A stretch of DNA of 64,000 nucleotides from Halolamina pelagica. GTDB taxonomy: Archaea > Halobacteriota > Halobacteria > Halobacteriales > Haloferacaceae. Below are positions 1-64,000 of the stretch, piece by piece. Made by a program: the position numbers and the translations under genes. The notes beneath the pieces are model-generated. The model worked only from the letters and a program-made list of their open reading frames with translations. It had not been told where the DNA came from and did no database searches. The stretch lies in the NCBI RefSeq assembly GCF_900115675.1, contig NZ_FOXI01000005.1, positions 124,001 to 188,000 of the forward strand. The letters run 5' to 3'. Numbering within the stretch: the first letter of the stretch is position 1; every line of letters begins with the position of its first letter.

Positions 1-32
1 CCGGGAGACTGCGCGGCGACTCTCTCGGTCCA

Positions 33-260
33 TTATTGCACCACCAGCCGATAGACGACGGCGGTGTCAGTGGTTCGCGAGTCGCGCTCGATGCGGACGA
101 CGTCGCCGGGCTCTGCCTCCTTCGGCAGGGCGGGATCCCTGCGCTTGATTTTGGGTAGGTTCGTCTTCTTCACTTGGTACTCCTCCAGCACGTCCTCGAT
201 CTCGGGCTCGTCGAGGAGTGTGTGCTCCGGAACCAGTTCGTGTTGGCTTACGTCTACCAT
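33..260 (-). CDS. rpoH: DNA-directed RNA polymerase subunit H (Rpb5 C-terminal-like)
   Basis: 75-aa protein, the usual size of archaeal RpoH, which corresponds to only the C-terminal domain of eukaryotic Rpb5 and sits in the jaw of RNA polymerase near downstream DNA. Family hallmarks visible: [10 protein letters not shown] near the N-terminus, the [11 protein letters not shown] segment, the DPA.....PGDVVRI motif and a C-terminal YRLVVQ. Start is ATG at 260. In archaea rpoH is normally followed by the large RNA polymerase subunit genes, which would lie beyond the left edge on the minus strand. An A/T stretch around 302-312 could be its TATA element with a short leader. Confidence 0.96.
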
Positions 261-437
261 AGGTGTTGGGCGTTCAGAGAATCGGTCACGAGATACTACG
301 GCTGTATTTTAGCCGGCGGCACATAACGCTTGCTAATGTAGGTTGCGCGTGCGCGAGGCGTTGGCACCCGTCGCCGTCGACGACCGGGCGCGGTCGCGTC
401 ACGGGGTGGCGTCGCACGGCGGCGACGGATGGCAAGC

Positions 438-446
438 CTTATTTAC
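438..446 (+). promoter_or_regulatory. TATA box of tRNA-Asp
   Basis: CTTATTTAC lies about 40 nt upstream of the mature tRNA 5' end. This fits a start site near 470 and a short pre-tRNA leader. It is the only A/T-rich patch in an otherwise very GC-rich 120-nt interval. Confidence 0.6.
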
Positions 447-482
447 AACACGGCGGTACGATTGAGTGCAGCGAGGCAGCGT

Positions 483-555
483 GCCCGGATGGTGTAGTGG
501 CCCATCATACAACCCTGTCACGGTTGTGACGCGGGTTCAAATCCCGCTCCGGGCG
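483..555 (+). tRNA. tRNA-Asp (anticodon GTC)
   Basis: A full cloverleaf can be drawn. The acceptor stem is GCCCGGA (483-489) with TCCGGGC (548-554) and discriminator G at 555. The anticodon stem is ACAACC/GGTTGT around loop CTGTCAC, giving anticodon GTC. The T arm carries GGGTTCAAATCCC. The gene is 73 nt with no intron, and CCA is not encoded. GAC is the dominant Asp codon in these genes, so this is a heavily used tRNA. Confidence 0.97.
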
Positions 556-666
556 TCTTCTGCTGAACTCGAACGGCGAGCGAGAAGCTTGCTTCGAGCG
601 AGCCCTCCCAGTTCTCTTCCCGTTCCGATCGCGTGCTACCGACCGGTCATCCAGTAGACCGCCGAA

Positions 667-2307
667 TCAGTCGTCGGCGGCAGCCACCTGCGACGCCCCC
701 GCCAGCACGTCGAGCTGCGTCGCGAGCCACGCGTCGATGTCCTCCTCCCGAACCGACGCCTGCAGCGACTCCATCCGGTCGTGCCGCTCGGGTTCGCCCA
801 TCCCGAGTGCCGTCCGGATCGTCTCGGCGAACGTCGACACGTCGTAGGGGTTCACCGGGAGCGCCGCGGGACAGAGCGACTCGGCGGCGCCGACGAAGCG
901 ACTGAGCACGAGCGCGCCCGGCACCCGGTCGCGGTTGGGTGACTCGAGCCCCTTTGCCTGTGCGAGACCGGCGTTTGGGAACGGCCGGCCCTGTGCGGCG
1001 ACGAACTCCTTCGCGACGAGGTTCATGCCGTCCCGCCGGGAGCTCACCACCGCCACGTCGGCGTTGCGGTACAGCCCCGCGAGTTCGCGGTCGTCGACGT
1101 CGTCCTCGATGTACACCGCGGGCGTCCAGTCGTCCGTGCCGTGGACCCGGTCCAGTTCCGCGATCCGGTCCCGGACCGCGTCGTAGTAGCGCCGATAGGC
1201 CGGGATCCCCTCGCGGGTCCGGGTTCCCTTCTGGACGTACGTGAACTCGCCCGCCAGTTCCGGGTTCGTCTCCAACAGGTGCGAGAGCGCGTCGAGGCGT
1301 TCCACCACGCCCTTCGTGTAGTCGAGGCGGTCGACGCCCAGGACGACCGGCCGGTCGGGGTCGAGGTCGTACCGGTCGGTGATGCGGTCCCAGTAATGGG
1401 CTGCGGCGTCGCTCCGGGCGTTCGCTGCCACGCGCTCGGTGTCGATGCCGATGGGCGACGCGTACGCCGCAACGGTCCGCCCGTCGTAGCGGATCCCCGA
1501 GTCGGTCACCTCGGCCTCGGGGACGAACCGCGCCACGCAGTCCCGGAAGTTCGCGGCGTAGCGCTCCAGGTGGAAGCCGACCGCGTCGTTGCCCAACAGT
1601 CCGCGGAGCAGTTCGGTCGCTTGCGGGCAGATCTCGAAGAAGTCGGGCGTGGGCCAGGGGACGTGCCAGAACTGGACCAGCCGCGCGTCCGGTCTGGCCT
1701 CCCGGACGTACTTCGGCGCCAGCCCGAGGTGGTAGTCCTGGAACCAGACCAGGTCCGGGTCCGCGTCGACCGCCCGCTCGGCGAACCGGCGGTTGGCTTC
1801 GCGGTACGCTGGCCAGAACTCCGGGTCGACGGTCACCGGGTCGGCTTCGAGGTGACAGATCGGCCAGAGCACCTGGTTGCTGTAGCCGTAGTAGTAGTTC
1901 TCGACCAGCCGGCGGGGGAGGTCGAGCCGGGCGAGCGTGTAGCCCGGGCGGTCGTCGTCGTCCTGTGCCGTCGACTCCGGCGGCAGTTCGACCTCGCCGT
2001 CAGGGGCGACTGCGGGGTCGAAGTCGGCGTCGCCGCTCCCCCACGCGACCCACGTCCCGCCGGTCTCGGCGACGACGCCGTCCAGTGCAGTGACGAGCCC
2101 GCCCGCGGGACGCTCGACCGTCGGCTCGCCGTCGGCGTACCCGTGGACGTACGGCTCGCGGTTCGAGACGACCACGAGCGACCGGTCGCCGAGCGCGTCG
2201 TCGATCACGCTCGGTGGTGGTCGCCGGCCGGTGTTGAACCCATCGGGACCGGCACTCGCCCGGGGGGACGACGATACCGACAGCGGGCCGGGGGCCGGTT
2301 CCAGCAC
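667..2307 (-). CDS. otsA: alpha,alpha-trehalose-phosphate synthase (GT20 family)
   Basis: Retaining glycosyltransferase that joins a nucleotide-activated glucose to glucose 6-phosphate to give trehalose 6-phosphate, a compatible-solute precursor in the cytoplasm. GT20 motifs in order: VVVSNREP near residue 50, PAGGLVTAL, WFQDYHL, FWHVPWP, GVDRLDYTKG in the central nucleotide-sugar region, and RDGMNLVAKEF near the C-terminus. The longest frame starts with GTG at 2307 and is 546 aa. The first 35-45 residues are Pro/Ser/Ala-rich and unlike the family, so the GTG at 2208, just before the conserved core, is a good alternative. No trehalose-phosphatase gene is adjacent. Confidence 0.92.
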   Translation of the reverse strand: MLEPAPGPLSVSSSPRASAGPDGFNTGRRPPPSVIDDALGDRSLVVVSNREPYVHGYADGEPTVERPAGGLVTALDGVVAETGGTWVAWGSGDADFDPAVAPDGEVELPPESTAQDDDDRPGYTLARLDLPRRLVENYYYGYSNQVLWPICHLEADPVTVDPEFWPAYREANRRFAERAVDADPDLVWFQDYHLGLAPKYVREARPDARLVQFWHVPWPTPDFFEICPQATELLRGLLGNDAVGFHLERYAANFRDCVARFVPEAEVTDSGIRYDGRTVAAYASPIGIDTERVAANARSDAAAHYWDRITDRYDLDPDRPVVLGVDRLDYTKGVVERLDALSHLLETNPELAGEFTYVQKGTRTREGIPAYRRYYDAVRDRIAELDRVHGTDDWTPAVYIEDDVDDRELAGLYRNADVAVVSSRRDGMNLVAKEFVAAQGRPFPNAGLAQAKGLESPNRDRVPGALVLSRFVGAAESLCPAALPVNPYDVSTFAETIRTALGMGEPERHDRMESLQASVREEDIDAWLATQLDVLAGASQVAAADD

Positions 2308-2315
2308 GCTTTAGC
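2308..2315 (+). promoter_or_regulatory. TATA box of the DHPS-like gene
   Basis: CTTTAGC sits about 27 nt upstream of the ATG at 2338, the spacing expected for a leaderless haloarchaeal transcript. Confidence 0.45.
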
Positions 2316-2337
2316 CCGCGCCGCCGGACGCTGAACC

Positions 2338-3552
2338 ATGAACCACGTCGACATCGCCGGCCTCCCCGTCGGGGACGGCCACCCCCCGCGGATCATGGGC
2401 GTGCTGAACATGAGCGTCGAGTCCAACTACGACCCCAGCACTTGGGGCGACGTGGACGGCGCGGTCGAGCACGCCGAGCAGATGGCGACCGAGGGCGCCG
2501 ACATCATCGACGTGGGGCTCCAGTCCTCGAACCCCAAGAACCCGTGGCAGGCCGTCGACACCGAACTCGACCGCCTCGATCGGGCGCTCGAGGTCGTCGA
2601 CCGCGCCGACTGCGACGCGGTCTGGTCGATCGAGACGCGCTACGCCGAGGTCGCCGACGCCGCCCTCGACGGCGGCTTCGACATGGTGAACGACGTGTGC
2701 GGCTTCGCGGACCCCGACATGCCTGACGTGTGCGAGAAGCACGACGCCGCGGTCGTGAAGATGGCGTCGCCGCCGGACATCCAGTCCCCCGGCCACCTGA
2801 AGTCCATCGACGACTGCTTCGCCGCCCTCGAACGCGGCGGCTTCACCGAGAAGACGATCATCGACCCGGCCTTCGGCGGCTGGTACGACGAGAAGACCCA
2901 CGAGGACAACTGGGAGATGTTCCGCCGGCTCCGGGAGTTCCGCGCGTTCGGCCGGCCGATGCTGACCGCGACCAACCGGGAGGACTTCCTCGGCGTCGTC
3001 GCCGATCGCCCGGAGACCGAGGACCAGCTCGCGGTCAGTCTCGCGGCGGCGACGATGGAGGTCGAGCGCGGCGCCGACATCGTCCGCACCCACGACGTGC
3101 CCGAGACGGCCGACGTGGTCGCGGTCGCGGCGTTCCTCGGCGACGGCGACCGCGCCAACGCCGGCGACGCCGACGGGGACGCCGCGAGCCTCCCGAACGT
3201 CGCCGCACGCGAGGTCGAGCGAAACGTCGGCCTCCGCGGCCACAACGGCGTCGAACCCGGCGAGGCGGCGACGCTGTCGTTCCGCACGACCGGCCTCAAC
3301 GAACCCATCCGCGAGCGACTCGCAGCTATCGGTGCGGACTACGGGGTCCTCGTCGCAGCCGGCGCCGGGGAGCGCCCGTCGCCCGAGAACGTCGCCGGCG
3401 GGCGCGGCGACAGTCCCGCCAGCGAGGGGACGTTCGTTGCCGGCACCGCCTCGGCGTTCGAAGACGCGCTCGCCGAGATCGCCGAGGTCGACGCGCTCCA
3501 ACCGCTCGCCGGACGAATCCGGCGGACGCTCGCCCGCGAGCGTCTCGCCTGA
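2338..3552 (+). CDS. dihydropteroate synthase-like pterin-binding protein
   Basis: 404 aa. The first 260 residues form a pterin-binding TIM barrel of the dihydropteroate synthase type: IMGVLNMSVES replaces the usual G-I-L-N-x-T-P-D-S strand, GADIIDVGLQSSNP is the second loop, and FDMVNDVCGF and DPAFGGWYD follow. DHPS couples a pterin diphosphate to p-aminobenzoate in folate synthesis. The altered first loop and the extra C-terminal stretch of about 135 residues suggest a paralogue whose substrate may differ. That tail is Asp/Ala-rich from 270 to 300 and then folds into a compact-looking region. Convergent with the small membrane gene ending at 3565. The barrel assignment is firm and the exact substrate is open. 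Confidence 0.8.
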   Translation: MNHVDIAGLPVGDGHPPRIMGVLNMSVESNYDPSTWGDVDGAVEHAEQMATEGADIIDVGLQSSNPKNPWQAVDTELDRLDRALEVVDRADCDAVWSIETRYAEVADAALDGGFDMVNDVCGFADPDMPDVCEKHDAAVVKMASPPDIQSPGHLKSIDDCFAALERGGFTEKTIIDPAFGGWYDEKTHEDNWEMFRRLREFRAFGRPMLTATNREDFLGVVADRPETEDQLAVSLAAATMEVERGADIVRTHDVPETADVVAVAAFLGDGDRANAGDADGDAASLPNVAAREVERNVGLRGHNGVEPGEAATLSFRTTGLNEPIRERLAAIGADYGVLVAAGAGERPSPENVAGGRGDSPASEGTFVAGTASAFEDALAEIAEVDALQPLAGRIRRTLARERLA

Positions 3553-3564
3553 TCGCGCCCCCGC

Positions 3565-3831
3565 CTACTCCCGGCGCATCAACAGCGTCACCGCGCCGAT
3601 CCCGCCGAGCACGACGGCGAGTGCCAGCACGCCGACACTGAGGATCACCATCGACTCGACCGCCCGGAACTCGACGGCGGTGGCGACGAAGAACACCAGC
3701 GCGAGCAGGAGCAACAACAGGATCCCGACGCCACGGATCGGGTTCTGTCGGACGGCCAGCCTGAACCGCTCGCGGAGCGTCGGCGTGCCCTCGTCCCAGG
3801 CCCCCCCGGCTCGGTCATCAGAGCGACTCAC
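3565..3831 (-). CDS. small two-helix membrane protein coupled to a HerA-like ATPase
   Basis: 88 aa starting with GTG at 3831. The GTG overlaps the TGA stop of the upstream ATPase as GTGA, so translation is probably coupled. The first 35 residues are charged (RERFRLAVRQNP). Two hydrophobic helices follow: one rich in Leu (about 36-55), then one from about 62 to 83 ending LLMRRE. No known family is recognised. The coupling implies the peptide is made in step with the ATPase and may anchor or partner it at the membrane. Confidence 0.7.
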   Translation of the reverse strand: MSRSDDRAGGAWDEGTPTLRERFRLAVRQNPIRGVGILLLLLLALVFFVATAVEFRAVESMVILSVGVLALAVVLGGIGAVTLLMRRE

Positions 3832-4952
3832 GGTTCCACGTTCGACCGCTCGTACCTGTCGCTTTCCCTTCGGTCCGGCTGCCCCTCCATCGTCACCCCG
3901 CTCGCCCGCGGCGTGTGGCCGCCGTGGGGGGTGTGGCGTTCCCGAACCCGGATCGTGTGCGTCGACTCCGTCCCGTCGTCGACGATCAGCGCCTCGCCCC
4001 GGCCGCTCGGGAGCCGCTCCCCGACCGTGCCCGACAGGTACGTCGGGCTCGCCCGTTCCAGCGCGTCGATATCGGCTTCGCTCGTGAGCCGGTGGGCGAC
4101 CAGAAGGTCGGCCTGTGACGCCGCTACGGCCGGGAGCGCCGCAGGACGCTGCGTCGCCAGCACCAGCGAGACGCCCGGTGCCCGTCCCCGAGTCAGCAGC
4201 GTCCGGAGCGCCGATCCGGCGACGCCGTCGACGGCGACGTGGGCCTCGTCGACGAACAGCCAGGGCAGTCGCGGTGCGGGGTCGTCGCCCGCCCGAGCGT
4301 CGTAGAGCAGCCGCGCCACGGCGCCGATAACGGCGCTGGTCGGCGCGTCGTCGATCCCCGACAGCTCGAGCACGGTCGTCGCGGGCCCGAACAGGTCGTC
4401 CGGATCCAGCCCGTCCGAACCGAAGATCCCCCACTCCCGCGCTCGGCCCAGGTGGTTCGCCGCCGCGCGACGGACCGCCCGCCGACCGTCCGCCGCGTTC
4501 ACGCGTTCGAGCATCCCCGCGAGCGTCGACGCCGACGCGGCGGCCTCCCAGACCAGCGCGCCCGGCCCGTCCGCGGGGTCGAGGCCGACCAGCGCCGGCC
4601 ACTCCGACGCGGGGACGGCGTCGGCGCGGATCCGCGGGGCGTCGATCACGCGCGCCGGGACGGCCTCGCCGTCGACCGAATCGCTCGCCAGCCCTGTGAA
4701 CGCCCCCATCGGATCGACGACGACGGGCGCGACGCCGCGGGCTCGCGCGGTCGCCTCCGCGAGCACGCCGAGCGTGTGTGACTTCCCGGCGCCGCGCTTC
4801 CCGACGACGAGCCCCGCGTGTGGCCGATCGAGGTCGATCCGGACGGTTGCGCCGACGCTCCCGTCCCGGGCGAGATAGCGCCCGAGGTGGCCGGACGGCG
4901 CCGACGACTCGCAGCCCGGCCGTGGCTCTCGCTCGCGTCCGACGACGTGCAT
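3828..4952 (-). CDS. HerA/VirB4-like (DUF87-type) P-loop ATPase
   Basis: 374 aa. Walker A GKRGAGKSHT lies at residues 51-60, directly after an HAGLVVGKR strand typical of HerA/FtsK-type motors. Walker B is LPWLFVDEAH around residue 245, and LVLATQRPAALP matches the post-Walker sensor strand of this superfamily. HerA-type ATPases are hexameric DNA or protein translocases. This one lacks an obvious N-terminal HAS barrel and has no NurA neighbour, so a role in end resection is not supported. Instead it is GTGA-coupled to a small membrane protein. ATG start at 4952, with a divergent gene beginning at 5027. Confidence 0.8.
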   Translation of the reverse strand: MHVVGREREPRPGCESSAPSGHLGRYLARDGSVGATVRIDLDRPHAGLVVGKRGAGKSHTLGVLAEATARARGVAPVVVDPMGAFTGLASDSVDGEAVPARVIDAPRIRADAVPASEWPALVGLDPADGPGALVWEAAASASTLAGMLERVNAADGRRAVRRAAANHLGRAREWGIFGSDGLDPDDLFGPATTVLELSGIDDAPTSAVIGAVARLLYDARAGDDPAPRLPWLFVDEAHVAVDGVAGSALRTLLTRGRAPGVSLVLATQRPAALPAVAASQADLLVAHRLTSEADIDALERASPTYLSGTVGERLPSGRGEALIVDDGTESTHTIRVRERHTPHGGHTPRASGVTMEGQPDRRESDRYERSNVEP

Positions 4953-5026
4953 ACCGGCGGTGGCTGCGCGACCCCCCTTGAGTTCTCGCCCGGCGATTCA
5001 AGTGCGATGACGGGACCAGCCACCCC

Positions 5027-5509
5027 ATGCTCGATCCGAGCCGCGTTCGAGGCACCGTCGTCGACCGACTCGCCCCGCTCCGGGAGGACCAGCGGGCGAT
5101 CGAGGGGCTGCCGGTGCGCCTCGTCGTCTCGCTGGTCGTCGGCGCGGCCTGTCTGAGCGTGATGCTGAACCTGGTCAACGGCGTCGGCGGGCTCGCGGCC
5201 GCCGAGGTCGACGTCCGCCCGACCCCGGAGGTGGTAGAGGCGGGGCCACAGGAGCTGACGTTGCGGGTCGTCGACGCCGAGGGCGACCCGGTCTCGGGCG
5301 CGACGGTCATCGTCGACGGCGGCACCGCGAGCCTCGACGGCGTCGCCACGGCCAAAACCGGTGCGGACGGCACCGCGACCGTCTCCGTCGACCCACAGCT
5401 CGGGGCGAACCAAGCGGAGGGAACGCTGACGCTCGACGTGAAGCCGCCGGCGGGCGGGTCGTACGTCGACCGCCGCGAGAACAGCCACGTGCTGGTGATT
5501 CAGGGGTGA
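5027..5509 (+). CDS. membrane-anchored protein with Ig-like/carboxypeptidase-regulatory-like domain
   Basis: 160 aa. Residues 1-28 are cytoplasmic and charged, and a single hydrophobic segment lies at about 29-55 (LVVSLVVGAACLSVMLNLV). After it comes a beta-rich outer domain containing VVDAEGDPVSGATVIVDGG and TGADGTATVSV, the signature of bacterial Ig-like or carboxypeptidase-regulatory-like repeats. Predicted topology is an N-terminal signal anchor with the domain outside the cell. Function unknown. Divergent from the HerA-like gene with a 74-nt gap. Confidence 0.7.
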   Translation: MLDPSRVRGTVVDRLAPLREDQRAIEGLPVRLVVSLVVGAACLSVMLNLVNGVGGLAAAEVDVRPTPEVVEAGPQELTLRVVDAEGDPVSGATVIVDGGTASLDGVATAKTGADGTATVSVDPQLGANQAEGTLTLDVKPPAGGSYVDRRENSHVLVIQG

Positions 5510-5633
5510 GTCAGTCCGACCGCCCGGCGGTCGAGAGCGGGGCGGTACCGTGGCAGCGGTCGCTCCCACGCTACCTGCTCGTCGGGCCGGCACTGACCGG
5601 CGTAGCCCCTCGAGAAGTGGCCCGCTCGTCGCC

Positions 5634-6434
5634 CTACCGCCGATCGCCGTAGTCGCCCCAGTTGGGCGCGCCGTCGCTGCGCTTCCGCCCCGAGAGGCGC
5701 TCGTCCCAGTCGAGCCACTCGTGCTCCCAGCCGGGCGAGGCGCCTCGCTGGGCGTGTTCGCGGTCCTCGCGGCGGGTCCGGTTGCGGGTGACGCCGGGCT
5801 GTTCGCCGTCGACCAGCAGCGGCGCGAACCGGACCGGCCCCCGCTCGTCGACGCGCCGGTAGCCGTCGGGCGCGTCGTCGTCGCGCGTGACGGCGACGAG
5901 CGTCTGGTCGGTGTTCCCCTTCGGGATCACCAGCCGACCGCCGTCGGCCAACTGGTCGAGCAGGTCGCTCGGGGGTTCGACGGCGGCGGCCTCGACCAGA
6001 ATCCGATCGTAGGGCGCGTACTCCGGGAGGCCGGTCGACCCCTCGCGACAGTCGACGAGCACCCCGCCGTAGTCGGCGGCGTCGAGGTTCGAGCGGGCGC
6101 GGTACACCTGCGGCCGCGCGATGTCGAGGGCGTGGACGTGGCGACCGCCGAGTATCTCCGCGAGCACGGCGGCGGTGTAGCCGGCGCCGGCGCCGACCAC
6201 CAGCGCGTCGTCGCCCTCTCGGGGGTCGAGCGCGGTCAGGAGGCGGGCGACCGTGCCCGGGGCGAGCGTGACGGCGCCGTCGACCGTCGACGGCCGGTTG
6301 TCGTAGGGGGCGTCTTCGACGAACTCCCGACGCGGCACCGTCCGCATCGCGAGCCCGATCTCCTCCGGGAGCGGGCGGCCGAGGCTGTGTTCCAGCCCGT
6401 CGACCATGTCGTCCCGGAGCACCGCGGGATCCAT
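5634..6434 (-). CDS. divergent protein-L-isoaspartate O-methyltransferase paralogue
   Basis: 266 aa, Pcm family by overall layout: RTVPRREFVEDAPYDNRP near the N-terminus, a SAM-binding motif I at residues 77-88 (ALVVGAGAGYTA), then APYDRILVEAAA and GGRLVIPKG. Where true Pcm has the substrate-site TVSAPHMVA, this protein has AVTLAPGTVA, so the conserved Ser/His pair is gone and isoaspartyl repair activity is doubtful. An extra C-terminal 55 residues end in a basic, Trp-rich tail. Third gene of a minus-strand trio behind canonical pcm and a winged-helix methyltransferase, with gaps of 46 and 42 nt, so probably one operon. Confidence 0.78.
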   Translation of the reverse strand: MDPAVLRDDMVDGLEHSLGRPLPEEIGLAMRTVPRREFVEDAPYDNRPSTVDGAVTLAPGTVARLLTALDPREGDDALVVGAGAGYTAAVLAEILGGRHVHALDIARPQVYRARSNLDAADYGGVLVDCREGSTGLPEYAPYDRILVEAAAVEPPSDLLDQLADGGRLVIPKGNTDQTLVAVTRDDDAPDGYRRVDERGPVRFAPLLVDGEQPGVTRNRTRREDREHAQRGASPGWEHEWLDWDERLSGRKRSDGAPNWGDYGDRR

Positions 6435-6476
6435 ACCCGCGAGTCCGTGATGGGGCTATTTGAACTCGGCGGTGCG

Positions 6477-7424
6477 TCAGACGCCCGATACGTCGTCCGG
6501 TAGCCGTCCGGCGATAGCCTGATACGGGGTGTCCGGCACCTCGCTCGTCTCGACTGCTTCGAGGCCGGCGTCGGCGAACCACTCGCGGACCGTCGCTTCC
6601 GGATACGGCTGGCCGTTCCCGGTCGCGAGTGCGGCCGCCGCGACGGCGACGGCGGCGCCCGAGCGGTCCCGGAGCGGTTCGACACAGACGGCCGCGCCGC
6701 CGGGAACGAGCGCGTCGGCGATCCCGAGCGTCGTGAAGCGGTTCTCCTCGGCGGACTGGCGCCACGCCGCGTCGACGGTGAGCACGAGGTCGAACGTCGG
6801 CTCCACGTCGGCGAGGCTGCCGGTCTCGAGGGCCACGCGCTTCCGTTCGAGCAGCGGTTGGACGGCCGCGGCCACGGTCGCCCCTTCGAGCAGCGTCACG
6901 TCCAGCCCCCGGTCGGCGAGTGCGCGGGCGTGCCGGCCGGGGCCGTCGGCGACGACGAGTGCCCGATCCGCGTCCGGGTTCGCCGCCAGCGCGGCGTCGA
7001 CGGTCGCTGCCACGGTCGCGTCGTCGACCGCCTCGGCGGCGCCCAGGCGGTGGCGGATCAGTGTCTCGGGGTCGGCCTCGATCGGCGGGACGCCGCTCCC
7101 CATCGTCCGCGGGAGGGCGACGTAGGCGTCGAAGCGGTCGAGTGCGGTCGGGACCCGCCCGATCGACCGCAGATCCCGCGTCGCGAGCAGCCCAAGCGCG
7201 CGGTTGGTGGGTTCGACGGCGTCGCCCACGCGGTGCAGGAAGTCGAGTTCGATCAGCGCGTCGACGACGATCGTGGCCGCACGCTCCGTGACGCCCGCGG
7301 CGTCGGCGGCCTCGGCGGCGCCGCCGGACCCACGGACGAGCGCCTCGAGCAGCCCCGTCTCGCGGGCGGCCCACAGCAGCGCGAGCGCCGGCGTGTCGAG
7401 GTCGGTGTCTCCAGCGGTCGGCAT
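6477..7424 (-). CDS. SAM-dependent methyltransferase-like protein with N-terminal winged helix
   Basis: 315 aa. Residues 10-80 look like the dimerisation/winged-helix region of O-methyltransferases (LLWAARETGLLEAL, then ATIVVDALIELDFLHR). A Rossmann core follows with ALVVADGPGRHARALADRG (about 155-173) as motif I, VTLLEGATVA as the acidic motif II, and DLVLTVDAAWRQS. No specific substrate can be named. It sits between two Pcm-type genes, which suggests a shared role in modifying proteins or metabolites. Confidence 0.65.
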   Translation of the reverse strand: MPTAGDTDLDTPALALLWAARETGLLEALVRGSGGAAEAADAAGVTERAATIVVDALIELDFLHRVGDAVEPTNRALGLLATRDLRSIGRVPTALDRFDAYVALPRTMGSGVPPIEADPETLIRHRLGAAEAVDDATVAATVDAALAANPDADRALVVADGPGRHARALADRGLDVTLLEGATVAAAVQPLLERKRVALETGSLADVEPTFDLVLTVDAAWRQSAEENRFTTLGIADALVPGGAAVCVEPLRDRSGAAVAVAAAALATGNGQPYPEATVREWFADAGLEAVETSEVPDTPYQAIAGRLPDDVSGV

Positions 7425-7470
7425 GTCTCTCAGACGAGTGATTCGGGCGGAAAGCGGTTGGGATCGGCGA

Positions 7471-8100
7471 CTACTCGCCCTGCATCCGGACGAACCGCAC
7501 GCCCTCGAACGTCTGCTGCTCCGTCCGGCCGTCCTCGCGGACCGTCAGCAGCACCAGTTGCTGTCGCCTGTCGCCGACGGGGGCGAGCACCCGGCCCCCG
7601 GGACGAACCTGCTCGACGACCGCCGGCGGCACCGACTCGGCCGCGCAGGTGAGGTAGGCGGCGTCGTACGGCGCGTGGTCCGGCCACCCCTCGTGCCCGT
7701 CGCCGGTCCTGATCGCGACCTCGTAGCCGAGACTCTCGAGCGTCTCGCGCGCCCGGTCGGCCAGTTCGGGGACGTACTCCACGGAGTAGACGTTCCCGTC
7801 GCCGACGACCTCGGCGGTGACCGCGGCGTGGTAGCCACAACCGGTGCCGATCTCCAGCACGCGATCGCCCGGCTCGAGCGCGAGCCGCTCGACCATCGAC
7901 GCCACCATGTGCGGTGCGGAGACGGTCTGCCCCTCGCCGATCGGGAGGGGGCGGTCCCGGTACGCGATTCCGCGTTTGTCCGGGGGGACGAACTCGTGGC
8001 GGGGCACCGAGCGCAGCGCGTCGGCGGTCGACTCGCGGTCGATCACGCCCCGCTCCCGGAGTCGCTCGACCATCCGCTCCCGGCGCTGTTCGAACGCCAT
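7471..8100 (-). CDS. pcm: protein-L-isoaspartate O-methyltransferase
   Basis: 209 aa, the family's usual length. Transfers a methyl group from SAM to L-isoaspartyl residues to start repair of damaged proteins. Visible motifs: VPRHEFVPP (33-40), QTVSAPHMVASM with Ser61 and His64 in the substrate site, SAM motif I VLEIGTGCGYHAA (81-93), and GGRVLAPVG. ATG start at 8100. Probable promoter-proximal gene of the three-methyltransferase cluster, whose downstream members are at 7424 and 6434. Confidence 0.95.
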   Translation of the reverse strand: MAFEQRRERMVERLRERGVIDRESTADALRSVPRHEFVPPDKRGIAYRDRPLPIGEGQTVSAPHMVASMVERLALEPGDRVLEIGTGCGYHAAVTAEVVGDGNVYSVEYVPELADRARETLESLGYEVAIRTGDGHEGWPDHAPYDAAYLTCAAESVPPAVVEQVRPGGRVLAPVGDRRQQLVLLTVREDGRTEQQTFEGVRFVRMQGE

Positions 8101-8187
8101 CGTCGATAGGTAGGGCTGGCAGGAATAAAGGGGGTTCGGCGAGCGCGTGCCGAAACTACTTCCCTTCCCGGTCGGAGAGGGTCACCT

Positions 8188-9333
8188 ATGCAGACCGCCG
8201 GCTACGCGGACGCGATCGCGAGGGCCGAGCGGTTCGCCCAGCAGAACCCCGAACTCGTCGCTACCGTCGTGGCGGTGGTGACGCTCTCGATCGTCGCCGC
8301 GCTGGCGCTGCTGCGCTACCGCCGGCCGTTGGGGGTCCGGTTCAAGGAGGCGCTGGCGAACAAGGAGCGGGTGGCGGTGCTGATGCATCCCGATCCCGAC
8401 CCGGACGCGATGGCGGCCGCGATCGGTATCGCCCGACTCGCCGAGCAAGTGGACTGTGAACCGACGGTCCAGTTCACCGGACAGATCCGCCACCAGGAGA
8501 ACCGCGCGTTCCGGAACGTGCTCGACCTCGACATCGAGGCGATCGACCACGTCTCCGAACTGGCCGCCGAGGCGGTGGTGCTGGTCGACCACAACCAGCC
8601 CCGCGGGTTCGAGGGTGCCCACGGCGTCCTCCCGTTCGCCGTCGTCGACCACCACCCAGGCGAGGGGACCGGGGAGGTGTTCACCGACGTGCGCACCGAC
8701 TACGGCGCGGCCGCGAGCATCGTCGCGGAGTACTTCCAGGACGTGGGCGGGAAACCGGTGCCGCCGGACGTCCACGAGAGCGAGGTCGACGCGCGGTTCA
8801 CCCTCCCCTCGCGGGAGTCGACCGGGCTCCTCTACGGGATTCTCGCGGACACGCGCCACCTCACCAGCGGCGCCGCGTCGGCGGACTTCAGCGCGGCGGC
8901 CTCGCTCGCGCCGGGCGTCGACGAGGACGCGCTGGACCGCATCGCCAACCCGCAGGTCAGCGGCGAGACGCTCGACGTGAAAGCCCGCGCCATCGCCGGC
9001 CGGCAGGTCGAGGGCTCCTTCGCCGTCAGCGACGTGGGGACCCTGTCGAACGCCGACGCGATCCCGCAGGCCGCCGACGAACTCATCACGCTGGAGGGGA
9101 TCACCGCGGTCGTCGTGGTCGGCGAACGCGATGGGACAGTCCACCTCTCGGGGCGATCGCGGGACGACCGCGTCCACATGGGCCGGGCGCTGGAGAACGC
9201 GGTCGAGGACGTCCCCGACGCCAGCGCCGGGGGCCACGCCCGCATGGGGGGCGGGCAGTTCCCGGCGGACGAGGAGGTGTCCCGCGAGGCGCTCGTCGAG
9301 CGCATCTTCGACAGCCTCGAAGGCGACGTGTAG
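8188..9333 (+). CDS. membrane-anchored DHH-family phosphoesterase
   Basis: 381 aa. An N-terminal transmembrane helix (about 21-42) is followed by a DHH phosphoesterase domain: HPDPDPDAMAAA (motif I), VLVDHNQPRGF (motif II), VVDHHPGEG (DHH motif III) and LYGILADTRHLTSGA (motif IV). The C-terminal part contains GRSRDDRVHMG and a glycine-rich HARMGGGQFP segment corresponding to DHHA1. Relatives include NrnA-type nanoRNases/pAp phosphatases and cyclic-dinucleotide phosphodiesterases. The membrane anchor resembles signalling DHH enzymes more than RecJ. Exact substrate unresolved. Confidence 0.85.
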   Translation: MQTAGYADAIARAERFAQQNPELVATVVAVVTLSIVAALALLRYRRPLGVRFKEALANKERVAVLMHPDPDPDAMAAAIGIARLAEQVDCEPTVQFTGQIRHQENRAFRNVLDLDIEAIDHVSELAAEAVVLVDHNQPRGFEGAHGVLPFAVVDHHPGEGTGEVFTDVRTDYGAAASIVAEYFQDVGGKPVPPDVHESEVDARFTLPSRESTGLLYGILADTRHLTSGAASADFSAAASLAPGVDEDALDRIANPQVSGETLDVKARAIAGRQVEGSFAVSDVGTLSNADAIPQAADELITLEGITAVVVVGERDGTVHLSGRSRDDRVHMGRALENAVEDVPDASAGGHARMGGGQFPADEEVSREALVERIFDSLEGDV

Positions 9334-9391
9334 CGCCCCGCGGCTCCCGTCGAACGGCAGCCCTATCCGGATCCACACCGTTCTCCCGACG

Positions 9392-10492
9392 ATGGCGACC
9401 CACGACGCGACGTGGCGCTACCGCGATCGCTTCGGCGACCGGTACGGCCGCACCTACTTCCGGCGGTTCGGTCCCGGCGTCGTCTCCTCGATCGGCGCCG
9501 GCAGCTACCGGGGCGAGCCGACGCCCGAAGTCGACGAGCGCCACCACGAGGCGCTGGTCACGGCGCTTTCGAACGGCTGTAACGTGCTGGACACCGCACC
9601 GGACTACCGCCGTGGCCGCGCGGAGGGCGTCGTCGGCGACGCGCTCGCTGCCGCCGACGTGGACCGCGACTCGGTGCTGCTGGCGACCAAGGGCGGCTTC
9701 GTCCCCTTCGACGGCGAGCGCCCCGCCGACCCCTCGGCGTACGTCCGCGAGCAGTTCGTCGAACCCGGGCTCGTCGACCCGGCGGACCTCGCCCGCGGGA
9801 GCCACGCGATGACGCCCGCCTTCCTCGAGGCGATGCTGGACCGCTCGCTCGGCGCGCTGGGCGTCGACGCGGTGGACTGCTACTACGTCCACAGTCCCGA
9901 GACGCAGTTGGCGGCTCGGTCCAGCGAGGCGGTGTACGACAAGCTCCAGGCCGCGTTCGAGCAGCTGGAACGCGAGCTCGAGCGGGGCCGGATCGGCCGC
10001 TACGGCGTCGCCTCCTGGGAGGCGTTCCGGGTGCCGCCCGACCACGACCGGCACCTCTCGCTCGCGCGGGTGCTCGATCGGGCCCGAGCGGCCGCCGAGT
10101 CGGTCGGGGGCGACGCCGACGACCACGGGCTCGCGGCGCTCCAACTGCCGTTCAACGTCCACATGGCCGACGCGTTCACGAGCGCCCACCACGAGGACCC
10201 AGAGAGCGGCGAGGCGGTGAGCGCGCTCGAGTTCGCCCATCGCGAGGGGCTGTCGGTGTTCGCGAGTTCGGCGCTGATGGGCGGCGACCTGGTCGAGGGG
10301 CTCCCGCCCGACATCTCGGCGGAGCTGGCGGGTGACAGCCCGGCCCAGCGCGCGATCAACTTCGCGCGGTCGGCGCCGGCGGTGGTGTCGGCGCTCGTGG
10401 GGATGGGCCGGCCGGCCTACGTCCGGGAGGATCTGGCGGCCGGGACGTTCGACCCGCTCGGCGCGTCGGCGTTCGACGCGGTGTTCGAGTAG
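9392..10492 (+). CDS. aldo/keto reductase family oxidoreductase
   Basis: 366 aa from the ATG at 9392; an upstream in-frame extension to 9131 overlaps the preceding gene and is not used. The TIM barrel begins with GPGVVSSIGAGSYRG, then NVLDTAPDYRRGRAEGVVG, which holds the AKR catalytic Asp and Tyr. LLATKGGF supplies the Lys and DCYYVHSPE the His-containing strand. Such enzymes reduce aldehydes or ketones with NAD(P)H. The C-terminal cofactor region is less conserved (VSALVGMGRPAYVREDL). Substrate not predictable. Confidence 0.87.
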   Translation: MATHDATWRYRDRFGDRYGRTYFRRFGPGVVSSIGAGSYRGEPTPEVDERHHEALVTALSNGCNVLDTAPDYRRGRAEGVVGDALAAADVDRDSVLLATKGGFVPFDGERPADPSAYVREQFVEPGLVDPADLARGSHAMTPAFLEAMLDRSLGALGVDAVDCYYVHSPETQLAARSSEAVYDKLQAAFEQLERELERGRIGRYGVASWEAFRVPPDHDRHLSLARVLDRARAAAESVGGDADDHGLAALQLPFNVHMADAFTSAHHEDPESGEAVSALEFAHREGLSVFASSALMGGDLVEGLPPDISAELAGDSPAQRAINFARSAPAVVSALVGMGRPAYVREDLAAGTFDPLGASAFDAVFE

Positions 10493-10563
10493 TCGGCGCC
10501 TGTCGACGGCGCGACCCGTCGCCGACCCGAACGGTTTTCCACGCGAGTCCGCAACTCCTCCCC

Positions 10564-10872
10564 ATGGCAGACGATAGCGAAGGTGACGGGGAGGTCGTCG
10601 CCGAGGCGACAGCCGAAGAGGACGCCGACGAGGAATCGACCCGCGAGCTCCAACTGATCGAGGACGAGAGCGGGTTCTGGACGCTGGTCGACTCCGAGCG
10701 CGGCGCCATCGGCGACGCTCCGACGAAGGCCGCCGGGCTCCACCTGATGGAGCAGGCGCTCGAGGACATGGATGGGGTCTCGATCCCCGACATCGAGCCC
10801 GAGGAGCCCAGTGAGCGGCCGGATCGGGACCCGAAACTGCCGCCCGAGCCGTCGATGCCGGACGAGGAGTAA
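10564..10872 (+). CDS. conserved-looking acidic hypothetical protein
   Basis: 102 aa and extremely acidic. Residues 1-30 are Asp/Glu-rich and probably disordered. Residues 32-72 form a small putative beta-beta-alpha unit (LQLIEDESGFWTLVD, then APTKAAGLHLMEQAL), followed by a Pro/Glu-rich tail. The central unit resembles small haloarchaeal single-domain proteins, but I do not recognise the family. Start ATG at 10564; codon use matches the neighbours. Confidence 0.6.
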   Translation: MADDSEGDGEVVAEATAEEDADEESTRELQLIEDESGFWTLVDSERGAIGDAPTKAAGLHLMEQALEDMDGVSIPDIEPEEPSERPDRDPKLPPEPSMPDEE

Positions 10873-10917
10873 CTCCAGCCGGGCGTCGGCGGCGGGAATC
10901 CCCGGCCGTCCGGAACC

Positions 10918-10926
10918 TTCTTTATC
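10918..10926 (+). promoter_or_regulatory. TATA box of ppsA
   Basis: TTCTTTATC lies about 27 nt upstream of the ATG at 10949, ideal for a leaderless transcript. This spacing supports the 10949 start over an upstream in-frame extension at 10772. Confidence 0.6.
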
Positions 10927-10948
10927 GGTAGACCGGATTCCTCAATTG

Positions 10949-13216
10949 ATGGGAGTACTCTGGCTCGACGACGTTCGCGCCGCGGACCTGGAGACGGTCG
11001 GCGGGAAGGGCGCTTCCCTCGGTGAACTCACTGGGGCGGGGCTTCCCGTGCCGCCGGGATTCGTCGTCACGGCGGGGACGTATCGGGCGTTCATCGAGGA
11101 GGCAGGTATCGACGAGAAACTGTTCGCAGCGATGGACGTCGACCCCGAGGACTCCGCCGCGCTCAAGGAGGCCTCCGAGACGGCCCACGAGCTGATCCTC
11201 GAGACGCCGTTCCCCGACGCGGTTCGCGAGGAGATCCTCGCGGCCTACGACGACCTCGACGACGGCGAGGCGTTCGTCGCGGTCCGCTCCTCGGCGACCG
11301 CCGAGGACCTGCCCGACGCCTCCTTCGCGGGCCAGCAGGAGACGTTCCTCAACGTCCAGCGCGAGCAGCTGCTGGAGCGTGTGAAGGAGTGCTGGGCGTC
11401 GCTGTTCTCGCAGCGCGCCATCTACTACCGCGAGCGCCAGGACTTCCCGCACGACGCCGTCGACATCGCCGTCGTCGTGCAGGAGATGGTCGACGCCGAG
11501 AAGTCAGGCGTGATGTTCACCTCCCACCCCTCGACGGGCGAGCCGCGCCTGATCATCGAGGCGGCGTGGGGGCTGGGTGAGGCGGTCGTCTCGGGGACGG
11601 TCTCCCCGGACAACTACGTCTACGACCGGAACAGCGACTCGGTCGAGGAGGTGACCGTCGCCGACAAGAAGGTCAAGATGGTCAAGGACGCCGAGACCGG
11701 CGAGACCGTCGAGGAGACGGTGGAACCCGACCGCCGGAACGAGCGCGTGCTCTCCGACGACGAGATCGAGGCGCTGGTCGAACTCGGCGAGCGCGTCGAG
11801 GACCACTACGACGAGCCACAGGACGTGGAGTGGGCGGTCGCCGACGGCGACATCTACATGCTTCAGTCCCGCCCGATAACCACGATCGACGACGACGACG
11901 CCGATCTGGAGGAGGAACGCGAGACCGAGACCGAGAACGAGGGCGACGTGCTCATCCGCGGGCTCGGCGCCTCGCCGGGCGTCGTCTCGGGCGAGGTCCG
12001 CGTCGTCACCGAACTCGACCAGCTCGACAAGGTCGGCGACGGCGACGTGCTCGTCACCGAGATGACGATGCCCGACATGGTGCCGGCGATGAAACGCGCC
12101 GCCGGCATCGTCACCGACGAGGGCGGCATGACCAGCCACGCCGCGATCGTCTCCCGGGAACTCGGCGTGCCCGCGGTGGTCGGCACCGGGAGCGGCTCCC
12201 GCGAACTCGTCGACGATCAGGTCGTCACCATCGACGGCGACCGCGGCACCGTAATCGAGGGCCGGACCGAGCCCGCAGAACCCGACCACGAGCCCGTCGA
12301 GGAGGTCCGCCCGAAGACCCCGGTCAAACCCATGACTGCGACCGAAGTGAAAGTCAACGTCTCCATCCCGGAGGCTGCCGAGCGCGCGGCCGCGACGGGC
12401 GCCGACGGCGTCGGCCTGCTCCGGATGGAGCACATGGTGCTCACGCTGGGCAAGACGCCCGAGCGCTACATCGAAGAGGAGGGCGGCGAGGCCTACCAGG
12501 ACCAACTGGTCGACGGGATCCAGGGCGTCGCCGAGGAGTTCTACCCCCGGCCCGTGCGCGTCCGCACGCTCGACGCCCCGACCGACGAGTTCCGGACGAT
12601 GGAGGGCGGCGAGGACGAGCCGACCGAGCACAACCCGATGCTCGGCTGGCGCGGCATCCGTCGCAGCCTCGCCAAGCCCGGCGTGTTCCAGCACGAGCTC
12701 GCGGCGTTCCGCAAGCTGTACGACATGGGCTACGACAACGTCGAGCTCATGCTCCCGCTCGTCAACGACGCCGACGACGTGATCAAGGCCAAGCGGCTGA
12801 TGGAGGAGGCCGGTATCGACATCGAGAAGCGCAACTGGGGCGTGATGATCGAGACGCCCGCCAGCGCGCTCTGTGTCGAGGAGATGGCCGCCGAGGGGAT
12901 CGACTTCGCCTCCTTCGGCACGAACGACCTGACCCAGTACACGCTGGCGGTCGACCGCAACAACGAGCACGTCGCCGACCGGTTCGACGAGCTCCACCCG
13001 GCGGTGCTCGAGCTCATCGCCGACACGATCGAGACCTGCCGCGAGCACGACGTGGACACCTCGATCTGCGGCCAGGCCGGTTCCAAGCCGGAGATGGTGA
13101 ACTTCCTCGTCGAGGAGGGGATCTCGAGCATCTCCGCGAACATCGACGCCGTGCGCGACGTGCAGCACGAGGTCAAGCGCGTCGAGCAGCAGCTGATCCT
13201 GGACTCGGTCCGCTGA
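10949..13216 (+). CDS. ppsA: phosphoenolpyruvate synthase (pyruvate, water dikinase)
   Basis: 755 aa. Converts pyruvate plus ATP and water to PEP, AMP and phosphate, the entry step of gluconeogenesis. Three domains in order: an ATP-grasp nucleotide-binding domain ([11 protein letters not shown] at the N-terminus, then [27 protein letters not shown]); the swivelling phosphohistidine domain with [15 protein letters not shown], catalytic His about 397; and the C-terminal PEP/pyruvate TIM barrel ending [11 protein letters not shown] with the acid Cys about 707. The linker around 310-345 is highly acidic. Length is slightly below bacterial PpsA (about 790), typical of archaea. Confidence 0.96.
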
Positions 13217-13251
13217 GGCGAGCGCGGGACCGCTCCCGTGTTTGCTAAGGA

Positions 13252-13258
13252 TTATTAA
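13252..13258 (+). promoter_or_regulatory. TATA box of nikR
   Basis: TTATTAA centred about 26 nt upstream of the ATG at 13281. The flanks (CTAAGG and ACGAACG) show no clear palindrome, so an autoregulatory operator is not evident. Confidence 0.55.
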
Positions 13259-13280
13259 CGAACGGCGCCTCTCTTGTTAC

Positions 13281-13781
13281 ATGACCGTCGTCAGCGTCTC
13301 GATGCCCGAGGAACTGCTCGACCGCATCGACAACTTCTCCGAGGAACACGGCTACACGGGCCGCAGCGAGGTGATGCGCGAGGCCGCCCGGAACCTGCTG
13401 GGCGAGTTCGAGGACCGCCGACTGGAGGACCGCAACCTCATGGCCGTCGTCACCGTCCTCTTCGAGTACGAGACCACGAGCGTCGAGGAGCGCATGATGC
13501 AGCTCCGCCACGAGCACGAGGGGCTGGTCGCCTCGAACTTCCACTCCCACGTCGGCGAGCACCACTGCATGGAGCTGTTCGTGCTCGAGGGCACGCTCGA
13601 GGAGGTGTCGGCCTTCGTCGGCAAGATCCGTGCGACCCGGGACACGCTCACCGTGGACTACTCCGTCACGCCCGTCGACGGCTTCGACCCCGCGTCGGGG
13701 CTGGGACCGCTGTCGAGTCACGACGAGGAGGACGACGCCGAGAGCGAGCGCGGCTCGGACGCCGAGAGCCACGACCACTGA
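13281..13781 (+). CDS. nikR: nickel-responsive transcriptional regulator NikR
   Basis: 166 aa. N-terminal ribbon-helix-helix ([15 protein letters not shown], then [14 protein letters not shown]) and C-terminal ACT-like metal domain. The nickel ligands of NikR are visible: a histidine in LRHEHE (77 or 79), His88 and His90 in NFHSHVG, and Cys96 in HHCMEL. It should bind operators as a tetramer when Ni2+ is present. A 30-residue Asp/Ser/His-rich tail ([10 protein letters not shown] ... ESHDH) is an addition to the bacterial length of about 133 and might add metal affinity. No nickel transporter or hydrogenase gene is nearby in this window, so its targets lie elsewhere. Confidence 0.92.
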
Positions 13782-13791
13782 CCCCGCCGCT

Positions 13792-15222
13792 TCAGAGCCA
13801 GCCGCCGTCGACCGCGTCGACGAGTGCCGAGTCCGCGGCCCGCCAGTCACCGCTCGCGCGCTCGTACAGCGCCCGCGCCCGCTCGGTCGCCTCCGCGACG
13901 GCCGCCTCGGGGTCGGCATCGACGAACGCCCCGTCACGCAGGACGGCCTCGCCGGCGACGAACACGTCCCGGACCTCCCGCCCCGTCGTCGAGTAGACGA
14001 GGTTCGGAACCGCGGTGTGCAGCGGCGACTCGACGGCCGGCGCCGTCGAGAGTCGGTCGGTCTCGACGACGACGAAGTCCGCGCGGGTGCCCGCTTCGAG
14101 CGTTCCCACCTCGTCGGCGATCCCCAGCGCCGCGGCGCCGCCGACGGTCGCGAGCCGGAGTGCCTCGGGCGCCGTCAGCGCGGTCGGGTCGGTGTGCTCG
14201 ACTTTCGAGAGCGTCGCGGCCGTCCTGGCTTCGCGGAACATCGAGTGGTGCCCCGGGCCCGGCGCCTGATCCGTGCCGATCCCGACTGGCGCGCCGTACT
14301 CGCGGAACTCCGCCACGGGCGGAACGATCCCGTCGATGGCCGAGATCGACGAGGGGCAGCCGAGCATGGCGGCCCCGCCAGCAGCGAGTTGCTCGCGCTC
14401 CGCCGGAGTCGCGCCGTGACAGTGGACCGCCACGAGCGAGTCCTCGACGATCCCCAGCTCCTCGAGCACCGAGACCGTCGACTCGTCGGCGCCGTAGCGC
14501 TCCTCGATCTGGATCGCCTCGCGTTCGCCCTGTGCGGTGTGCAGGTGGAGCTTCGCGCCGCGCTCGTGGGCGAGCGCCTGCACCGTCCGGAGCAGGTCGG
14601 GCGACACCATGTCCAGCGCCTGCGGGCCGTAGGCCGGCGTCACGAGCGGGTCGTCGCCGAACTGTTCGAACAGCCGGTCCGCCCGCGCCAGCGCTCGCTC
14701 GCCCTGCTCGCGGTCGAAGGGGTACAGCTCTCGCGGCCCGAGGTCGTCGCGCTCCTCTGGCACCTCGTTGATCGTCTCGACGGCGACCACGTCGACGCCG
14801 AGGGGCTGGTAGACTTCTTCGACGAGTGTCTCGACCTCGCTCGCGTACTCACAGATCGTCGTCGCGCCGCCGCGGACCGCCTCCAGCACGCCCAGCCGCG
14901 TGCCGGCGACGCGGTCGTGCTCGTCGGCGTGCGCAGAGAGCGGGCCGAGCGCGCGGTTCATCCACTCGATCTCGGGCACGTCCTGTGCGCCGCCGCGGAG
15001 GAGGGTGTGGGCCATGTGGGTGTGGGCGTTCACGAGGCCGGGCATGACCACCGAGCCCTCGGCGTCGACCACCTCGTCGGCGTCGCTCGGGGCCGGCGCC
15101 TCGGCGGCCGGGCCGACGTAGCTGAGCCGCCCGTCCGTGACGGCGAGCGCGCCCGAGTCGACGATCCCCAGCCGGTCGTCCCGCATCGTGAGCAACGTGC
15201 CCCCGGTGACGAACGTGTCCAT
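13792..15222 (-). CDS. amidohydrolase, MTA/SAH deaminase-type (ATZ/TRZ family)
   Basis: 476 aa from the ATG at 15222; a 26-residue in-frame extension to 15300 is Pro-rich and rejected. Metal-dependent hydrolase: VMPGLVNAHTHMAHTLLRGG carries the first two His ligands, LHLHTAQGE the third, AVHCHG the fourth, and GIGTDQAPG the catalytic Asp. This set fits the subfamily of methylthioadenosine/S-adenosylhomocysteine deaminases and chlorohydrolases, which deaminate purine or triazine rings. Deamination of MTA or SAH is the likeliest reaction but is inferred from subfamily only. Divergent from the DsbA-like gene with a 92-nt gap. Confidence 0.84.
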   Translation of the reverse strand: MDTFVTGGTLLTMRDDRLGIVDSGALAVTDGRLSYVGPAAEAPAPSDADEVVDAEGSVVMPGLVNAHTHMAHTLLRGGAQDVPEIEWMNRALGPLSAHADEHDRVAGTRLGVLEAVRGGATTICEYASEVETLVEEVYQPLGVDVVAVETINEVPEERDDLGPRELYPFDREQGERALARADRLFEQFGDDPLVTPAYGPQALDMVSPDLLRTVQALAHERGAKLHLHTAQGEREAIQIEERYGADESTVSVLEELGIVEDSLVAVHCHGATPAEREQLAAGGAAMLGCPSSISAIDGIVPPVAEFREYGAPVGIGTDQAPGPGHHSMFREARTAATLSKVEHTDPTALTAPEALRLATVGGAAALGIADEVGTLEAGTRADFVVVETDRLSTAPAVESPLHTAVPNLVYSTTGREVRDVFVAGEAVLRDGAFVDADPEAAVAEATERARALYERASGDWRAADSALVDAVDGGWL

Positions 15223-15314
15223 GGCGGGTGCTGGGAACGACGGCGCTTGAAGCTTCGGCGGGCCACGGGCGCCGCTATCCGGTAGCTTTTCCGAGTTCAC
15301 CCGTTGGAGAGGGT

Positions 15315-15983
15315 ATGTCCGAATCCGACGGCGTCGTCGACGCCGAGAAGGCGGTCGACGCCGATTCCGACGAGGTCGTTGTGTTCAGCGATTACGTCTG
15401 CCCGTTCTGCCACCTGGGGCGGGCGTCCCTCGAGCAGTACCGCGAGGGTCGCGACGCGCCGCTCCGGGTCGAGTGGCACCCGTTCGACCTCCGCGGGTAC
15501 AAACGCGACGAGAACCGCGAGATCCAGACGGACGTCGACGACGGGAAGGACGACGACTACTTCGAGCAGGTCCGGGAGAACGTCGAGCGCCTGAGCGAGG
15601 AGTACGGCGTCGACGCCGACATCGACGCGGTTCCCGACACCGACTCCTGGAACGCCCAGCAGGCCGCGTTCTACGTCCGCGAGGAGCTCCCCGAGCGGTT
15701 CGGCGCCTTCGACGACGCGCTGTTCGAGGCCTACTGGACCGACCACCGCGACATCGGCGACCCCGACGTGATCGCCGACGTGGCCGAGTCGGTCGGCCTC
15801 GACGCCGCGGAGATCCGGGACGCCGCCACCGACGATGACTGGGCCGACCGACTGGAGGCACAGTTCCAGGACGCCCGGGACCGCGGCGTCACCGGCGTGC
15901 CGACCTTCGCCGCCGACGGCCACGCCGCCCGCGGCGCGGTGCCGCCGGCCCAGCTCGAACGCCTGATCGAGGGCGAGAACTGA
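15315..15983 (+). CDS. DsbA/FrnE-family thiol oxidoreductase
   Basis: 222 aa. Thioredoxin-fold with inserted helical domain. VVVFSDYVCPFCHLGRASLEQ has a CPFC redox pair near residue 37. GVTGVPTFAADG carries the cis-proline loop, and the helical insert contains NAQQAAFYVREE. No signal peptide, so a cytoplasmic FrnE/2-hydroxychromene-carboxylate-isomerase-like enzyme is more likely than a secreted disulfide catalyst. ATG start at 15315. Confidence 0.86.
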   Translation: MSESDGVVDAEKAVDADSDEVVVFSDYVCPFCHLGRASLEQYREGRDAPLRVEWHPFDLRGYKRDENREIQTDVDDGKDDDYFEQVRENVERLSEEYGVDADIDAVPDTDSWNAQQAAFYVREELPERFGAFDDALFEAYWTDHRDIGDPDVIADVAESVGLDAAEIRDAATDDDWADRLEAQFQDARDRGVTGVPTFAADGHAARGAVPPAQLERLIEGEN

Positions 15984-16001
15984 GCGCTACCCACGAAGCA
16001 C

Positions 16002-16008
16002 TTATACC
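16002..16008 (+). promoter_or_regulatory. TATA box of the candidate RNA upstream of mutS
   Basis: TTATACC stands alone in GC-rich DNA, 20 nt after the preceding stop codon. It predicts a transcript starting near 16030, well before the separate TATA element of mutS at 16136. Confidence 0.45.
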
Positions 16009-16029
16009 TCGACTTCGTTCGTTTAGTTG

Positions 16030-16135
16030 TCGCGCTGCCGACCCGGTTCGGGGTAGGGGCCTTCCGGGACGGCACCGCGGCGATGCGCGCATCGCCGTGC
16101 TCGGCCAGACGTGGCCGGTCACCCACGGCGGCATC
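16030..16135 (+). ncRNA. candidate structured RNA between frnE-like gene and mutS
   Basis: About 100 nt with its own upstream TATA box and dense complementarity. A nested stem pairs GCCG/CGGC with CCCGG/CCGGG (about 16037-16073). A perfect 7-bp hairpin GGCGATG-CGCG-CATCGCC follows at 16079-16096. The alternative outer stem CGCCGTG (16093-16099) with CACGGCG (16124-16130) encloses a second hairpin CGGCCA-GACG-TGGCCG. No reading frame is convincing. It matches no RNA I recognise (SRP, RNase P or tRNA), so an independent small RNA or an mRNA leader remain possible. Confidence 0.4.
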
Positions 16136-16142
16136 GTTTATC
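16136..16142 (+). promoter_or_regulatory. TATA box of mutS
   Basis: CGTTTATC at this position would start transcription near 16165, giving mutS a leader of about 40 nt. It lies downstream of the candidate RNA, so the two can be transcribed separately. Confidence 0.4.
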
Positions 16143-16205
16143 CGATCCAGTCACGTTCGCCAGCGACCCGCAGGGCTTTAGCCACCGACACACCGAGAGG
16201 GGTCC

Positions 16206-18902
16206 ATGTCGCAGGGTATCGTCGAGGAGTTCCTCTCTCTGAAGGCCGAGACAGACGCGGACCTGCTGATGATGCAGTGTGGCGACTTCTACGAACTGTT
16301 CGCCGACGACGCCGAGGTCGTCGCCGACGAACTCGACCTCACGATCTCCCAGAAGTCCTCGCACGGCTCCTCCTACCCGATGGCGGGCGTCCCGCTCTCG
16401 GAGCTCACGCCCTACCTGACAGCGCTGGTCGAACGCGGCTACCGCGTCGCCGTCGCCGACCAGTTCGACGCCGAGGACGGCTCGAAGTACCGCGAGATCA
16501 CCCGGCTGGCGTCGCCGGGCACGCTCGTCGAGACGACCGACGACGACGCGCAGTACCTCGCCGCGGTCGTCGAGGGCGACGCCGGGCGCGGTGAGAGCGA
16601 GTACGGCCTCGCCTTCGCCGACATCACCACGGGGCGGTTCCTCGTCACGGCCGTCGACGGCGCCGACGCCGCGGGCGCCGAACTCTACCGCTTCTCGCCC
16701 ACCGAACTCCTCCCCGGTCCAGACGTGCGCACCGACGACCCCCTGCTCTCGCGCCTGCGGGAGCGCCTCGACGCCACCCACACCCTCCGCCCGAGCGACG
16801 AGTTCGGCTCCGGCCGCGCACGCCACCGCGTTCGGGACCGCTTCGGCGAGTCAACCCTCGAGAGTATCGGCCTCGAGGGGGACTCCCCCGCAGTACAGGC
16901 TGCGGGGGCCGTCCTCGCCTACGTCGACGACACCGGGCTCGGCGTCGCGGCGGCGATGAGCCGGCTCCAGCACTACCGCCCGGACGACCACCTCGACCTC
17001 GACGCGACCACGCAGCGCAACCTCGAACTCGTCGAGACCATGCAGGGCGGCAGCGAGGGGTCGCTGTTCGACACCGTCGACGCCACCGTCTCCTCGCCCG
17101 GCCGGCGCCTGCTCCGGGAGTGGCTCACCCGGCCGCGCCGGGACCGCGACCTGCTCGCGCGCCGTCACGACGCGGTCGAAGCGCTCGCGAGCGCCGCGCT
17201 CGCCCGCGAGGCACTCCGGGACCGTCTCGACGACGCCTACGACCTCGAACGGCTGGCGTCGCGTACCGCCTCGGGATCGGCCGACGCCGGCGACCTGCTC
17301 GCGGTGAAACAGACCCTCGGCGTGCTGCCGGCGCTGGAGGAGGCCATCGCCGGCACCCAACTGGAGACCTCGCCGCTGCCGGGCGTGCTCGAGAACCCCG
17401 ACCGCGAGACTGCGGCCGCCCTCCGGGGAGAACTCGACGAGGCGCTCCGGGAGGACCCACCGAAGACCGTCACACAGGGCGGCATCTTCCGCGAGGGCTA
17501 CGACGACGAACTCGACGGGTTGATCGAGCGCCACGAGGAACTGGAGCAGTTCCTCGACGGCCTCGCCGGCCGCGAGAAGCGCGAACACGGGCTCTCACAC
17601 GTCACCGTCGACCGGAACAAGACCGACGGCTACTACATCCAGGTCGGCAAGAGCGTCGCCGATCAGGTGCCCGAGCACTACCGCGAGGTGAAGACGCTCA
17701 AGAACTCAAAGCGGTTCGTCACCGACGAACTCGAGGAGAAGGAACGCGAGATCATGCGCGTCGAGGAGGCCCGCGGGGAGCTGGAGTACGAACTGTTCGA
17801 GACGCTCCGGGATCGCGTCGCCGACCACGCCGAACTCCTGCAGGACGCCGGGCGGGCCATCGCCGAGGTCGACGCGCTGGCTTCGCTGGCGGATCACGCC
17901 GCGCGCAACGACTGGACCCGACCGGAACTCACCGACGGCGACGCCCTCCACGTCGAGGCCGGCCGCCACCCCGTCGTCGAGACGACGACCGAGTTCGTCC
18001 CGAACGACCTCCACCTCGATCGCGACCGGCGGTTCCTGATCGTCACGGGTCCGAACATGAGCGGGAAGTCGACGTACATGCGCCAGGCCGCGCTCATCAC
18101 CCTGCTCGCACAGGCCGGGAGCTTCGTCCCCGCGAGATCCGCCGAGGTCGGCCTCGTCGACGGGATCTACACCCGCGTCGGCGCGCTGGACGAACTCGCC
18201 CAGGGGCGCTCGACGTTCATGGTCGAGATGCAGGAACTGAGCAACATCCTCCACTCGGCCACCGAAGACTCGCTCGTGATCCTGGACGAGGTGGGGCGTG
18301 GAACCGCGACCTACGACGGCATCTCGATCGCGTGGGCCGCCACGGAGTACCTGCACAACGAGGTGCGGGCGAAGACGCTCTTCGCGACCCACTACCACGA
18401 GCTCACGACGCTCGCGGACCACCTCGACGGCGTCGCGAACGTCCACGTCGCCGTCGACGGCGAACCGGGCGAGGAGAACGACGTGACGTTCCTCCGAACC
18501 GTCCGGGACGGGCCGACCGACCGCTCCTACGGGATCCACGTCGCGGACCTCGCGGGCGTGCCCGGCCCGGTTGTCGACCGTGCGGGCGACGTGCTCGACC
18601 GCCTGCGCGAGGACAAAGCGATCGAGGCGCGGGGCTCCGGCGGCGACGGGACCAAACAGGCGGTGTTCGACCTGAGTTCGGGCAGTTTCGCCGGCGAGGG
18701 GACCGAGTCACGGCAGGAGCCCGGTGGCGCCACGGACGCCGTCGGCGACGGTGGCGGGGCGGGCGTCGAGGCGCGCGACGCGGCCGTCGACCCCGAGGCC
18801 GCCGACGTGCTCGACGAACTCGACGGGATGAACGTCGCGGAGATCTCGCCGGTCGAACTGATGCAGCGCGTCGAGGAGTGGCAGTCCCGGCTGGACGAGT
18901 AG
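16206..18902 (+). CDS. mutS: DNA mismatch repair protein MutS
   Basis: 898 aa, full-length MutS1 type. The mismatch-reading domain I has MQCGDFYELFADDAEVV near residue 20-36, including the Phe-x-Glu mismatch wedge. Connector, lever and clamp domains follow. The ATPase domain has Walker A GPNMSGKSTYMRQ (about 614-626), Walker B LVILDEVGRGTATYDG and the ATHYHEL switch. A Gly/Asp-rich linker (about 815-865) precedes a C-terminal helix pair. It recognises mispairs and recruits MutL. First gene of mutS-Nudix-mutL on the same strand. Confidence 0.97.
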   Translation: MSQGIVEEFLSLKAETDADLLMMQCGDFYELFADDAEVVADELDLTISQKSSHGSSYPMAGVPLSELTPYLTALVERGYRVAVADQFDAEDGSKYREITRLASPGTLVETTDDDAQYLAAVVEGDAGRGESEYGLAFADITTGRFLVTAVDGADAAGAELYRFSPTELLPGPDVRTDDPLLSRLRERLDATHTLRPSDEFGSGRARHRVRDRFGESTLESIGLEGDSPAVQAAGAVLAYVDDTGLGVAAAMSRLQHYRPDDHLDLDATTQRNLELVETMQGGSEGSLFDTVDATVSSPGRRLLREWLTRPRRDRDLLARRHDAVEALASAALAREALRDRLDDAYDLERLASRTASGSADAGDLLAVKQTLGVLPALEEAIAGTQLETSPLPGVLENPDRETAAALRGELDEALREDPPKTVTQGGIFREGYDDELDGLIERHEELEQFLDGLAGREKREHGLSHVTVDRNKTDGYYIQVGKSVADQVPEHYREVKTLKNSKRFVTDELEEKEREIMRVEEARGELEYELFETLRDRVADHAELLQDAGRAIAEVDALASLADHAARNDWTRPELTDGDALHVEAGRHPVVETTTEFVPNDLHLDRDRRFLIVTGPNMSGKSTYMRQAALITLLAQAGSFVPARSAEVGLVDGIYTRVGALDELAQGRSTFMVEMQELSNILHSATEDSLVILDEVGRGTATYDGISIAWAATEYLHNEVRAKTLFATHYHELTTLADHLDGVANVHVAVDGEPGEENDVTFLRTVRDGPTDRSYGIHVADLAGVPGPVVDRAGDVLDRLREDKAIEARGSGGDGTKQAVFDLSSGSFAGEGTESRQEPGGATDAVGDGGGAGVEARDAAVDPEAADVLDELDGMNVAEISPVELMQRVEEWQSRLDE
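16885..16908. repeat. perfect 9-bp hairpin inside mutS
   Basis: CCCCCGCAG and CTGCGGGGG are exact inverted copies around a 6-nt loop TACAGG, inside the mutS coding region (residues about 227-234, DSPAVQAA). The adjoining GGGGGACTCCC string also occurs at the hairpin following sufS (28185-28195). Could be chance in GC-rich DNA or a relic of a small palindromic element. Confidence 0.5.
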
Positions 18903-18983
18903 GCCGAGCGCATCGTTCTTTGCGACGCGGCCTGTGGGTCCGCGCATGAACCGATCGCAGCGAGTCGAGGCGGGGGGCCGACC

Positions 18984-19373
18984 GTGAGCCGGCGGTTCGC
19001 GGTCACCCAGAAGGCGGTGCTGTTCGGCCCCGAACCCGAGCAGCGGCTGCTGTTGCTGGAGAACGAGGACGGCGTCTGGGAGCTCCCGGGCGGGCAGCTC
19101 CACGCGGGCGAACAGCCGGTCCCGGGGCTGCAACGGGCGATCCGGGAGGCGACCGGCCTCGACGCGAGCGTCGACGGCCCGATCCTGAACACCGCGTGGG
19201 AGATCGACGAGGGCGGCGCGTTCGCCGCCGTCTACCGCGCCCACAGCCCGACCGAGCAGGCGACGCTGGCGGGCGACCACGTCCGGGCGGTCTGGCTCGC
19301 CCCAGACGAAGCCGTCGAGCGCGACCTGAACGACACCCAGAAGCGCGCGATCGAACGGGCGGGGGATCGCTGA
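18984..19373 (+). CDS. Nudix-fold protein with degenerate Nudix box, between mutS and mutL
   Basis: 129 aa from a GTG at 18984. Fold signs: FAVTQKAVLF strand, VWELPGGQLHAGE, then the Nudix helix. The consensus G-x5-E-x7-R-E-U-x-E-E-x-G-U reads here G37, E43, R51, A52, E55, A56, G58: two metal-binding glutamates are alanines. Catalytic hydrolysis of nucleoside diphosphate derivatives may therefore be weak or lost. A 13-codon frame starting ATG at 18946 ends in a TGA that overlaps this GTG, a possible coupling device. Two nucleotides separate the stop from mutL. Confidence 0.8.
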   Translation: MSRRFAVTQKAVLFGPEPEQRLLLLENEDGVWELPGGQLHAGEQPVPGLQRAIREATGLDASVDGPILNTAWEIDEGGAFAAVYRAHSPTEQATLAGDHVRAVWLAPDEAVERDLNDTQKRAIERAGDR

Positions 19374-19375
19374 GC

Positions 19376-21685
19376 ATGGCCGGACCCGACGAGGGCGACC
19401 CCGAAACGCCCAGTATCACCGCGCTCGACGAGGAGACCGTCCAGCGGATCGCCGCCGGCGAGGTGGTCGAGCGCCCAGCCTCGGTGGTGAAGGAGCTGGT
19501 CGAGAACAGCATCGACGCCGACGCGTCCCGCGTCTCGATCGCGGTCGACCGCGGCGGGAAAGACGGGATCCGCGTCCGGGACGACGGCGTCGGGATGACC
19601 GCCGACGAGCTCGATCTCGCGGTCCGGGACCACCACACGTCCAAGATCGGCGACATCGGCGACCTCGAGGCGGGCGTGGGCACGCTCGGCTTCCGGGGCG
19701 AAGCGCTCGCAGCCATCGGCGCCGTCGCGCGGACCACCGTGCGCTCGAAACCCCGCGGCGGCGGGATGGGCCACGAACTCACCGTCGAGGGCGGCGACAT
19801 CGGCGAGCCCGAACCCGCCGGCTGCCCCGCCGGGACGGTCGTCGAGGTCGCGGACCTGTTCTACAACGTCCCCGCCCGGCGGAAGTTCCTCAAGACCGAC
19901 GCGACGGAGTTCGACCACGTCAACACGGTCGCCACGCAGTACGCGCTGGCCAACCCCGGCGTCGCCGTGTCGCTGGAGCACGACGACCGGGAGGTGTTCG
20001 CCACGGAGGGCACTGGGAACCTCCGATCGACGGTGCTCTCGGTGTACGGCCGCGAGGTCGCGGAGTCGATGGTCGACGTGGAGTGGTCCGCGGCGGGCGA
20101 CGACGTGCCCGTCCAGTCAGTGCGGGGGCTCGTCTCCCACCCCGAGACCACCCGCGCGGGCCGTGAGTACCTCTCGACGTTCGTCAACGACCGCTACGTC
20201 ACCGCGTCGGCGCTCCGGGAGGCGGTCCTCGAGGCCTACGGCGGCCAACTGGCGCCGGACCGCTACCCCTTCGCGGTGCTGTTCGTGGAACTCGACCCCG
20301 CGACCGTCGACGTGAACGTCCACCCGCGAAAGCTCGAGGTCCGCTTCGACGACGAGCAGGGGGTCCGCGAGTCGGTCACCGAGGCGGTAAGGGACGCCCT
20401 GCTGGCGGAGGGGTTGATCCGCACCTCCGCACCCCGCGGGCGCTCGCAGGCCGACGAGACGCCGGTCCGCCCCGGAACCGACGACGAGGAGGCCGTCGGC
20501 GGCGCCGACACGCAGCACGAGGAAGCCAGCGGCGTCGCCGAGCGCCGGGCCGAGCGGAGCGGCGGCGTCCGGACGCAGTCGGGGCTCGACGGGGCGGACG
20601 GGTCGACCGCGGGCGATTCGTCCGACGCCGGCGTCGGGGAGGGCGCGGACGGGACCGCGACCGAACTCGACGACTGGGACGAGGACGCGGGTAGTTCGAC
20701 GGCGGAGTCCACACCGAGTGAGACCGACGCCGACGACTGGTCGGTCGACCTCTCCGGCGGGTCGGACGCGTCGTCGCCGACGGCGGACGAGTCGGCGGCC
20801 GCCGGCGAATCCGGGAGCGTCGAACCGGCCAGTCCCGGGCGCGACGACCGCACGCGCAGTTCCGCGCGCGCCCGCTCGACCGACCACGCGGCCGAATCGG
20901 GCCGGACCACCGACTCCCGCGACGCGTCGTCCGGTCGCGAGCGGTCGTTCTCGACGGCGACGCAGCAAGCCCTCGGCGGCGGCACCGCGGAGACCGGCGG
21001 CGAGTTCGACTCGCTGCCGACGCTGCGGGTGCTGGGCCAACTGCAGGACACCTACGTCGTCGCCGAGACCGACGACGGGTTGGTGCTGATCGACCAGCAC
21101 GCCGCCGACGAGCGCGTGAACTACGAGCGCCTCCAGCGGCAGTTCGCCGACGGGATGGCGAGCCAGGCGCTGGCGGCGCCGGTCGACCTCGAGCTGACGG
21201 CTCGGGAGGCCGAACTGTTCGCGAGCCACGCCGACGCGTTGGCGGAGATCGGGTTCGAAGCGGAACGTGCGACCGGCGACGGTCGGCCGGGCGCCGGAAA
21301 CGATGCGACCGGCGACGGTCGGCCGAGCGGCGGCGACGGCCGCACCGTCGAAGTCACGGCGGTGCCGGCGGTGTTCGACGCGACGCTCGACCCCGAACTG
21401 CTGCGGGACGCGCTCTCGGCGTTCGTCTCGGCGGGCGACGGCGAGGCCGCGGTCGACGACGCCGTCGACGACCTGCTGGCGGACCTGGCGTGCTACCCGT
21501 CGGTCACGGGGAACACGTCGCTCACCGAGGGGTCCGTGAGCGAACTCCTGTCGGCGCTGGACGACTGCGAGAATCCCTACGCCTGCCCGCACGGCCGCCC
21601 CGTGATCGTGGAGATCTCCGGCGAGGAGATCGGGGAACGGTTCGAGCGCGACTATCCGGGGCATGGGGAACGACGACGGGAGTAG
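19376..21685 (+). CDS. mutL: DNA mismatch repair protein MutL (endonuclease type)
   Basis: 769 aa from the ATG at 19376. The N-terminal GHKL ATPase shows ENSIDADAS, DDGVGM and GTLGFRGEAL. An acidic Ser/Asp-rich linker spans about 345-540. The C-terminal dimerisation domain carries IDQHAADERVNYE, which matches the DQHAx2Ex4E metal-binding endonuclease motif, and ACPHGRP, the second endonuclease-associated motif. This MutL should therefore nick DNA itself, as in organisms lacking MutH. Works with MutS encoded 474 nt upstream. A two-copy 36-bp repeat (21268-21325) inserts a GDGRP-containing stretch into the C-terminal domain. Confidence 0.97.
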   Translation: MAGPDEGDPETPSITALDEETVQRIAAGEVVERPASVVKELVENSIDADASRVSIAVDRGGKDGIRVRDDGVGMTADELDLAVRDHHTSKIGDIGDLEAGVGTLGFRGEALAAIGAVARTTVRSKPRGGGMGHELTVEGGDIGEPEPAGCPAGTVVEVADLFYNVPARRKFLKTDATEFDHVNTVATQYALANPGVAVSLEHDDREVFATEGTGNLRSTVLSVYGREVAESMVDVEWSAAGDDVPVQSVRGLVSHPETTRAGREYLSTFVNDRYVTASALREAVLEAYGGQLAPDRYPFAVLFVELDPATVDVNVHPRKLEVRFDDEQGVRESVTEAVRDALLAEGLIRTSAPRGRSQADETPVRPGTDDEEAVGGADTQHEEASGVAERRAERSGGVRTQSGLDGADGSTAGDSSDAGVGEGADGTATELDDWDEDAGSSTAESTPSETDADDWSVDLSGGSDASSPTADESAAAGESGSVEPASPGRDDRTRSSARARSTDHAAESGRTTDSRDASSGRERSFSTATQQALGGGTAETGGEFDSLPTLRVLGQLQDTYVVAETDDGLVLIDQHAADERVNYERLQRQFADGMASQALAAPVDLELTAREAELFASHADALAEIGFEAERATGDGRPGAGNDATGDGRPSGGDGRTVEVTAVPAVFDATLDPELLRDALSAFVSAGDGEAAVDDAVDDLLADLACYPSVTGNTSLTEGSVSELLSALDDCENPYACPHGRPVIVEISGEEIGERFERDYPGHGERRRE
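21268..21325 (+). repeat. short tandem repeat in the mutL C-terminal domain
   Basis: A 22-bp string beginning TGCGACCGGCGACG occurs exactly at 21268-21289 and again at 21304-21325, period 36 bp and in frame. Each copy encodes ATGDGRP and contains the mini-hairpin GACCG-GCGA-CGGTC. It most likely arose by replication slippage in a surface loop. Confidence 0.8.
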
Positions 21686-22849
21686 TCACACGTTACCGAG
21701 TACCTCGGCCAACTCCGCGGCCACCCACGCCCCCAGTTCCGACTTGCTCCCCGTGAACTCCGCGTACCCCTCGCCCCGAACCAGCAGCACCCGCGTCTCG
21801 TCCTCGCCCATCACGCTCGCGTCGTTGGCGACGACGAAGGAGAGTCCCGCGCGATCCAGGATCCGCCGGGCCTCGTCGACCAGTTCCGCGTCCTCGACGC
21901 CGGTCTCGGCTTTGAAGCCGACGATGGGGAGGTCGGGGTGAGCCTCGCGGACGGCGTCGATGAGCTTCGGCGCCGGCCGGAGCGTCAGCGACCGCTCCTC
22001 GCCGGACTTGATCTTCGATTCGGCGGCGTCGACGGTGAAGTCCGAGATGGCCGCGGCCGAGACCAGCGCGTCGGCGCCGTCGTCGACCGCCGCGAGTACC
22101 GCGTCGCGCATCTCCGCGGCCCGTTCGGCCCGCCGCACGTCGGCGTAGGGCACGTCGTCGCCGTCGTGGACTAGCGTCACGTCGGCGCCGCGGACGTAGC
22201 AGGCCGTCGCGATCGCGCGCCCCGTCTTTCCGGACGCGCGGTTGGTGATGGTCCGGATCGGGTCGATCGGCTCGCTGGTCGCGCCCGCGGTGACGACGAC
22301 GTGCTCGCCGGCGAGTGAGTCGGGCGTCGTCTCGCGGGCGACCTCGGTGACGATCGCCGCCTCGGTGGCGATCTTCGCCTTCCCCTCCTCGATCCGGGGG
22401 TCGACGAAGTCGACGCCCCAGGACTCGACGCGGTCGATCGCGTCCAGCACGCCCGGGTGGTCGTACATCGGCTCGTGCATCGCGGGCGCGATCAGGACCG
22501 GGACATCCGCGCCCATCGCGGTCGTCGCGGTCGTCGTGACCGGCGAGTCGTCGACTGCGGCGGCGATCTTCCCGACCGTGTTGGCGGTACAGGGCGCGAT
22601 CAGGAGCACGTCCGCCCAGCCGTCGCGGCCGCAGAGATCGACGTGTTCGACCGCGCCCGTGAGTTCGGTGATCGGCTCGTTGTCGGTCGCGAACTCGACG
22701 GCCCAGGGGTGGACGATCCCCTGCGCGCTCTCGGTCAGCACGCCGCGGACCTCGGCCCCCTGCCGGCGGAGCTCGTGGGCGAGTTCCACGACCTTCACCG
22801 CGGCGATGCTGCCGGTGACCCCCAGCGCGACGTTGACGCCTTCGAGCAT
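21686..22849 (-). CDS. coaBC: bifunctional phosphopantothenoylcysteine decarboxylase / phosphopantothenate-cysteine ligase
   Basis: 387 aa. Two coenzyme A biosynthesis steps: CoaB joins cysteine to 4'-phosphopantothenate and CoaC decarboxylates the product using FMN. The N-terminal flavodoxin-like CoaC half shows GVTGSIAA at the start, the PCTANTVGKIA loop and APAMHEPM containing the conserved Met. The CoaB half (from about 195) shows VVVTAGATSEPID, ITNRASGKTGRAIA and AAAISDFTV. Start ATG at 22849, about 28 nt from a TATA box shared with the divergent NRDE gene. Converges on mutL, whose stop abuts at 21685. Confidence 0.95.
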   Translation of the reverse strand: MLEGVNVALGVTGSIAAVKVVELAHELRRQGAEVRGVLTESAQGIVHPWAVEFATDNEPITELTGAVEHVDLCGRDGWADVLLIAPCTANTVGKIAAAVDDSPVTTTATTAMGADVPVLIAPAMHEPMYDHPGVLDAIDRVESWGVDFVDPRIEEGKAKIATEAAIVTEVARETTPDSLAGEHVVVTAGATSEPIDPIRTITNRASGKTGRAIATACYVRGADVTLVHDGDDVPYADVRRAERAAEMRDAVLAAVDDGADALVSAAAISDFTVDAAESKIKSGEERSLTLRPAPKLIDAVREAHPDLPIVGFKAETGVEDAELVDEARRILDRAGLSFVVANDASVMGEDETRVLLVRGEGYAEFTGSKSELGAWVAAELAEVLGNV

Positions 22850-22873
22850 CGACCGTCCGGTGGGACGCCGCGG

Positions 22874-22881
22874 GCTTAAAC
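22874..22881. promoter_or_regulatory. shared bidirectional TATA box of coaBC and the NRDE gene
   Basis: CTTAAAC is the only A/T-rich patch in the 55-nt gap between divergent starts. It lies 28 nt from the coaBC ATG (22849) and 28 nt from the NRDE GTG (22905), so one near-palindromic element is correctly spaced for leaderless transcription both ways. Confidence 0.5.
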
Positions 22882-22904
22882 ACCCGCCGCACGTACCCGT
22901 CCCC

Positions 22905-23678
22905 GTGTGTACGCTGACCCTCGCCTGGCAGACCTTCGAGGACGCGCCCGTCGTCGTGGCGGCGAACCGCGACGAACGACGTGACCGGCCCTCCGAGCCG
23001 CCGGCGCGGATCGAGGAGGACCCGACGGTGATCGCCCCCCTGGACGCGAAAGCCGGGGGCACGTGGCAGGGGTACAACGAGTCGGGGCTGTTCGTCGGCG
23101 TGACCAACCGCTGGACCGACGCCGACCTCGCGGGCGAGCGCTCGCGGGGGCTGCTCGTCCGTGACGCGCTGCGGGAGCCCTCCGCGGAGGAGGCAGTTCG
23201 GATGGTCGAGCACGCCGTCGAGGACCACGAGTACGCGGGGTTCAACCTCGTGCTCGCCGACGCAACGGCGGCGTTCCTGCTGGAGTGGGACGGCCGCCTG
23301 CTGGTCCGCCGGCTGGACCCGGGCGTCCACGTTGTCGTCAACGTCGGCGCCAGCGACGCGCCCGCGATCCCGGCGTCGGCCGCCGAACGCGGGCAGGAAC
23401 AGGCCGCGGACGCGGCTGCGGTCCGGACCGAGCTACTCCCCGAGCCCGACGAGTCGAGCGACGCCTGGCTGGACCGCGCGGCGGCGGTGCTCGGCGATCA
23501 CGAGTTCGGCGTCTGCGTCCACGAGAACGGCTACGGCACGGTTTCGGCGTCGCTCATCGCGCTCGGCGCCGACGAGGGCGCCGATGGCGGGTTCGCCGCC
23601 GACAGCGTGCGGTTCGACTTCGCGGACGGGCCTCCCTGCGAGACGGCGTTCGAACCGGTCGACGCGCCGCTGAGGTAA
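22905..23678 (+). CDS. NRDE family protein (TANGO2-like)
   Basis: 257 aa from the GTG at 22905; the codon after it is Cys (VCTLTLAW). An N-terminal Cys-x-Leu followed by VVVAANRDERRDRPSEPP is the defining NRDE motif, and GGTWQGYNESGLFVGVTNRW is the second conserved block. Ntn-hydrolase-like fold is expected, with Cys2 exposed if the first residue is removed. The family (TANGO2/HRG-9 in animals) has been linked to haem handling; the archaeal role is unknown. Confidence 0.9.
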   Translation: MCTLTLAWQTFEDAPVVVAANRDERRDRPSEPPARIEEDPTVIAPLDAKAGGTWQGYNESGLFVGVTNRWTDADLAGERSRGLLVRDALREPSAEEAVRMVEHAVEDHEYAGFNLVLADATAAFLLEWDGRLLVRRLDPGVHVVVNVGASDAPAIPASAAERGQEQAADAAAVRTELLPEPDESSDAWLDRAAAVLGDHEFGVCVHENGYGTVSASLIALGADEGADGGFAADSVRFDFADGPPCETAFEPVDAPLR

Positions 23679-23725
23679 GTGGCGCGAATCCGGACCACCC
23701 CGAAGAAACGGACTGAAAACGACGT

Positions 23726-24004
23726 TTAGCGTCGGATCGCCGCGCCGGCGGCCGCGCCGACAACGACGCCGGCCGCGAAGCCCGCGGCGGCGACGCGGCG
23801 GCGGCGCGCTGCCACTTCCGCGGGGAAGTACTCCTCGGTCAGGTCGAGGGCGCGCTCGGCGAGCTGGTGGCGCGCCGCCGCGGCCTCCTCGCTCTCGGCC
23901 GCCCGGGCCCGAAGCGCCGCGTAGCGCGCTCGGAGCTGCTCGGTCGCGACGTCGGCGTCGACGGTTCGGCCGCCCGCGTACTGCTGAATTCGGCTGAGTT
24001 CCAT
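23726..24004 (-). CDS. small coiled-coil protein with C-terminal glycine-alanine membrane segment
   Basis: 92 aa. Residues 15-60 are helical and Ala/Arg/Glu-rich (RARYAALRARAAESEEAAAARHQL), probably a coiled coil. Residues 72-90 form an Ala/Gly/Val hydrophobic stretch (AAGFAAGVVVGAAAGAAI) ending in RR, a likely tail anchor. Family not recognised; isolated between convergent and divergent neighbours. Confidence 0.6.
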   Translation of the reverse strand: MELSRIQQYAGGRTVDADVATEQLRARYAALRARAAESEEAAAARHQLAERALDLTEEYFPAEVAARRRRVAAAGFAAGVVVGAAAGAAIRR

Positions 24005-24093
24005 ACTACCCGGTCGCTGCCGGCGGAGATAACTGTTGCGTGGGCAAGGACAGAAGTTCGCACGGCTCGGGCGGCTGCCGAGTCCGGAACCGG

Positions 24094-24672
24094 TCAGAAC
24101 GGGAACCGGGCGACAGTCTCGTGTTCGGCGCCGTCATGGCCGAGGACCGAACGTTTCAGTCGGAGTTCCTCGGCGGTGAAGCGGCCGACGGTTGGGTTCG
24201 TGTTCCGGAGGCGGTCCTGGACGAGGTCCTTCCCGCGGGCGTCGTTCATCCGGGCGAGCGTGACGTGGGGCGTGAACTCGTCGTCCGCCACGTCGAAACC
24301 GCGCTCGGTGGTCGCCGTCTCGAGTGCGGCGGCGAGGTCGTGGAGGTCGGCGGTGCCGTCGCGGACGCCGGCCCAGACCACCGAGATGTACTCCGCGGAG
24401 GGGAACGCGCCGAGGCCGCCGACCTCGACCTCGAAGGGGTCGAGGCCCGCTGCGTCGACGGCGGCGGCGCCGGCGACCTTCGCGTCGTGGACGGTGGGTT
24501 CGTCGTCGTCGGCCTCGTCCGCGGTCGGTGTGTCGCCGAGGAACTTCATCGTCAGGTGAGCCTGCTCGGGGTCGGTGAAGCTGAGTCCGTCGGCGTCGGC
24601 CAGATCCTGCTGAACCGCGGCGAACGGCTCGTGGAGTTCTTCGGGCAGGTCGATCGCGAAGAACAGGCGCAT
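24094..24672 (-). CDS. thpR: RNA 2',3'-cyclic phosphodiesterase
   Basis: 192 aa, 2H phosphoesterase superfamily. The start MRLFFAIDLPEEL is typical of ThpR/LigT. Catalytic HxTx motifs are HLTM (39-42) and HVTL near residue 148. Opens 2',3'-cyclic phosphates to 2'-phosphates and can join tRNA halves in vitro. An acidic insertion (DTPTADEADDDEPT) enlarges the loop after the first motif. Start ATG at 24672, with ACTAAGC at 24695-24702 as its TATA element on this strand. Confidence 0.93.
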   Translation of the reverse strand: MRLFFAIDLPEELHEPFAAVQQDLADADGLSFTDPEQAHLTMKFLGDTPTADEADDDEPTVHDAKVAGAAAVDAAGLDPFEVEVGGLGAFPSAEYISVVWAGVRDGTADLHDLAAALETATTERGFDVADDEFTPHVTLARMNDARGKDLVQDRLRNTNPTVGRFTAEELRLKRSVLGHDGAEHETVARFPF

Positions 24673-24721
24673 ACGCGGCGACAGGGGCCGGCGCGACTAA
24701 GCGTTGGGGTCGGACGCGTAA

Positions 24722-24729
24722 CCCTTACC
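24722..24729 (+). promoter_or_regulatory. TATA box of the TPR gene
   Basis: CCCTTACC lies about 28 nt upstream of the ATG at 24754, leaderless spacing. The divergent thpR promoter is only 20 nt away. Confidence 0.45.
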
Positions 24730-24753
24730 CCCGACGACCGCGAATCACGGGTA

Positions 24754-25497
24754 ATGACTGATAACCCCCGTGAGGACCGAGACCACCAGTTCTCGGAGGG
24801 GCAGGGACTCCCCGACGAGTTCGAGGAGTTCGACATCGACCCGCCCGAACTGAAAGTCGACCCCGACGAGGTCGACCCCGTCGACAGCCGGGTGCTGTCG
24901 GACCTGCTCGACGAGCGCAACGTCCCCGAAGACGAGGTCGACACCGACCAACTCATCGACGTCGGCGTCTCCTACACGCAGATCAACCGCTTCGAGGAGG
25001 CCACCGAGACGTTCGAGCGCGCCGCCAAGTTCGCCGATGACCCTCACAAGGAGCAGGAGGCCTGGGTGAACAAGGGCGCCGCACACGCCGAACTCGAGGA
25101 GTACGACGCGGCCATCGGCGCCTACAAGGAGGCCATCGACATCGACGACGACTCCGAGCACGCCGCCACCGCCGAGACCAACCTCGCCTACGCGCTCTGG
25201 GAGTTCGGCCAGAGCGAGGAGGCGCTGCGACACGCCGAGAACGCGGTCGAGATCGACCCGCGGTTCGCGCAGGCCTGGTACAACCGCGGCTTCTTCATGC
25301 TCGAACGCGGGCTCGCCGAGGACGCCGTGGACTGCTTCGAGAACGCCCAGCGCCTCGGGATGTCCAACGCGGAAGTGCTCGAGGAGAAAGTCCGCGCGCT
25401 GGAGGAAGTGGGCCGCGAGGAGGAGGCCGAGGAGGTGCGCCAGCGTGCCGAGGAGATGCGCGAGGAGGCCGAGCAGCAGATGGTCGACGAGTACTGA
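24754..25497 (+). CDS. tetratricopeptide repeat protein
   Basis: 247 aa. Acidic N-terminus (1-60), then four TPR-like helix pairs: SYTQINRFEEATETFERA, KGAAHAELEEYDAAIGAYKEA, LAYALWEFGQSEEALRHAENA and NRGFFMLERGLAEDAVDCFENA. A charged helix of about 40 residues follows (VRALEEVGREEEAEEV). No signal or membrane segment, so a cytoplasmic scaffold is likely. Its stop TGA overlaps the ATG of the following DUF424 gene (TGATG), implying coupled translation and a shared process. Confidence 0.88.
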   Translation: MTDNPREDRDHQFSEGQGLPDEFEEFDIDPPELKVDPDEVDPVDSRVLSDLLDERNVPEDEVDTDQLIDVGVSYTQINRFEEATETFERAAKFADDPHKEQEAWVNKGAAHAELEEYDAAIGAYKEAIDIDDDSEHAATAETNLAYALWEFGQSEEALRHAENAVEIDPRFAQAWYNRGFFMLERGLAEDAVDCFENAQRLGMSNAEVLEEKVRALEEVGREEEAEEVRQRAEEMREEAEQQMVDEY

Positions 25498-25799
25498 TGC
25501 TGCTGCGCGAACGGGAGACCGAACGCGGCCTGCTCGTCTCCGTCTGTGACGCCGACCTCCTGGGTCAGACCTTCGAGAACGGGCGGGTCTCGATCACGGT
25601 CGAAGAGTCGTTCTACGGCGGCGAGGCCGCCGTCGAGGCCGACGCCGACGCCGTGATCGACGGCCTCCGGCGCGCGTCGGTGGCGAACCTGGTCGGCGAG
25701 GAGTGCGTCGGCGTCGCCGTCGAGGCGGGCATCATCGACGAGGGGACCGTGCTGGAGATCGGCGAGACCCGGCACGCGCAGTTACTGCAGATCCAGTAG
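25497..25799 (+). CDS. DUF424 family protein
   Basis: 100 aa, matching the small archaeal DUF424 family: GLLVSVCDADLLGQTFENG near the start, then FYGGEA and NLVGEECVGVAVEAGII. Biochemical role unknown. Begins 1 nt inside the TPR gene's stop codon, so co-translation is expected. Confidence 0.85.
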   Translation: MLLRERETERGLLVSVCDADLLGQTFENGRVSITVEESFYGGEAAVEADADAVIDGLRRASVANLVGEECVGVAVEAGIIDEGTVLEIGETRHAQLLQIQ

Positions 25800-25871
25800 C
25801 GGTCGTCGCACACGGTGTGAGTCGTCCGGGATCGAGCGACCCACACTCCGGAGGGCCGATGGCGGGAGGCG

Positions 25872-26627
25872 TCACAGTTCGGCACTGACGTGTTTCCAGA
25901 TCGCACACCAGTCTTCGGCGGCGACGTACCCCTCGACCTTCGCACAGGCGCCCCACGTGTCGCCGTTCTTGTCGGGGATGTACTCCGCACAGTTACCGCA
26001 GGACTGGCCGGGTTGTGCCAGCCCGTCCGCGATGGCCTCGACGGACTCACTCAGTTGGACGTCCTCCTGACTCTGGAGATCATCGGGATCGCGTGCCTCG
26101 CCGGTCTGTGAGTCCGCGGTCCGGTACTGCTCCGGAACCTCGGCGGTTGCCAGGTCGGCTTCGGACATGTCCTCGGGTACCGCCGGTTCGGGTAGCGATT
26201 CGTAGATCGTACACCAGTCCGCCCCGTCGACGTAGCCGTCGACCTCCGCGCACGCACCGAACGCGTCGCCGTTCTTGTCCGGGATGAAGTCGGCGCAGTT
26301 CGCACAGCACGTTCCTGGTTGGTGTGCGTCGTTCTCCACGGCGGCGTCGTACTCGGAGAACGCGACGTCGGCCTTCGCGTTCAAGTCGTCCGGGTCGCGC
26401 TGCTCGTTCCCGAGCGACGTCGCCGAGAGGTACACGTCGGGGACGGGCCCGTTTTCGAACTCCTCCTCCGAGACACCTTCCGGACGTTCCTCCGCGTCTT
26501 CGTCTCCCGTCTCCTCCCCCGTTTCAGTCCCCTCCGTCGTCCCGGTTTGGTCACCCGGATCGCCACCACACCCGCTCAAAGCGGCTATTCCGACGGTCGC
26601 CACGAGGTAGTTCCGCCGGGTCCACAT
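25872..26627 (-). CDS. lipoprotein with two tandem high-potential iron-sulfur (HiPIP) domains
   Basis: 251 aa from the ATG at 26627; an in-frame ATG at 26672 would put 15 extra residues before the signal. The N-terminus WTRRNYLVATVGIAALSGC is a Tat-type signal with lipobox LSGC, Cys20, so the protein is exported and lipid-anchored. An acidic Thr/Glu linker runs to about 60. Two similar units of about 80 residues then follow, each with PDDL and a HiPIP cysteine set: C108, C111, C126, C139 and C210, C213, C228, C241. Spacing is identical (x2, x14, x12), with a [W/Y]C.I[Y/W] ending as in HiPIP. Each unit should hold one [4Fe-4S] cluster cycling 3+/2+ for electron transfer outside the membrane. 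Normal HiPIPs carry one cluster; the duplication is unusual. Confidence 0.88.
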   Translation of the reverse strand: MWTRRNYLVATVGIAALSGCGGDPGDQTGTTEGTETGEETGDEDAEERPEGVSEEEFENGPVPDVYLSATSLGNEQRDPDDLNAKADVAFSEYDAAVENDAHQPGTCCANCADFIPDKNGDAFGACAEVDGYVDGADWCTIYESLPEPAVPEDMSEADLATAEVPEQYRTADSQTGEARDPDDLQSQEDVQLSESVEAIADGLAQPGQSCGNCAEYIPDKNGDTWGACAKVEGYVAAEDWCAIWKHVSAEL

Positions 26628-26873
26628 GTCGTAGATCGGTTCTCGATCGTTCCACGAACCTCGTCGTGACATCTCGATTGAACTTCGGAACCATCACGTA
26701 TAATCATTATTGTAGCTATTTCGAACTAATATTTTGCAATATAATATAGGAGGCTGATGAGAATATCCCTCGGGTGAAGGTTCACTTCGCGTGAGCACGA
26801 CGGGGATCGTTCGGCTCGGCAGCTACCAACCCCTACCGAAGGGGTGTTGGTTCTCCAGCCCCTTTCTCCAGTA
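26628..26873. other. A/T-rich intergenic interval between HiPIP gene and sufS
   Basis: About 60 nt (26700-26756) are strongly A/T-rich, with several TATA-like strings (GTATAATC, TATAATATA) in contrast to the flanking DNA. These can serve promoters in both directions. A hairpin at 26825-26851 follows. No coding frame is convincing here. Confidence 0.55.
26825..26851 (+). repeat. hairpin in the sufS leader
   Basis: ACCAAC pairs with GTTGGT and the inner CCC with GGG across loop TACCGAA, with one bulged T. It ends 22 nt before the sufS ATG, so it would fold in the 5' leader or act as a palindromic protein site. Confidence 0.6.
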
Positions 26874-28148
26874 ATGCCTGTATCCGACGCTACCGGCCTC
26901 GACGTGGAGGCCATCCGGGAGGATTTCCCGATCCTCGACCGGAAAATCGGCGGCGACGTGACCGTCCCGGGTCCCGACGAGGACGACGACACGCCGCTGT
27001 ACTACCTCGACAACGCCGCGACCAGCCACACGCCCCGGCAGGTCGTCGAGGCGATGACCGAGTACTACTACGAGTACAACTCCAACGTCCACCGCGGCAT
27101 CCACAGCCTGAGCCAGGAGGCGTCGGTGGCCTACGAGGAGGCCCACGACCGCGTCGCCGAGTTCGTCGGCGCCGACGGCCGCGAGGAGGTCGTCTTCACC
27201 AAGAACACCACCGAGGCGTTCAACCTCGTCGCCTACACCTGGGGGCTGACCGAGCTCGAACCCGGCGAGAACGTCGTCACCACGCAGATGGAGCACCACG
27301 CCTCGCTGGTCACGTGGCAACAGCTCTGTGAGAAACAGGGCGCGGAGGTCCGCTACGCCGAAATCGACGACGACGGCCGCCTGGACATGGACGACCTGCG
27401 CGCGAAGGTCGACGACGACACCGCGATGGTCAGCGCGGTCCACGTCTCCAACACGCTGGGCACGATCAATCCCGTCGAGGAGATCACCGAGATCGCCCAC
27501 GAGCACGACGCGCTCTCCTTCATCGACGGCGCGCAGGCGGTTCCGACCCGCCCCGTCGACGTGGGCGAGATCGACGCCGACTTCTACGCCTTCTCGGGCC
27601 ACAAGATGCTCGGCCCGACGGGGATCGGCGTGCTCTACGGGAAGGAAGGCCTGCTCGAAGAACTGCCGCCGTTCCTCGTCGGCGGCGCGATGATCCGCCG
27701 CGTCGAGTTCGAGGGGGCGACGTGGGAGGACCTGCCCTGGAAGTTCGAGGCCGGGACGCCGCCGATCGCGGAGGCTGTCGGGCTCACTGCGGCGATCGAC
27801 TACCTCGAGGACGTGGGGATGGACGCGATCGAACAGCACGAACGGGAACTCGCGACCTACGCCTACGACCGCCTGAGTGAGTTCGACGACGTCGAGATCT
27901 ACGGCCCGCGCGAGGGGCGCGGCGGGCTGGTCGGGTTCAACCTGGAGGGCGTCCACGCCCACGACCTCTCCTCGATCCTCGACGACCACGGCGTCGCCGT
28001 CCGCGCGGGCGACCACTGTACCCAGCCGCTGCACGACGTGCTGGACGTCCCGGCGTCGACGCGCGCGTCGTTCTACCTCTACAACACCCGCGAGGAGATC
28101 GACGAGCTGATCGACGCCGTCGACACCGCCCGACAGCTGTTCGCCTGA
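26874..28148 (+). CDS. sufS: cysteine desulfurase SufS
   Basis: 424 aa, PLP-dependent. Takes sulfur from cysteine as an enzyme persulfide and passes it to a scaffold for Fe-S assembly. Motifs: YYLDNAATSHTP, VHRGIHSLSQEAS, TTEAFNLVAYTWG, MEHHASLVTWQ, PLP-lysine in SGHKMLGPTG (about Lys244), and catalytic cysteine in RAGDHCTQPLH (about Cys382). Start ATG at 26874; an upstream in-frame ATG at 26844 lies inside the leader hairpin and is less likely. The scaffold gene sufU follows 83 nt downstream. Confidence 0.96.
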   Translation: MPVSDATGLDVEAIREDFPILDRKIGGDVTVPGPDEDDDTPLYYLDNAATSHTPRQVVEAMTEYYYEYNSNVHRGIHSLSQEASVAYEEAHDRVAEFVGADGREEVVFTKNTTEAFNLVAYTWGLTELEPGENVVTTQMEHHASLVTWQQLCEKQGAEVRYAEIDDDGRLDMDDLRAKVDDDTAMVSAVHVSNTLGTINPVEEITEIAHEHDALSFIDGAQAVPTRPVDVGEIDADFYAFSGHKMLGPTGIGVLYGKEGLLEELPPFLVGGAMIRRVEFEGATWEDLPWKFEAGTPPIAEAVGLTAAIDYLEDVGMDAIEQHERELATYAYDRLSEFDDVEIYGPREGRGGLVGFNLEGVHAHDLSSILDDHGVAVRAGDHCTQPLHDVLDVPASTRASFYLYNTREEIDELIDAVDTARQLFA

Positions 28149-28162
28149 GCGGCCGTCGACGC

Positions 28163-28195
28163 GGGAGTGCCCCTCCGGCAAGGAGGGGGACTCCC
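28163..28195 (+). repeat. strong hairpin between sufS and sufU
   Basis: GGGAGT-G-CCCCTCC, loop GGCAA, GGAGGGG-G-ACTCCC: 13 pairs with one mismatch. It starts 15 nt after the sufS stop, so it could cap the sufS transcript or set the ratio between sufS and sufU. No T-run follows. Confidence 0.7.
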
Positions 28196-28231
28196 GGAAC
28201 CCTTTTCCGGCGAAACCGCCTGTTTCGAGCC

Positions 28232-28651
28232 ATGAGTGGCTCGGACATGTACCGCCAGCAGATCCTCGATCACTACAAGAACCCGCGCAACTACGGGGAG
28301 ATGGCGGACCCGGACTTCTCGCACGTGGGGGAGAACCCCTCCTGTGGGGACACGATCAAGGTCGACGTGAAGCTGGCCGACGACGACGAGACCATCGAGG
28401 AGGTCTCCTTCACCGGCGACGGCTGCGCGATCTCGCAGGCCGCGGCGTCGCTGCTGACCAAGGAACTACCCGGCAAGCGCATCGAGGACCTGCACGGGAT
28501 GGACACCGACGACATCACCGAGATGCTCGGCGTCGAGATCTCGCCGATGCGGATCAAGTGTGCGGTGCTGGCCCGGCAGGTCGCCCAGGACGGCGCGAAG
28601 CTCTACCGCGGCGAGATCGACGAGAAGGACCGCACGATCACTGAAGAGTAG
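28232..28651 (+). CDS. sufU: iron-sulfur cluster assembly scaffold (IscU/SufU type)
   Basis: 139 aa. Conserved ligand cysteines: Cys38 in ENPSCGD with Asp40, Cys65 in GDGCAISQA and Cys110 in RIKCAVLA. The N-terminus DMYRQQILDHYKNPRNYG is diagnostic. Accepts sulfur from SufS and either holds nascent [2Fe-2S] clusters or acts as a sulfur-transfer partner, as in Gram-positive SufU. Follows sufS on the same strand. Confidence 0.95.
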   Translation: MSGSDMYRQQILDHYKNPRNYGEMADPDFSHVGENPSCGDTIKVDVKLADDDETIEEVSFTGDGCAISQAAASLLTKELPGKRIEDLHGMDTDDITEMLGVEISPMRIKCAVLARQVAQDGAKLYRGEIDEKDRTITEE

Positions 28652-28701
28652 CCGCTATCGGAACTGATTCTTGGCGTCAACTGACGATCACGTGTGGCGG
28701 T

Positions 28702-28716
28702 ACGTTTTTGAAACGT
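28702..28716 (+). promoter_or_regulatory. palindromic operator candidate upstream of a winged-helix gene
   Basis: ACGTTT-TTG-AAACGT is a perfect 6-bp inverted repeat, 20 nt before the ATG at 28737. Its A/T core overlaps where the TATA element must lie. A DNA-binding protein is encoded immediately downstream, so autoregulation is plausible. Confidence 0.5.
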
Positions 28717-28736
28717 CGTCTCATTTCCGATAACGA

Positions 28737-29078
28737 ATGGCCTCGGACGAGATCCTCGAGGTGCTCGGGAACAAGTACAACCCGGAGATCCTCGACGCCG
28801 CGAGCGAGCCGAAATCCGCCCAGGAGCTCTCCGACCAGCTCGACGTGCCGATCGCGACCTGCTACCGCCGCATCGACGAGCTGACCGAGGCGGACCTGCT
28901 GGAACTCCACGACCGCCCGCTCTCGGAGGAGCACCGCCGGATCAAGGTGTACCGTCGCTGTATCGACGAGATCTCCATCGACTTCCGGGACGGACTCAGC
29001 GTCGAACTCGAGCAGCGCTCGGACGTGACCAACAAGCTCGACGAGGTCTGGCGCCGGATGTCCCAGGGCCAGAGCTAG
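28737..29078 (+). CDS. ArsR-like winged helix-turn-helix regulator
   Basis: 113 aa. wHTH core: EILEVLGNKYNPEILDAASE, SAQELSDQLDVPIATCYRRIDELTEADLL (recognition helix around residues 38-50) and a beta wing with HDRPLSEEHRRIKVYRR. No metal-binding cysteine pair, so probably not a metal sensor. Its stop codon shares CTAG with the stop of the convergent KaiC-like gene (29075-29078), which links the two physically, and HalX lies just beyond. Confidence 0.85.
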   Translation: MASDEILEVLGNKYNPEILDAASEPKSAQELSDQLDVPIATCYRRIDELTEADLLELHDRPLSEEHRRIKVYRRCIDEISIDFRDGLSVELEQRSDVTNKLDEVWRRMSQGQS

Positions 29079-29803
29079 AACCCCGGCCGCTCCTCGCTGC
29101 CCATCATCGAGAAGCCGCCGGCCCGCTCGTAGACGGTGATCCCCCCCTCGCCGATCTCCATGGGGAAGATGTCGGTGTTGATGTCCTGTTTGCGCATCTT
29201 CGCGACCCAGATGTAGCGGTTGACGCCGTTGTCCGTCGGCGTCTGGATGAAGTAGATGTTCCCGTCGGTGAGGAAGTTCTCCAGGCCGATCTCGGTCTCG
29301 GGGAACACCGCCCCCTGCTCGTTGATCAGCAGCGAGGTGAGCCCGTTCTTCTTGAGGATGTCCGAGAACTTCAGCAGGTAGGTGCGCTTCTCGGCCTCGT
29401 CGTCGAAGAAGAGGCTGAACATCGTCAGCGAGTCGAGCACCAGCCGGTCGTAGGTGGTGCCGGCGAAGTCCTGCAGGAGGCGGTCGATCGCGGTGTTGAA
29501 GTCCTCCTCTCGGAGCATCGTCGACTTGTCGTACACCTTGATGTCGCCGTTCTCGACCAGTTCGCCCCACTCCTCGAAGCCGACCGACTCCGCGGCCTGC
29601 CGGATGTCCTCGGCGTTCTCCTCGAAGGAGATATAGATCCCCCGCTCGTCGAACTCCCTGACGCCGTTGTAGAGGTACTGGATGCCGAAGATGCTCTTGC
29701 CGGTCCCGGGGTTCCCGCTGACCAACACCGTCGAGTCATCGACGATACCGCCGTTGAGAATCGCGTCGAGACCGTCGACCCCGGTCTCGGTAACGTCGAC
29801 CAT
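29075..29803 (-). CDS. KaiC/RAD55-like RecA-superfamily ATPase
   Basis: 242 aa, single RecA/KaiC domain. Start MVDVTETGVDGLDAILNGG is the classic KaiC-like opening, Walker A GNPGTGKS is at 30-37, ISFEENAEDI holds the catalytic glutamates, and Walker B is YDRLVLDSLTMF. Such archaeal proteins (RadA paralogues, GvpD- or HTR-like proteins) act in regulation or signalling rather than recombination. Flanked by a wHTH regulator and a HalX response regulator, so a signalling role is the better guess. TATA candidate GGCTTAATTCC (29831-29838) lies about 30 nt upstream. Confidence 0.87.
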   Translation of the reverse strand: MVDVTETGVDGLDAILNGGIVDDSTVLVSGNPGTGKSIFGIQYLYNGVREFDERGIYISFEENAEDIRQAAESVGFEEWGELVENGDIKVYDKSTMLREEDFNTAIDRLLQDFAGTTYDRLVLDSLTMFSLFFDDEAEKRTYLLKFSDILKKNGLTSLLINEQGAVFPETEIGLENFLTDGNIYFIQTPTDNGVNRYIWVAKMRKQDINTDIFPMEIGEGGITVYERAGGFSMMGSEERPGF

Positions 29804-29952
29804 GAATAGCGTGACGTAGCGCCGCGGAGGGAATTAAGCCCACCGGGTCCGCCGCCGTTCCGAGGGGCCGTTTCTCGGCTGAAGGCCAGCGTCGATCGCC
29901 GATGCGCGGTGTGGGTCCGACGTGGCGGGGGTTCGGCGCGATGGTGACGGTA

Positions 29953-29983
29953 CAGTTAACTGTTGGCAGTCGAACTGTTGGCA
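29953..29983 (+). promoter_or_regulatory. repeat-type operator candidate upstream of the HalX gene
   Basis: AACTGTTGGCA occurs twice, at 29958-29968 and 29973-29983, separated by 4 nt. The first copy overlaps the palindrome CAGTTAACTG (29953-29962). The second copy ends 2 nt before the ATG, so a bound factor would cover the promoter and start region. Confidence 0.5.
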
Positions 29984-29985
29984 TC

Positions 29986-30600
29986 ATGAGTGAGGCGGGG
30001 TCCGATTCGCGGGAGACAGACCGAACTAACGAGCGGGGAGACGCGACCCGGGTGTTGATCGTCGAGGACGAACCCGACGTGGCCGAACTCTACTGCACCA
30101 CCGTGGAGGCGGAGGGGTACGACGTGGACGTCGCCAACAGCGTCAGCGCCGGCGCCGACCGGCTGTCCCCGGCGTACGACATCGCGCTCCTCGACCGTCG
30201 GCTCCCGGACGGCCACGGGGAGGACCTGCTGACGACGATCCGCGACCGCGAACTCGACATCCGGGTCGGGATGGTGACCGCGGTCGAACCCGACTTCGAC
30301 ATCGTGGAGATGGGGTTCGACCTCTACGTGCTCAAACCGCTCTCCCAGGGCGAGCTGATCGACGCCGTCGAGCGCCTGGGCACCCGGAGCGAGTACGACG
30401 ACCGGCTCCAGCGGACCGCGGCGCTGGCCTCGAAGCGGGCGACGCTGGAGGCCGAGAAACCGCGCGAGGCGCTCGAACGCAGCGAGAAGTACCAGCAGTT
30501 GACCGCGGAGCTCGCGGAGCTCGACGCCGAACTCGAGCGGATCACCGAACAGTTCGACACCCAAGACTACCGACGGCTCTTCGAGGACATCGGCGCTTAA
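29986..30600 (+). CDS. HalX-domain response regulator
   Basis: 204 aa from the ATG at 29986, chosen because the upstream extension lacks conserved sequence and covers the repeat operator. Receiver domain: VLIVEDEPDVAELY supplies the acidic pocket, LLDRRLPDG has the phospho-acceptor Asp70, and VLKPLS has Lys117. The C-terminal HalX helical domain (about 130-204) contains AALASKRATLEAEKP and the coiled LTAELAELDAELERI. HalX is a haloarchaeal output domain of unknown mechanism. No histidine kinase is adjacent, so its sensor is encoded elsewhere. Stop shares TTAA with the convergent RecJ-like gene. Confidence 0.92.
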   Translation: MSEAGSDSRETDRTNERGDATRVLIVEDEPDVAELYCTTVEAEGYDVDVANSVSAGADRLSPAYDIALLDRRLPDGHGEDLLTTIRDRELDIRVGMVTAVEPDFDIVEMGFDLYVLKPLSQGELIDAVERLGTRSEYDDRLQRTAALASKRATLEAEKPREALERSEKYQQLTAELAELDAELERITEQFDTQDYRRLFEDIGA

Positions 30601-32030
30601 CCGACCTGTTCGCCGACGATCCGGTCGGCCTCGTCGAGGAACGCGTCCCGCTTCTCCCGGGGGATGGTCGCCCCCGCCGCCACGTCGTGGCCGCCGCCGC
30701 CGCCACCGACCGCCGCGGCGGCCTCGGACATCACGACCGAGAGATCCAACCCCTCGCCGACGAGGAACCCGCTCCCCCGCGCCGACACTTTCAGTTCCTC
30801 CTCGTTCTCCTGTGCGAACGCGAGGATGGGCTGGTCGCGCCGCACGCCCTCCGCGCCCAGCGCCATCCCGGCGATGATGCCGACGATGGTCTCCCGGATC
30901 CGCGTGCCGGCGTCGAACCACTGGAGGTGCTCGGCCCGCTCGACGCCCTCGGTTTTCACCCACTCCAGCCCCTCGGAGAGGTTCCGGCGGTGGGTGCGAA
31001 GCAGGGTTCGTGCTTCGTCGAGTGCTTCGCCGCGGTACCCCAGACAGACCGCCAGCCCCACGTCCGCCCGCTCGTAGCGAGCGGTCGCGTTCAGGACGGT
31101 GGAGAACTCGCTCACGTCCCGGAGTTCGGTGCCGACCTCCTCCGCGGAGAGGGTGTAGGTCGTCGTCGTCACGCCGTTGACGCGATCGGGGGGGACGCCC
31201 CGCGAGATGGCGTGGCGCATCAGCGCGCTGGCGACCGTCTGGCGCTCCTCGAAGGAGAGGTCCACCCAGCGACGCCAGTCGCCGTCGACTTTGAGGTCGA
31301 TCTCCAACTCCGAGAGGAACTTGATCGCCCCCTCCTCGTCGCCCGAGATACCGGGGATCCGGAGTTCGCTGGCGTACTCGAGGAGTTTCGGGAGTGGACG
31401 CGTCTGTCGACCGTACAGCGAGATGTCCGTCACCTCCTCGATCACGCCCGCGTCGACGCCCTCGGCAACGATCCCCTCGTTGGCGCCGCGGAGCCCGCCG
31501 TCGGTGTCCTGCATGTCCCCGACGGCGCCGACGACCGCCAGCGCCGCGAGGTCGCGGTTGTCGACGCCCTCGGACTCCATCGCGCGGGCGAGCACGTACG
31601 TCGCTCCCGCGCCCGAGAGTTCCGACGCGCCGTCGATCCCGAACAGCAGCGGGTTGAGGTGGTGGTCGATCTCGGGCGGGTCCTCGCCCTCCTCGCCGGT
31701 CACCGGCTGGTGGTGGTCGGCGACGACGGCGTCGAAGTCGCCGGCGCGGTGGTGGGGGAGGATGTCGTCAAGCTGGCCGCTTCCGAAGTCCGTGAACAGC
31801 GCGACCTCGTGGTCGGTGGCGGCGACGCGGTCGATCGCGGCGGCGTCCAACTGCTTCTCGAAGGTGGTCTCGAAGGGGATCCCGGCCCGCTCGAGCGCGG
31901 TGGCGGCGATGGCGCCGCTGGTGAGGCCGTCGGCGTCGATGTGCGAGGCGAGCACGACGGAGTCGGCGGCCAGCACGCGCTCGGCGCAGACGCTCGCACG
32001 GTCGGCCATCGCGGGGACGGGGTCGCTCAT
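30597..32030 (-). CDS. RecJ-like DHH-family exonuclease/phosphoesterase
   Basis: 477 aa. DHH motifs: ASHIDADGLTSGAI (motif I), LFTDFGSGQ (motif II), VVADHHQPV and EIDHHLNPLLFG (motif III), GAVGDMQD (motif IV). The C-terminal DHHA1 substrate domain ends GGGGGGHDVAAGATI. Archaeal RecJ-like proteins (GAN/Cdc45 relatives) degrade single-stranded DNA or RNA 5' or 3' ends; haloarchaea encode several paralogues, so the exact one is not fixed. ATG start at 32030. Last gene of a same-strand run behind the MFS carrier. TTTTTTAC at 32057-32065 could be its TATA element or the MFS terminator. Confidence 0.9.
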   Translation of the reverse strand: MSDPVPAMADRASVCAERVLAADSVVLASHIDADGLTSGAIAATALERAGIPFETTFEKQLDAAAIDRVAATDHEVALFTDFGSGQLDDILPHHRAGDFDAVVADHHQPVTGEEGEDPPEIDHHLNPLLFGIDGASELSGAGATYVLARAMESEGVDNRDLAALAVVGAVGDMQDTDGGLRGANEGIVAEGVDAGVIEEVTDISLYGRQTRPLPKLLEYASELRIPGISGDEEGAIKFLSELEIDLKVDGDWRRWVDLSFEERQTVASALMRHAISRGVPPDRVNGVTTTTYTLSAEEVGTELRDVSEFSTVLNATARYERADVGLAVCLGYRGEALDEARTLLRTHRRNLSEGLEWVKTEGVERAEHLQWFDAGTRIRETIVGIIAGMALGAEGVRRDQPILAFAQENEEELKVSARGSGFLVGEGLDLSVVMSEAAAAVGGGGGGHDVAAGATIPREKRDAFLDEADRIVGEQVG

Positions 32031-32072
32031 CGCTCTGGTCGAACTGGGGGCGGCTTGGGGTAAAAAATCTCG

Positions 32073-33353
32073 TTAGTCGTTCGGGACAGCCTCGGGCGAC
32101 CGGAGGGTCTCGGGGTCGCCGTCGAGCGTCGCGAGCACCATCGTCGCCGTCAACACGGCGAGCCCGGCACAGACCAGGTACTCGATCCGCATGCCGACCA
32201 CCGACGCGAACGGCAGCGCCACGAGCGGCCCGATCGTCGAGCCCAGGTCGCCGAACACGTTGTAGACGCCGCCGAGTTTCCCCACGTCGCCCCCGGGGGC
32301 GATATCGCCCAGGTACGCCATCAGTGGGGGCCCCGTACCGCCGACGCCGATCCCCACGAGCGCGACGCCGACGACCGTGGACTCGACGCTGGGCACGAGT
32401 GCGAGCAGCGCGAAGCCGCCGGCGAGCAGCCCCAGCGCCGGGATCACGGTGTAGGTCCGCGAGGACAGCGTATCCGAGAGTCGCCCGACCACGAGCGTCG
32501 TCACCGACATCGCGAGCACGGAGATCGCCATCACGATCCCGCTGACGCCCGTCGACGCCAGCGAGCCGAGCCCGATGTCGAACTCCCGGGTGTACAGCAC
32601 GACCGTCGAGAGCAGGATCCCGGCGTAGAGAAAGCGCACCGCGAGGTTTGTGGCCCCGATGCCCAGCACCCGGGCGTCGGCGCGGACGACCGCCGGGAGG
32701 TCCCGCAGCCGCGTCGTCGTCGACGCGCTGCCCTCGACGTTCGGCAGGACGACGAACGCGACGAACGCCGCGAACAGCCCCGCGACGCCCGCCGCGGCGA
32801 ACGCCTCGCTGTAGCCGTAGAGGTCGGTCAGGATCCCGCCGAGGATGAGGCCGGCGGGGAAGCCGAGGCTCTGGCCGCCGCGCATGTACCCCACCCACTT
32901 CCCGCGGTTCTCCGCGGTGGTGACGTGGGTGACGGTGGTGAACGCGCCGACGAACACGAACGCGGAGCCGACGCCCCACAGCGCCCGCGAGAGAAAGAAG
33001 ATCGCGGCGCTGGAGAGGGGGATCGCCCCCGGATCGAGCGCGACCACGTAGCCAAAGGGCACCAGCCCCTGCAGGACGAGGCCCACCAGCATCGGTCGCC
33101 GCGTGCCGAGGCGGTCGAGCACCTGCCCCGCCGGCGTGTTCAGCAGCAGCCGCGTGAACCGGTTGACCGAGAGGATCATTCCGACGACGAACGAGGAGAT
33201 GCCCAGCACCGTCCCCAGCGTCGGGAGGGTCGGGAACGCCACGCCGCCGCCGACGCCGCCGAAGAACACGCCGGCGATCACGGCGCCGACGACGACCGGG
33301 ACGCTCGGGTCCTCGTCGTCGATCGCGGGGCTCGAGAGGGTGGGGACCTGCAC
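32073..33353 (-). CDS. major facilitator superfamily transporter
   Basis: 426 aa from a GTG at 33353, about 12 membrane helices. The MFS loop 2-3 signature appears as NTPAGQVLDRLGTRRPMLVG and recurs in weaker form at VVGRLSDTLSSRTYTVI after helix 8, as expected for two six-helix halves. Substrate unknown. Starts 8 nt after the end of an amidohydrolase gene, so the pair may import or export a related compound. Confidence 0.88.
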   Translation of the reverse strand: MQVPTLSSPAIDDEDPSVPVVVGAVIAGVFFGGVGGGVAFPTLPTLGTVLGISSFVVGMILSVNRFTRLLLNTPAGQVLDRLGTRRPMLVGLVLQGLVPFGYVVALDPGAIPLSSAAIFFLSRALWGVGSAFVFVGAFTTVTHVTTAENRGKWVGYMRGGQSLGFPAGLILGGILTDLYGYSEAFAAAGVAGLFAAFVAFVVLPNVEGSASTTTRLRDLPAVVRADARVLGIGATNLAVRFLYAGILLSTVVLYTREFDIGLGSLASTGVSGIVMAISVLAMSVTTLVVGRLSDTLSSRTYTVIPALGLLAGGFALLALVPSVESTVVGVALVGIGVGGTGPPLMAYLGDIAPGGDVGKLGGVYNVFGDLGSTIGPLVALPFASVVGMRIEYLVCAGLAVLTATMVLATLDGDPETLRSPEAVPND

Positions 33354-33361
33354 GGTCGGCG

Positions 33362-34552
33362 CTACCAGGCGTACTCCTCGCGCGGATCGACCGCGTCGGC
33401 ACCGCGGTCGAACACGTGCTCGCCGTCGACGAACACGTGCTGGGTCCGGCTGTCGACCCGCCAGAACTCGCCGTCCCAGACCGCCACGTCGGCGTCGGTG
33501 CCGGGTTCGAGCGTGCCGACCCGGTCCTCGATCCCGAGGATCTCGGCGGCGTTAGTCGTCACGGCGTCGAGGGCGGCCTCCTTCGGGAACCCCTCACGCA
33601 CCGCGAGCCCCACGCACACGTCGAGGTGCTGCTGGGGCAGGATCGGGGCGTCGGTCTGGATCGCGACCTTCACGCCGGCGTCGTGGAGGATTCCCGGCGT
33701 CTCGAAGGTGATGTTCCGGAGCTCGTACTTCGTCGCCGAGGAGATCGACGGGCCGACGACCGCGGGCACGTCGCGCTCGACGAACTCCTCGGCCATCACG
33801 TGGCCCTCGGTCGCGTGTTCGATCGAGAGGTCGTCGATGCCGAACTCGTCGGCGATCCGGAACACAGTCCGGATGTCGTCGGCGCGGTGGGCGTGGACTC
33901 GGAGCGGGAGCTCGCCCGTGAGCACGCGGGAGAGGTTCTCCATCCCGAGGTCGCGCTCGAACTCGTCGTCCTCGTCGGCGCTCTCCTTCCGGTCGAGGTA
34001 GTCCTCGGCCTCCATGAACTGCTCGCGGAGCGTGGCGGCGACGCCCGGCCGGGTCGAGGGCTGGCGCCCCTCGCGCTCGCCGTGGAAGCGCTTGGGGTTC
34101 TCGCCCATCGCGGCCTTCATCCCGTCCTCCGTGATCAGCATCTCGTCGGCCCGGTCGCCGTAGGTCTTCATCGAGACGATCACGCCGCCGATGACGTTGC
34201 CGGAGCCCATCCGGCTGGAGACGCTGGTGACGCCGTTCTGGAAGGCGTGTTTGAGCTCCTCGTCGCGCGGGTGGAACCCGTCGAGCGCGTTGACGTGGGG
34301 CGTCGTCGCCGACGTGCCCTCGTTGAAGTCGCCGTCCTCGGGTTCGCCCCACTCGGCCATGCCGGCGTGGGAGTGGGCGTCGACGAGGCCCGGCGTGACG
34401 TGGGCGCCGTCCACGTCGATCTCCTCGGCCCCGGCAGGCACGTCGACGGCGTAGCCGACGTCGACGATCTTCCCGTCCTCGATCAGGACGTCGCCCTCGA
34501 CTGTTCCGCGTTCGGTCTGGGTGTGTACGATCCCGTTCCGGATGGCTCGCAT
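33362..34552 (-). CDS. amidohydrolase related to imidazolonepropionase
   Basis: 396 aa from the ATG at 34552; an in-frame extension to 34648 is not conserved-looking. Composite-domain metal hydrolase: HVTPGLVDAHSHAGMAEWG gives the two N-terminal metal His, PLRVHAHRADD the third, LSIEHATEGH the fourth, and AIQTDAPILPQQHL the catalytic Asp. The N- and C-terminal beta sandwich is shown by EGDVLIEDGKIVDVG and DADVAVWDGEF. It would cleave a cyclic amide or related bond; substrate unknown. Likely co-transcribed with the following MFS gene. Confidence 0.87.
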   Translation of the reverse strand: MRAIRNGIVHTQTERGTVEGDVLIEDGKIVDVGYAVDVPAGAEEIDVDGAHVTPGLVDAHSHAGMAEWGEPEDGDFNEGTSATTPHVNALDGFHPRDEELKHAFQNGVTSVSSRMGSGNVIGGVIVSMKTYGDRADEMLITEDGMKAAMGENPKRFHGEREGRQPSTRPGVAATLREQFMEAEDYLDRKESADEDDEFERDLGMENLSRVLTGELPLRVHAHRADDIRTVFRIADEFGIDDLSIEHATEGHVMAEEFVERDVPAVVGPSISSATKYELRNITFETPGILHDAGVKVAIQTDAPILPQQHLDVCVGLAVREGFPKEAALDAVTTNAAEILGIEDRVGTLEPGTDADVAVWDGEFWRVDSRTQHVFVDGEHVFDRGADAVDPREEYAW

Positions 34553-34639
34553 ACTCGCAACTCGCTGCGTGGGGTCAAATGATTTCGGTTCGAAGCAACG
34601 GGTGAACGCGGCAGTCCGTTCGGCCCCGTGGGACGGGTT

Positions 34640-34930
34640 CACAACCACGGAGTAGAATTAAGTGCCACCGCGTCAGAGGAACTGACAGGACGAACGATGC
34701 GCCTCCCGACATCCCTCCCGATGCTCACAGGGCTCAATAGCTCTGAGCTCGGGTCTACCGGAGCGGACCGGTTCGGGTACGTCGGGATTATCGCCATCGT
34801 ACGCCCGCAGGTTCGGTCCGGTCGGCTCGCAGCGTGAATCGGTTCACGGCGGCCCGGTCGGTGCGAACCTGCACTCTCCTGGAGCCGTCTGTTCACGTTG
34901 TGGGCCAACTCCCACGGGAGCTGGTCCCCC
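34640..34930 (+). other. structured intergenic region with a long imperfect hairpin
   Basis: The gene-free interval 34553-34961 is 409 bp. A TATA-like GAATTAAG lies at 34656-34663. Downstream comes a chain of stems: GTCAG/CTGAC near 34669-34683, GTACG/CGTAC near 34778-34803, then one 66-nt hairpin 34807-34872 of about 27 pairs. Its arms are GCAGGTTCG/CGAACCTGC, CCGGTCGG pairing with itself, TCGC/GCGG and CGTGAA/TTCACG around loop TCGG. A final GGGCCA/TGGTCCC stem lies near 34899-34928. Only weak frames exist (46 aa from 34697, and one opposite). It may be an RNA gene or the leader of the gene at 34962. Confidence 0.45.
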
Positions 34931-34961
34931 CAGCACGTTCGAGTCGTGGTGGGAGCGTGCG

Positions 34962-35270
34962 ATGAGCACCAAAAGCTCCGACGGGTCGGCGGTTCGCCGC
35001 CACCCCGTCGGCGTGGACTGTACAGTCAGCGTCCCGCGCAACGCCGCCGGCGACCTCGAGACCGGCGTCCGCGACCGCCTCGGCGGCGCCGACGGCGTCG
35101 ACGCGGTTGAGGAGGTCGACCTCCGGGGCATCCGGCCCGGCCTGAACGACCTGACGGTCACCGTCTCGGCCTCGCTGGTCGTCGACGACGGCGCCGAGAC
35201 GGCCGCGCGGCTGGAGGACCGATTCGGCGTCAGCGAGGTGGAGGTGGAGTTACGCACGGGGCCGCCCTAG
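34962..35270 (+). CDS. hypothetical small alpha/beta protein
   Basis: 102 aa. After a polar start, the pattern is strand (HPVGVDCTVSVP), helix (AAGDLETGVRDRLGG), strand (VDAVEEVDLRGI), strand (LNDLTVTVSASLVV), helix (GAETAARLEDRFG) and strand (VSEVEVELR). This beta-alpha-beta-beta-alpha-beta order resembles a ferredoxin-like fold. Family not recognised. Downstream of a strongly structured interval that may be its leader. Confidence 0.6.
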   Translation: MSTKSSDGSAVRRHPVGVDCTVSVPRNAAGDLETGVRDRLGGADGVDAVEEVDLRGIRPGLNDLTVTVSASLVVDDGAETAARLEDRFGVSEVEVELRTGPP

Positions 35271-35276
35271 CCAGTC

Positions 35277-35418
35277 ACGGCTCGCGACCAGCCAGCGACG
35301 CCATGTCGCTGGCACGGAACTGATGCCGTGACTGTGCGTAGCCAACTACGGTGCGTGACCAGCTAGCGACGCCATGTCGCTGGCACGGAACTGATGCCGT
35401 CGCTGTGCGAAGCCGAAC
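35277..35418 (+). repeat. 71-bp tandem duplication with conserved hairpins
   Basis: Two adjacent copies (35277-35347 and 35348-35418) agree at 61 of 71 positions, with a 36-nt identical core. Each core folds as CAGCGAC-GCCAT-GTCGCTG; the one difference in the arms (C to T at 35364) changes a C-G pair to U-G and keeps the stem in RNA. A second small stem ACGG/CCGT encloses AACTGATG. The surrounding interval 35271-35588 (318 bp) has no convincing gene. Confidence 0.75.
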
Positions 35419-35558
35419 AGGTCGACCGACCGGCGCGCGCCGTCGGCACCGGTCCCCGCTGTCGCGGGCCCGACGACCAGGCAGATCGCGATTCGGGCTC
35501 GATCCCTCCATCACTACACCCTTCGACCACCCAGCGGCGCCGCCGGGGAAGGGCAAGG

Positions 35559-35566
35559 TAGTTACC
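35559..35566 (+). promoter_or_regulatory. TATA box of pus10
   Basis: TAGTTACC lies about 26 nt upstream of the ATG at 35589, fitting a leaderless pus10-rnhB transcript that begins after the tandem repeat. Confidence 0.45.
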
Positions 35567-35588
35567 CGTTCCGCCCCCGACTCCAGCC

Positions 35589-36872
35589 ATGAGCGTACTG
35601 GAGGACGCCCGCGCCGTGCTCGCGATCGACGGGGTCTGCGACGCCTGTCTGGGCCGCGTCTTCGCCGACCGGAGCCACGGCCTCACCAACCGCGAACGGG
35701 GCCGGGCGCTGCGGACCGTCGTCGGACTCGAGGACGACGAGGCGCCGGACTACGTCGACCCGGCGGACTGCTGGGTCTGCGAGGGCCGCTGTGGCGAGTT
35801 CGACGAGTGGGCCGAGCGTGCCGCCGCCGCGGTCGGGGACGTGGAGTTCGAGAGCTACCAGGTCGGCACTCGCCCGCCCGCGCTGATCGAGGAGAACGAG
35901 CGCATGCTCCGGGAGGACGCGGGGCTCGACGCCGACGCCGGCGAGCGGTTCAAGAGCGAGTTCAACCGGGAGGTCGGCAAGCGCGTCGGCCGGCTCACCG
36001 ACGCCGAGGTCGACTTCGAGCGCCCGAACGTGCAGTTCCTGCTCGACCTCGCGGCGGACACCGTCGAGGCGCAGGTCAACTCCGCGTTCGTCTACGGCCG
36101 CTACCGGAAGCTGGAACGGGGCATCCCGCAGACGAAGTGGCCCTGTTCGGCCTGCAACGGTAGCGGGCGACAGGGTCGGGAGCCCTGCGAGGAGTGTGAC
36201 GGTTCGGGCTATCGCTACCCCGAGAGCGTCGAACAGCTCACCGCGCCGGTCGTCGAGGACGTGATGGACGGCATCGGGGCGACGTTCCACGGCGCCGGGC
36301 GCGAGGACGTCGACGCCCGGATGCTCGGCACCGGTCGGCCGTTCGTGATCGAGATCGAGGAGCCCCATCGCCGAACCGTCGACGCCGACCGCCTGCAGGA
36401 GGACATCAACGCCTTCGCCGACGGCAAGGTCGAGGTCGAGGGGCTCCGCCTCGCGACCCACGGCATGGTCGAGCGCGTGAAGCGCCACGACGCCGCCAAG
36501 CGTTACCGCGCGCAGGTCGCCTTCGACGGGGACGTGGACGCCGAAGCGTTCGCCGCGGCGCTCGAGGAACTCGACGGTGCGACGATCGAACAGGAGACGC
36601 CCAACCGCGTCGATCACCGCCGGGCGAGCAAGGTCCGAACCCGCAAGGTGTACGACATCGAGGGCGAGCTCGAGGACGCCCGCACCGCGACCGTCGAGAT
36701 CCACGGCGAGGGCGGCCTCTACATCAAGGAACTCGTCTCGAGCGACGAGGGCCGCACGACGCCATCGCTCGCCGGGCTGCTGGGCGTCGACGCCGAGGTG
36801 ACGGCCCTGGACGTGCTCGCGGTCGAGGGCGAGTCGGAACCGTTCGAGAACGCGTCGTACTTCCGGGACTGA
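35589..36872 (+). CDS. pus10: tRNA pseudouridine synthase Pus10
   Basis: 427 aa. Makes pseudouridine 54/55 in the tRNA T loop in archaea, in place of TruB. N-terminal zinc-binding and THUMP-like part: CDACLGRVF and CWVCEGRC, later CSACNGSG...CEECDGSGYRYP. The catalytic domain has GREDVDARMLGTGRPFVIE with the active-site Asp, and the C-terminal part contains LYIKELVSSDEGRTTPSLAGLL. The stop overlaps the rnhB ATG as TGATG. Confidence 0.96.
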   Translation: MSVLEDARAVLAIDGVCDACLGRVFADRSHGLTNRERGRALRTVVGLEDDEAPDYVDPADCWVCEGRCGEFDEWAERAAAAVGDVEFESYQVGTRPPALIEENERMLREDAGLDADAGERFKSEFNREVGKRVGRLTDAEVDFERPNVQFLLDLAADTVEAQVNSAFVYGRYRKLERGIPQTKWPCSACNGSGRQGREPCEECDGSGYRYPESVEQLTAPVVEDVMDGIGATFHGAGREDVDARMLGTGRPFVIEIEEPHRRTVDADRLQEDINAFADGKVEVEGLRLATHGMVERVKRHDAAKRYRAQVAFDGDVDAEAFAAALEELDGATIEQETPNRVDHRRASKVRTRKVYDIEGELEDARTATVEIHGEGGLYIKELVSSDEGRTTPSLAGLLGVDAEVTALDVLAVEGESEPFENASYFRD

Positions 36873-37522
36873 TGGTCGTCGGCGCCGACGAGGCGGGGAA
36901 GGGGCCGGCGCTGGGGCCGATGGTCGCCGGCGCGGTCAGGGCCGCCCCCGCCGACCTCCCCGCCGGCCTCGACGACTCGAAGCAGCTCTCGGCCGCGCGC
37001 CGGGAGGAACTGGCCGCCGACCTCCGCGAGCACCCCGAAATCTCGGTCGCGACCGCCGTCGTCCCCTCCGAGCGTATCGACGCCCCCGAGACCGACATGA
37101 ACACGCTCGGCGTCGCCGCGCAGGCCGAGGCCGTCGCCGCGGTCGCGGTCCCGGGCGACGATGTAGTCGCCGACGCCGCCGACACCGACGAAGCACGGTT
37201 CGGCCGGCGGCTCACAGATGCGATTGCGGAGTCCGGACTCGAGGTCGCCGTCACTGCCGAACACGGCGCCGACGAGACCCACGCGATCGTCTCGGCGGCG
37301 AGCGTCATCGCCAAGGTCGAGCGCGACCGCCGGATGGCCGAGATCGACGCCGAGTACGACCGTGAGGTCGGAAGCGGCTACCCCTCGGACCCGACGACGA
37401 CGGAGTTTCTGGCGGCCTACGTCGACGAGCACGGGGAACTCCCCGACTGCGCGCGGGCGACGTGGGCGACGTGCGAGGACGCGCTCGCGAGCGCGGAGCA
37501 GTCCGGACTGAGCGACTTCTAG
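36872..37522 (+). CDS. rnhB: ribonuclease HII
   Basis: 216 aa. Cuts RNA of RNA-DNA hybrids, including single misincorporated ribonucleotides. The opening VVGADEAGKGPALGPMV has the catalytic Asp-Glu and the Gly-rich ribonucleotide-reading motif; DDSKQLSAARREEL and SAASVIAKVERDRRM complete the acidic set. Begins inside the pus10 stop (TGATG). Its own stop shares CTAG (37519-37522) with the convergent ogt gene. Confidence 0.96.
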   Translation: MVVGADEAGKGPALGPMVAGAVRAAPADLPAGLDDSKQLSAARREELAADLREHPEISVATAVVPSERIDAPETDMNTLGVAAQAEAVAAVAVPGDDVVADAADTDEARFGRRLTDAIAESGLEVAVTAEHGADETHAIVSAASVIAKVERDRRMAEIDAEYDREVGSGYPSDPTTTEFLAAYVDEHGELPDCARATWATCEDALASAEQSGLSDF

Positions 37523-37920
37523 AACCGGTCCAGGCCCTCGCCGCGCTCGAACGCCAGCAATCGGCGCTTCGCGTCGACGCCGCCCGCCGCCGAGAAGCCG
37601 CCGCGACCGTCGGCGCCGACGACGCGGTGACACGGGACGACGATCGGGAGCGGGTTCGCGCCGCAGGCCTGCCCGACGGCCACGGCGCCGGCGTCGAGGT
37701 CGGTGGCGAGTTCGCCGTACGTCCGGGTCTCGCCGTAGGGGATCCCGTTCATCGCCCGCATCACGTCGCCGAGGTGGCTCTCGGGGTAGTCGACGCCGAG
37801 GTCGAACGCCTCCCGCTCGCCGGCCGCGTACTCCTCGATCTGGCGGCGGAGTTCGGCCCCGCTCTCGGCGACGAGACTGGCGTCGAGGTCGTAGGCGTCG
37901 CCGCGAACACGGATCCGCAT
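37519..37920 (-). CDS. ogt: methylated-DNA--protein-cysteine methyltransferase
   Basis: 133 aa from the ATG at 37920; a longer frame to 38076 runs into the next gene and is rejected. Suicide repair protein that moves alkyl groups from O6-alkylguanine to its active-site cysteine in VVPCHRVVG. The DNA-recognition helix region is IPYGETRTYGELA, followed by VGQACGANPLPI. The N-terminal domain is short, as often in archaea. TATA candidate ACTTTTTGC about 27 nt upstream. Confidence 0.94.
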   Translation of the reverse strand: MRIRVRGDAYDLDASLVAESGAELRRQIEEYAAGEREAFDLGVDYPESHLGDVMRAMNGIPYGETRTYGELATDLDAGAVAVGQACGANPLPIVVPCHRVVGADGRGGFSAAGGVDAKRRLLAFERGEGLDRF

Positions 37921-37963
37921 CTGCTGAGAGGAGCGTTCCCGCGGGCAAAAAGTCCGCGCCCGA

Positions 37964-38227
37964 TCACCGGAACGGCGGGAGCCCCCACGCGTACGCGCCG
38001 AGCGCGAGCAGGGCGCCGACACACGCGAAGAGCACGACGAGGAGCGGCACGTCCAATACCAGCAACACGCCGGCAAGTGCCGGGAGCGCGAAGAAACCCA
38101 GCAGCAGGCCGCCGCCGATCTGGCTCAGCGCACGGACTCCGCCGCGGATCTCCTCGCGGACCGCTCGCCGGATCGCCCGCTCCGTCTCGGGGTCGACGTC
38201 GTCGCTATCGTCGGCGCTGGAGGGCAT
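37964..38227 (-). CDS. small two-helix membrane protein
   Basis: 87 aa. Acidic N-terminus, then an amphipathic segment (ETERAIRRAVREEIRGGVRAL), then two hydrophobic helices at about 37-60 and 62-82 (LLLGFFALPALAGVLLVLD, PLLVVLFACVGALLALGAYAW). Family not recognised. Same strand and just downstream of secD (41 nt), so it may be part of the secFD transcript. Confidence 0.65.
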   Translation of the reverse strand: MPSSADDSDDVDPETERAIRRAVREEIRGGVRALSQIGGGLLLGFFALPALAGVLLVLDVPLLVVLFACVGALLALGAYAWGLPPFR

Positions 38228-38268
38228 GCGCAGAGGTTCGCGCGAACGTGAGAAAAGCGTTCGGCCGC

Positions 38269-39870
38269 TCAGTGCTTCCCGGTCAGCAGCGAGCGCAGGA
38301 TGTCGCCGTAGGCCGGACGGGTGACCAGCACCCCGACGAGCACCCCGAGGATGGTGAAGATCGCGAACCCGCGGAGCTGGCCGAGCGAGAGCACCGCCAG
38401 CGGCGACAGCGCGACGATCGTCGTCGCCGCCGCGGCGCCGATGACCCAGAACGCCTTGCGGAAGCGGCTCTGGAACACGCGCTGGCTGGTCACCTCGCCC
38501 TCGCTCATCACCTCGTCGGCGATGATGATCAGGTCGTCAACCCCGGTCCCGATCGCGGCCACGAAGCCGGCGATCACCGAGAGGTCGATCGGGTAGCCGA
38601 TCGCCGCGGCGGCGCCCATCAGGATCACGACCTCCGAGAGCGCGGTGACGATCATCGGCCCCGCGACCTCGACGCGTTGGTAGCGGGCGAACACCACGCC
38701 GCTCACCGCGAGCACCGCGGCGATCCCCGCGATCAGCGAGTCGGTCTTGAACCGGTCCGACTGCGAGGGGTCGACGTAGAGCATCGAGTTCTGGTTCAGG
38801 TCGAGCTCGGTCGGGAGCGCGCCGGCGCGGAGGTTGATCGCGACCTCCTGGGCCGTCGAGAGGTTGCCGGTCGTCAGCCGGAACTGCGGGTCGTCGGCCC
38901 ACTCACCGGTGCGCATCGGCTCGGCGAGCCCCTCGTCGACGGCGAAGGAGTTCAGCACCTGGCCGTCCTGGACGAGCAGGATGCAGGGTTCGGTACTGTT
39001 GGGGCTCTGCTCGTAACTGCACTCCGTACCGCCCTCCTGTGCCAGTCCGGTGTCGACGAAGCGCTGCTGGACGTCCTCGGCACTGTCGTCGGCGACGACG
39101 ACGCCGACCTCGGCGCCCTGGCCGCCCTGAATCTGCTGGGCGTTACCGACCTGCCGGAGGTCGTCGGAGTCCATCACGGTGGTCCGGACGTACGTACCGT
39201 TCTCGTTCTGGTGGTACGCCTGGATCAGCACCTGGCCGCGGGACTCGATCAGGTCACGGACCGCGGTCTGGTTGGCGTTGGGCACCTCGACGACGATCAC
39301 GTCGCCGCCGACCACCCGGACGGTCCCGCCGGAGAGCCCGGCCTCGTTGACCTTCTGCCTGAGGACGGTGACCGCGGTCTGCTGGGTGATCCCCGAGACG
39401 CGGTTGTACGTGTTGTCGGCCTCGTAGCCCGCCTCGTTCAGCGCGGCGTCGAGCTGCGCCGCCGTGACGTTGGCGGTCCGTACCTCGACGACAGTCGTCT
39501 GCTGGGTGGTGTCACCGTACTCGCCGGGGAAGCGGACGGCGACGTCCTGGGCGCTCGCGTTCTCGAGCCCGGCCGCGACTCCTTGGCGTATCGTCGCCCG
39601 TTCCGTCCCCTCCGGGATGTCGACGCCCGTGGCGTGGACGCCGACCAGCGGCGCCTGGATCCGGGTGCCGCCGGAGAGCTCGAGGCCGAACTGCAGGTTG
39701 GTCACGCCGGTGTCCGCCGCGCTCCCGTTCGCCGTCGACCCCGGCGTGTCGGTGCTCGGCGCCAGCGTCGGCGAGAACAGCGCGAACACGCTCGCGAGCA
39801 CGATCAGGACCAGCAGCACGACCCGCCAGTTCTCCTTGATGCTGGCCCACGTCCCGCCTTCGTCGGCCAT
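38269..39870 (-). CDS. secD: protein-export membrane protein SecD
   Basis: 533 aa from the ATG at 39870, which overlaps the secF stop as TAATG. RND-type secretion factor: helix 1 at about 14-36, then FGLELSGGTRIQ (the D1 signature), a large external P1 domain (about 60-300), and five C-terminal helices with GTGVDDLIIIADE in helix 4. With SecF it uses the ion gradient to help pull exported chains through SecY. Haloarchaea export mostly by Tat, so SecDF serves the remaining Sec substrates and membrane proteins. Confidence 0.96.
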   Translation of the reverse strand: MADEGGTWASIKENWRVVLLVLIVLASVFALFSPTLAPSTDTPGSTANGSAADTGVTNLQFGLELSGGTRIQAPLVGVHATGVDIPEGTERATIRQGVAAGLENASAQDVAVRFPGEYGDTTQQTTVVEVRTANVTAAQLDAALNEAGYEADNTYNRVSGITQQTAVTVLRQKVNEAGLSGGTVRVVGGDVIVVEVPNANQTAVRDLIESRGQVLIQAYHQNENGTYVRTTVMDSDDLRQVGNAQQIQGGQGAEVGVVVADDSAEDVQQRFVDTGLAQEGGTECSYEQSPNSTEPCILLVQDGQVLNSFAVDEGLAEPMRTGEWADDPQFRLTTGNLSTAQEVAINLRAGALPTELDLNQNSMLYVDPSQSDRFKTDSLIAGIAAVLAVSGVVFARYQRVEVAGPMIVTALSEVVILMGAAAAIGYPIDLSVIAGFVAAIGTGVDDLIIIADEVMSEGEVTSQRVFQSRFRKAFWVIGAAAATTIVALSPLAVLSLGQLRGFAIFTILGVLVGVLVTRPAYGDILRSLLTGKH

Positions 39871-40748
39871 TATCGGTTCACCCCCTCGAACTTCCACCAG
39901 CGGAGCAGCGACATGTTGAGCATGTAGGTGTTCAGCAGGTCGGTCGTGAGGCCGAACACGAGGATCAGCCCGATCGAGGAGAGCAAGCCGATCCCGAAGG
40001 CGGTCGCGACGACGGTCATCACGACCATCGCGGCGATGGAGGTCAGCGTCATCGTGATCCCGGTCTCCATCGCCCGGTAGGCGGACTCGTAGAAGCTCCC
40101 CTGCCGGCGGAGCACGTGGTTGTTGAGCAGGATGTCGGAGTCGACCGAGTACCCGATGATCATCAGCAACGCGGCGACCGAACCGAGCGTGAGCTGGATG
40201 CCGAGGACGTTCATCAGCGCCAGCGGCACCACCACGTCAGAGAACGCCGACACCACGACGGCGATGCTCGGGACGAACGTCCGGAACATCGCGAAGACGA
40301 GCACGCTCATCCCGGCGAAGGCAATGGCGACGCCGCCGATGGCCTGGATTTGTGCCTCGCTCCCGAAACTGGGCGAGGTGGAGTCGATGGACTCAACACC
40401 GAAGCCGGCGTTCTCGGCCTGGGTCTCCAACTGTTCGCTGTTCGCCCCCGTCCCGAAGCTGACGATGTAGACGTCGCTCCCGGCGACCGGCTGGACGCCC
40501 GCCGGCTCGGCCGTGAACGCCTGCTGAATCCGCTGTTGGGGGTTCTCCCCGTCGATCTGGAGTCGCATCTCGGTTCCCCCGGTGAACTCCATGCCGAGAT
40601 CGACCGGCGCGCCGGTCGTGAGCCAGACGCCGCCGACGATCAGGAGGGCCACCGCCAGCACCGCGAGCGGAACCGCGACCAGCTGTCGGTTCGAGTACTC
40701 GGTGTAGTCCACCTCCGGGAGCCCGAAGGGGAGGTCCACGCCGGGCAC
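39870..40748 (-). CDS. secF: protein-export membrane protein SecF
   Basis: 292 aa from a GTG at 40748. Helix 1 (about 25-45) is followed by VDLGMEFTGGTEMRL, the SecF/SecD signature, a small external domain, and a five-helix bundle containing LLMIIGYSVDSDILLNNHVLR with the conserved acidic residues and LTTDLLNTYML. The order secF then secD on the same strand is reversed relative to E. coli and usual in haloarchaea. TATA candidate GGCTTATTC lies at 40804-40812 on this strand. Confidence 0.96.
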   Translation of the reverse strand: MPGVDLPFGLPEVDYTEYSNRQLVAVPLAVLAVALLIVGGVWLTTGAPVDLGMEFTGGTEMRLQIDGENPQQRIQQAFTAEPAGVQPVAGSDVYIVSFGTGANSEQLETQAENAGFGVESIDSTSPSFGSEAQIQAIGGVAIAFAGMSVLVFAMFRTFVPSIAVVVSAFSDVVVPLALMNVLGIQLTLGSVAALLMIIGYSVDSDILLNNHVLRRQGSFYESAYRAMETGITMTLTSIAAMVVMTVVATAFGIGLLSSIGLILVFGLTTDLLNTYMLNMSLLRWWKFEGVNR

Positions 40749-40877
40749 TCACCTCACCTCCCGGACGAACTGATTCATACCGCCGAGTTCCCCTCGCGTC
40801 CCGAATAAGCCTTCTCTTACCGTTCGCGCCCGGGCGCCGACGTGGCACGGAGCCAACGTTGATACGTCGCGCGGTCC

Positions 40878-41594
40878 ATGACCAGCACGATGCTGCTCCA
40901 GTCAGGGCTGCTCGGCCCGGAGACGCTCCCCCTGCTGCTCGTCGCGGCGGGGATCGCGCTTTCGATCGCCGAAGCGCTAGCGCCGGGCGCCCACTTCGTC
41001 GTCGTCGGCGTCTCGCTGCTCGGGGCGGGGCTGCTCGGCCTGCTGCTCGGCCCCGCGGCGACGCCGTTCGTACTCGCGGGGCTCGTGCTCCTGATCGGGA
41101 TGGTCACGCTGTACGGCTACCGCGAACTCGACATCTACGGCGGGAAGGGGCAGGCCCAGACCAGCGACTCGGCCGACCTGAAGGGTCGGACCGCCCGGGT
41201 CACCTCGCGAGTAACCCCCCGGGAGGGCGAGGTCAAGATCGAGAGCGGCGGCTTCAACCCGTACTACTCCGCCCGCACGATCGAGGGTGAGATCCCCGAG
41301 GGCGAGGAGGTGATGGTGGTCGACCCGGGCGGCGGCAACGTCGTCACCGTCGAGTCGCTGGGCACGATCGAGGGGAGCCTCGACCGCGAACTCGAACGCG
41401 CCCGCGTCGAGAACGCACGCAAGGAGGCCGCGGACGAACGCCCCGACGACGTGACCGAGGACACCGAAACGGCCGACGAGGCGGACGCCGGCGACGCGCG
41501 AACGGCCGACGAGGCGGGCGACGACTCCGGCTGGACCTCCCGGCCGGACGAGGAGTCCGACGAGGAGTCCCAGCGAGAGACCGAAACGAACTGA
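40878..41594 (+). CDS. NfeD-family membrane protein
   Basis: 238 aa. Three or four N-terminal helices (GPETLPLLLVAAGIALSIAEAL, FVVVGVSLLGAGLLGLLLGP, PFVLAGLVLLIGMVTLYGY), then the C-terminal OB-fold of NfeD: GRTARVTSRVTPREGEVKIE, GEEVMVVDPGGGNVVTVE. The last 70 residues are acidic and disordered. NfeD partners with SPFH/stomatin proteins in membrane microdomains, and the SPFH gene follows here at 41668, separated by a T-run and its own TATA box. Confidence 0.9.
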   Translation: MTSTMLLQSGLLGPETLPLLLVAAGIALSIAEALAPGAHFVVVGVSLLGAGLLGLLLGPAATPFVLAGLVLLIGMVTLYGYRELDIYGGKGQAQTSDSADLKGRTARVTSRVTPREGEVKIESGGFNPYYSARTIEGEIPEGEEVMVVDPGGGNVVTVESLGTIEGSLDRELERARVENARKEAADERPDDVTEDTETADEADAGDARTADEAGDDSGWTSRPDEESDEESQRETETN

Positions 41595-41621
41595 ACGCGG
41601 GTCGACGGCGCCGACTGGCGG

Positions 41622-41627
41622 TTTTTT
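41622..41627 (+). terminator. oligo-T terminator after the nfeD gene
   Basis: T6 preceded by the GC-rich ACTGGCGG, 28 nt after the nfeD stop. Short T-runs are the usual archaeal termination signal. The following TATA box at 41638 suggests the SPFH gene is started afresh. Confidence 0.5.
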
Positions 41628-41637
41628 CGCGGGAAAC

Positions 41638-41644
41638 TATTAAG
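41638..41644 (+). promoter_or_regulatory. TATA box of the SPFH gene
   Basis: TATTAAG centred 27 nt upstream of the ATG at 41668, leaderless spacing. Confidence 0.6.
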
Positions 41645-41667
41645 CCACCAACACCCGAACCCCGTGT

Positions 41668-42813
41668 ATGGTCATCGCACCACTGCAGTTCGCCGGCGCC
41701 GTCACCGGCGTCGTCGGGCTGCTGTTCCTCTTCGTCGTCATCGCCGCGGTGTGGCAGGCCGTGGAGATCGTCGACGCTACGGAGAAGAAAGCCCTCACCG
41801 TGTTCGGGGAGTACCGCAAACTGCTCGAACCGGGCATCAACTTCATCCCGCCGTTCGTCTCCCAGACCCACGCGTTCGACATGCGGACGCAGACGCTGGA
41901 CGTGCCCCGCCAGGAGGCGATCACGCGGGACAACTCCCCGGTCACGGCCGACGCCGTCGTCTACATCAAGGTGATGGACGCCCGGAAGGCGTACCTCGAG
42001 GTCGAGGACTACAAGACCGCCGTCTCCAACCTCGCCCAGACCACCCTCCGTGCGGTGCTGGGCGACATGGAACTCGACGACACGCTGAACAAGCGCCAGG
42101 AGATCAACGCCCGCATCCGGAAGGAACTGGACGAGCCCACCGACGAGTGGGGCATCCGCGTCGAGTCCGTCGAGGTCCGGGAGGTCAACCCCTCGAAGGA
42201 CGTGCAGCAGGCGATGGAGCAACAGACCTCCGCCGAGCGCCGCCGCCGCGCCATGATTCTCGAGGCCCAGGGGGAGCGACGCTCCGCCGTCGAGGAGGCC
42301 GAAGGGGAGAAGCAGTCCAACATCATCCGTGCCCAGGGGGAGAAGCAGTCCCAGATCCTCGAGGCGCAGGGTGACGCCATCTCCACCGTGCTCCGGGCGA
42401 AATCCGCCGAGTCGATGGGTGAACGCGCCATCATCGACAAGGGGATGGAGACCCTGGAGAACATCGGCCAGGGCGACTCCTCGACGTTCATCATGCCCCA
42501 GGAGCTCACCTCGCTCGTCGGCCGGTACGGTCAGCACCTGACCGGGAGCGACACGAAGACCAAGGAGAGCCTCAACTCGTTGGACTTCGACGAGGAGACC
42601 CGCGAGATGCTGGGCCTCGACGACATCGAGGACATCCTCGGCCAGATCGACGAGGCCGCCGAGCTCGACACCGAGGCGATGGAGCAGGAGGCCGAGAAGA
42701 TCATGTCGGGCGACACCGAACCCGACATCCAGTCGGCCGACGACGTGGTCGCCGACGCCGACGAGTCCGAGTTCGCCGACGACGCCGAAGTCGAGACCGA
42801 GGAGTCGAACTAG
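41668..42813 (+). CDS. SPFH/stomatin-prohibitin family membrane protein
   Basis: 381 aa. A single N-terminal helix (about 10-32), the SPFH domain (EKKALTVFGEYRKLLEPGINFIPPF, then RQEAITRDNSPVTADAVVYIKV), then a long coiled coil rich in QGE/EAQG repeats (AERRRRAMILEAQGERRSA to EGEKQSQILEAQGDA). The C-terminal tail of about 100 residues is acidic. Forms membrane-bound oligomeric rings or microdomains, probably with the NfeD protein encoded just upstream. Confidence 0.93.
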   Translation: MVIAPLQFAGAVTGVVGLLFLFVVIAAVWQAVEIVDATEKKALTVFGEYRKLLEPGINFIPPFVSQTHAFDMRTQTLDVPRQEAITRDNSPVTADAVVYIKVMDARKAYLEVEDYKTAVSNLAQTTLRAVLGDMELDDTLNKRQEINARIRKELDEPTDEWGIRVESVEVREVNPSKDVQQAMEQQTSAERRRRAMILEAQGERRSAVEEAEGEKQSNIIRAQGEKQSQILEAQGDAISTVLRAKSAESMGERAIIDKGMETLENIGQGDSSTFIMPQELTSLVGRYGQHLTGSDTKTKESLNSLDFDEETREMLGLDDIEDILGQIDEAAELDTEAMEQEAEKIMSGDTEPDIQSADDVVADADESEFADDAEVETEESN

Positions 42814-42838
42814 CCCGCCGCCCCGTTCTTTCGCTGGG

Positions 42839-42845
42839 TATATAA
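42839..42845 (+). promoter_or_regulatory. TATA box of the ABC importer operon
   Basis: TATATAA is the closest match to consensus in the window, 65 nt upstream of the permease ATG. A start near 42868 leaves a leader of about 40 nt. Confidence 0.6.
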
Positions 42846-42909
42846 CCGACGAATAGCTACCGGCGGGTGTGTCCCGACGGGTGACCGACCGCGTCGCGTC
42901 GCCGCCGCG

Positions 42910-44718
42910 ATGAGCCCGTCGATCCGGCAGCGAGTGGAGGCGGCGACGCTCCCGCTGGCCGGGCTGGTCACCCTGCTCCTGCTGACGCTGCTGTTCTACT
43001 ACCCCGTGGGTCGAGTGCTCTCGGAGGCGGTCTGGCGTGCGGGCGGACCCACCGCCGAACCGCTGCTCGCGGTGCTCTCCGACCCGTTCTTCTTCGGCGT
43101 GGCCGCTCAGGCCGTCGAGAACCCGGCGGTGCTGTGGACCGCGATCGAGCCGCACACGCTCCGCCTCCCGCTGCCGTTCGTCGATGCCGGCGTCTCGCTC
43201 GCCTACCCCTTCCCCGACTACCGACTGGGGCTGTTCGGCTTCACCGCGTATCAGGCGCTGCTGTCGACGCTCGCGAGCGTCGTGCTCGGGCTGCCGGGCG
43301 CGTACGTGCTCGCCCGCTTCGAGTTCCCGGGCCGGAGGACCGTGCGCTCGCTGACCGCGGTGCCGTTCGTGATGCCCTCGATCATGGTCGCCATCGGCTT
43401 CATCGCCACGTTCGGGCGGACCGGCGTGGTCAACACGGCGCTGACCGCGCTGGGGCTCCCCCGGATCGAACTGCTGTACACGCTGCCGATCATCGTGATC
43501 GCCCACGCGTTCTACAACGCCCCGCTGGTGATGCGGGTGACGGCGGCCGCGTGGGAGGGCATCGACGCCGGCACCGCCGAGACCGCCCGGAGCCTCGGCG
43601 CCTCGCCCCGGCGGGCGTTCGTCGACGTGGTGTTGCCCCAGCTCCTCCCCGCGATCCTGACGGGCGCACTGCTGACCTTCGTCTTCTCCTTTATGTCGTT
43701 CGCGGTCGTGCTCGCGCTGGGCGGGCTCTCGCTGGCGACCGTCGAGGTATGGGTGTACCAGCGCGTCACCCAGCTCGACTACGAGACGGCGTCGGCGCTG
43801 GCGACGCTGGAGATGGTCTTCTCGCTGGTGCTGACCTACGCCTACCTGCGCTACGAGGCCCGCCAGCGCGCCGAAAGCGCCGCGCGGCCGCCCGAGCGGA
43901 AACCGCTGTTCGGCCCGCTGAACGTCGACCGGCTGGCCGTCTGGGGGTACGTCGGCGTCGCGCTGGTCGTGTTCGTGACGCCGATGGCGAGCATGGTCCT
44001 CGCGAGCGTCACCGGGCCGAACGGGTTCACGCTGGAGTACTACCGCTTCCTCGTCGAGCGACAGACGACCGGCGCGGCGTTCCAGATCAAACCCCTGACC
44101 GCGATCCGGAACTCGCTGCTGTACGGCGCCGGCAGCCTCGCGCTCGCGGTGCCGATGGGGGTGTTGCTGGCGGTCGTCTCCACCCGCGAGTTCCCCGGGA
44201 GCAAGCTGCTCGACACGCTCTCGATGGCGCCGTTCGCCGTCTCGGGCGTCGTCGTCGGCCTCGGGTTGCTCCAGGGGTTGGTGTTCGGCACGACCGCGTT
44301 CGGTTACCGGTTCACCGTCACCGGCGCCGTCGCCGTCGTCGCCGCCCACGCAGTCGCCGCCTACCCGTTCGTCACGCGCAACGTCGCGCCGCTGTTGGCG
44401 ACGATCGACCGATCGGTCGTGGAGTCGGCGCGGGTCCTCGGGGCCTCGCGGGTCCGGGTGCTGCTGGACATCGAACTCCCCCAGGTGGTGGCGGGCGTGC
44501 TCGCGGGCGCGGCGTTCGCGTTCGCGATCAGCGTCGGGGAGTTCGATTCGACGGTGATTTTGGCCAGCGGGAGCGCCGCCTACACCATGCCGGTGGCCAT
44601 CGAACGATTCCTCGGGCGGCGGCTCGGTCCGGCGACGGCGATGGGCTGTGTCCTCCTGGTCGTCACGGCCGTCAGCTTCCTCGTTATCGACCGACTCGGT
44701 GAAGGGAGGGGGATGTAG
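42910..44718 (+). CDS. ABC importer permease, two-domain iron/thiamine (FbpB/ThiP) type
   Basis: 602 aa, about 12 helices in two homologous halves. Each half has the cytoplasmic EAA loop that contacts the ATPase: ETARSLGASPRRAFVDVVLPQLLPAI (split for length) around residues 222-250 and ESARVLGASRVRVLLDIELPQ around 505-530. This fused permease type serves Fe3+, thiamine or similar small solutes. A periplasmic binding protein gene should lie next to it but none does. The ATPase gene follows directly. Confidence 0.9.
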   Translation: MSPSIRQRVEAATLPLAGLVTLLLLTLLFYYPVGRVLSEAVWRAGGPTAEPLLAVLSDPFFFGVAAQAVENPAVLWTAIEPHTLRLPLPFVDAGVSLAYPFPDYRLGLFGFTAYQALLSTLASVVLGLPGAYVLARFEFPGRRTVRSLTAVPFVMPSIMVAIGFIATFGRTGVVNTALTALGLPRIELLYTLPIIVIAHAFYNAPLVMRVTAAAWEGIDAGTAETARSLGASPRRAFVDVVLPQLLPAILTGALLTFVFSFMSFAVVLALGGLSLATVEVWVYQRVTQLDYETASALATLEMVFSLVLTYAYLRYEARQRAESAARPPERKPLFGPLNVDRLAVWGYVGVALVVFVTPMASMVLASVTGPNGFTLEYYRFLVERQTTGAAFQIKPLTAIRNSLLYGAGSLALAVPMGVLLAVVSTREFPGSKLLDTLSMAPFAVSGVVVGLGLLQGLVFGTTAFGYRFTVTGAVAVVAAHAVAAYPFVTRNVAPLLATIDRSVVESARVLGASRVRVLLDIELPQVVAGVLAGAAFAFAISVGEFDSTVILASGSAAYTMPVAIERFLGRRLGPATAMGCVLLVVTAVSFLVIDRLGEGRGM

Positions 44719-45774
44719 ATGGTCGCCATCGAACTCGACGGGATCCGGAAGGCGTTCGACGACGCCGTCGCGCTGGAGGGCGTTTCACTCACGGTTGAGG
44801 GAGGGGAGTTCTTCACGCTGGTCGGGCCCTCCGGCTGCGGGAAGACGACGACGCTCCGGACGATCGCGGGGCTCTCAGGCCCCACCGAGGGGACGGTCCG
44901 CTTCGACGGCGAGGACGTGAGCGACGTGCCCGTCGAGGACCGCAACGTCGGCGTCGTGTTCCAGAGCTACGCGCTGTTCCCGCACATGACCGTCGCGGAG
45001 AACGTCCGCTACGGCCTGCGCTTCACGGACCCACCCAGAGGGCTCACGGCCGACGAGCGCGTCGACGAACTGCTCGAACTGGTCGACCTCCCCGAGATGG
45101 GCGACCGCGAGCCCGACGAACTCTCGGGCGGGCAGCAACAGCGGGTCGCGCTCGCCCGCGCGCTGGCGCCCGAGCCGGACGTGCTGCTGCTTGACGAGCC
45201 CATGAGCGCCCTCGATGCGCGACTCCGGGAGCAGCTCCGTCGGGAGATCAGGCGTATCCAGCAGGAGTTGGGTGTCACGACGGTGTACGTCACCCACGAC
45301 CAGGAGGAGGCGCTCGCGGTCTCGGACCGCCTCGCGGTGATGCACGACGGCGGCGTCGAGCAGGTCGGCACGCCCGTCGAGGTGTACGAACGCCCCGCGA
45401 CCGAGTTCGTCGCCTCGTTCGTCGGCGAGAACAACGTGTTCTCGGGCGTGGTCGTCGGGGGCGAAAGCGACGAACTGGCGATCGAGGTCGACGAGCGGGC
45501 CCCCGAGGGCCACCGGTTCCGTGTCGCCGCTCCCGACGACGATGCCCACGCCGTGGGCGACCGCGTGACCTTCTGTGTGCGGCCGACGCATCTCGACCCC
45601 GAAGCCGGACGGAACCGCTTCCCGGTCGCGCTCGACACCGCGGAGTACCTCGGCGGAACCACGCGACTCTACGGCGAGTGGGCCGGCCGGGAGGTCGTGC
45701 TCCGCCTGCCCGAACCGCCTGCGGCGGACTCGCTGATGGTCGGGTTCGACCCTGCGGACGCGACCCTCCTCTGA
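44719..45774 (+). CDS. ABC importer ATP-binding protein (MalK/PotA/FbpC type)
   Basis: 351 aa. Walker A GPSGCGKTTT (36-45), Q-loop VVFQSYALFPHMTV, signature LSGGQQQRVALARAL, Walker B LLLDEPMSALD, His switch VYVTHDQEEA. The C-terminal TOBE-like regulatory domain (about 240-351) includes VTFCVRPTHLDPE. ATG directly follows the permease stop (TAG-ATG), so translation is coupled. Substrate follows that of the permease. Confidence 0.93.
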   Translation: MVAIELDGIRKAFDDAVALEGVSLTVEGGEFFTLVGPSGCGKTTTLRTIAGLSGPTEGTVRFDGEDVSDVPVEDRNVGVVFQSYALFPHMTVAENVRYGLRFTDPPRGLTADERVDELLELVDLPEMGDREPDELSGGQQQRVALARALAPEPDVLLLDEPMSALDARLREQLRREIRRIQQELGVTTVYVTHDQEEALAVSDRLAVMHDGGVEQVGTPVEVYERPATEFVASFVGENNVFSGVVVGGESDELAIEVDERAPEGHRFRVAAPDDDAHAVGDRVTFCVRPTHLDPEAGRNRFPVALDTAEYLGGTTRLYGEWAGREVVLRLPEPPAADSLMVGFDPADATLL

Positions 45775-45818
45775 GGCGAACCGACGCTTTCAGCCCCCTG
45801 TCGCCCGTTCGTTCGCCC

Positions 45819-46583
45819 ATGATCACGCTCGCCTCCGACTTCGGCACCCCCTACCCCGCGGCGATGAAGGGCGTCATCCTCCGGCAGTGTGACGCGCGAC
45901 TGGTCGATGTCGCCCACGACTTCCCCCGGCAGGACGTGCGCGCGGCGGCGTTCTGGCTGCGCGAGGTGCTCCCGGAGTTCCCGCCGGCGACCCACCTCGT
46001 CGTCGTCGACCCCGGCGTCGGGACCGACCGCGCCGCAGTCGTCGTCGAGGCCGGCAACCACCGCATCGTCGCGCCGGACAACGGCGTCGCGCTCCCGGCG
46101 GCCCGTAAGCTTGCCGCCCGGGCGGACGGCGACGGGATCCGCGTCTACGAGATCGCGTACGACGACGGCGCGACCGCGAGCAACACGTTCCACGGCCGGG
46201 ACGTGTTCGCGCCCGCCGCGGCGCGCGTCCACGAGGCCGACGCCGTCGACGACGCTGATCGCGTCACCCCCGCCGACGAGTGGGTCGACCTTCGGTTCCC
46301 GGAACCGGCGGTCCGCGACGACGGGGCGACCGGCGAGGTACTCGTCGTCGACGACTTCGGGAACGCGATCAGCAACGTCCCCGGGCGTGTGCTCGACGGC
46401 CGCGACGCGGTGACCGTGAACGGCGAGTCGGCGCCCGTGCGGGACGCCTACGCTGAGATGGCCCCGGGCGAGCGACTAGTGACCGTGGGGAGCCACGGCA
46501 ACGTCGAGTTCGCGGTGAACCAGGGGCGGGGCGACGACGCGTTCGGACTCGGCGTCGGCGACGACGTGTCGCTCGACTGGTGA
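45819..46583 (+). CDS. SAM hydrolase / SAM hydroxide adenosyltransferase (DUF62)
   Basis: 254 aa from the ATG at 45819. Opening ITLASDFGTPYPAAMKGVIL is diagnostic. VVVDPGVGTDRAAVVVE holds Asp64 and Arg71, seven residues apart as in the archaeal DUF62 Asp-Arg-His triad, and the His is in NTFHGRDVFAPAAA. FGNAISNVP opens the C-terminal beta domain. Splits SAM into adenosine and methionine, unlike related chlorinases and fluorinases that use halide. In a high-chloride cytoplasm, which nucleophile is used would be worth measuring. Confidence 0.9.
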   Translation: MITLASDFGTPYPAAMKGVILRQCDARLVDVAHDFPRQDVRAAAFWLREVLPEFPPATHLVVVDPGVGTDRAAVVVEAGNHRIVAPDNGVALPAARKLAARADGDGIRVYEIAYDDGATASNTFHGRDVFAPAAARVHEADAVDDADRVTPADEWVDLRFPEPAVRDDGATGEVLVVDDFGNAISNVPGRVLDGRDAVTVNGESAPVRDAYAEMAPGERLVTVGSHGNVEFAVNQGRGDDAFGLGVGDDVSLDW

Positions 46584-46645
46584 GAACCCCACACGTGTCG
46601 CCGCCACCGAGTCGTTTTCCCCGTGGGGCCCGGAGATAGTGGGAC

Positions 46646-48613
<1,968 letters not shown>

Positions 48614-48657
48614 CCCGGCCGGAACGTTTTCGTTACGTGGCAACGTTTGGCACGGTT

Positions 48658-48945
48658 ATGGGTACGTACATGGCGCTGGTCGACGTGACCGACGAGACCG
48701 TCCAGAACGTGCAGGACCTCGCCACTATCTGGGGCGACCTGACTGGCGACATCGAGGCACTGGGAGGAGAACTGCTGGAGGCCTACGCGATCCTCGGCGA
48801 GCACGACTTCCTCGTGATCTTCGAGGCCGACGGCCGCGACGGCGCGTTCCAGACCTCGGTCTCGATCGAACGATACGGGCTCGACACCCAGACGATGGAG
48901 ATCATCCCGGTCGACGACCTGGGCGGGCTCGTCCAGGACATCTGA
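48658..48945 (+). CDS. GYD-domain protein
   Basis: 95 aa from the ATG at 48658. MGTYMALVDVTDETVQNV opening, a long helix, then EAYAILGEHDFLVIFEADG and the strand TMEIIPVDDL: a ferredoxin-like alpha/beta dimerising fold of the GYD family (function unknown; name from a Gly-Tyr-Asp motif, here GEHD). A small stand-alone gene 44 nt after the ABC exporter. Confidence 0.82.
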   Translation: MGTYMALVDVTDETVQNVQDLATIWGDLTGDIEALGGELLEAYAILGEHDFLVIFEADGRDGAFQTSVSIERYGLDTQTMEIIPVDDLGGLVQDI

Positions 48946-48961
48946 TCGCGGTCGGGGAACC

Positions 48962-48968
48962 CTTATCG
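48962..48968 (+). promoter_or_regulatory. TATA box of the M20 amidohydrolase
   Basis: CTTATCG centred 27 nt upstream of the GTG at 48992; it supports that GTG as a leaderless start. Confidence 0.5.
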
Positions 48969-48991
48969 CGACGCAGTAACACCCACCGGTC

Positions 48992-50392
48992 GTGAGTAAA
49001 CAGGACCTGTTCGACGAGATCGAGGCCGAACGCGACTGGCTGACAGACGTCTCCGAGCAACTCTGGGAGAACCCGGAGGTCGCGCTCCAGGAGCACGACT
49101 CCGCGGCGCTGCTGCAGGACGCGCTCCGCGAGGAGGGGTTCACCGTCGAGTCCGGCGTCGCCGGCATCGACACCGCCTTCGTCGCGCGGTACGGCGACGA
49201 CGAGCCCGTCGTCGGGACGATGGGCGAGTTCGACGCGCTACCGGGGATGAGTCAGGCCGCGAAAGCCGAGCGCGAACCGATAGCGGAGGGCGCGCCGGGG
49301 CACGGCTGTGGCCACAACCTGTTCGGCACCGGGAGCCTCGCGGGTGCCGTCGCGGTCAAGCGCGCGATCGAGCGCGGGGACGCCGAGGGATCGGTCGTCT
49401 ACCTCGGCACGCCCGCCGAGGAGGTCGGCGCCGGCAAGGTGTACATGATTCAGGACGGCGCGTTCGACGACGTGGACGCCGTCGTCTCGTGGCACCCCGA
49501 CTGGATCAACGCGCCCAACAAGGGCTCCTGTCTCGCGGTCGATTCGTTCTCGATCGAGTTCACGGGGGAGACCGCCCACGCCGCCGCGGCGCCGGAAGCC
49601 GGCCGGAGCGCGCTCGACGGCGTCCAACTCCTGGGTACCGGGATCGAGTACATGCGCGAGCACGTCGCGGACGCCGTCCGCATCCACTACGTCGTCACCG
49701 AGGGGGGGCAGGCCGCCAACATCGTCCCCGAGGAGGCGGCGATGGAGGTGATGGTCCGCGCGCCCGACCGCGACTCCGTCGAGACCGTCTCGGACCGCGT
49801 CCGCGACGCCGCCGAGGGCGCGGCGCTGATGTCCGGCACGGACGTGGACGTGACCCAGACCACCGGGATGTACGGCGTGCTCCCGAACTACGCGCTCGCG
49901 GACTCGATCCGGGCGAACATGGACGCCGCCGAGTTCCCGCTGACCGAGGAGCAGGAGGCGTTCGCGGCCGAACTGAAGGAGACGCTCGACGACCCCTCCT
50001 ACGCCGGCGTCCCGCCGGAACGCCGCGACGCGGCTGCCGATTCGGCGATGTTCACGGACCCCATCGACGCCCCCGACGAGGACGCGACCGGCTCGTACTC
50101 CACGGACTCCGGCGACGTGTCGTGGACCGTCCCGCTCGGTCGGTTCCGCGCGGCGACGTGGCCCGCCGGTACCCCGGCCCACTCGTGGCAGGCCGTCGCC
50201 GCCGGCAAGGACCTCGGGACGGCGGCGATGCTGTTCGCGGGCAAGGTCGTCGCCGGCTCGCTGTACGACCTGCTGACCGACGAGGAGCTGCTCGCCGAGG
50301 CCCGCGCGGAGTTCGAGGAGCGAAAGGGCGACCGCGAGTACGAGTCGCCGCTGCCCGAGGACGCCGATCCCTACGAGCTCACCGACCGCTGA
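48992..50392 (+). CDS. M20-family amidohydrolase (AbgB-like)
   Basis: 466 aa from a GTG at 48992. Zinc-peptidase fold: GEFDALPG, GHGCGHNLFG (metal Cys/His loop), LGTPAEEVGAGK (catalytic Glu pair) and SWHPD, with the satellite dimerisation domain EFTGETAHAAAAPEAGRSALD. This subgroup includes p-aminobenzoyl-glutamate hydrolase and N-acyl amino acid amidohydrolases. The presence of GHGCGHN favours the two-metal M20D/AbgB branch. Substrate not determined. Confidence 0.88.
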   Translation: MSKQDLFDEIEAERDWLTDVSEQLWENPEVALQEHDSAALLQDALREEGFTVESGVAGIDTAFVARYGDDEPVVGTMGEFDALPGMSQAAKAEREPIAEGAPGHGCGHNLFGTGSLAGAVAVKRAIERGDAEGSVVYLGTPAEEVGAGKVYMIQDGAFDDVDAVVSWHPDWINAPNKGSCLAVDSFSIEFTGETAHAAAAPEAGRSALDGVQLLGTGIEYMREHVADAVRIHYVVTEGGQAANIVPEEAAMEVMVRAPDRDSVETVSDRVRDAAEGAALMSGTDVDVTQTTGMYGVLPNYALADSIRANMDAAEFPLTEEQEAFAAELKETLDDPSYAGVPPERRDAAADSAMFTDPIDAPDEDATGSYSTDSGDVSWTVPLGRFRAATWPAGTPAHSWQAVAAGKDLGTAAMLFAGKVVAGSLYDLLTDEELLAEARAEFEERKGDREYESPLPEDADPYELTDR

Positions 50393-50439
50393 TGCGGGTC
50401 GGTCGCGCCGAAAACCCGGCGTCGCGCCGGACCCCGCAA

Positions 50440-50446
50440 CTTAAAC
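50440..50446 (+). promoter_or_regulatory. TATA box of hel308
   Basis: CTTAAAC centred about 27 nt upstream of the ATG at 50471; leaderless spacing for the hel308-cgi121 transcript. Confidence 0.55.
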
Positions 50447-50470
50447 CCGAGAGCGGGCAACTCCCACCCA

Positions 50471-52852
50471 ATGAAGCCGACGGAGCTGTCGGGCCTGCCT
50501 GCGGGCGTCGGGGAGCACCTCGAGGGCGAGGGCGTCGAGGCGCTCTACCCGCCCCAGGCCGAGGCCGTCGAGCGCGGCGTGACCGACGGCGAGAACGTCG
50601 TCGCCGCGGTCCCCACCGCCTCGGGGAAGACGCTGATCGCCGAACTCGCGATGCTCTCCGCCGTCGAACGCGGCGGGACCGCCCTCTACATCGTCCCGCT
50701 CAGAGCCCTCGCGAGCGAGAAGCGGGCGGAGTTCGAGCGCTGGGAGGAGTACGGCGTCACCGTCGGCGTCTCGACGGGGAACTACGAGTCCGACGGCGAG
50801 TGGCTGGGCTCGCGGGACGTCGTCGTCGCCACCAGCGAGAAGGTCGACTCGCTGGTCAGGAACGGCGCGCCGTGGATCGACGACCTCTCCTGTGTCGTCG
50901 CCGACGAGGTCCACCTCGTCGACGACCGCGAGCGCGGCCCCACGCTCGAGGTCACGCTCGCGAAACTCCGGCGGCTCAACCACGACCTCCAGACGGTCGC
51001 GCTCTCGGCGACGGTCGGCAACGCCCCCGAGATCGCCGACTGGCTCGACGCCGAACTGGTCGACTCCGACTGGCGCCCGATCGACCTGAAGACGGGCGTT
51101 CACTTCGGGAACGCGATCAACTTCGCCGACGGCTCCCAACGGAAGGTACGGGTCGACAGCGGCGGCAAGCAGACCCCGGCGCTCGTCGACGACACGCTGG
51201 ACGAGGGGGGATCGAGCCTCGTGTTCGTCAACTCCCGGCGCAACGCCGAGTCCGCCGCCGGCCGGCTCGGCGGCGTCACGGGCGACCACCTGACCGACGC
51301 GGAACGCGTCGAACTCCGGGAACTGGCGGCCGACATCCGGGACGTGTCCGACACCGCCACCAGCGACGACCTCGCGGACTGCGTCGAACGGGGGGCCGCG
51401 TTCCACCACGCCGGCCTCTCCAGCGAGCACCGGGACCTCGTCGAGGACGCGTTCCGCGACCGGCTGATCAAGGTGATCGCGGCGACGCCGACGCTGGCCG
51501 CGGGCGTGAACACGCCCTCCCGCCGCGTGATCGTCCGGGACTGGCGGCGCTACGACCCGGAGTTCGGCGGCATGAAGCCGCTCGACACCCTCGAAGTGCA
51601 CCAGATGATGGGCCGGGCGGGCCGGCCGGGGCTCGACCCCTACGGCGAGGCGGTCCTCTTGGCGTCGAACAACGACACGAAGGAGGAACTGTTCGAGCGC
51701 TACATCCACGGCGAGCCCGAACCGGTGCGCTCGAAACTCGCCGCTGAACCCGCGCTGCGGACCCATCTGCTGGCGACGGTCGCCTCCGGGTTCGCGAACA
51801 CTCGCGAGGACATCCTGGAGTTCCTCGACAACACGCTCTACGCGGTCCAGAGCGCCGGGAACGCGCAGTTGGAGTCGGTGACCGACACGGTCCTGAACTA
51901 CCTCGACGCCAACGAGTTCGTCGACCGCGACGGCGACACGATCACCGCGACCGAGATCGGCCACACCGTCTCGCGGCTCTACCTGGATCCGATGAGCGCC
52001 GCGGCGATCATCGACGGCCTGCGCGACGCTGAGGGCGACGACGGGAGCCGGGAGTACGGCTCCCGGGGCGCCGTGGACGGCGACCCCGACGAGTCGTCCG
52101 GCTTCGTCACCGGGAACGACCTGCTTGACGACGATCCGCTGGCCGACACGGAGGCGGAGGGCGACGCGGGGACGGGCGACGACGCCGACGATGTCTCCGC
52201 GCTCGGCCTCTACCACCTCGTCTCGCGGACGCCGGACATGTACCAGCTCTACCTGAAGTCCGGCGACCGCGAGACCTACGAGGAGGAGCTGTTCGAGCGC
52301 GAGACCGAACTGCTCGGGCGCACCCCCTCGGAGTACGACGACGTGGCGTTCGAGGAGTGGCTCTCCGCGCTCAAGACCGCCCGGATGCTGGAGGACTGGG
52401 CCGGCGAGGTCGACGAGAGCCGCATCGCCGAGCGCTATGGCGTCGGCCCGGGGGACATCCGCGGGAAGGTCGACACCGCCCAGTGGCTGCTCAACGCCGC
52501 CGAGCGGCTGGCGGGCGAACTCGACCTCTCGAACGTCGTCGCCGTCCGCGAGGCGAAAAAGCGCGTCGAGGACGGCGTCCGGGAGGAGCTGCTCGACCTC
52601 ACGGGCGTCCGTGGCGTCGGGCGCAAGCGCGCGCGGCGGCTGTTCGAGGCCGGTATCGAGACCCGTGCGGACCTCCGGAACGCGGACAAGTCGGTCGTGC
52701 TCGGGGCGCTCCGCGGGGAGAAGACCGCCGAGACCGTCCTCGAGAACGTCGGCCGCGAGGACCCGTCGATGGAGGGCGTGACCGCGGACGCCGACGCGAA
52801 ACGTGCCGGGCGCGAGGAGGAGGAGGGCCAGGCCTCGCTGGGTGATTTCTGA
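50471..52852 (+). CDS. hel308: ATP-dependent DNA helicase Hel308
   Basis: 793 aa, superfamily 2, 3'-5' helicase acting at stalled or recombining forks. Q-motif YPPQAEAV, motif [13 protein letters not shown] (about 48-59), Ia [56 protein letters not shown] and [15 protein letters not shown]. The winged-helix, ratchet and helix-hairpin-helix domains follow ([19 protein letters not shown] near 715). An acidic insertion (about 520-575) in the ratchet region is longer than usual. Stop overlaps the cgi121 ATG (TGATG). Confidence 0.97.
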
Positions 52853-53355
52853 TGCGCCTGCTCGACGGGACGACGACGGTCGACGACCTCGACGCGTTCC
52901 TCGCGACGCTCGACGACGTGGCCGAGGCGACCGGGACGACGGTGCAGGCGTTCGACGCCGACTACGTGGTCTCGGCTGCACACCTCGCCCGCGCGCTGGA
53001 CCGCGCCGACCGCGCCATCGCCCGCGGGGAGAACGTCGCCCGGGAGCGCGCGGTCGAGGTGCTCTGCTACGCGGCCGGCCGCCGGCAGATCAACCGTGCG
53101 CTGGAGATGGGCGTGGCCGAGGGGGCGAACCGCGTCGTCGCCCTGGTGGACTCGCCTGCCGGCGACGAGAGCGCGGAGGCCGAGGCGGTCGAGCTGCTCC
53201 GCGACCACGTCGAGGAGGCGGCAGTGCTGGGCGAGTACGACGAGGCGACGGTCAGGGCGTTCTTCGACGTCTCCGACGCCGAACTCGACGCCGTCGACGG
53301 CGGCCTCGCGGACCTGGTGCTCGAGCGCGTGGCGCTGCTGGACGTGGAGAAGTAG
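52852..53355 (+). CDS. cgi121: KEOPS complex subunit Cgi121
   Basis: 167 aa. Cgi121 binds Bud32 and the tRNA CCA end in the KEOPS complex that makes t6A37. Family features: VQAFDADYVVSAAHLARAL near 38-56, NVARERAVEVLCYAAGRRQINRA, then MGVAEGANRVVALVD. One-nucleotide overlap with hel308 makes a coupled pair. Other KEOPS genes are not in this window. Confidence 0.92.
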   Translation: MRLLDGTTTVDDLDAFLATLDDVAEATGTTVQAFDADYVVSAAHLARALDRADRAIARGENVARERAVEVLCYAAGRRQINRALEMGVAEGANRVVALVDSPAGDESAEAEAVELLRDHVEEAAVLGEYDEATVRAFFDVSDAELDAVDGGLADLVLERVALLDVEK

Positions 53356-53418
53356 GTACGCGACTGACCTCGCATGGGTTCGGTCGCCCTCGCTGGTCGG
53401 TCGAGAACCGTGAGGAAG

Positions 53419-53491
53419 TAGTCCATCCTGGATTCGAACCAGGGTCGAAGCCCCCAGAAGGCTTCAGGATTGGCCACTACCCCAATGGACT
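53419..53491 (-). tRNA. tRNA-Gln (anticodon CTG)
   Basis: On the minus strand AGTCCAT pairs with ATGGACT (7-bp acceptor) with discriminator A at 53419. The anticodon stem AAGCC/GGCTT encloses TTCTGGG, giving CTG. The T arm holds CTGGTTCGAATCCAG. 73 nt, no intron, CCA not encoded. CATACTTGC around 53554-53562 on this strand is a plausible TATA element, leaving a long pre-tRNA leader. Only the C34 isoacceptor is seen here; the TTG tRNA must be elsewhere. Confidence 0.97.
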
Positions 53492-53653
53492 GATCCGTCC
53501 GCCACCTCGTCGCCGCCGGTGGCGTCCTTCGCATCCAACGCTAGCCCGTTGGCAAGTATGAGTGTTTCGGAGTCAATCGCCGGCCAGCCGTCGGTTCGCG
53601 TGCCGCGTGGCTGTCCCCGCTGGCGTCGAAGAAAGAGATCCCCCACCGCGACG

Positions 53654-54208
53654 TTACCCGAGGAGGTACCGCATCCACGGGTAGCGTTCCACCAACGGCC
53701 GGCCGTCGATCTCGTACTGCTCGATGTACTGGTCGACCCCGAGGATGCGGCCCGCGCCGAACGCCGCGACCGCGAGGAACGTGAGCATGTACGCGAAGTC
53801 GCCGTTGATGTAGCCGTGGGAGACGCTCCAGTTGCCCAGGTAGAACATGAGCATCATGAACGCGCCCCAGAACGCCGCGAGGCGGGTGAGCCCGCCGACC
53901 AGGAGCCCGAGGCCGATCAGCAGCTCACCCCAGGGCACCGCGACGTTCACGAAGTCGAGGAACAGCTGGGACGACCCCATCGCCTCGAACAGCCCGGCGA
54001 CGGGGCTGCCGTTGGCCCGCGGCGCGTTGTTGAGGTAGCCCGCGGCCGAGAAGCTCCCGCTGAGCACCTTGTCCAGCCCGCTCTGGAAGAACGCGATCCC
54101 CATCATCAGGCGCAGGGCGAGGATGAACCACACGCTCAGCGTGTGGAGCTTCCCCTCTGCGGTGAACCCCGCCACCGTGCTCCGGAGTGTTACTTCTTGA
54201 GTTGCCAT
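53654..54208 (-). CDS. DoxX-family membrane protein
   Basis: 184 aa from the ATG at 54208. Four membrane helices: [25 protein letters not shown] (start of DoxX, with conserved GxxKxL), [34 protein letters not shown] and [19 protein letters not shown]. DoxX relatives are quinol-oxidase or thiosulfate:quinone oxidoreductase subunits and small membrane redox partners. No DoxA or oxidase gene is adjacent. C-terminal 25 residues cytoplasmic. Confidence 0.85.
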
Positions 54209-54230
54209 GGTTGGAGTGTGAACCGGACGG

Positions 54231-54238
54231 GTCTTATG
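54231..54238 (-). promoter_or_regulatory. TATA box of the DoxX gene
   Basis: Reading the minus strand, GCATAAGAC lies about 27 nt upstream of the ATG at 54208. Confidence 0.5.
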
Positions 54239-54336
54239 CCCCGCCGGCCGTTCCCGAACTCTGGGAACGCCGATTACGGCCGTTCTCGGCCGCTGGGAAC
54301 CACCACCTACTTGCCCGCTTCGCCCACAGAACCGGT

Positions 54337-54924
54337 ATGTACGTCGGCCGCTTCCTCGTCGCCGCACCCGGACTGGCAGCCTACCGCGTCTCCTCGCGCT
54401 CGTTCCCGAACCGGAAGGTGATCGAGCGCGACGGCAGCCTCACCGTCGTTCCCACGGACGACGCCGAACCGACGGACAACCCCTACGTCTCCTACAACTG
54501 CGTCCGGACCGTCGACCGCCCCGAGGGGCAGCGAGCCGTCGTCGGCAACGGCTCCCACGTCGACCCGATCGCGGAGAAAGTCGGGATGGGCTACCCCGCC
54601 CGCGACGCGCTCGCGGCCGCGCTGCTCGCGCTGGACTTCGAGAAGGACGACTACGACACGCCCCGGATCGCCGCCGTCGTGAGCGACGACACCGCGTTCG
54701 TCGGCACCGTCCGCCGGGACGCACTGCTCGTTAAGGAGGTCGACGAGCCAACGCTCGTGGCGACCTACGAGAAGGACAGCCCGGAACCGTTCGCGCTCGA
54801 GGCCGACGACGCCGCCGCGGCCGCGCGGGAACTGTACGACAGCCCCTACGAGCACGCCGTCTGTGCTGCGGGAGTGACTGTCGGCGTCGACGGCGTCGAG
54901 ACGGCGATCCACAACGGCGAGTAG
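54337..54924 (+). CDS. purO: archaeal IMP cyclohydrolase
   Basis: 195 aa from the ATG at 54337; an upstream in-frame extension is not conserved-looking. Last step of purine synthesis, closing FAICAR to IMP; archaea use PurO instead of the bacterial PurH domain. Signature [26 protein letters not shown] at the N-terminus (split for length), then [23 protein letters not shown] and a four-layered Ntn-like core. The closing [10 protein letters not shown] strand is typical. Confidence 0.93.
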
Positions 54925-54961
54925 CACGACGCTTTTCCCGGTCGCCGCGCTTTCGTCGCCC

Positions 54962-55621
54962 ATGCGACTCGGCGTCATTTCGGACGTGCACGGGAACCTG
55001 CCCGCGCTGGAGGCGGTGCTCGACGGCATGCCGACGGTGGACGCGCTGGTCTGTGCCGGCGACGTGGTGGGCTACAACCCCTGGCCGGCCGAGTGCGTCG
55101 ACACGGTTCGGGAGCGGGGGATCCCCAGCGTACAGGGGAACCACGACCGGGCAGTCGCCAGCGGCCGGGCACCCGGCTTCAACGGGATGGCTCAGGCCGG
55201 CGTCGACTACGCCCGCGAGCAGCTCGACGCCGACGCGCTCGACTGGCTGGACGCGCTCCCGACCGAGCGCCACGTCGCCAACGGGCGGGTGAAGGTCGTC
55301 CACGGCCACCCCGACGACCCGGACCACTACACCTACCCCCGCGAGTTTGCCCCCGACTTGCTCGACGGCGAGGAGCTGCTGATCATGGGTCACACCCACG
55401 TCCAGCACCACGCGGTCTTCGACGAGGGGATCGTCCTGAACCCCGGCAGCGTCGGCCAACCCCGCGATCGAGACCCCGACGCGGCCTACGCCGTGGTCGA
55501 CCTCGACGACCGAACCGTCGACGAGCGTCGCGTGAGCTACGACATCGACGCCGTCGTCGACGCCGTGGCGGATACCGACCTCCCCCCGGAGATCGGGGAA
55601 CGGCTGCGGGACGGTCGGTAG
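54962..55621 (+). CDS. metallophosphoesterase (YfcE/MJ0936 type)
   Basis: 219 aa. Calcineurin-like motifs: ISDVHGNLPALEAVL, CAGDVVGYNPWPAECV, VQGNHDRAV, VVHGHPDD, IMGHTHVQHH and LNPGSVGQPRD. Two-metal phosphodiesterase of the YfcE/MJ0936 group. Physiological substrate unknown. Follows purO after 37 nt on the same strand. Confidence 0.92.
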   Translation: MRLGVISDVHGNLPALEAVLDGMPTVDALVCAGDVVGYNPWPAECVDTVRERGIPSVQGNHDRAVASGRAPGFNGMAQAGVDYAREQLDADALDWLDALPTERHVANGRVKVVHGHPDDPDHYTYPREFAPDLLDGEELLIMGHTHVQHHAVFDEGIVLNPGSVGQPRDRDPDAAYAVVDLDDRTVDERRVSYDIDAVVDAVADTDLPPEIGERLRDGR

Positions 55622-55878
55622 CGCCACGGGAAATCAGTTTCCGGGCACCCCTAGTTCTCCGCTTCCAGTACCCGCCGAACAGCGACGCGTCGACGGTCCT
55701 CCCGCCCGTCGAACAATTAAGCTTGTACTATTGAAACCAAACTGGGAAAGCCTTAACCCGGTCGCCGAAAACCGAGCAAACGGCGAGACCCGGTTCGCGG
55801 GAGCGAGCCGAAAACGGCCGATAGCGGTGCTATGAGTGGCAACGCTGTCGATCGCTCCCGCCGGGTCCGTCGCGGAAC
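55622..55878 (+). promoter_or_regulatory. promoter and unusually long leader of the nrdB operon
   Basis: CAATTAAGC (55714-55722) is the best TATA match, predicting a start near 55745 and a leader of about 135 nt, long for a haloarchaeon. Within it CGCCG (about 55767) can pair with CGGCG (about 55783), and a 16-codon frame (ATG 55832, MSGNAVDRSR...) ends in a TGA overlapping the next ATG at 55879. Post-transcriptional control of RNR expression is plausible. Confidence 0.4.
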
Positions 55879-55992
55879 ATGACCCAAGCGAACCCACCTA
55901 CGACCGATCGAATCGACGACCGACTCGCCGCGGCGACGGCGCATCTGGACCTCCCGAGCGTCGAGGACCCGACCTGCGAGGCCTGTCAGTAA
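55879..55992 (+). CDS. 37-aa peptide ending in CxxC, coupled to RNR beta subunit
   Basis: Reads MTQANPPTTDRIDDRL... and ends DPTCEACQ. Its TAA stop overlaps the nrdB ATG (TAATG), so nrdB translation probably depends on it. The frame uses typical haloarchaeal codons and has an acidic, helix-prone middle (DDRLAAATAHLDL). The C-terminal Cys-x2-Cys two residues from the end looks like the mobile redox tail of ribonucleotide reductase large subunits. It could be a detached tail, a redox partner or only a coupling leader; no function is established. Confidence 0.6.
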   Translation: MTQANPPTTDRIDDRLAAATAHLDLPSVEDPTCEACQ

Positions 55993-56987
55993 TGCCGATC
56001 GACTACCTCACCGACAGCGACACGCACGACCCGAACAAGATCCTGCCGTTCGACTACGAGTGGGCCCGCGAGTACTACGAGGCGGGCGTCGACAACAACT
56101 GGGTGCCCGAGGAGATCCCGATGGGCAACGACGTCAAGCAGTGGAACGGTGACGAACTCACCGACGCCGAGCGCCGGCTGGTCGAGTGGAACCTCGGGTT
56201 CTTCTCGACGGCGGAGTCCCTGACCGCGAACAACATCGTGCTCGCGGTGTACGACCACGTGACGGCGCCGGAGTGCCGCCAGTGCCTGCTCCGGCAGGCG
56301 TACGAGGAGGCCGTCCATACGGACACGTTCATCTACTGCTGTGACTCGCTGGGGTTCGAGCCCGACTACCTCTACGGGATGTACGACCGCATTCCCGCCA
56401 TGGAGGCCAAGGACGACTTCGTCGTCGGCCTCACGCAGGTCGTCGACGACCCCGAGTTCACCATCGAGGACGAGGACGACGTGCGGGCGTTCCTCCGGGA
56501 CCTCGTCGGCTTCTACGTCATCATGGAGGGGATCTTCTTCGACGCCGGGTTCGCGATGATGCTCGGCCTGAAGCGCCAGGACAAGCTCACCGGGATCGGC
56601 GAGCAGTTCGAGTACATCATGCGCGACGAGTCGCTGCATCTGGGCTTCGGCATCGAACTCATCGGCGCCATCCGCGAGGAGACCGACGCCTGGACCGCGG
56701 AGTTCGAGTGGGAGATGCGCAACCTGATCCTCGACGCGGTGGGGCTGGAACAGCGCTACGCCCGCGAGGCGTGCCCCGAGGAGATCCTCGGGATGGGGCC
56801 CGAGCAGTTCTCGGAGTACGTCGAGTACGTCGCGGACCGACGGCTGACCCAACTCGGCATGGAGCCGGAGTACGGCACCGAGAACCCGTTCCCGTGGCTC
56901 TCGGAGGCCGCCGACCTCAACCGGGAGAAGAACTCCTTCGAGACGCAGGTCACGGAGTACCGCTCCGGGGGGTCGCTGGAGTGGTGA
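55992..56987 (+). CDS. nrdB: ribonucleotide reductase beta subunit, class Ic (Tyr-less)
   Basis: 331 aa. Ferritin-like R2 protein that supplies the oxidising equivalent to the large subunit for making deoxynucleotides. Metal ligands: Glu75 in FFSTAES, Glu106 and His109 in EEAVH, a Glu in VIMEGIFF and Glu/His in RDESLHLGF. The position of the radical tyrosine, four after His109, is Phe113 (HTDTF), and the first ligand is Glu instead of Asp. Both are hallmarks of class Ic, which uses a Mn/Fe centre in place of a tyrosyl radical. The large subunit gene is not in the window. Stop overlaps the thioesterase GTG (GTGA). Confidence 0.94.
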   Translation: MPIDYLTDSDTHDPNKILPFDYEWAREYYEAGVDNNWVPEEIPMGNDVKQWNGDELTDAERRLVEWNLGFFSTAESLTANNIVLAVYDHVTAPECRQCLLRQAYEEAVHTDTFIYCCDSLGFEPDYLYGMYDRIPAMEAKDDFVVGLTQVVDDPEFTIEDEDDVRAFLRDLVGFYVIMEGIFFDAGFAMMLGLKRQDKLTGIGEQFEYIMRDESLHLGFGIELIGAIREETDAWTAEFEWEMRNLILDAVGLEQRYAREACPEEILGMGPEQFSEYVEYVADRRLTQLGMEPEYGTENPFPWLSEAADLNREKNSFETQVTEYRSGGSLEW

Positions 56988-57433
56988 GACTCATCGACTC
57001 CTACACCGAGACCAGCGAGGTGGTGATGCCCGACGAGACCAACAACCTCGGGCGCGCGCTCGGCGGCTGGGTGCTCCACCGGATGGACCTCGGCGGCGTC
57101 GTCGCCGCCCGGCGGTTCGCACAGTCGCAGGTGGTCACCGCCAGCATCGACCGCGTGGACTTCCACGCGCCGATCGACTTGGGCGATATCGTCGTGCTCA
57201 CTGCCTACGTCTACGACGTGGGGGAGACGAGCATGCAGGTGCGCGTCGACGTGACCGCCGAGCGCCCCAGCGAGGGCGTCGAGCGCGACACCGCCTCCTC
57301 ACACCTGACGTTCGTCGCCATCGACGACGCGGAGCGCGTGCAGTCGGTGCCGGAGCTGACGGTCGAAACCGCCGAAGAACGTCGCCTGCGGGAGGCCGCA
57401 CGGAACGGGGAGCCGGCGGCGCCGACGCAGTAG
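56984..57433 (+). CDS. hotdog-fold acyl-CoA thioesterase
   Basis: 149 aa from a GTG at 56984 that overlaps the nrdB stop. Acyl-CoA thioesterase features: MPDETNNLGRALGGWVLHRMD with the catalytic Asn/Asp region and hot-dog helix, VVTASIDRVDFHAPIDLGD (substrate strand) and SSHLTFVAID. Hydrolyses acyl-CoA; chain length unknown. Co-translation with nrdB is curious because the functions appear unrelated. Confidence 0.88.
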   Translation: MRLIDSYTETSEVVMPDETNNLGRALGGWVLHRMDLGGVVAARRFAQSQVVTASIDRVDFHAPIDLGDIVVLTAYVYDVGETSMQVRVDVTAERPSEGVERDTASSHLTFVAIDDAERVQSVPELTVETAEERRLREAARNGEPAAPTQ

Positions 57434-57460
57434 CGGGCAGGTCCCACCCCTGGTCCGCCT

Positions 57461-58639
57461 TCAGAACTGCTCGTGGACGATGTCGAGCGTTTCCTCCCGG
57501 TCCTCCCACGCCACGAAGATGGCGACGGAGGTCGCGGAGGTGATCAGGTCGTGGATGTTGATGCCCGCCTCGGCCAGCGGGTCGACGAGCGTCCGGATCA
57601 CGCCCGGCTGGTTGGGCAGTTCGCCGCCGGTCACGCGGATCACGGCGATCTCGTCCTCGACGGTGACCGAGGAGAGCGACTCGTCCTCGACGACCGCGTC
57701 GTGGAGCGTCGCCTCCGCCTCCTCGGCCACGGTGGTCTCGACGTAGTACGTCAGCGAGTCCATCCCGCTCGCGACGGCGTCGATGTTGATCCCCGCGTCG
57801 CTGAGCGTCTGTGAGACCTCCGCGAGGATCCCCGGCCGGTTCCGGATCGCGCGCCCGGCGACGGTGAGACAGGACAGCGGCGCCTCCTCCATGTCGATCA
57901 GGTGCTCGAAGCTCCCCTCGACGCTGGTCCCGCCCGAGAGCAGGTTGCCGTGCTGGTAGTGGACCACCCGGACGCCGAGGTCCTCGTCCTTGTAGACCAG
58001 CGCGGAGGGGGCGACCACCTCGGCGCCCCGGAACGAGAGGTTGCGGAGCTCGTCGACGGTGATGCTGCCGACGTTGCGCGCGCCCTCGACCACCCGCGGG
58101 TCGCCGGTCATCACGCCCTCCACGTCGGTGACGATCACCACCTCGTCGGCGTCGAGATACTTCCCGAGCATCATCGCCGTGGTGTCCGAGCCGCCGCGGC
58201 CGAGCGTCGTCACGTTGCCCGCGGGGTCCTCCGCGAGAAAGCCCGTGATGACGGGGACGGTGTCGCCCAGTACCGCGGCGAGCTCGTCGACGCGGCGCTG
58301 GGTCTCCTCGGCGTCGATCTCGCCGCGCTCGTTGGTGACGACCGGCCAGTCCTCGCCCCCCGGTTCGAGGAAGGTGGCGTCGACGTCCCGTGTCGCGAGC
58401 GCGGCCTTCAGCATCCGGACGGAGGTGCGCTCCCCCATCGAGACGATCTCCGCGCGGTCCTCGTCGCTGGCGTCGAAGGAGATCTCGTCGAGCAGTTCGT
58501 CGGTCTGTGACCCCATCGCGCTGGCGACGACGGCGATCTCGTGACCCGCCGCGACGGCGTCGGCGACGGAGTCCGCAGCCCGTTCGATCCGGTCGCCCGA
58601 ACCGAGCGAGGTGCCGCCGAACTTCGCGACTACGCGCAC
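57461..58639 (-). CDS. lysC: aspartate kinase
   Basis: 392 aa from a GTG at 58639. First step from aspartate to lysine, methionine and threonine. Kinase domain: VAKFGGTSLG at the start, FLEPGG, VITGFLAEDPAGNVTTLGRGGSDTTA. Two C-terminal ACT domains: VAGRAIRNRPGILAEVSQTLSDAGINIDAV (about 270-300, split for length) and VTGGELPNQPGVIRTLVDPLAEAGINIHDL, which sense end products. Complete, with no fused homoserine dehydrogenase. Divergent from eif1A. Confidence 0.96.
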   Translation of the reverse strand: MRVVAKFGGTSLGSGDRIERAADSVADAVAAGHEIAVVASAMGSQTDELLDEISFDASDEDRAEIVSMGERTSVRMLKAALATRDVDATFLEPGGEDWPVVTNERGEIDAEETQRRVDELAAVLGDTVPVITGFLAEDPAGNVTTLGRGGSDTTAMMLGKYLDADEVVIVTDVEGVMTGDPRVVEGARNVGSITVDELRNLSFRGAEVVAPSALVYKDEDLGVRVVHYQHGNLLSGGTSVEGSFEHLIDMEEAPLSCLTVAGRAIRNRPGILAEVSQTLSDAGINIDAVASGMDSLTYYVETTVAEEAEATLHDAVVEDESLSSVTVEDEIAVIRVTGGELPNQPGVIRTLVDPLAEAGINIHDLITSATSVAIFVAWEDREETLDIVHEQF

Positions 58640-58750
58640 CGTCGAACACCTGCCAAGTCGTGCGTTCCGTTCATACGCCTGCTTCTCGGAGGCCCGAGTT
58701 AATGCTGTCTCTCCCGGTATTCGGTGTGGGGGTCAGTGACGGGCGTGTAT

Positions 58751-58769
58751 CCCACGGCTTATCCGTGGG
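58751..58769 (+). promoter_or_regulatory. TATA box cradled in an inverted repeat upstream of eif1A
   Basis: CCCACGG-CTTAT-CCGTGGG: seven exact pairs around a TATA-like core centred 27 nt upstream of the eif1A ATG. As DNA it could be an operator placed symmetrically on the TATA box. Leaderless spacing means it would not be in the mRNA. Confidence 0.5.
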
Positions 58770-58786
58770 TGCCGCGTAATGATCGT

Positions 58787-59074
58787 ATGAGCGAGGATTC
58801 ATCAGGGCGCAAGAACCTCCGGATGCCGGACGACGACCAAGTGTTCGGTGTCGTCACCGAGCACCTCGGTGGCAACCACGTTCGGGTTCGGTGTGCGGAC
58901 GGCGAGACGCGACTGGGGCGCATCCCGGGGCGGATGAAGTACCGCACCTGGATCAGCGAGGACGACGTGGTCATCCTCGAGCCCTGGGACTGGCAGGACG
59001 AGAAGGGCAACATCGAATGGCGCTACGAGGAGCAGGACGCCGAGCAGCTGCGTCGCGAAGGCCACATCGACTGA
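58787..59074 (+). CDS. eif1A: translation initiation factor aIF1A
   Basis: 95 aa. OB-fold factor that helps scanning and subunit joining, orthologue of eIF1A and bacterial IF1. Signature [58 protein letters not shown] (both shown only in part here). Basic RMKYRTW loop contacts the small ribosomal subunit. Length and order typical for archaea. Confidence 0.97.
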
Positions 59075-59140
59075 TTCTTCGGCGGCTGAACCGGGTCCCG
59101 CCCGCTTCGGTTCGACAGCGACGGTGCTGTTCGGCCGTCA

Positions 59141-59168
59141 ATTTTTTGTGTGTCAGTCATTAACACAC
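59141..59168 (+). promoter_or_regulatory. T-run and inverted repeat: eif1A terminator and/or promoter of the next transcript
   Basis: ATTTTTTG (59141-59148) is 67 nt after the eif1A stop and could end that transcript. It is also centred 26-27 nt before the ATG at 59171. GTGTGT (59148-59153) and ACACAC (59163-59168) form an inverted repeat with 9-nt spacing between the two, like a repressor site. Confidence 0.5.
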
Positions 59169-59170
59169 AC

Positions 59171-59236
59171 ATGAACCCCGTTGAGGCGGGTTCCGACGGG
59201 AACTACCGTCGTAGCGGACGAGAGGCGAACCGGTGA
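59171..59236 (+). CDS. possible 21-aa leaderless micro-ORF
   Basis: MNPVEAGSDGNYRRSGREANR. The ATG lies at ideal leaderless distance from the T-rich element at 59141-59148. The peptide is polar and basic toward the end with no recognisable domain. Its sequence also forms two hairpins (GAACCC/GGGTTC at 59173-59193 and CGACGG/CCGTCG at 59194-59211), so the region may be RNA rather than coding, or a leader peptide. Confidence 0.3.
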   Translation: MNPVEAGSDGNYRRSGREANR

Positions 59237-59344
59237 CCGAGTGATCGATCCCGAGACGCCGACCACGCTCGACGTTCGGACGGGCCGGGCGGCCGGGGTT
59301 GGCCGCCCGGCGTCGACTCCCTCGTCCCCGCCGGCAGGCGGGGC
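59171..59344 (+). ncRNA. candidate structured RNA between eif1A and the PIN-KH ATPase
   Basis: The gene-free span 59075-59382 is 308 bp. From the predicted start near 59171 it contains perfect hairpins at 59194-59211 (6 bp), 59285-59310 (CCGGGCGGCC-GGGGTT-GGCCGCCCGG, 10 bp, enclosed by TCGACG/CGTCGA) and 59326-59343 (CCCCGCC-GGCA-GGCGGGG, 7 bp). The last would make a natural 3' end. The ATPase then has its own TATA box at 59345. No match to SRP or RNase P RNA landmarks. Confidence 0.4.
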
Positions 59345-59350
59345 ATATAC
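59345..59350 (+). promoter_or_regulatory. TATA box of the PIN-KH ATPase gene
   Basis: ATATAC, about 35 nt upstream of the GTG at 59383; allows a leaderless or nearly leaderless transcript and supports that GTG over an in-frame extension from 59299. Confidence 0.55.
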
Positions 59351-59382
59351 ACCCTTTTGGGCCTCCGCCGCCTACCACACGT

Positions 59383-61245
59383 GTGAACGTCGTTCCCGAC
59401 ACCAGCGTCGTCGTCGACGGCCGCGTCTCCGAGCGCGTCGCCGACGGGCGCTACGAGGGTGTCACCGTCTACGTCCCCGAAGCCGTCGTCGGCGAGCTCG
59501 AAGCCCAGGCCAACGCGGGGTACGACCCGGGTTGGACTGGGTTAGAGGAGCTCCAGCGTCTCGCCGAGTACGCCGACGACGGCGAGATCCGGGTCGAGTA
59601 CGTCGGCCGTCGCCCCAACGCCGCCGAGACCGAAGGCGCCGGCGAGGGCGACATCGACGCCCTGATCCGCGACCTCGCGGCCGAGTACGACGCCACGCTG
59701 TTGACCAGCGACGGCGTGCAGGCCGAGGTCGCCCGCGCGAAGGGGCTCGACGTTGACTACGTCGAGCCCGTCGTCGACACCGACGCCGCCGAACCCGAGA
59801 CCGAGGGGCTGGCCGTCGAGGAGTTCTTCACCGACGACACGATGAGCCTCCACCTCCGGGCCGGCACACAGCCCAAGGCCAAACGCGGCGAGATCGGCGA
59901 GATGCACTACGAGCGGATCGCCGACGAGCCGACGAGCGACGAGCAGATGGAGGAGTTGGCGACCGACGTGATCGAGACCGCCCGGGCCTCCTCGGACGGC
60001 TTCATCGAACTCAGCGAGGAGGGGATGGACATCGTCCAGTACCGGGACTACCGGATCGCGGTCGCCCGCCCGCCCTTCGCCGACGCCGTCGAGATCACGG
60101 CCGTCCGGCCGGTCGCGAAGACCACCATCGACGACTACGCGATGGCCGACGAGCTCAAGGAGCGCTTCACCGAGCGCCAGCGCGGCGTGCTCATCTCCGG
60201 CTCGCCGGGCGCCGGGAAGTCCACGTTCGCCCAGGCGGTCGCGGAGTACCTCAACGACAACGACTTCGCGGTCAAGACGATGGAGAAACCGCGGGACCTG
60301 CAGGTCGGCCCCGAGATCACCCAGTACACCGAACTCGGCGGCTCGATGGAGAACACCGCCGACTCGCTGCTGATGGTCCGGCCGGACTACACCGTCTACG
60401 ACGAGGTCCGCAAGACCGAGGACTTCGAGACGTTCGCGGACATGCGGCTGGCGGGGGTCGGGATGATCGGCGTCGTCCACGCCACCCGCGCCATCGACGC
60501 GCTCCAGCGCCTCGTCGGCCGGGTCGAACTCGGGATGATCCCGCAGGTCGTCGACACCGTCGTCTACATCGAAGCCGGGCAGATCCACACCGTCTACGAC
60601 GTGGAGACCGAAGTGAAGGTGCCCGCCGGGCTCACCGCCGAGGACCTCGCGCGCCCGGTGATCATGATCACCGACAGCGAGACCGGCACGCCCAAGTACG
60701 AGATCTACACGTTCAACCGGCAGGTCGTCACCGTCCCGCTCGACGACGAGGGGGAGGAGCCCTCCGGGGTGAACCAGATCGCGAAACAGGAGATCGAGCG
60801 CGAGATCCACTCGGTCGCCCGGGGCCACGTCGAGGTGGAACTCCAGGGCCAGGACCGCGCGGTCGTCTACGTCGAGGAGGACGACATCTCCTACGTGATC
60901 GGCAAGGGCGGCGGCCGGATCACCGAGATCGAGGACCGGCTCGGCATCGACATCGACGTGCGCACCCACGAGGAGAACCCCGCCCCGACGGCCGCCAACG
61001 GTGGCGAGTCGGCCGGCTCCCCGCAGGGCGAGGTCGTCGACCCCGAGATCACCGCCCGCCACGTCGTCATCCGGCTGGACGAACACGTCGGCGAGACCGT
61101 CGAGGTCCGCGCCGGCGGCGATTACCTGTTCACTGCGACCGTCGGCCGCGGCGGCGACGTGCAGGTCTCCCGCGGCTCGGCGATCGCGGAGGAGCTCGAG
61201 GACGCGATCGACCGCAAGCAGCAGATCACGGTCGTTCCGGCCTGA
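59383..61245 (+). CDS. PINc-KH domain VirB11/PilT-like ATPase
   Basis: 620 aa from a GTG at 59383. Three parts: an N-terminal PIN nuclease fold (VVPDTSVVVDGRVSE, then GDIDALIRDLA and LLTSDGVQAEVA with acidic residues, 1-130), a secretion-type ATPase (Walker A GSPGAGKSTFAQA near 275-287; RPDYTVYDEVRKTEDF; GVVHATRAIDA), and a KH RNA-binding domain near 505-527 (ISYVIGKGGGRITEIE). A broadly conserved archaeal single-copy gene whose domain mix suggests RNA handling powered by ATP; precise role unknown. Confidence 0.93.
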   Translation: MNVVPDTSVVVDGRVSERVADGRYEGVTVYVPEAVVGELEAQANAGYDPGWTGLEELQRLAEYADDGEIRVEYVGRRPNAAETEGAGEGDIDALIRDLAAEYDATLLTSDGVQAEVARAKGLDVDYVEPVVDTDAAEPETEGLAVEEFFTDDTMSLHLRAGTQPKAKRGEIGEMHYERIADEPTSDEQMEELATDVIETARASSDGFIELSEEGMDIVQYRDYRIAVARPPFADAVEITAVRPVAKTTIDDYAMADELKERFTERQRGVLISGSPGAGKSTFAQAVAEYLNDNDFAVKTMEKPRDLQVGPEITQYTELGGSMENTADSLLMVRPDYTVYDEVRKTEDFETFADMRLAGVGMIGVVHATRAIDALQRLVGRVELGMIPQVVDTVVYIEAGQIHTVYDVETEVKVPAGLTAEDLARPVIMITDSETGTPKYEIYTFNRQVVTVPLDDEGEEPSGVNQIAKQEIEREIHSVARGHVEVELQGQDRAVVYVEEDDISYVIGKGGGRITEIEDRLGIDIDVRTHEENPAPTAANGGESAGSPQGEVVDPEITARHVVIRLDEHVGETVEVRAGGDYLFTATVGRGGDVQVSRGSAIAEELEDAIDRKQQITVVPA

Positions 61246-61400
61246 CCGGCGACCGCGATCCGACCGGCGACGCGTTCGCTGTCCCGCAGTCGGGCGGTTC
61301 TACCGCAGATGAACACGGCGAGCGGCCGAGCCGTCGCAGTGCCGTGGCCCTTGTCAACTATGCGCAAGAACTTAGACGCTACGGCGCCAAGATCCACAGT

Positions 61401-61604
61401 ATGGCCACCAGCAACCGCGGCATGAACCCGCTCGACACGCTCCGGGACCGCTTCGACGAGGTGGAGACGGTCTGTCCGGCGTGTGGCTACGACGACGACG
61501 ACGGGACGTGGGCCACCGAGACCGACGGCGCCGAGGTCCGGTACGAGCACGACTGTCCGAGCTGCGGGAAGGTCACCGCCCACACGATATCTCTCGGGCG
61601 GTAG
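61401..61604 (+). CDS. small CPxCG zinc-finger protein
   Basis: 67 aa from the ATG at 61401; an in-frame ATG at 61344 adds 19 residues and is less likely. Two zinc knuckles, CPACG and CPSCG, separated by about 27 residues, form one treble-clef or rubredoxin-like site. Resembles the haloarchaeal family I recall as HVO_0649-like zinc finger proteins. No other domain; a regulator or adaptor role is likely. Located just upstream of uvrA. Confidence 0.82.
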   Translation: MATSNRGMNPLDTLRDRFDEVETVCPACGYDDDDGTWATETDGAEVRYEHDCPSCGKVTAHTISLGR

Positions 61605-61687
61605 CTGGAGGGCGGACAGCGGGCGCGTGCGCGGTGATCCCCCGGGACCGACGGGTTCAACCCTCCCGACTCCGTAGCCGGCGCTGA

Positions 61688-64000
<2,313 letters not shown>

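Follow-up and report, generated by a model that had tools for sequence, protein, structure and literature searches.

The eIF1A/PIN-ATPase-KH interval and its features

The DNA of Halolamina pelagica analysed here is one continuous stretch of 64 kb, called the window below, and the interval under study is the gap between two forward-strand genes within it. Named loci and whole-genome relatives, among them H. pelagica, H. salifodinae and H. rubra, assign the window to Halolamina. The upstream neighbour encodes the translation initiation factor eIF1A (58787-59074; Pfam PF01176, E 1.2e-23), and the downstream neighbour, which begins with GTG at 59383, encodes a PIN-ATPase-KH protein (59383-61245; Pfam PIN, T2SSE ATPase and KH_1). 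The ATPase gene has a TATATA box of its own at 59345-59350, in front of the GTG start, and the corresponding promoter block, TATACACCCTTTTGNGCC (window 59345-59383), is strongly conserved across Halolamina species; the leader of this gene would be short. Next to the box lies a 7-bp hairpin, CCCCGCC/GGCGGGG (59326-59343, assigned to neither strand), which is missing or different in most other Halolamina species and is not regarded as part of the RNA described below. At the other end of the interval, the eIF1A gene is followed by a terminator-like hairpin with a T-run (59120-59147). In the window the hairpin GACGGTGCTGTTCGGCCGTC directly precedes the T-run of the small-RNA promoter, and the same bases (59120-59149) look like both an eIF1A terminator and the TATA region of the small RNA.

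The original prediction for this interval listed a T-rich element (59142-59147), a GTGTGT/ACACAC repeat, a 21-codon frame, hairpins of 6, 10 and 7 bp and a TATA box, and proposed from them a separate small transcript, coding or non-coding. All of the listed elements are present in the sequence, the GC-rich hairpin with 11 to 12 bp; the 7-bp hairpin, as described above, is not conserved, and a second 6-bp hairpin at 59194-59211 was perhaps not separated at that time.

The small RNA proposed from the comparisons below is non-coding, single-copy, about 140 nt long and located at 59172-59312 on the forward strand, as are all of its parts. It would begin with hairpin 1 (59173-59193), a 6-bp stem GAACCC/GGGTTC whose sequence varies while the pairing is kept, followed directly by hairpin 2 (59194-59211), CGACGG-GAACTA-CCGTCG, also with 6 bp and with a near-invariant GAACNA loop. 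A conserved linker (59212-59232) ends in GCGAACCG, for which Haloarculaceae usually have GGGATTGGCAYCG. The middle segment (59233-59282) differs from species to species in both length and sequence. The last part is a GC hairpin (59283-59312) of 11 bp (59284-59311), or 12 bp with the closing pair, and is a probable terminator. This conserved hairpin probably places the 3' end of the transcript near 59312 instead of at 59344, as had been predicted. The pattern of hairpin 2 has no second match in the 64-kb window even when two mismatches are allowed, and a model search of the genome gave 64 bits for the copy in question and 21 bits for the next-best match, so the gene is single-copy.

Promoter, conserved structure and the coding question

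The promoter of the small RNA, on the forward strand, consists of a BRE-like CGTCAA (59136-59141), a TATA-like TTTTGT (59144-59149) and a -10 element TAACA (59161-59165). When 59 homologues from two families were aligned on the start of hairpin 1, A at -32 in the BRE, TTWAAGT at -28 to -23 and TAACA at -11 to -7 stood out, the information content of a column reaching 1.8 bits and the TATA centre lying about 27 nt before the hairpin. These columns agree with the haloarchaeal promoter elements CGAAA, TTWT and WW at -10 (PMC4983044). Because they are conserved at fixed offsets from hairpin 1, transcription is predicted to start at the first base or two of this hairpin, about 59172. The inverted repeat TGTGTGT/ACACACA (59147-59153 and 59163-59169, without strand) lies between the TATA box and the start, that is, upstream of the predicted start and therefore outside the RNA. 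A dyad centred at about -14 recurs among 49 homologues beyond row-shuffled controls (z about 4, with no correction for relatedness), which suggests, as a lead rather than as a result, that it is an operator and that transcription of the RNA is regulated.

The two hairpins at the 5' end are supported by compensatory changes. In 43 distinct aligned homologues, 96.9% of the cells of hairpins 1 and 2 are paired and seven of the twelve pairs have double-sided changes, with a covariation score of 0.286 against 0.144 for shuffled alignments and none of 500 shuffles reaching the observed value, in an alignment that was fitted to the structure and hence favours it. The signal is much lower when the partner is slid by one to three columns. 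Hairpin 1 contributes double-sided changes in four of its six pairs and hairpin 2, in which 99.6% of the cells are paired, in three of six; swaps in hairpin 2 are seen directly, from CGACGG/CCGTCG to CGGCGG/CCGCCG and, in Halapricum, to CGATGG/CCATCG. The covariation check on relatives that had been proposed for this interval has consequently come out in favour of structure. The 3' GC hairpin has three compensatory pairs among six Halolamina sequences. On the other hand, the fold of the single sequence is only moderately stable (z = -2.3 against dinucleotide shuffles), and its minimum-free-energy form, which pairs the 3' arm of hairpin 1 with the loop of hairpin 2, was set aside in favour of hairpins 1 and 2, the ones with covariation support; since the single-sequence fold is modest and differs from the conserved one, comparison was needed to settle the structure. 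A pseudoknot between linker and loop (TTGGC/GCCA), judged by eye, is not claimed here, as some lineages break the pairing.

An analogous 3' hairpin, with GGCC in its loop and frequently a T-run behind it, is found in many Haloarculaceae copies. The self-complementary motif YGGCCR is usual in the terminal loop of most Haloarculaceae homologues, about 10-25 nt past the conserved linker, is absent in Halorhabdus, and in Halolamina is paired inside the stem. Such a terminal loop could form a kissing dimer. In three loci of Halomicrobium and its relatives (L150, L166 and L169), hairpin 1 is degenerate (AGTAGCGCCAGGGAGCAACC) and the GGCC terminal loop is also missing, with hairpin 2 and the promoter intact.

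Leaderless mRNAs are common in haloarchaea, and the 21-codon frame, from ATG at 59171 to TGA at 59236 on the forward strand, could be read as such an mRNA for a small peptide, starting at the start site of the promoter. ATG or GTG is found exactly at the predicted start in 39 of the 61 distinct homologues, as this explanation would have it, but the other 22 have neither, and the frame is not maintained even within Halolamina: its start or stop is lost, or the frame is shifted, in four of the seven species (G003, G004 and G006 lack the TGA, and G004 also has CTG in place of the start codon; in G001 one base is inserted and the frame ends early, after 14 codons). Length changes in hairpin 1 are not multiples of three and shift the frame through hairpin 2 between lineages, so that hairpin 2 would be read as PTGTTVV, DGNDRRE or SRRERPS by lineage, even within one genus. 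In several homologues the frame ends after only 3 to 15 codons, and which frame is open differs between genera. Because start and frame are not conserved and the indels of hairpin 1 are non-triplet, a conserved peptide is excluded by the comparison and the frame is judged not coding; a leaderless peptide gene is accordingly given a very small probability. Thus the small transcript stands as a predicted non-coding one, with its own conserved promoter, a 5' end at the predicted place and compensatory changes in its stems, and the coding option is dropped, since start, stop and frame are lost among close relatives.

Distribution and gene context in haloarchaea

The element is found upstream of the ATPase gene, at the same place, in all seven Halolamina genomes. 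Conservation among them covers the T-rich promoter, hairpins 1 and 2 and the GC hairpin at the 3' end, with the middle part variable. The first covariance model (62 positions), which was built from Halolamina sequences only, scored 44-47 bits in Halorhabdus, with E values down to 2e-10, and 26-35 bits in other Haloarculaceae. The matches outside the genus have, at the same distance upstream, a TATA-like box and, downstream, a GC hairpin, neither of which is in the model; in the linker and the 3' part the alignment of Halolamina with Haloarculaceae is poor. The second family is taken to be Haloarculaceae from its named members, and carriers include Halapricum sp. CBA1109, Halomicrobium katesii, Halorhabdus tiamatea and Halorientalis sp. 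IM1011, besides a probable Haloarcula and others. The first two were named through named loci and the next two through second replicons identical to named plasmids; the identification of the largest genus among the carriers (g46) as probably Haloarcula is by plasmid similarity only.

With refined models, whose list of matches is partly circular as they were built from earlier matches, scores of at least 50 bits were obtained in 72 of 148 Haloarculaceae genomes and in only 8 of 171 Haloferacaceae genomes, namely all Halolamina and one other genome (G025), against a background of about 21-29 bits. A few further Haloarculaceae genomes have weaker, promoter-bearing matches. In the same kind of search, about half of the Haloarculaceae and almost all other Haloferacaceae genomes had no detectable copy, and no homologue was found in the Haloferax or Halorubrum genomes searched. 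The RNA is therefore not universal in haloarchaea, as far as such models detect it, and its patchy presence could be due to loss or to horizontal gain. The copy from the probable Haloarcula had no match in plasmid and phage records, and 12 exact matches to the hairpin 2 motif in viral contigs were all at background by model score. Low scorers of about 33-37 bits, for example in Salinarchaeum (L151) and in G353 (L217), were set aside as coding-like and without a promoter. One contig (G433:C1) has two identical copies in identical surroundings near 23.5 kb and 3473 kb (L218 and L219), which would point to a large recent duplication or to overlap in the assembly.

At least five gene contexts were found: eIF1A/PIN-KH, tpiA/dinB, FAD-linked oxidase, aconitase and convergent purQ. 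Outside Halolamina the RNA is placed between tpiA and dinB, before dinB, before a FAD-linked oxidase gene or after an aconitase gene, and in one genome of the Halapricum group the next gene, purQ, is convergent to it. The synteny of eIF1A and the ATPase is confined to Halolamina among the genera compared, and a search ahead of the ATPase gene in other genera showed that the RNA is absent there. The suggestion that the transcript belongs to a neighbourhood of translation and RNA handling is not supported, as that context is specific to Halolamina. By contrast, conservation beyond the flanking genes, on which the original prediction had been staked, is borne out by homologues in other contexts and in two families. 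As the contexts differ, the RNA would be a gene of its own and not the leader of a fixed gene. In many Haloarculaceae (L102-L111, L118-L128 and others, including Halorhabdus, Halapricum and the probable Haloarcula) it lies directly upstream of dinB, the gene for DNA polymerase IV (Pfam IMS), on the same strand, sometimes with tpiA further upstream; in this family the gene may originally have stood before dinB.

A predicted small RNA family and its possible role

Homology in two families, compensatory changes in the hairpins, a near-invariant loop, a conserved promoter and independence from the neighbours point to a non-coding RNA gene. The interval very probably contains the gene for an independently transcribed, structured, non-coding small RNA of about 140 nt, most likely a trans-acting one, and the Halolamina RNA is best read as a member of a new family shared with Haloarculaceae.

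Other explanations of the same interval have to be weighed against this one. A cis-acting leader or attenuator of the downstream gene, of the riboswitch type, is suggested by the many Haloarculaceae in which dinB comes next on the same strand with a terminator-like hairpin in between; however, the downstream genes are unrelated across genera, purQ is convergent in one genome of the Halapricum group, and in Halolamina the RNA is followed by a separate TATA box for the ATPase gene, so a leader is improbable. Modification guide RNAs of the H/ACA and C/D types resemble the Halolamina RNA in size range and hairpin content, and a hairpin-bearing structure, a length of about 140 nt and a single-copy gene would fit such a reading. 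Such a guide nevertheless has very little probability: the RTGATGA C box that would go with a CTGA D box is present in none of the 61 homologues, only four of them have an ACA at most 7 nt from hairpin 2, no ACA directly follows the 3' hairpin of the window's copy, and the phyletic pattern is patchy. If the RNA guided modification at a conserved rRNA site, copies would also be expected in Haloferax and Halorubrum. Nor did ARAGORN report a tRNA or tmRNA near the interval; Rfam 15 (4227 models), whose families are the same kind of object, gave no match at gathering score near it; in the interval and at 13 homologous loci, searched with both gathering and permissive thresholds, any match was at chance level. 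Finally, there might be no separate RNA at all, only an eIF1A terminator and an ATPase promoter with GC-rich chance hairpins. The terminator-like hairpin and T-run after eIF1A and the modest z value of the single-sequence fold would fit this, but cross-family homologues in other contexts, covariation and the shared promoter make it hardly credible.

Four features of a stand-alone archaeal small RNA gene, namely its own promoter, conserved structure, lack of coding capacity and independence from the neighbours, were found. Stand-alone intergenic RNA genes are likewise known from Haloferax volcanii, for example those of sRNA132 (PMC6560208) and s479 (PMC8155600). Unlike these, the Halolamina RNA is defined by two covarying hairpins conserved across two families, and it has no homologue in the Haloferax genomes searched. 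No description of it was found in the literature searched.

For the predicted small RNA, transcription would start at about 59172, subject to regulation through the dyad between the TATA box and the start, and would stop at the 3' GC hairpin, the last hairpin acting as the terminator. Hairpin 1 would protect the 5' end, and the GAACNA loop of hairpin 2 together with the conserved linker would meet a common partner, which could be a protein or else a target RNA. From this anatomy, a trans-acting regulatory RNA that displays loop and linker to such a partner may tentatively be proposed. A wider role is doubtful, in which the RNA would be a widespread haloarchaeal class serving as a scaffold or regulator by means of the GAACNA hairpin, with kissing or partner binding through the GGCC loop, possibly global and operator-controlled.

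To our knowledge, few archaeal small RNAs have conserved structures supported by covariation. Haloarchaeal small RNAs have been studied mostly in Haloferax, and Haloferax appears to be without this RNA. With its near-invariant loop, its defined promoter and members in Halorhabdus tiamatea, Halomicrobium and the probable Haloarcula, the family offers a concrete target for deletion and for capture of its partner. As a new RNA family, it would enter the annotation of around 80 haloarchaeal genomes.
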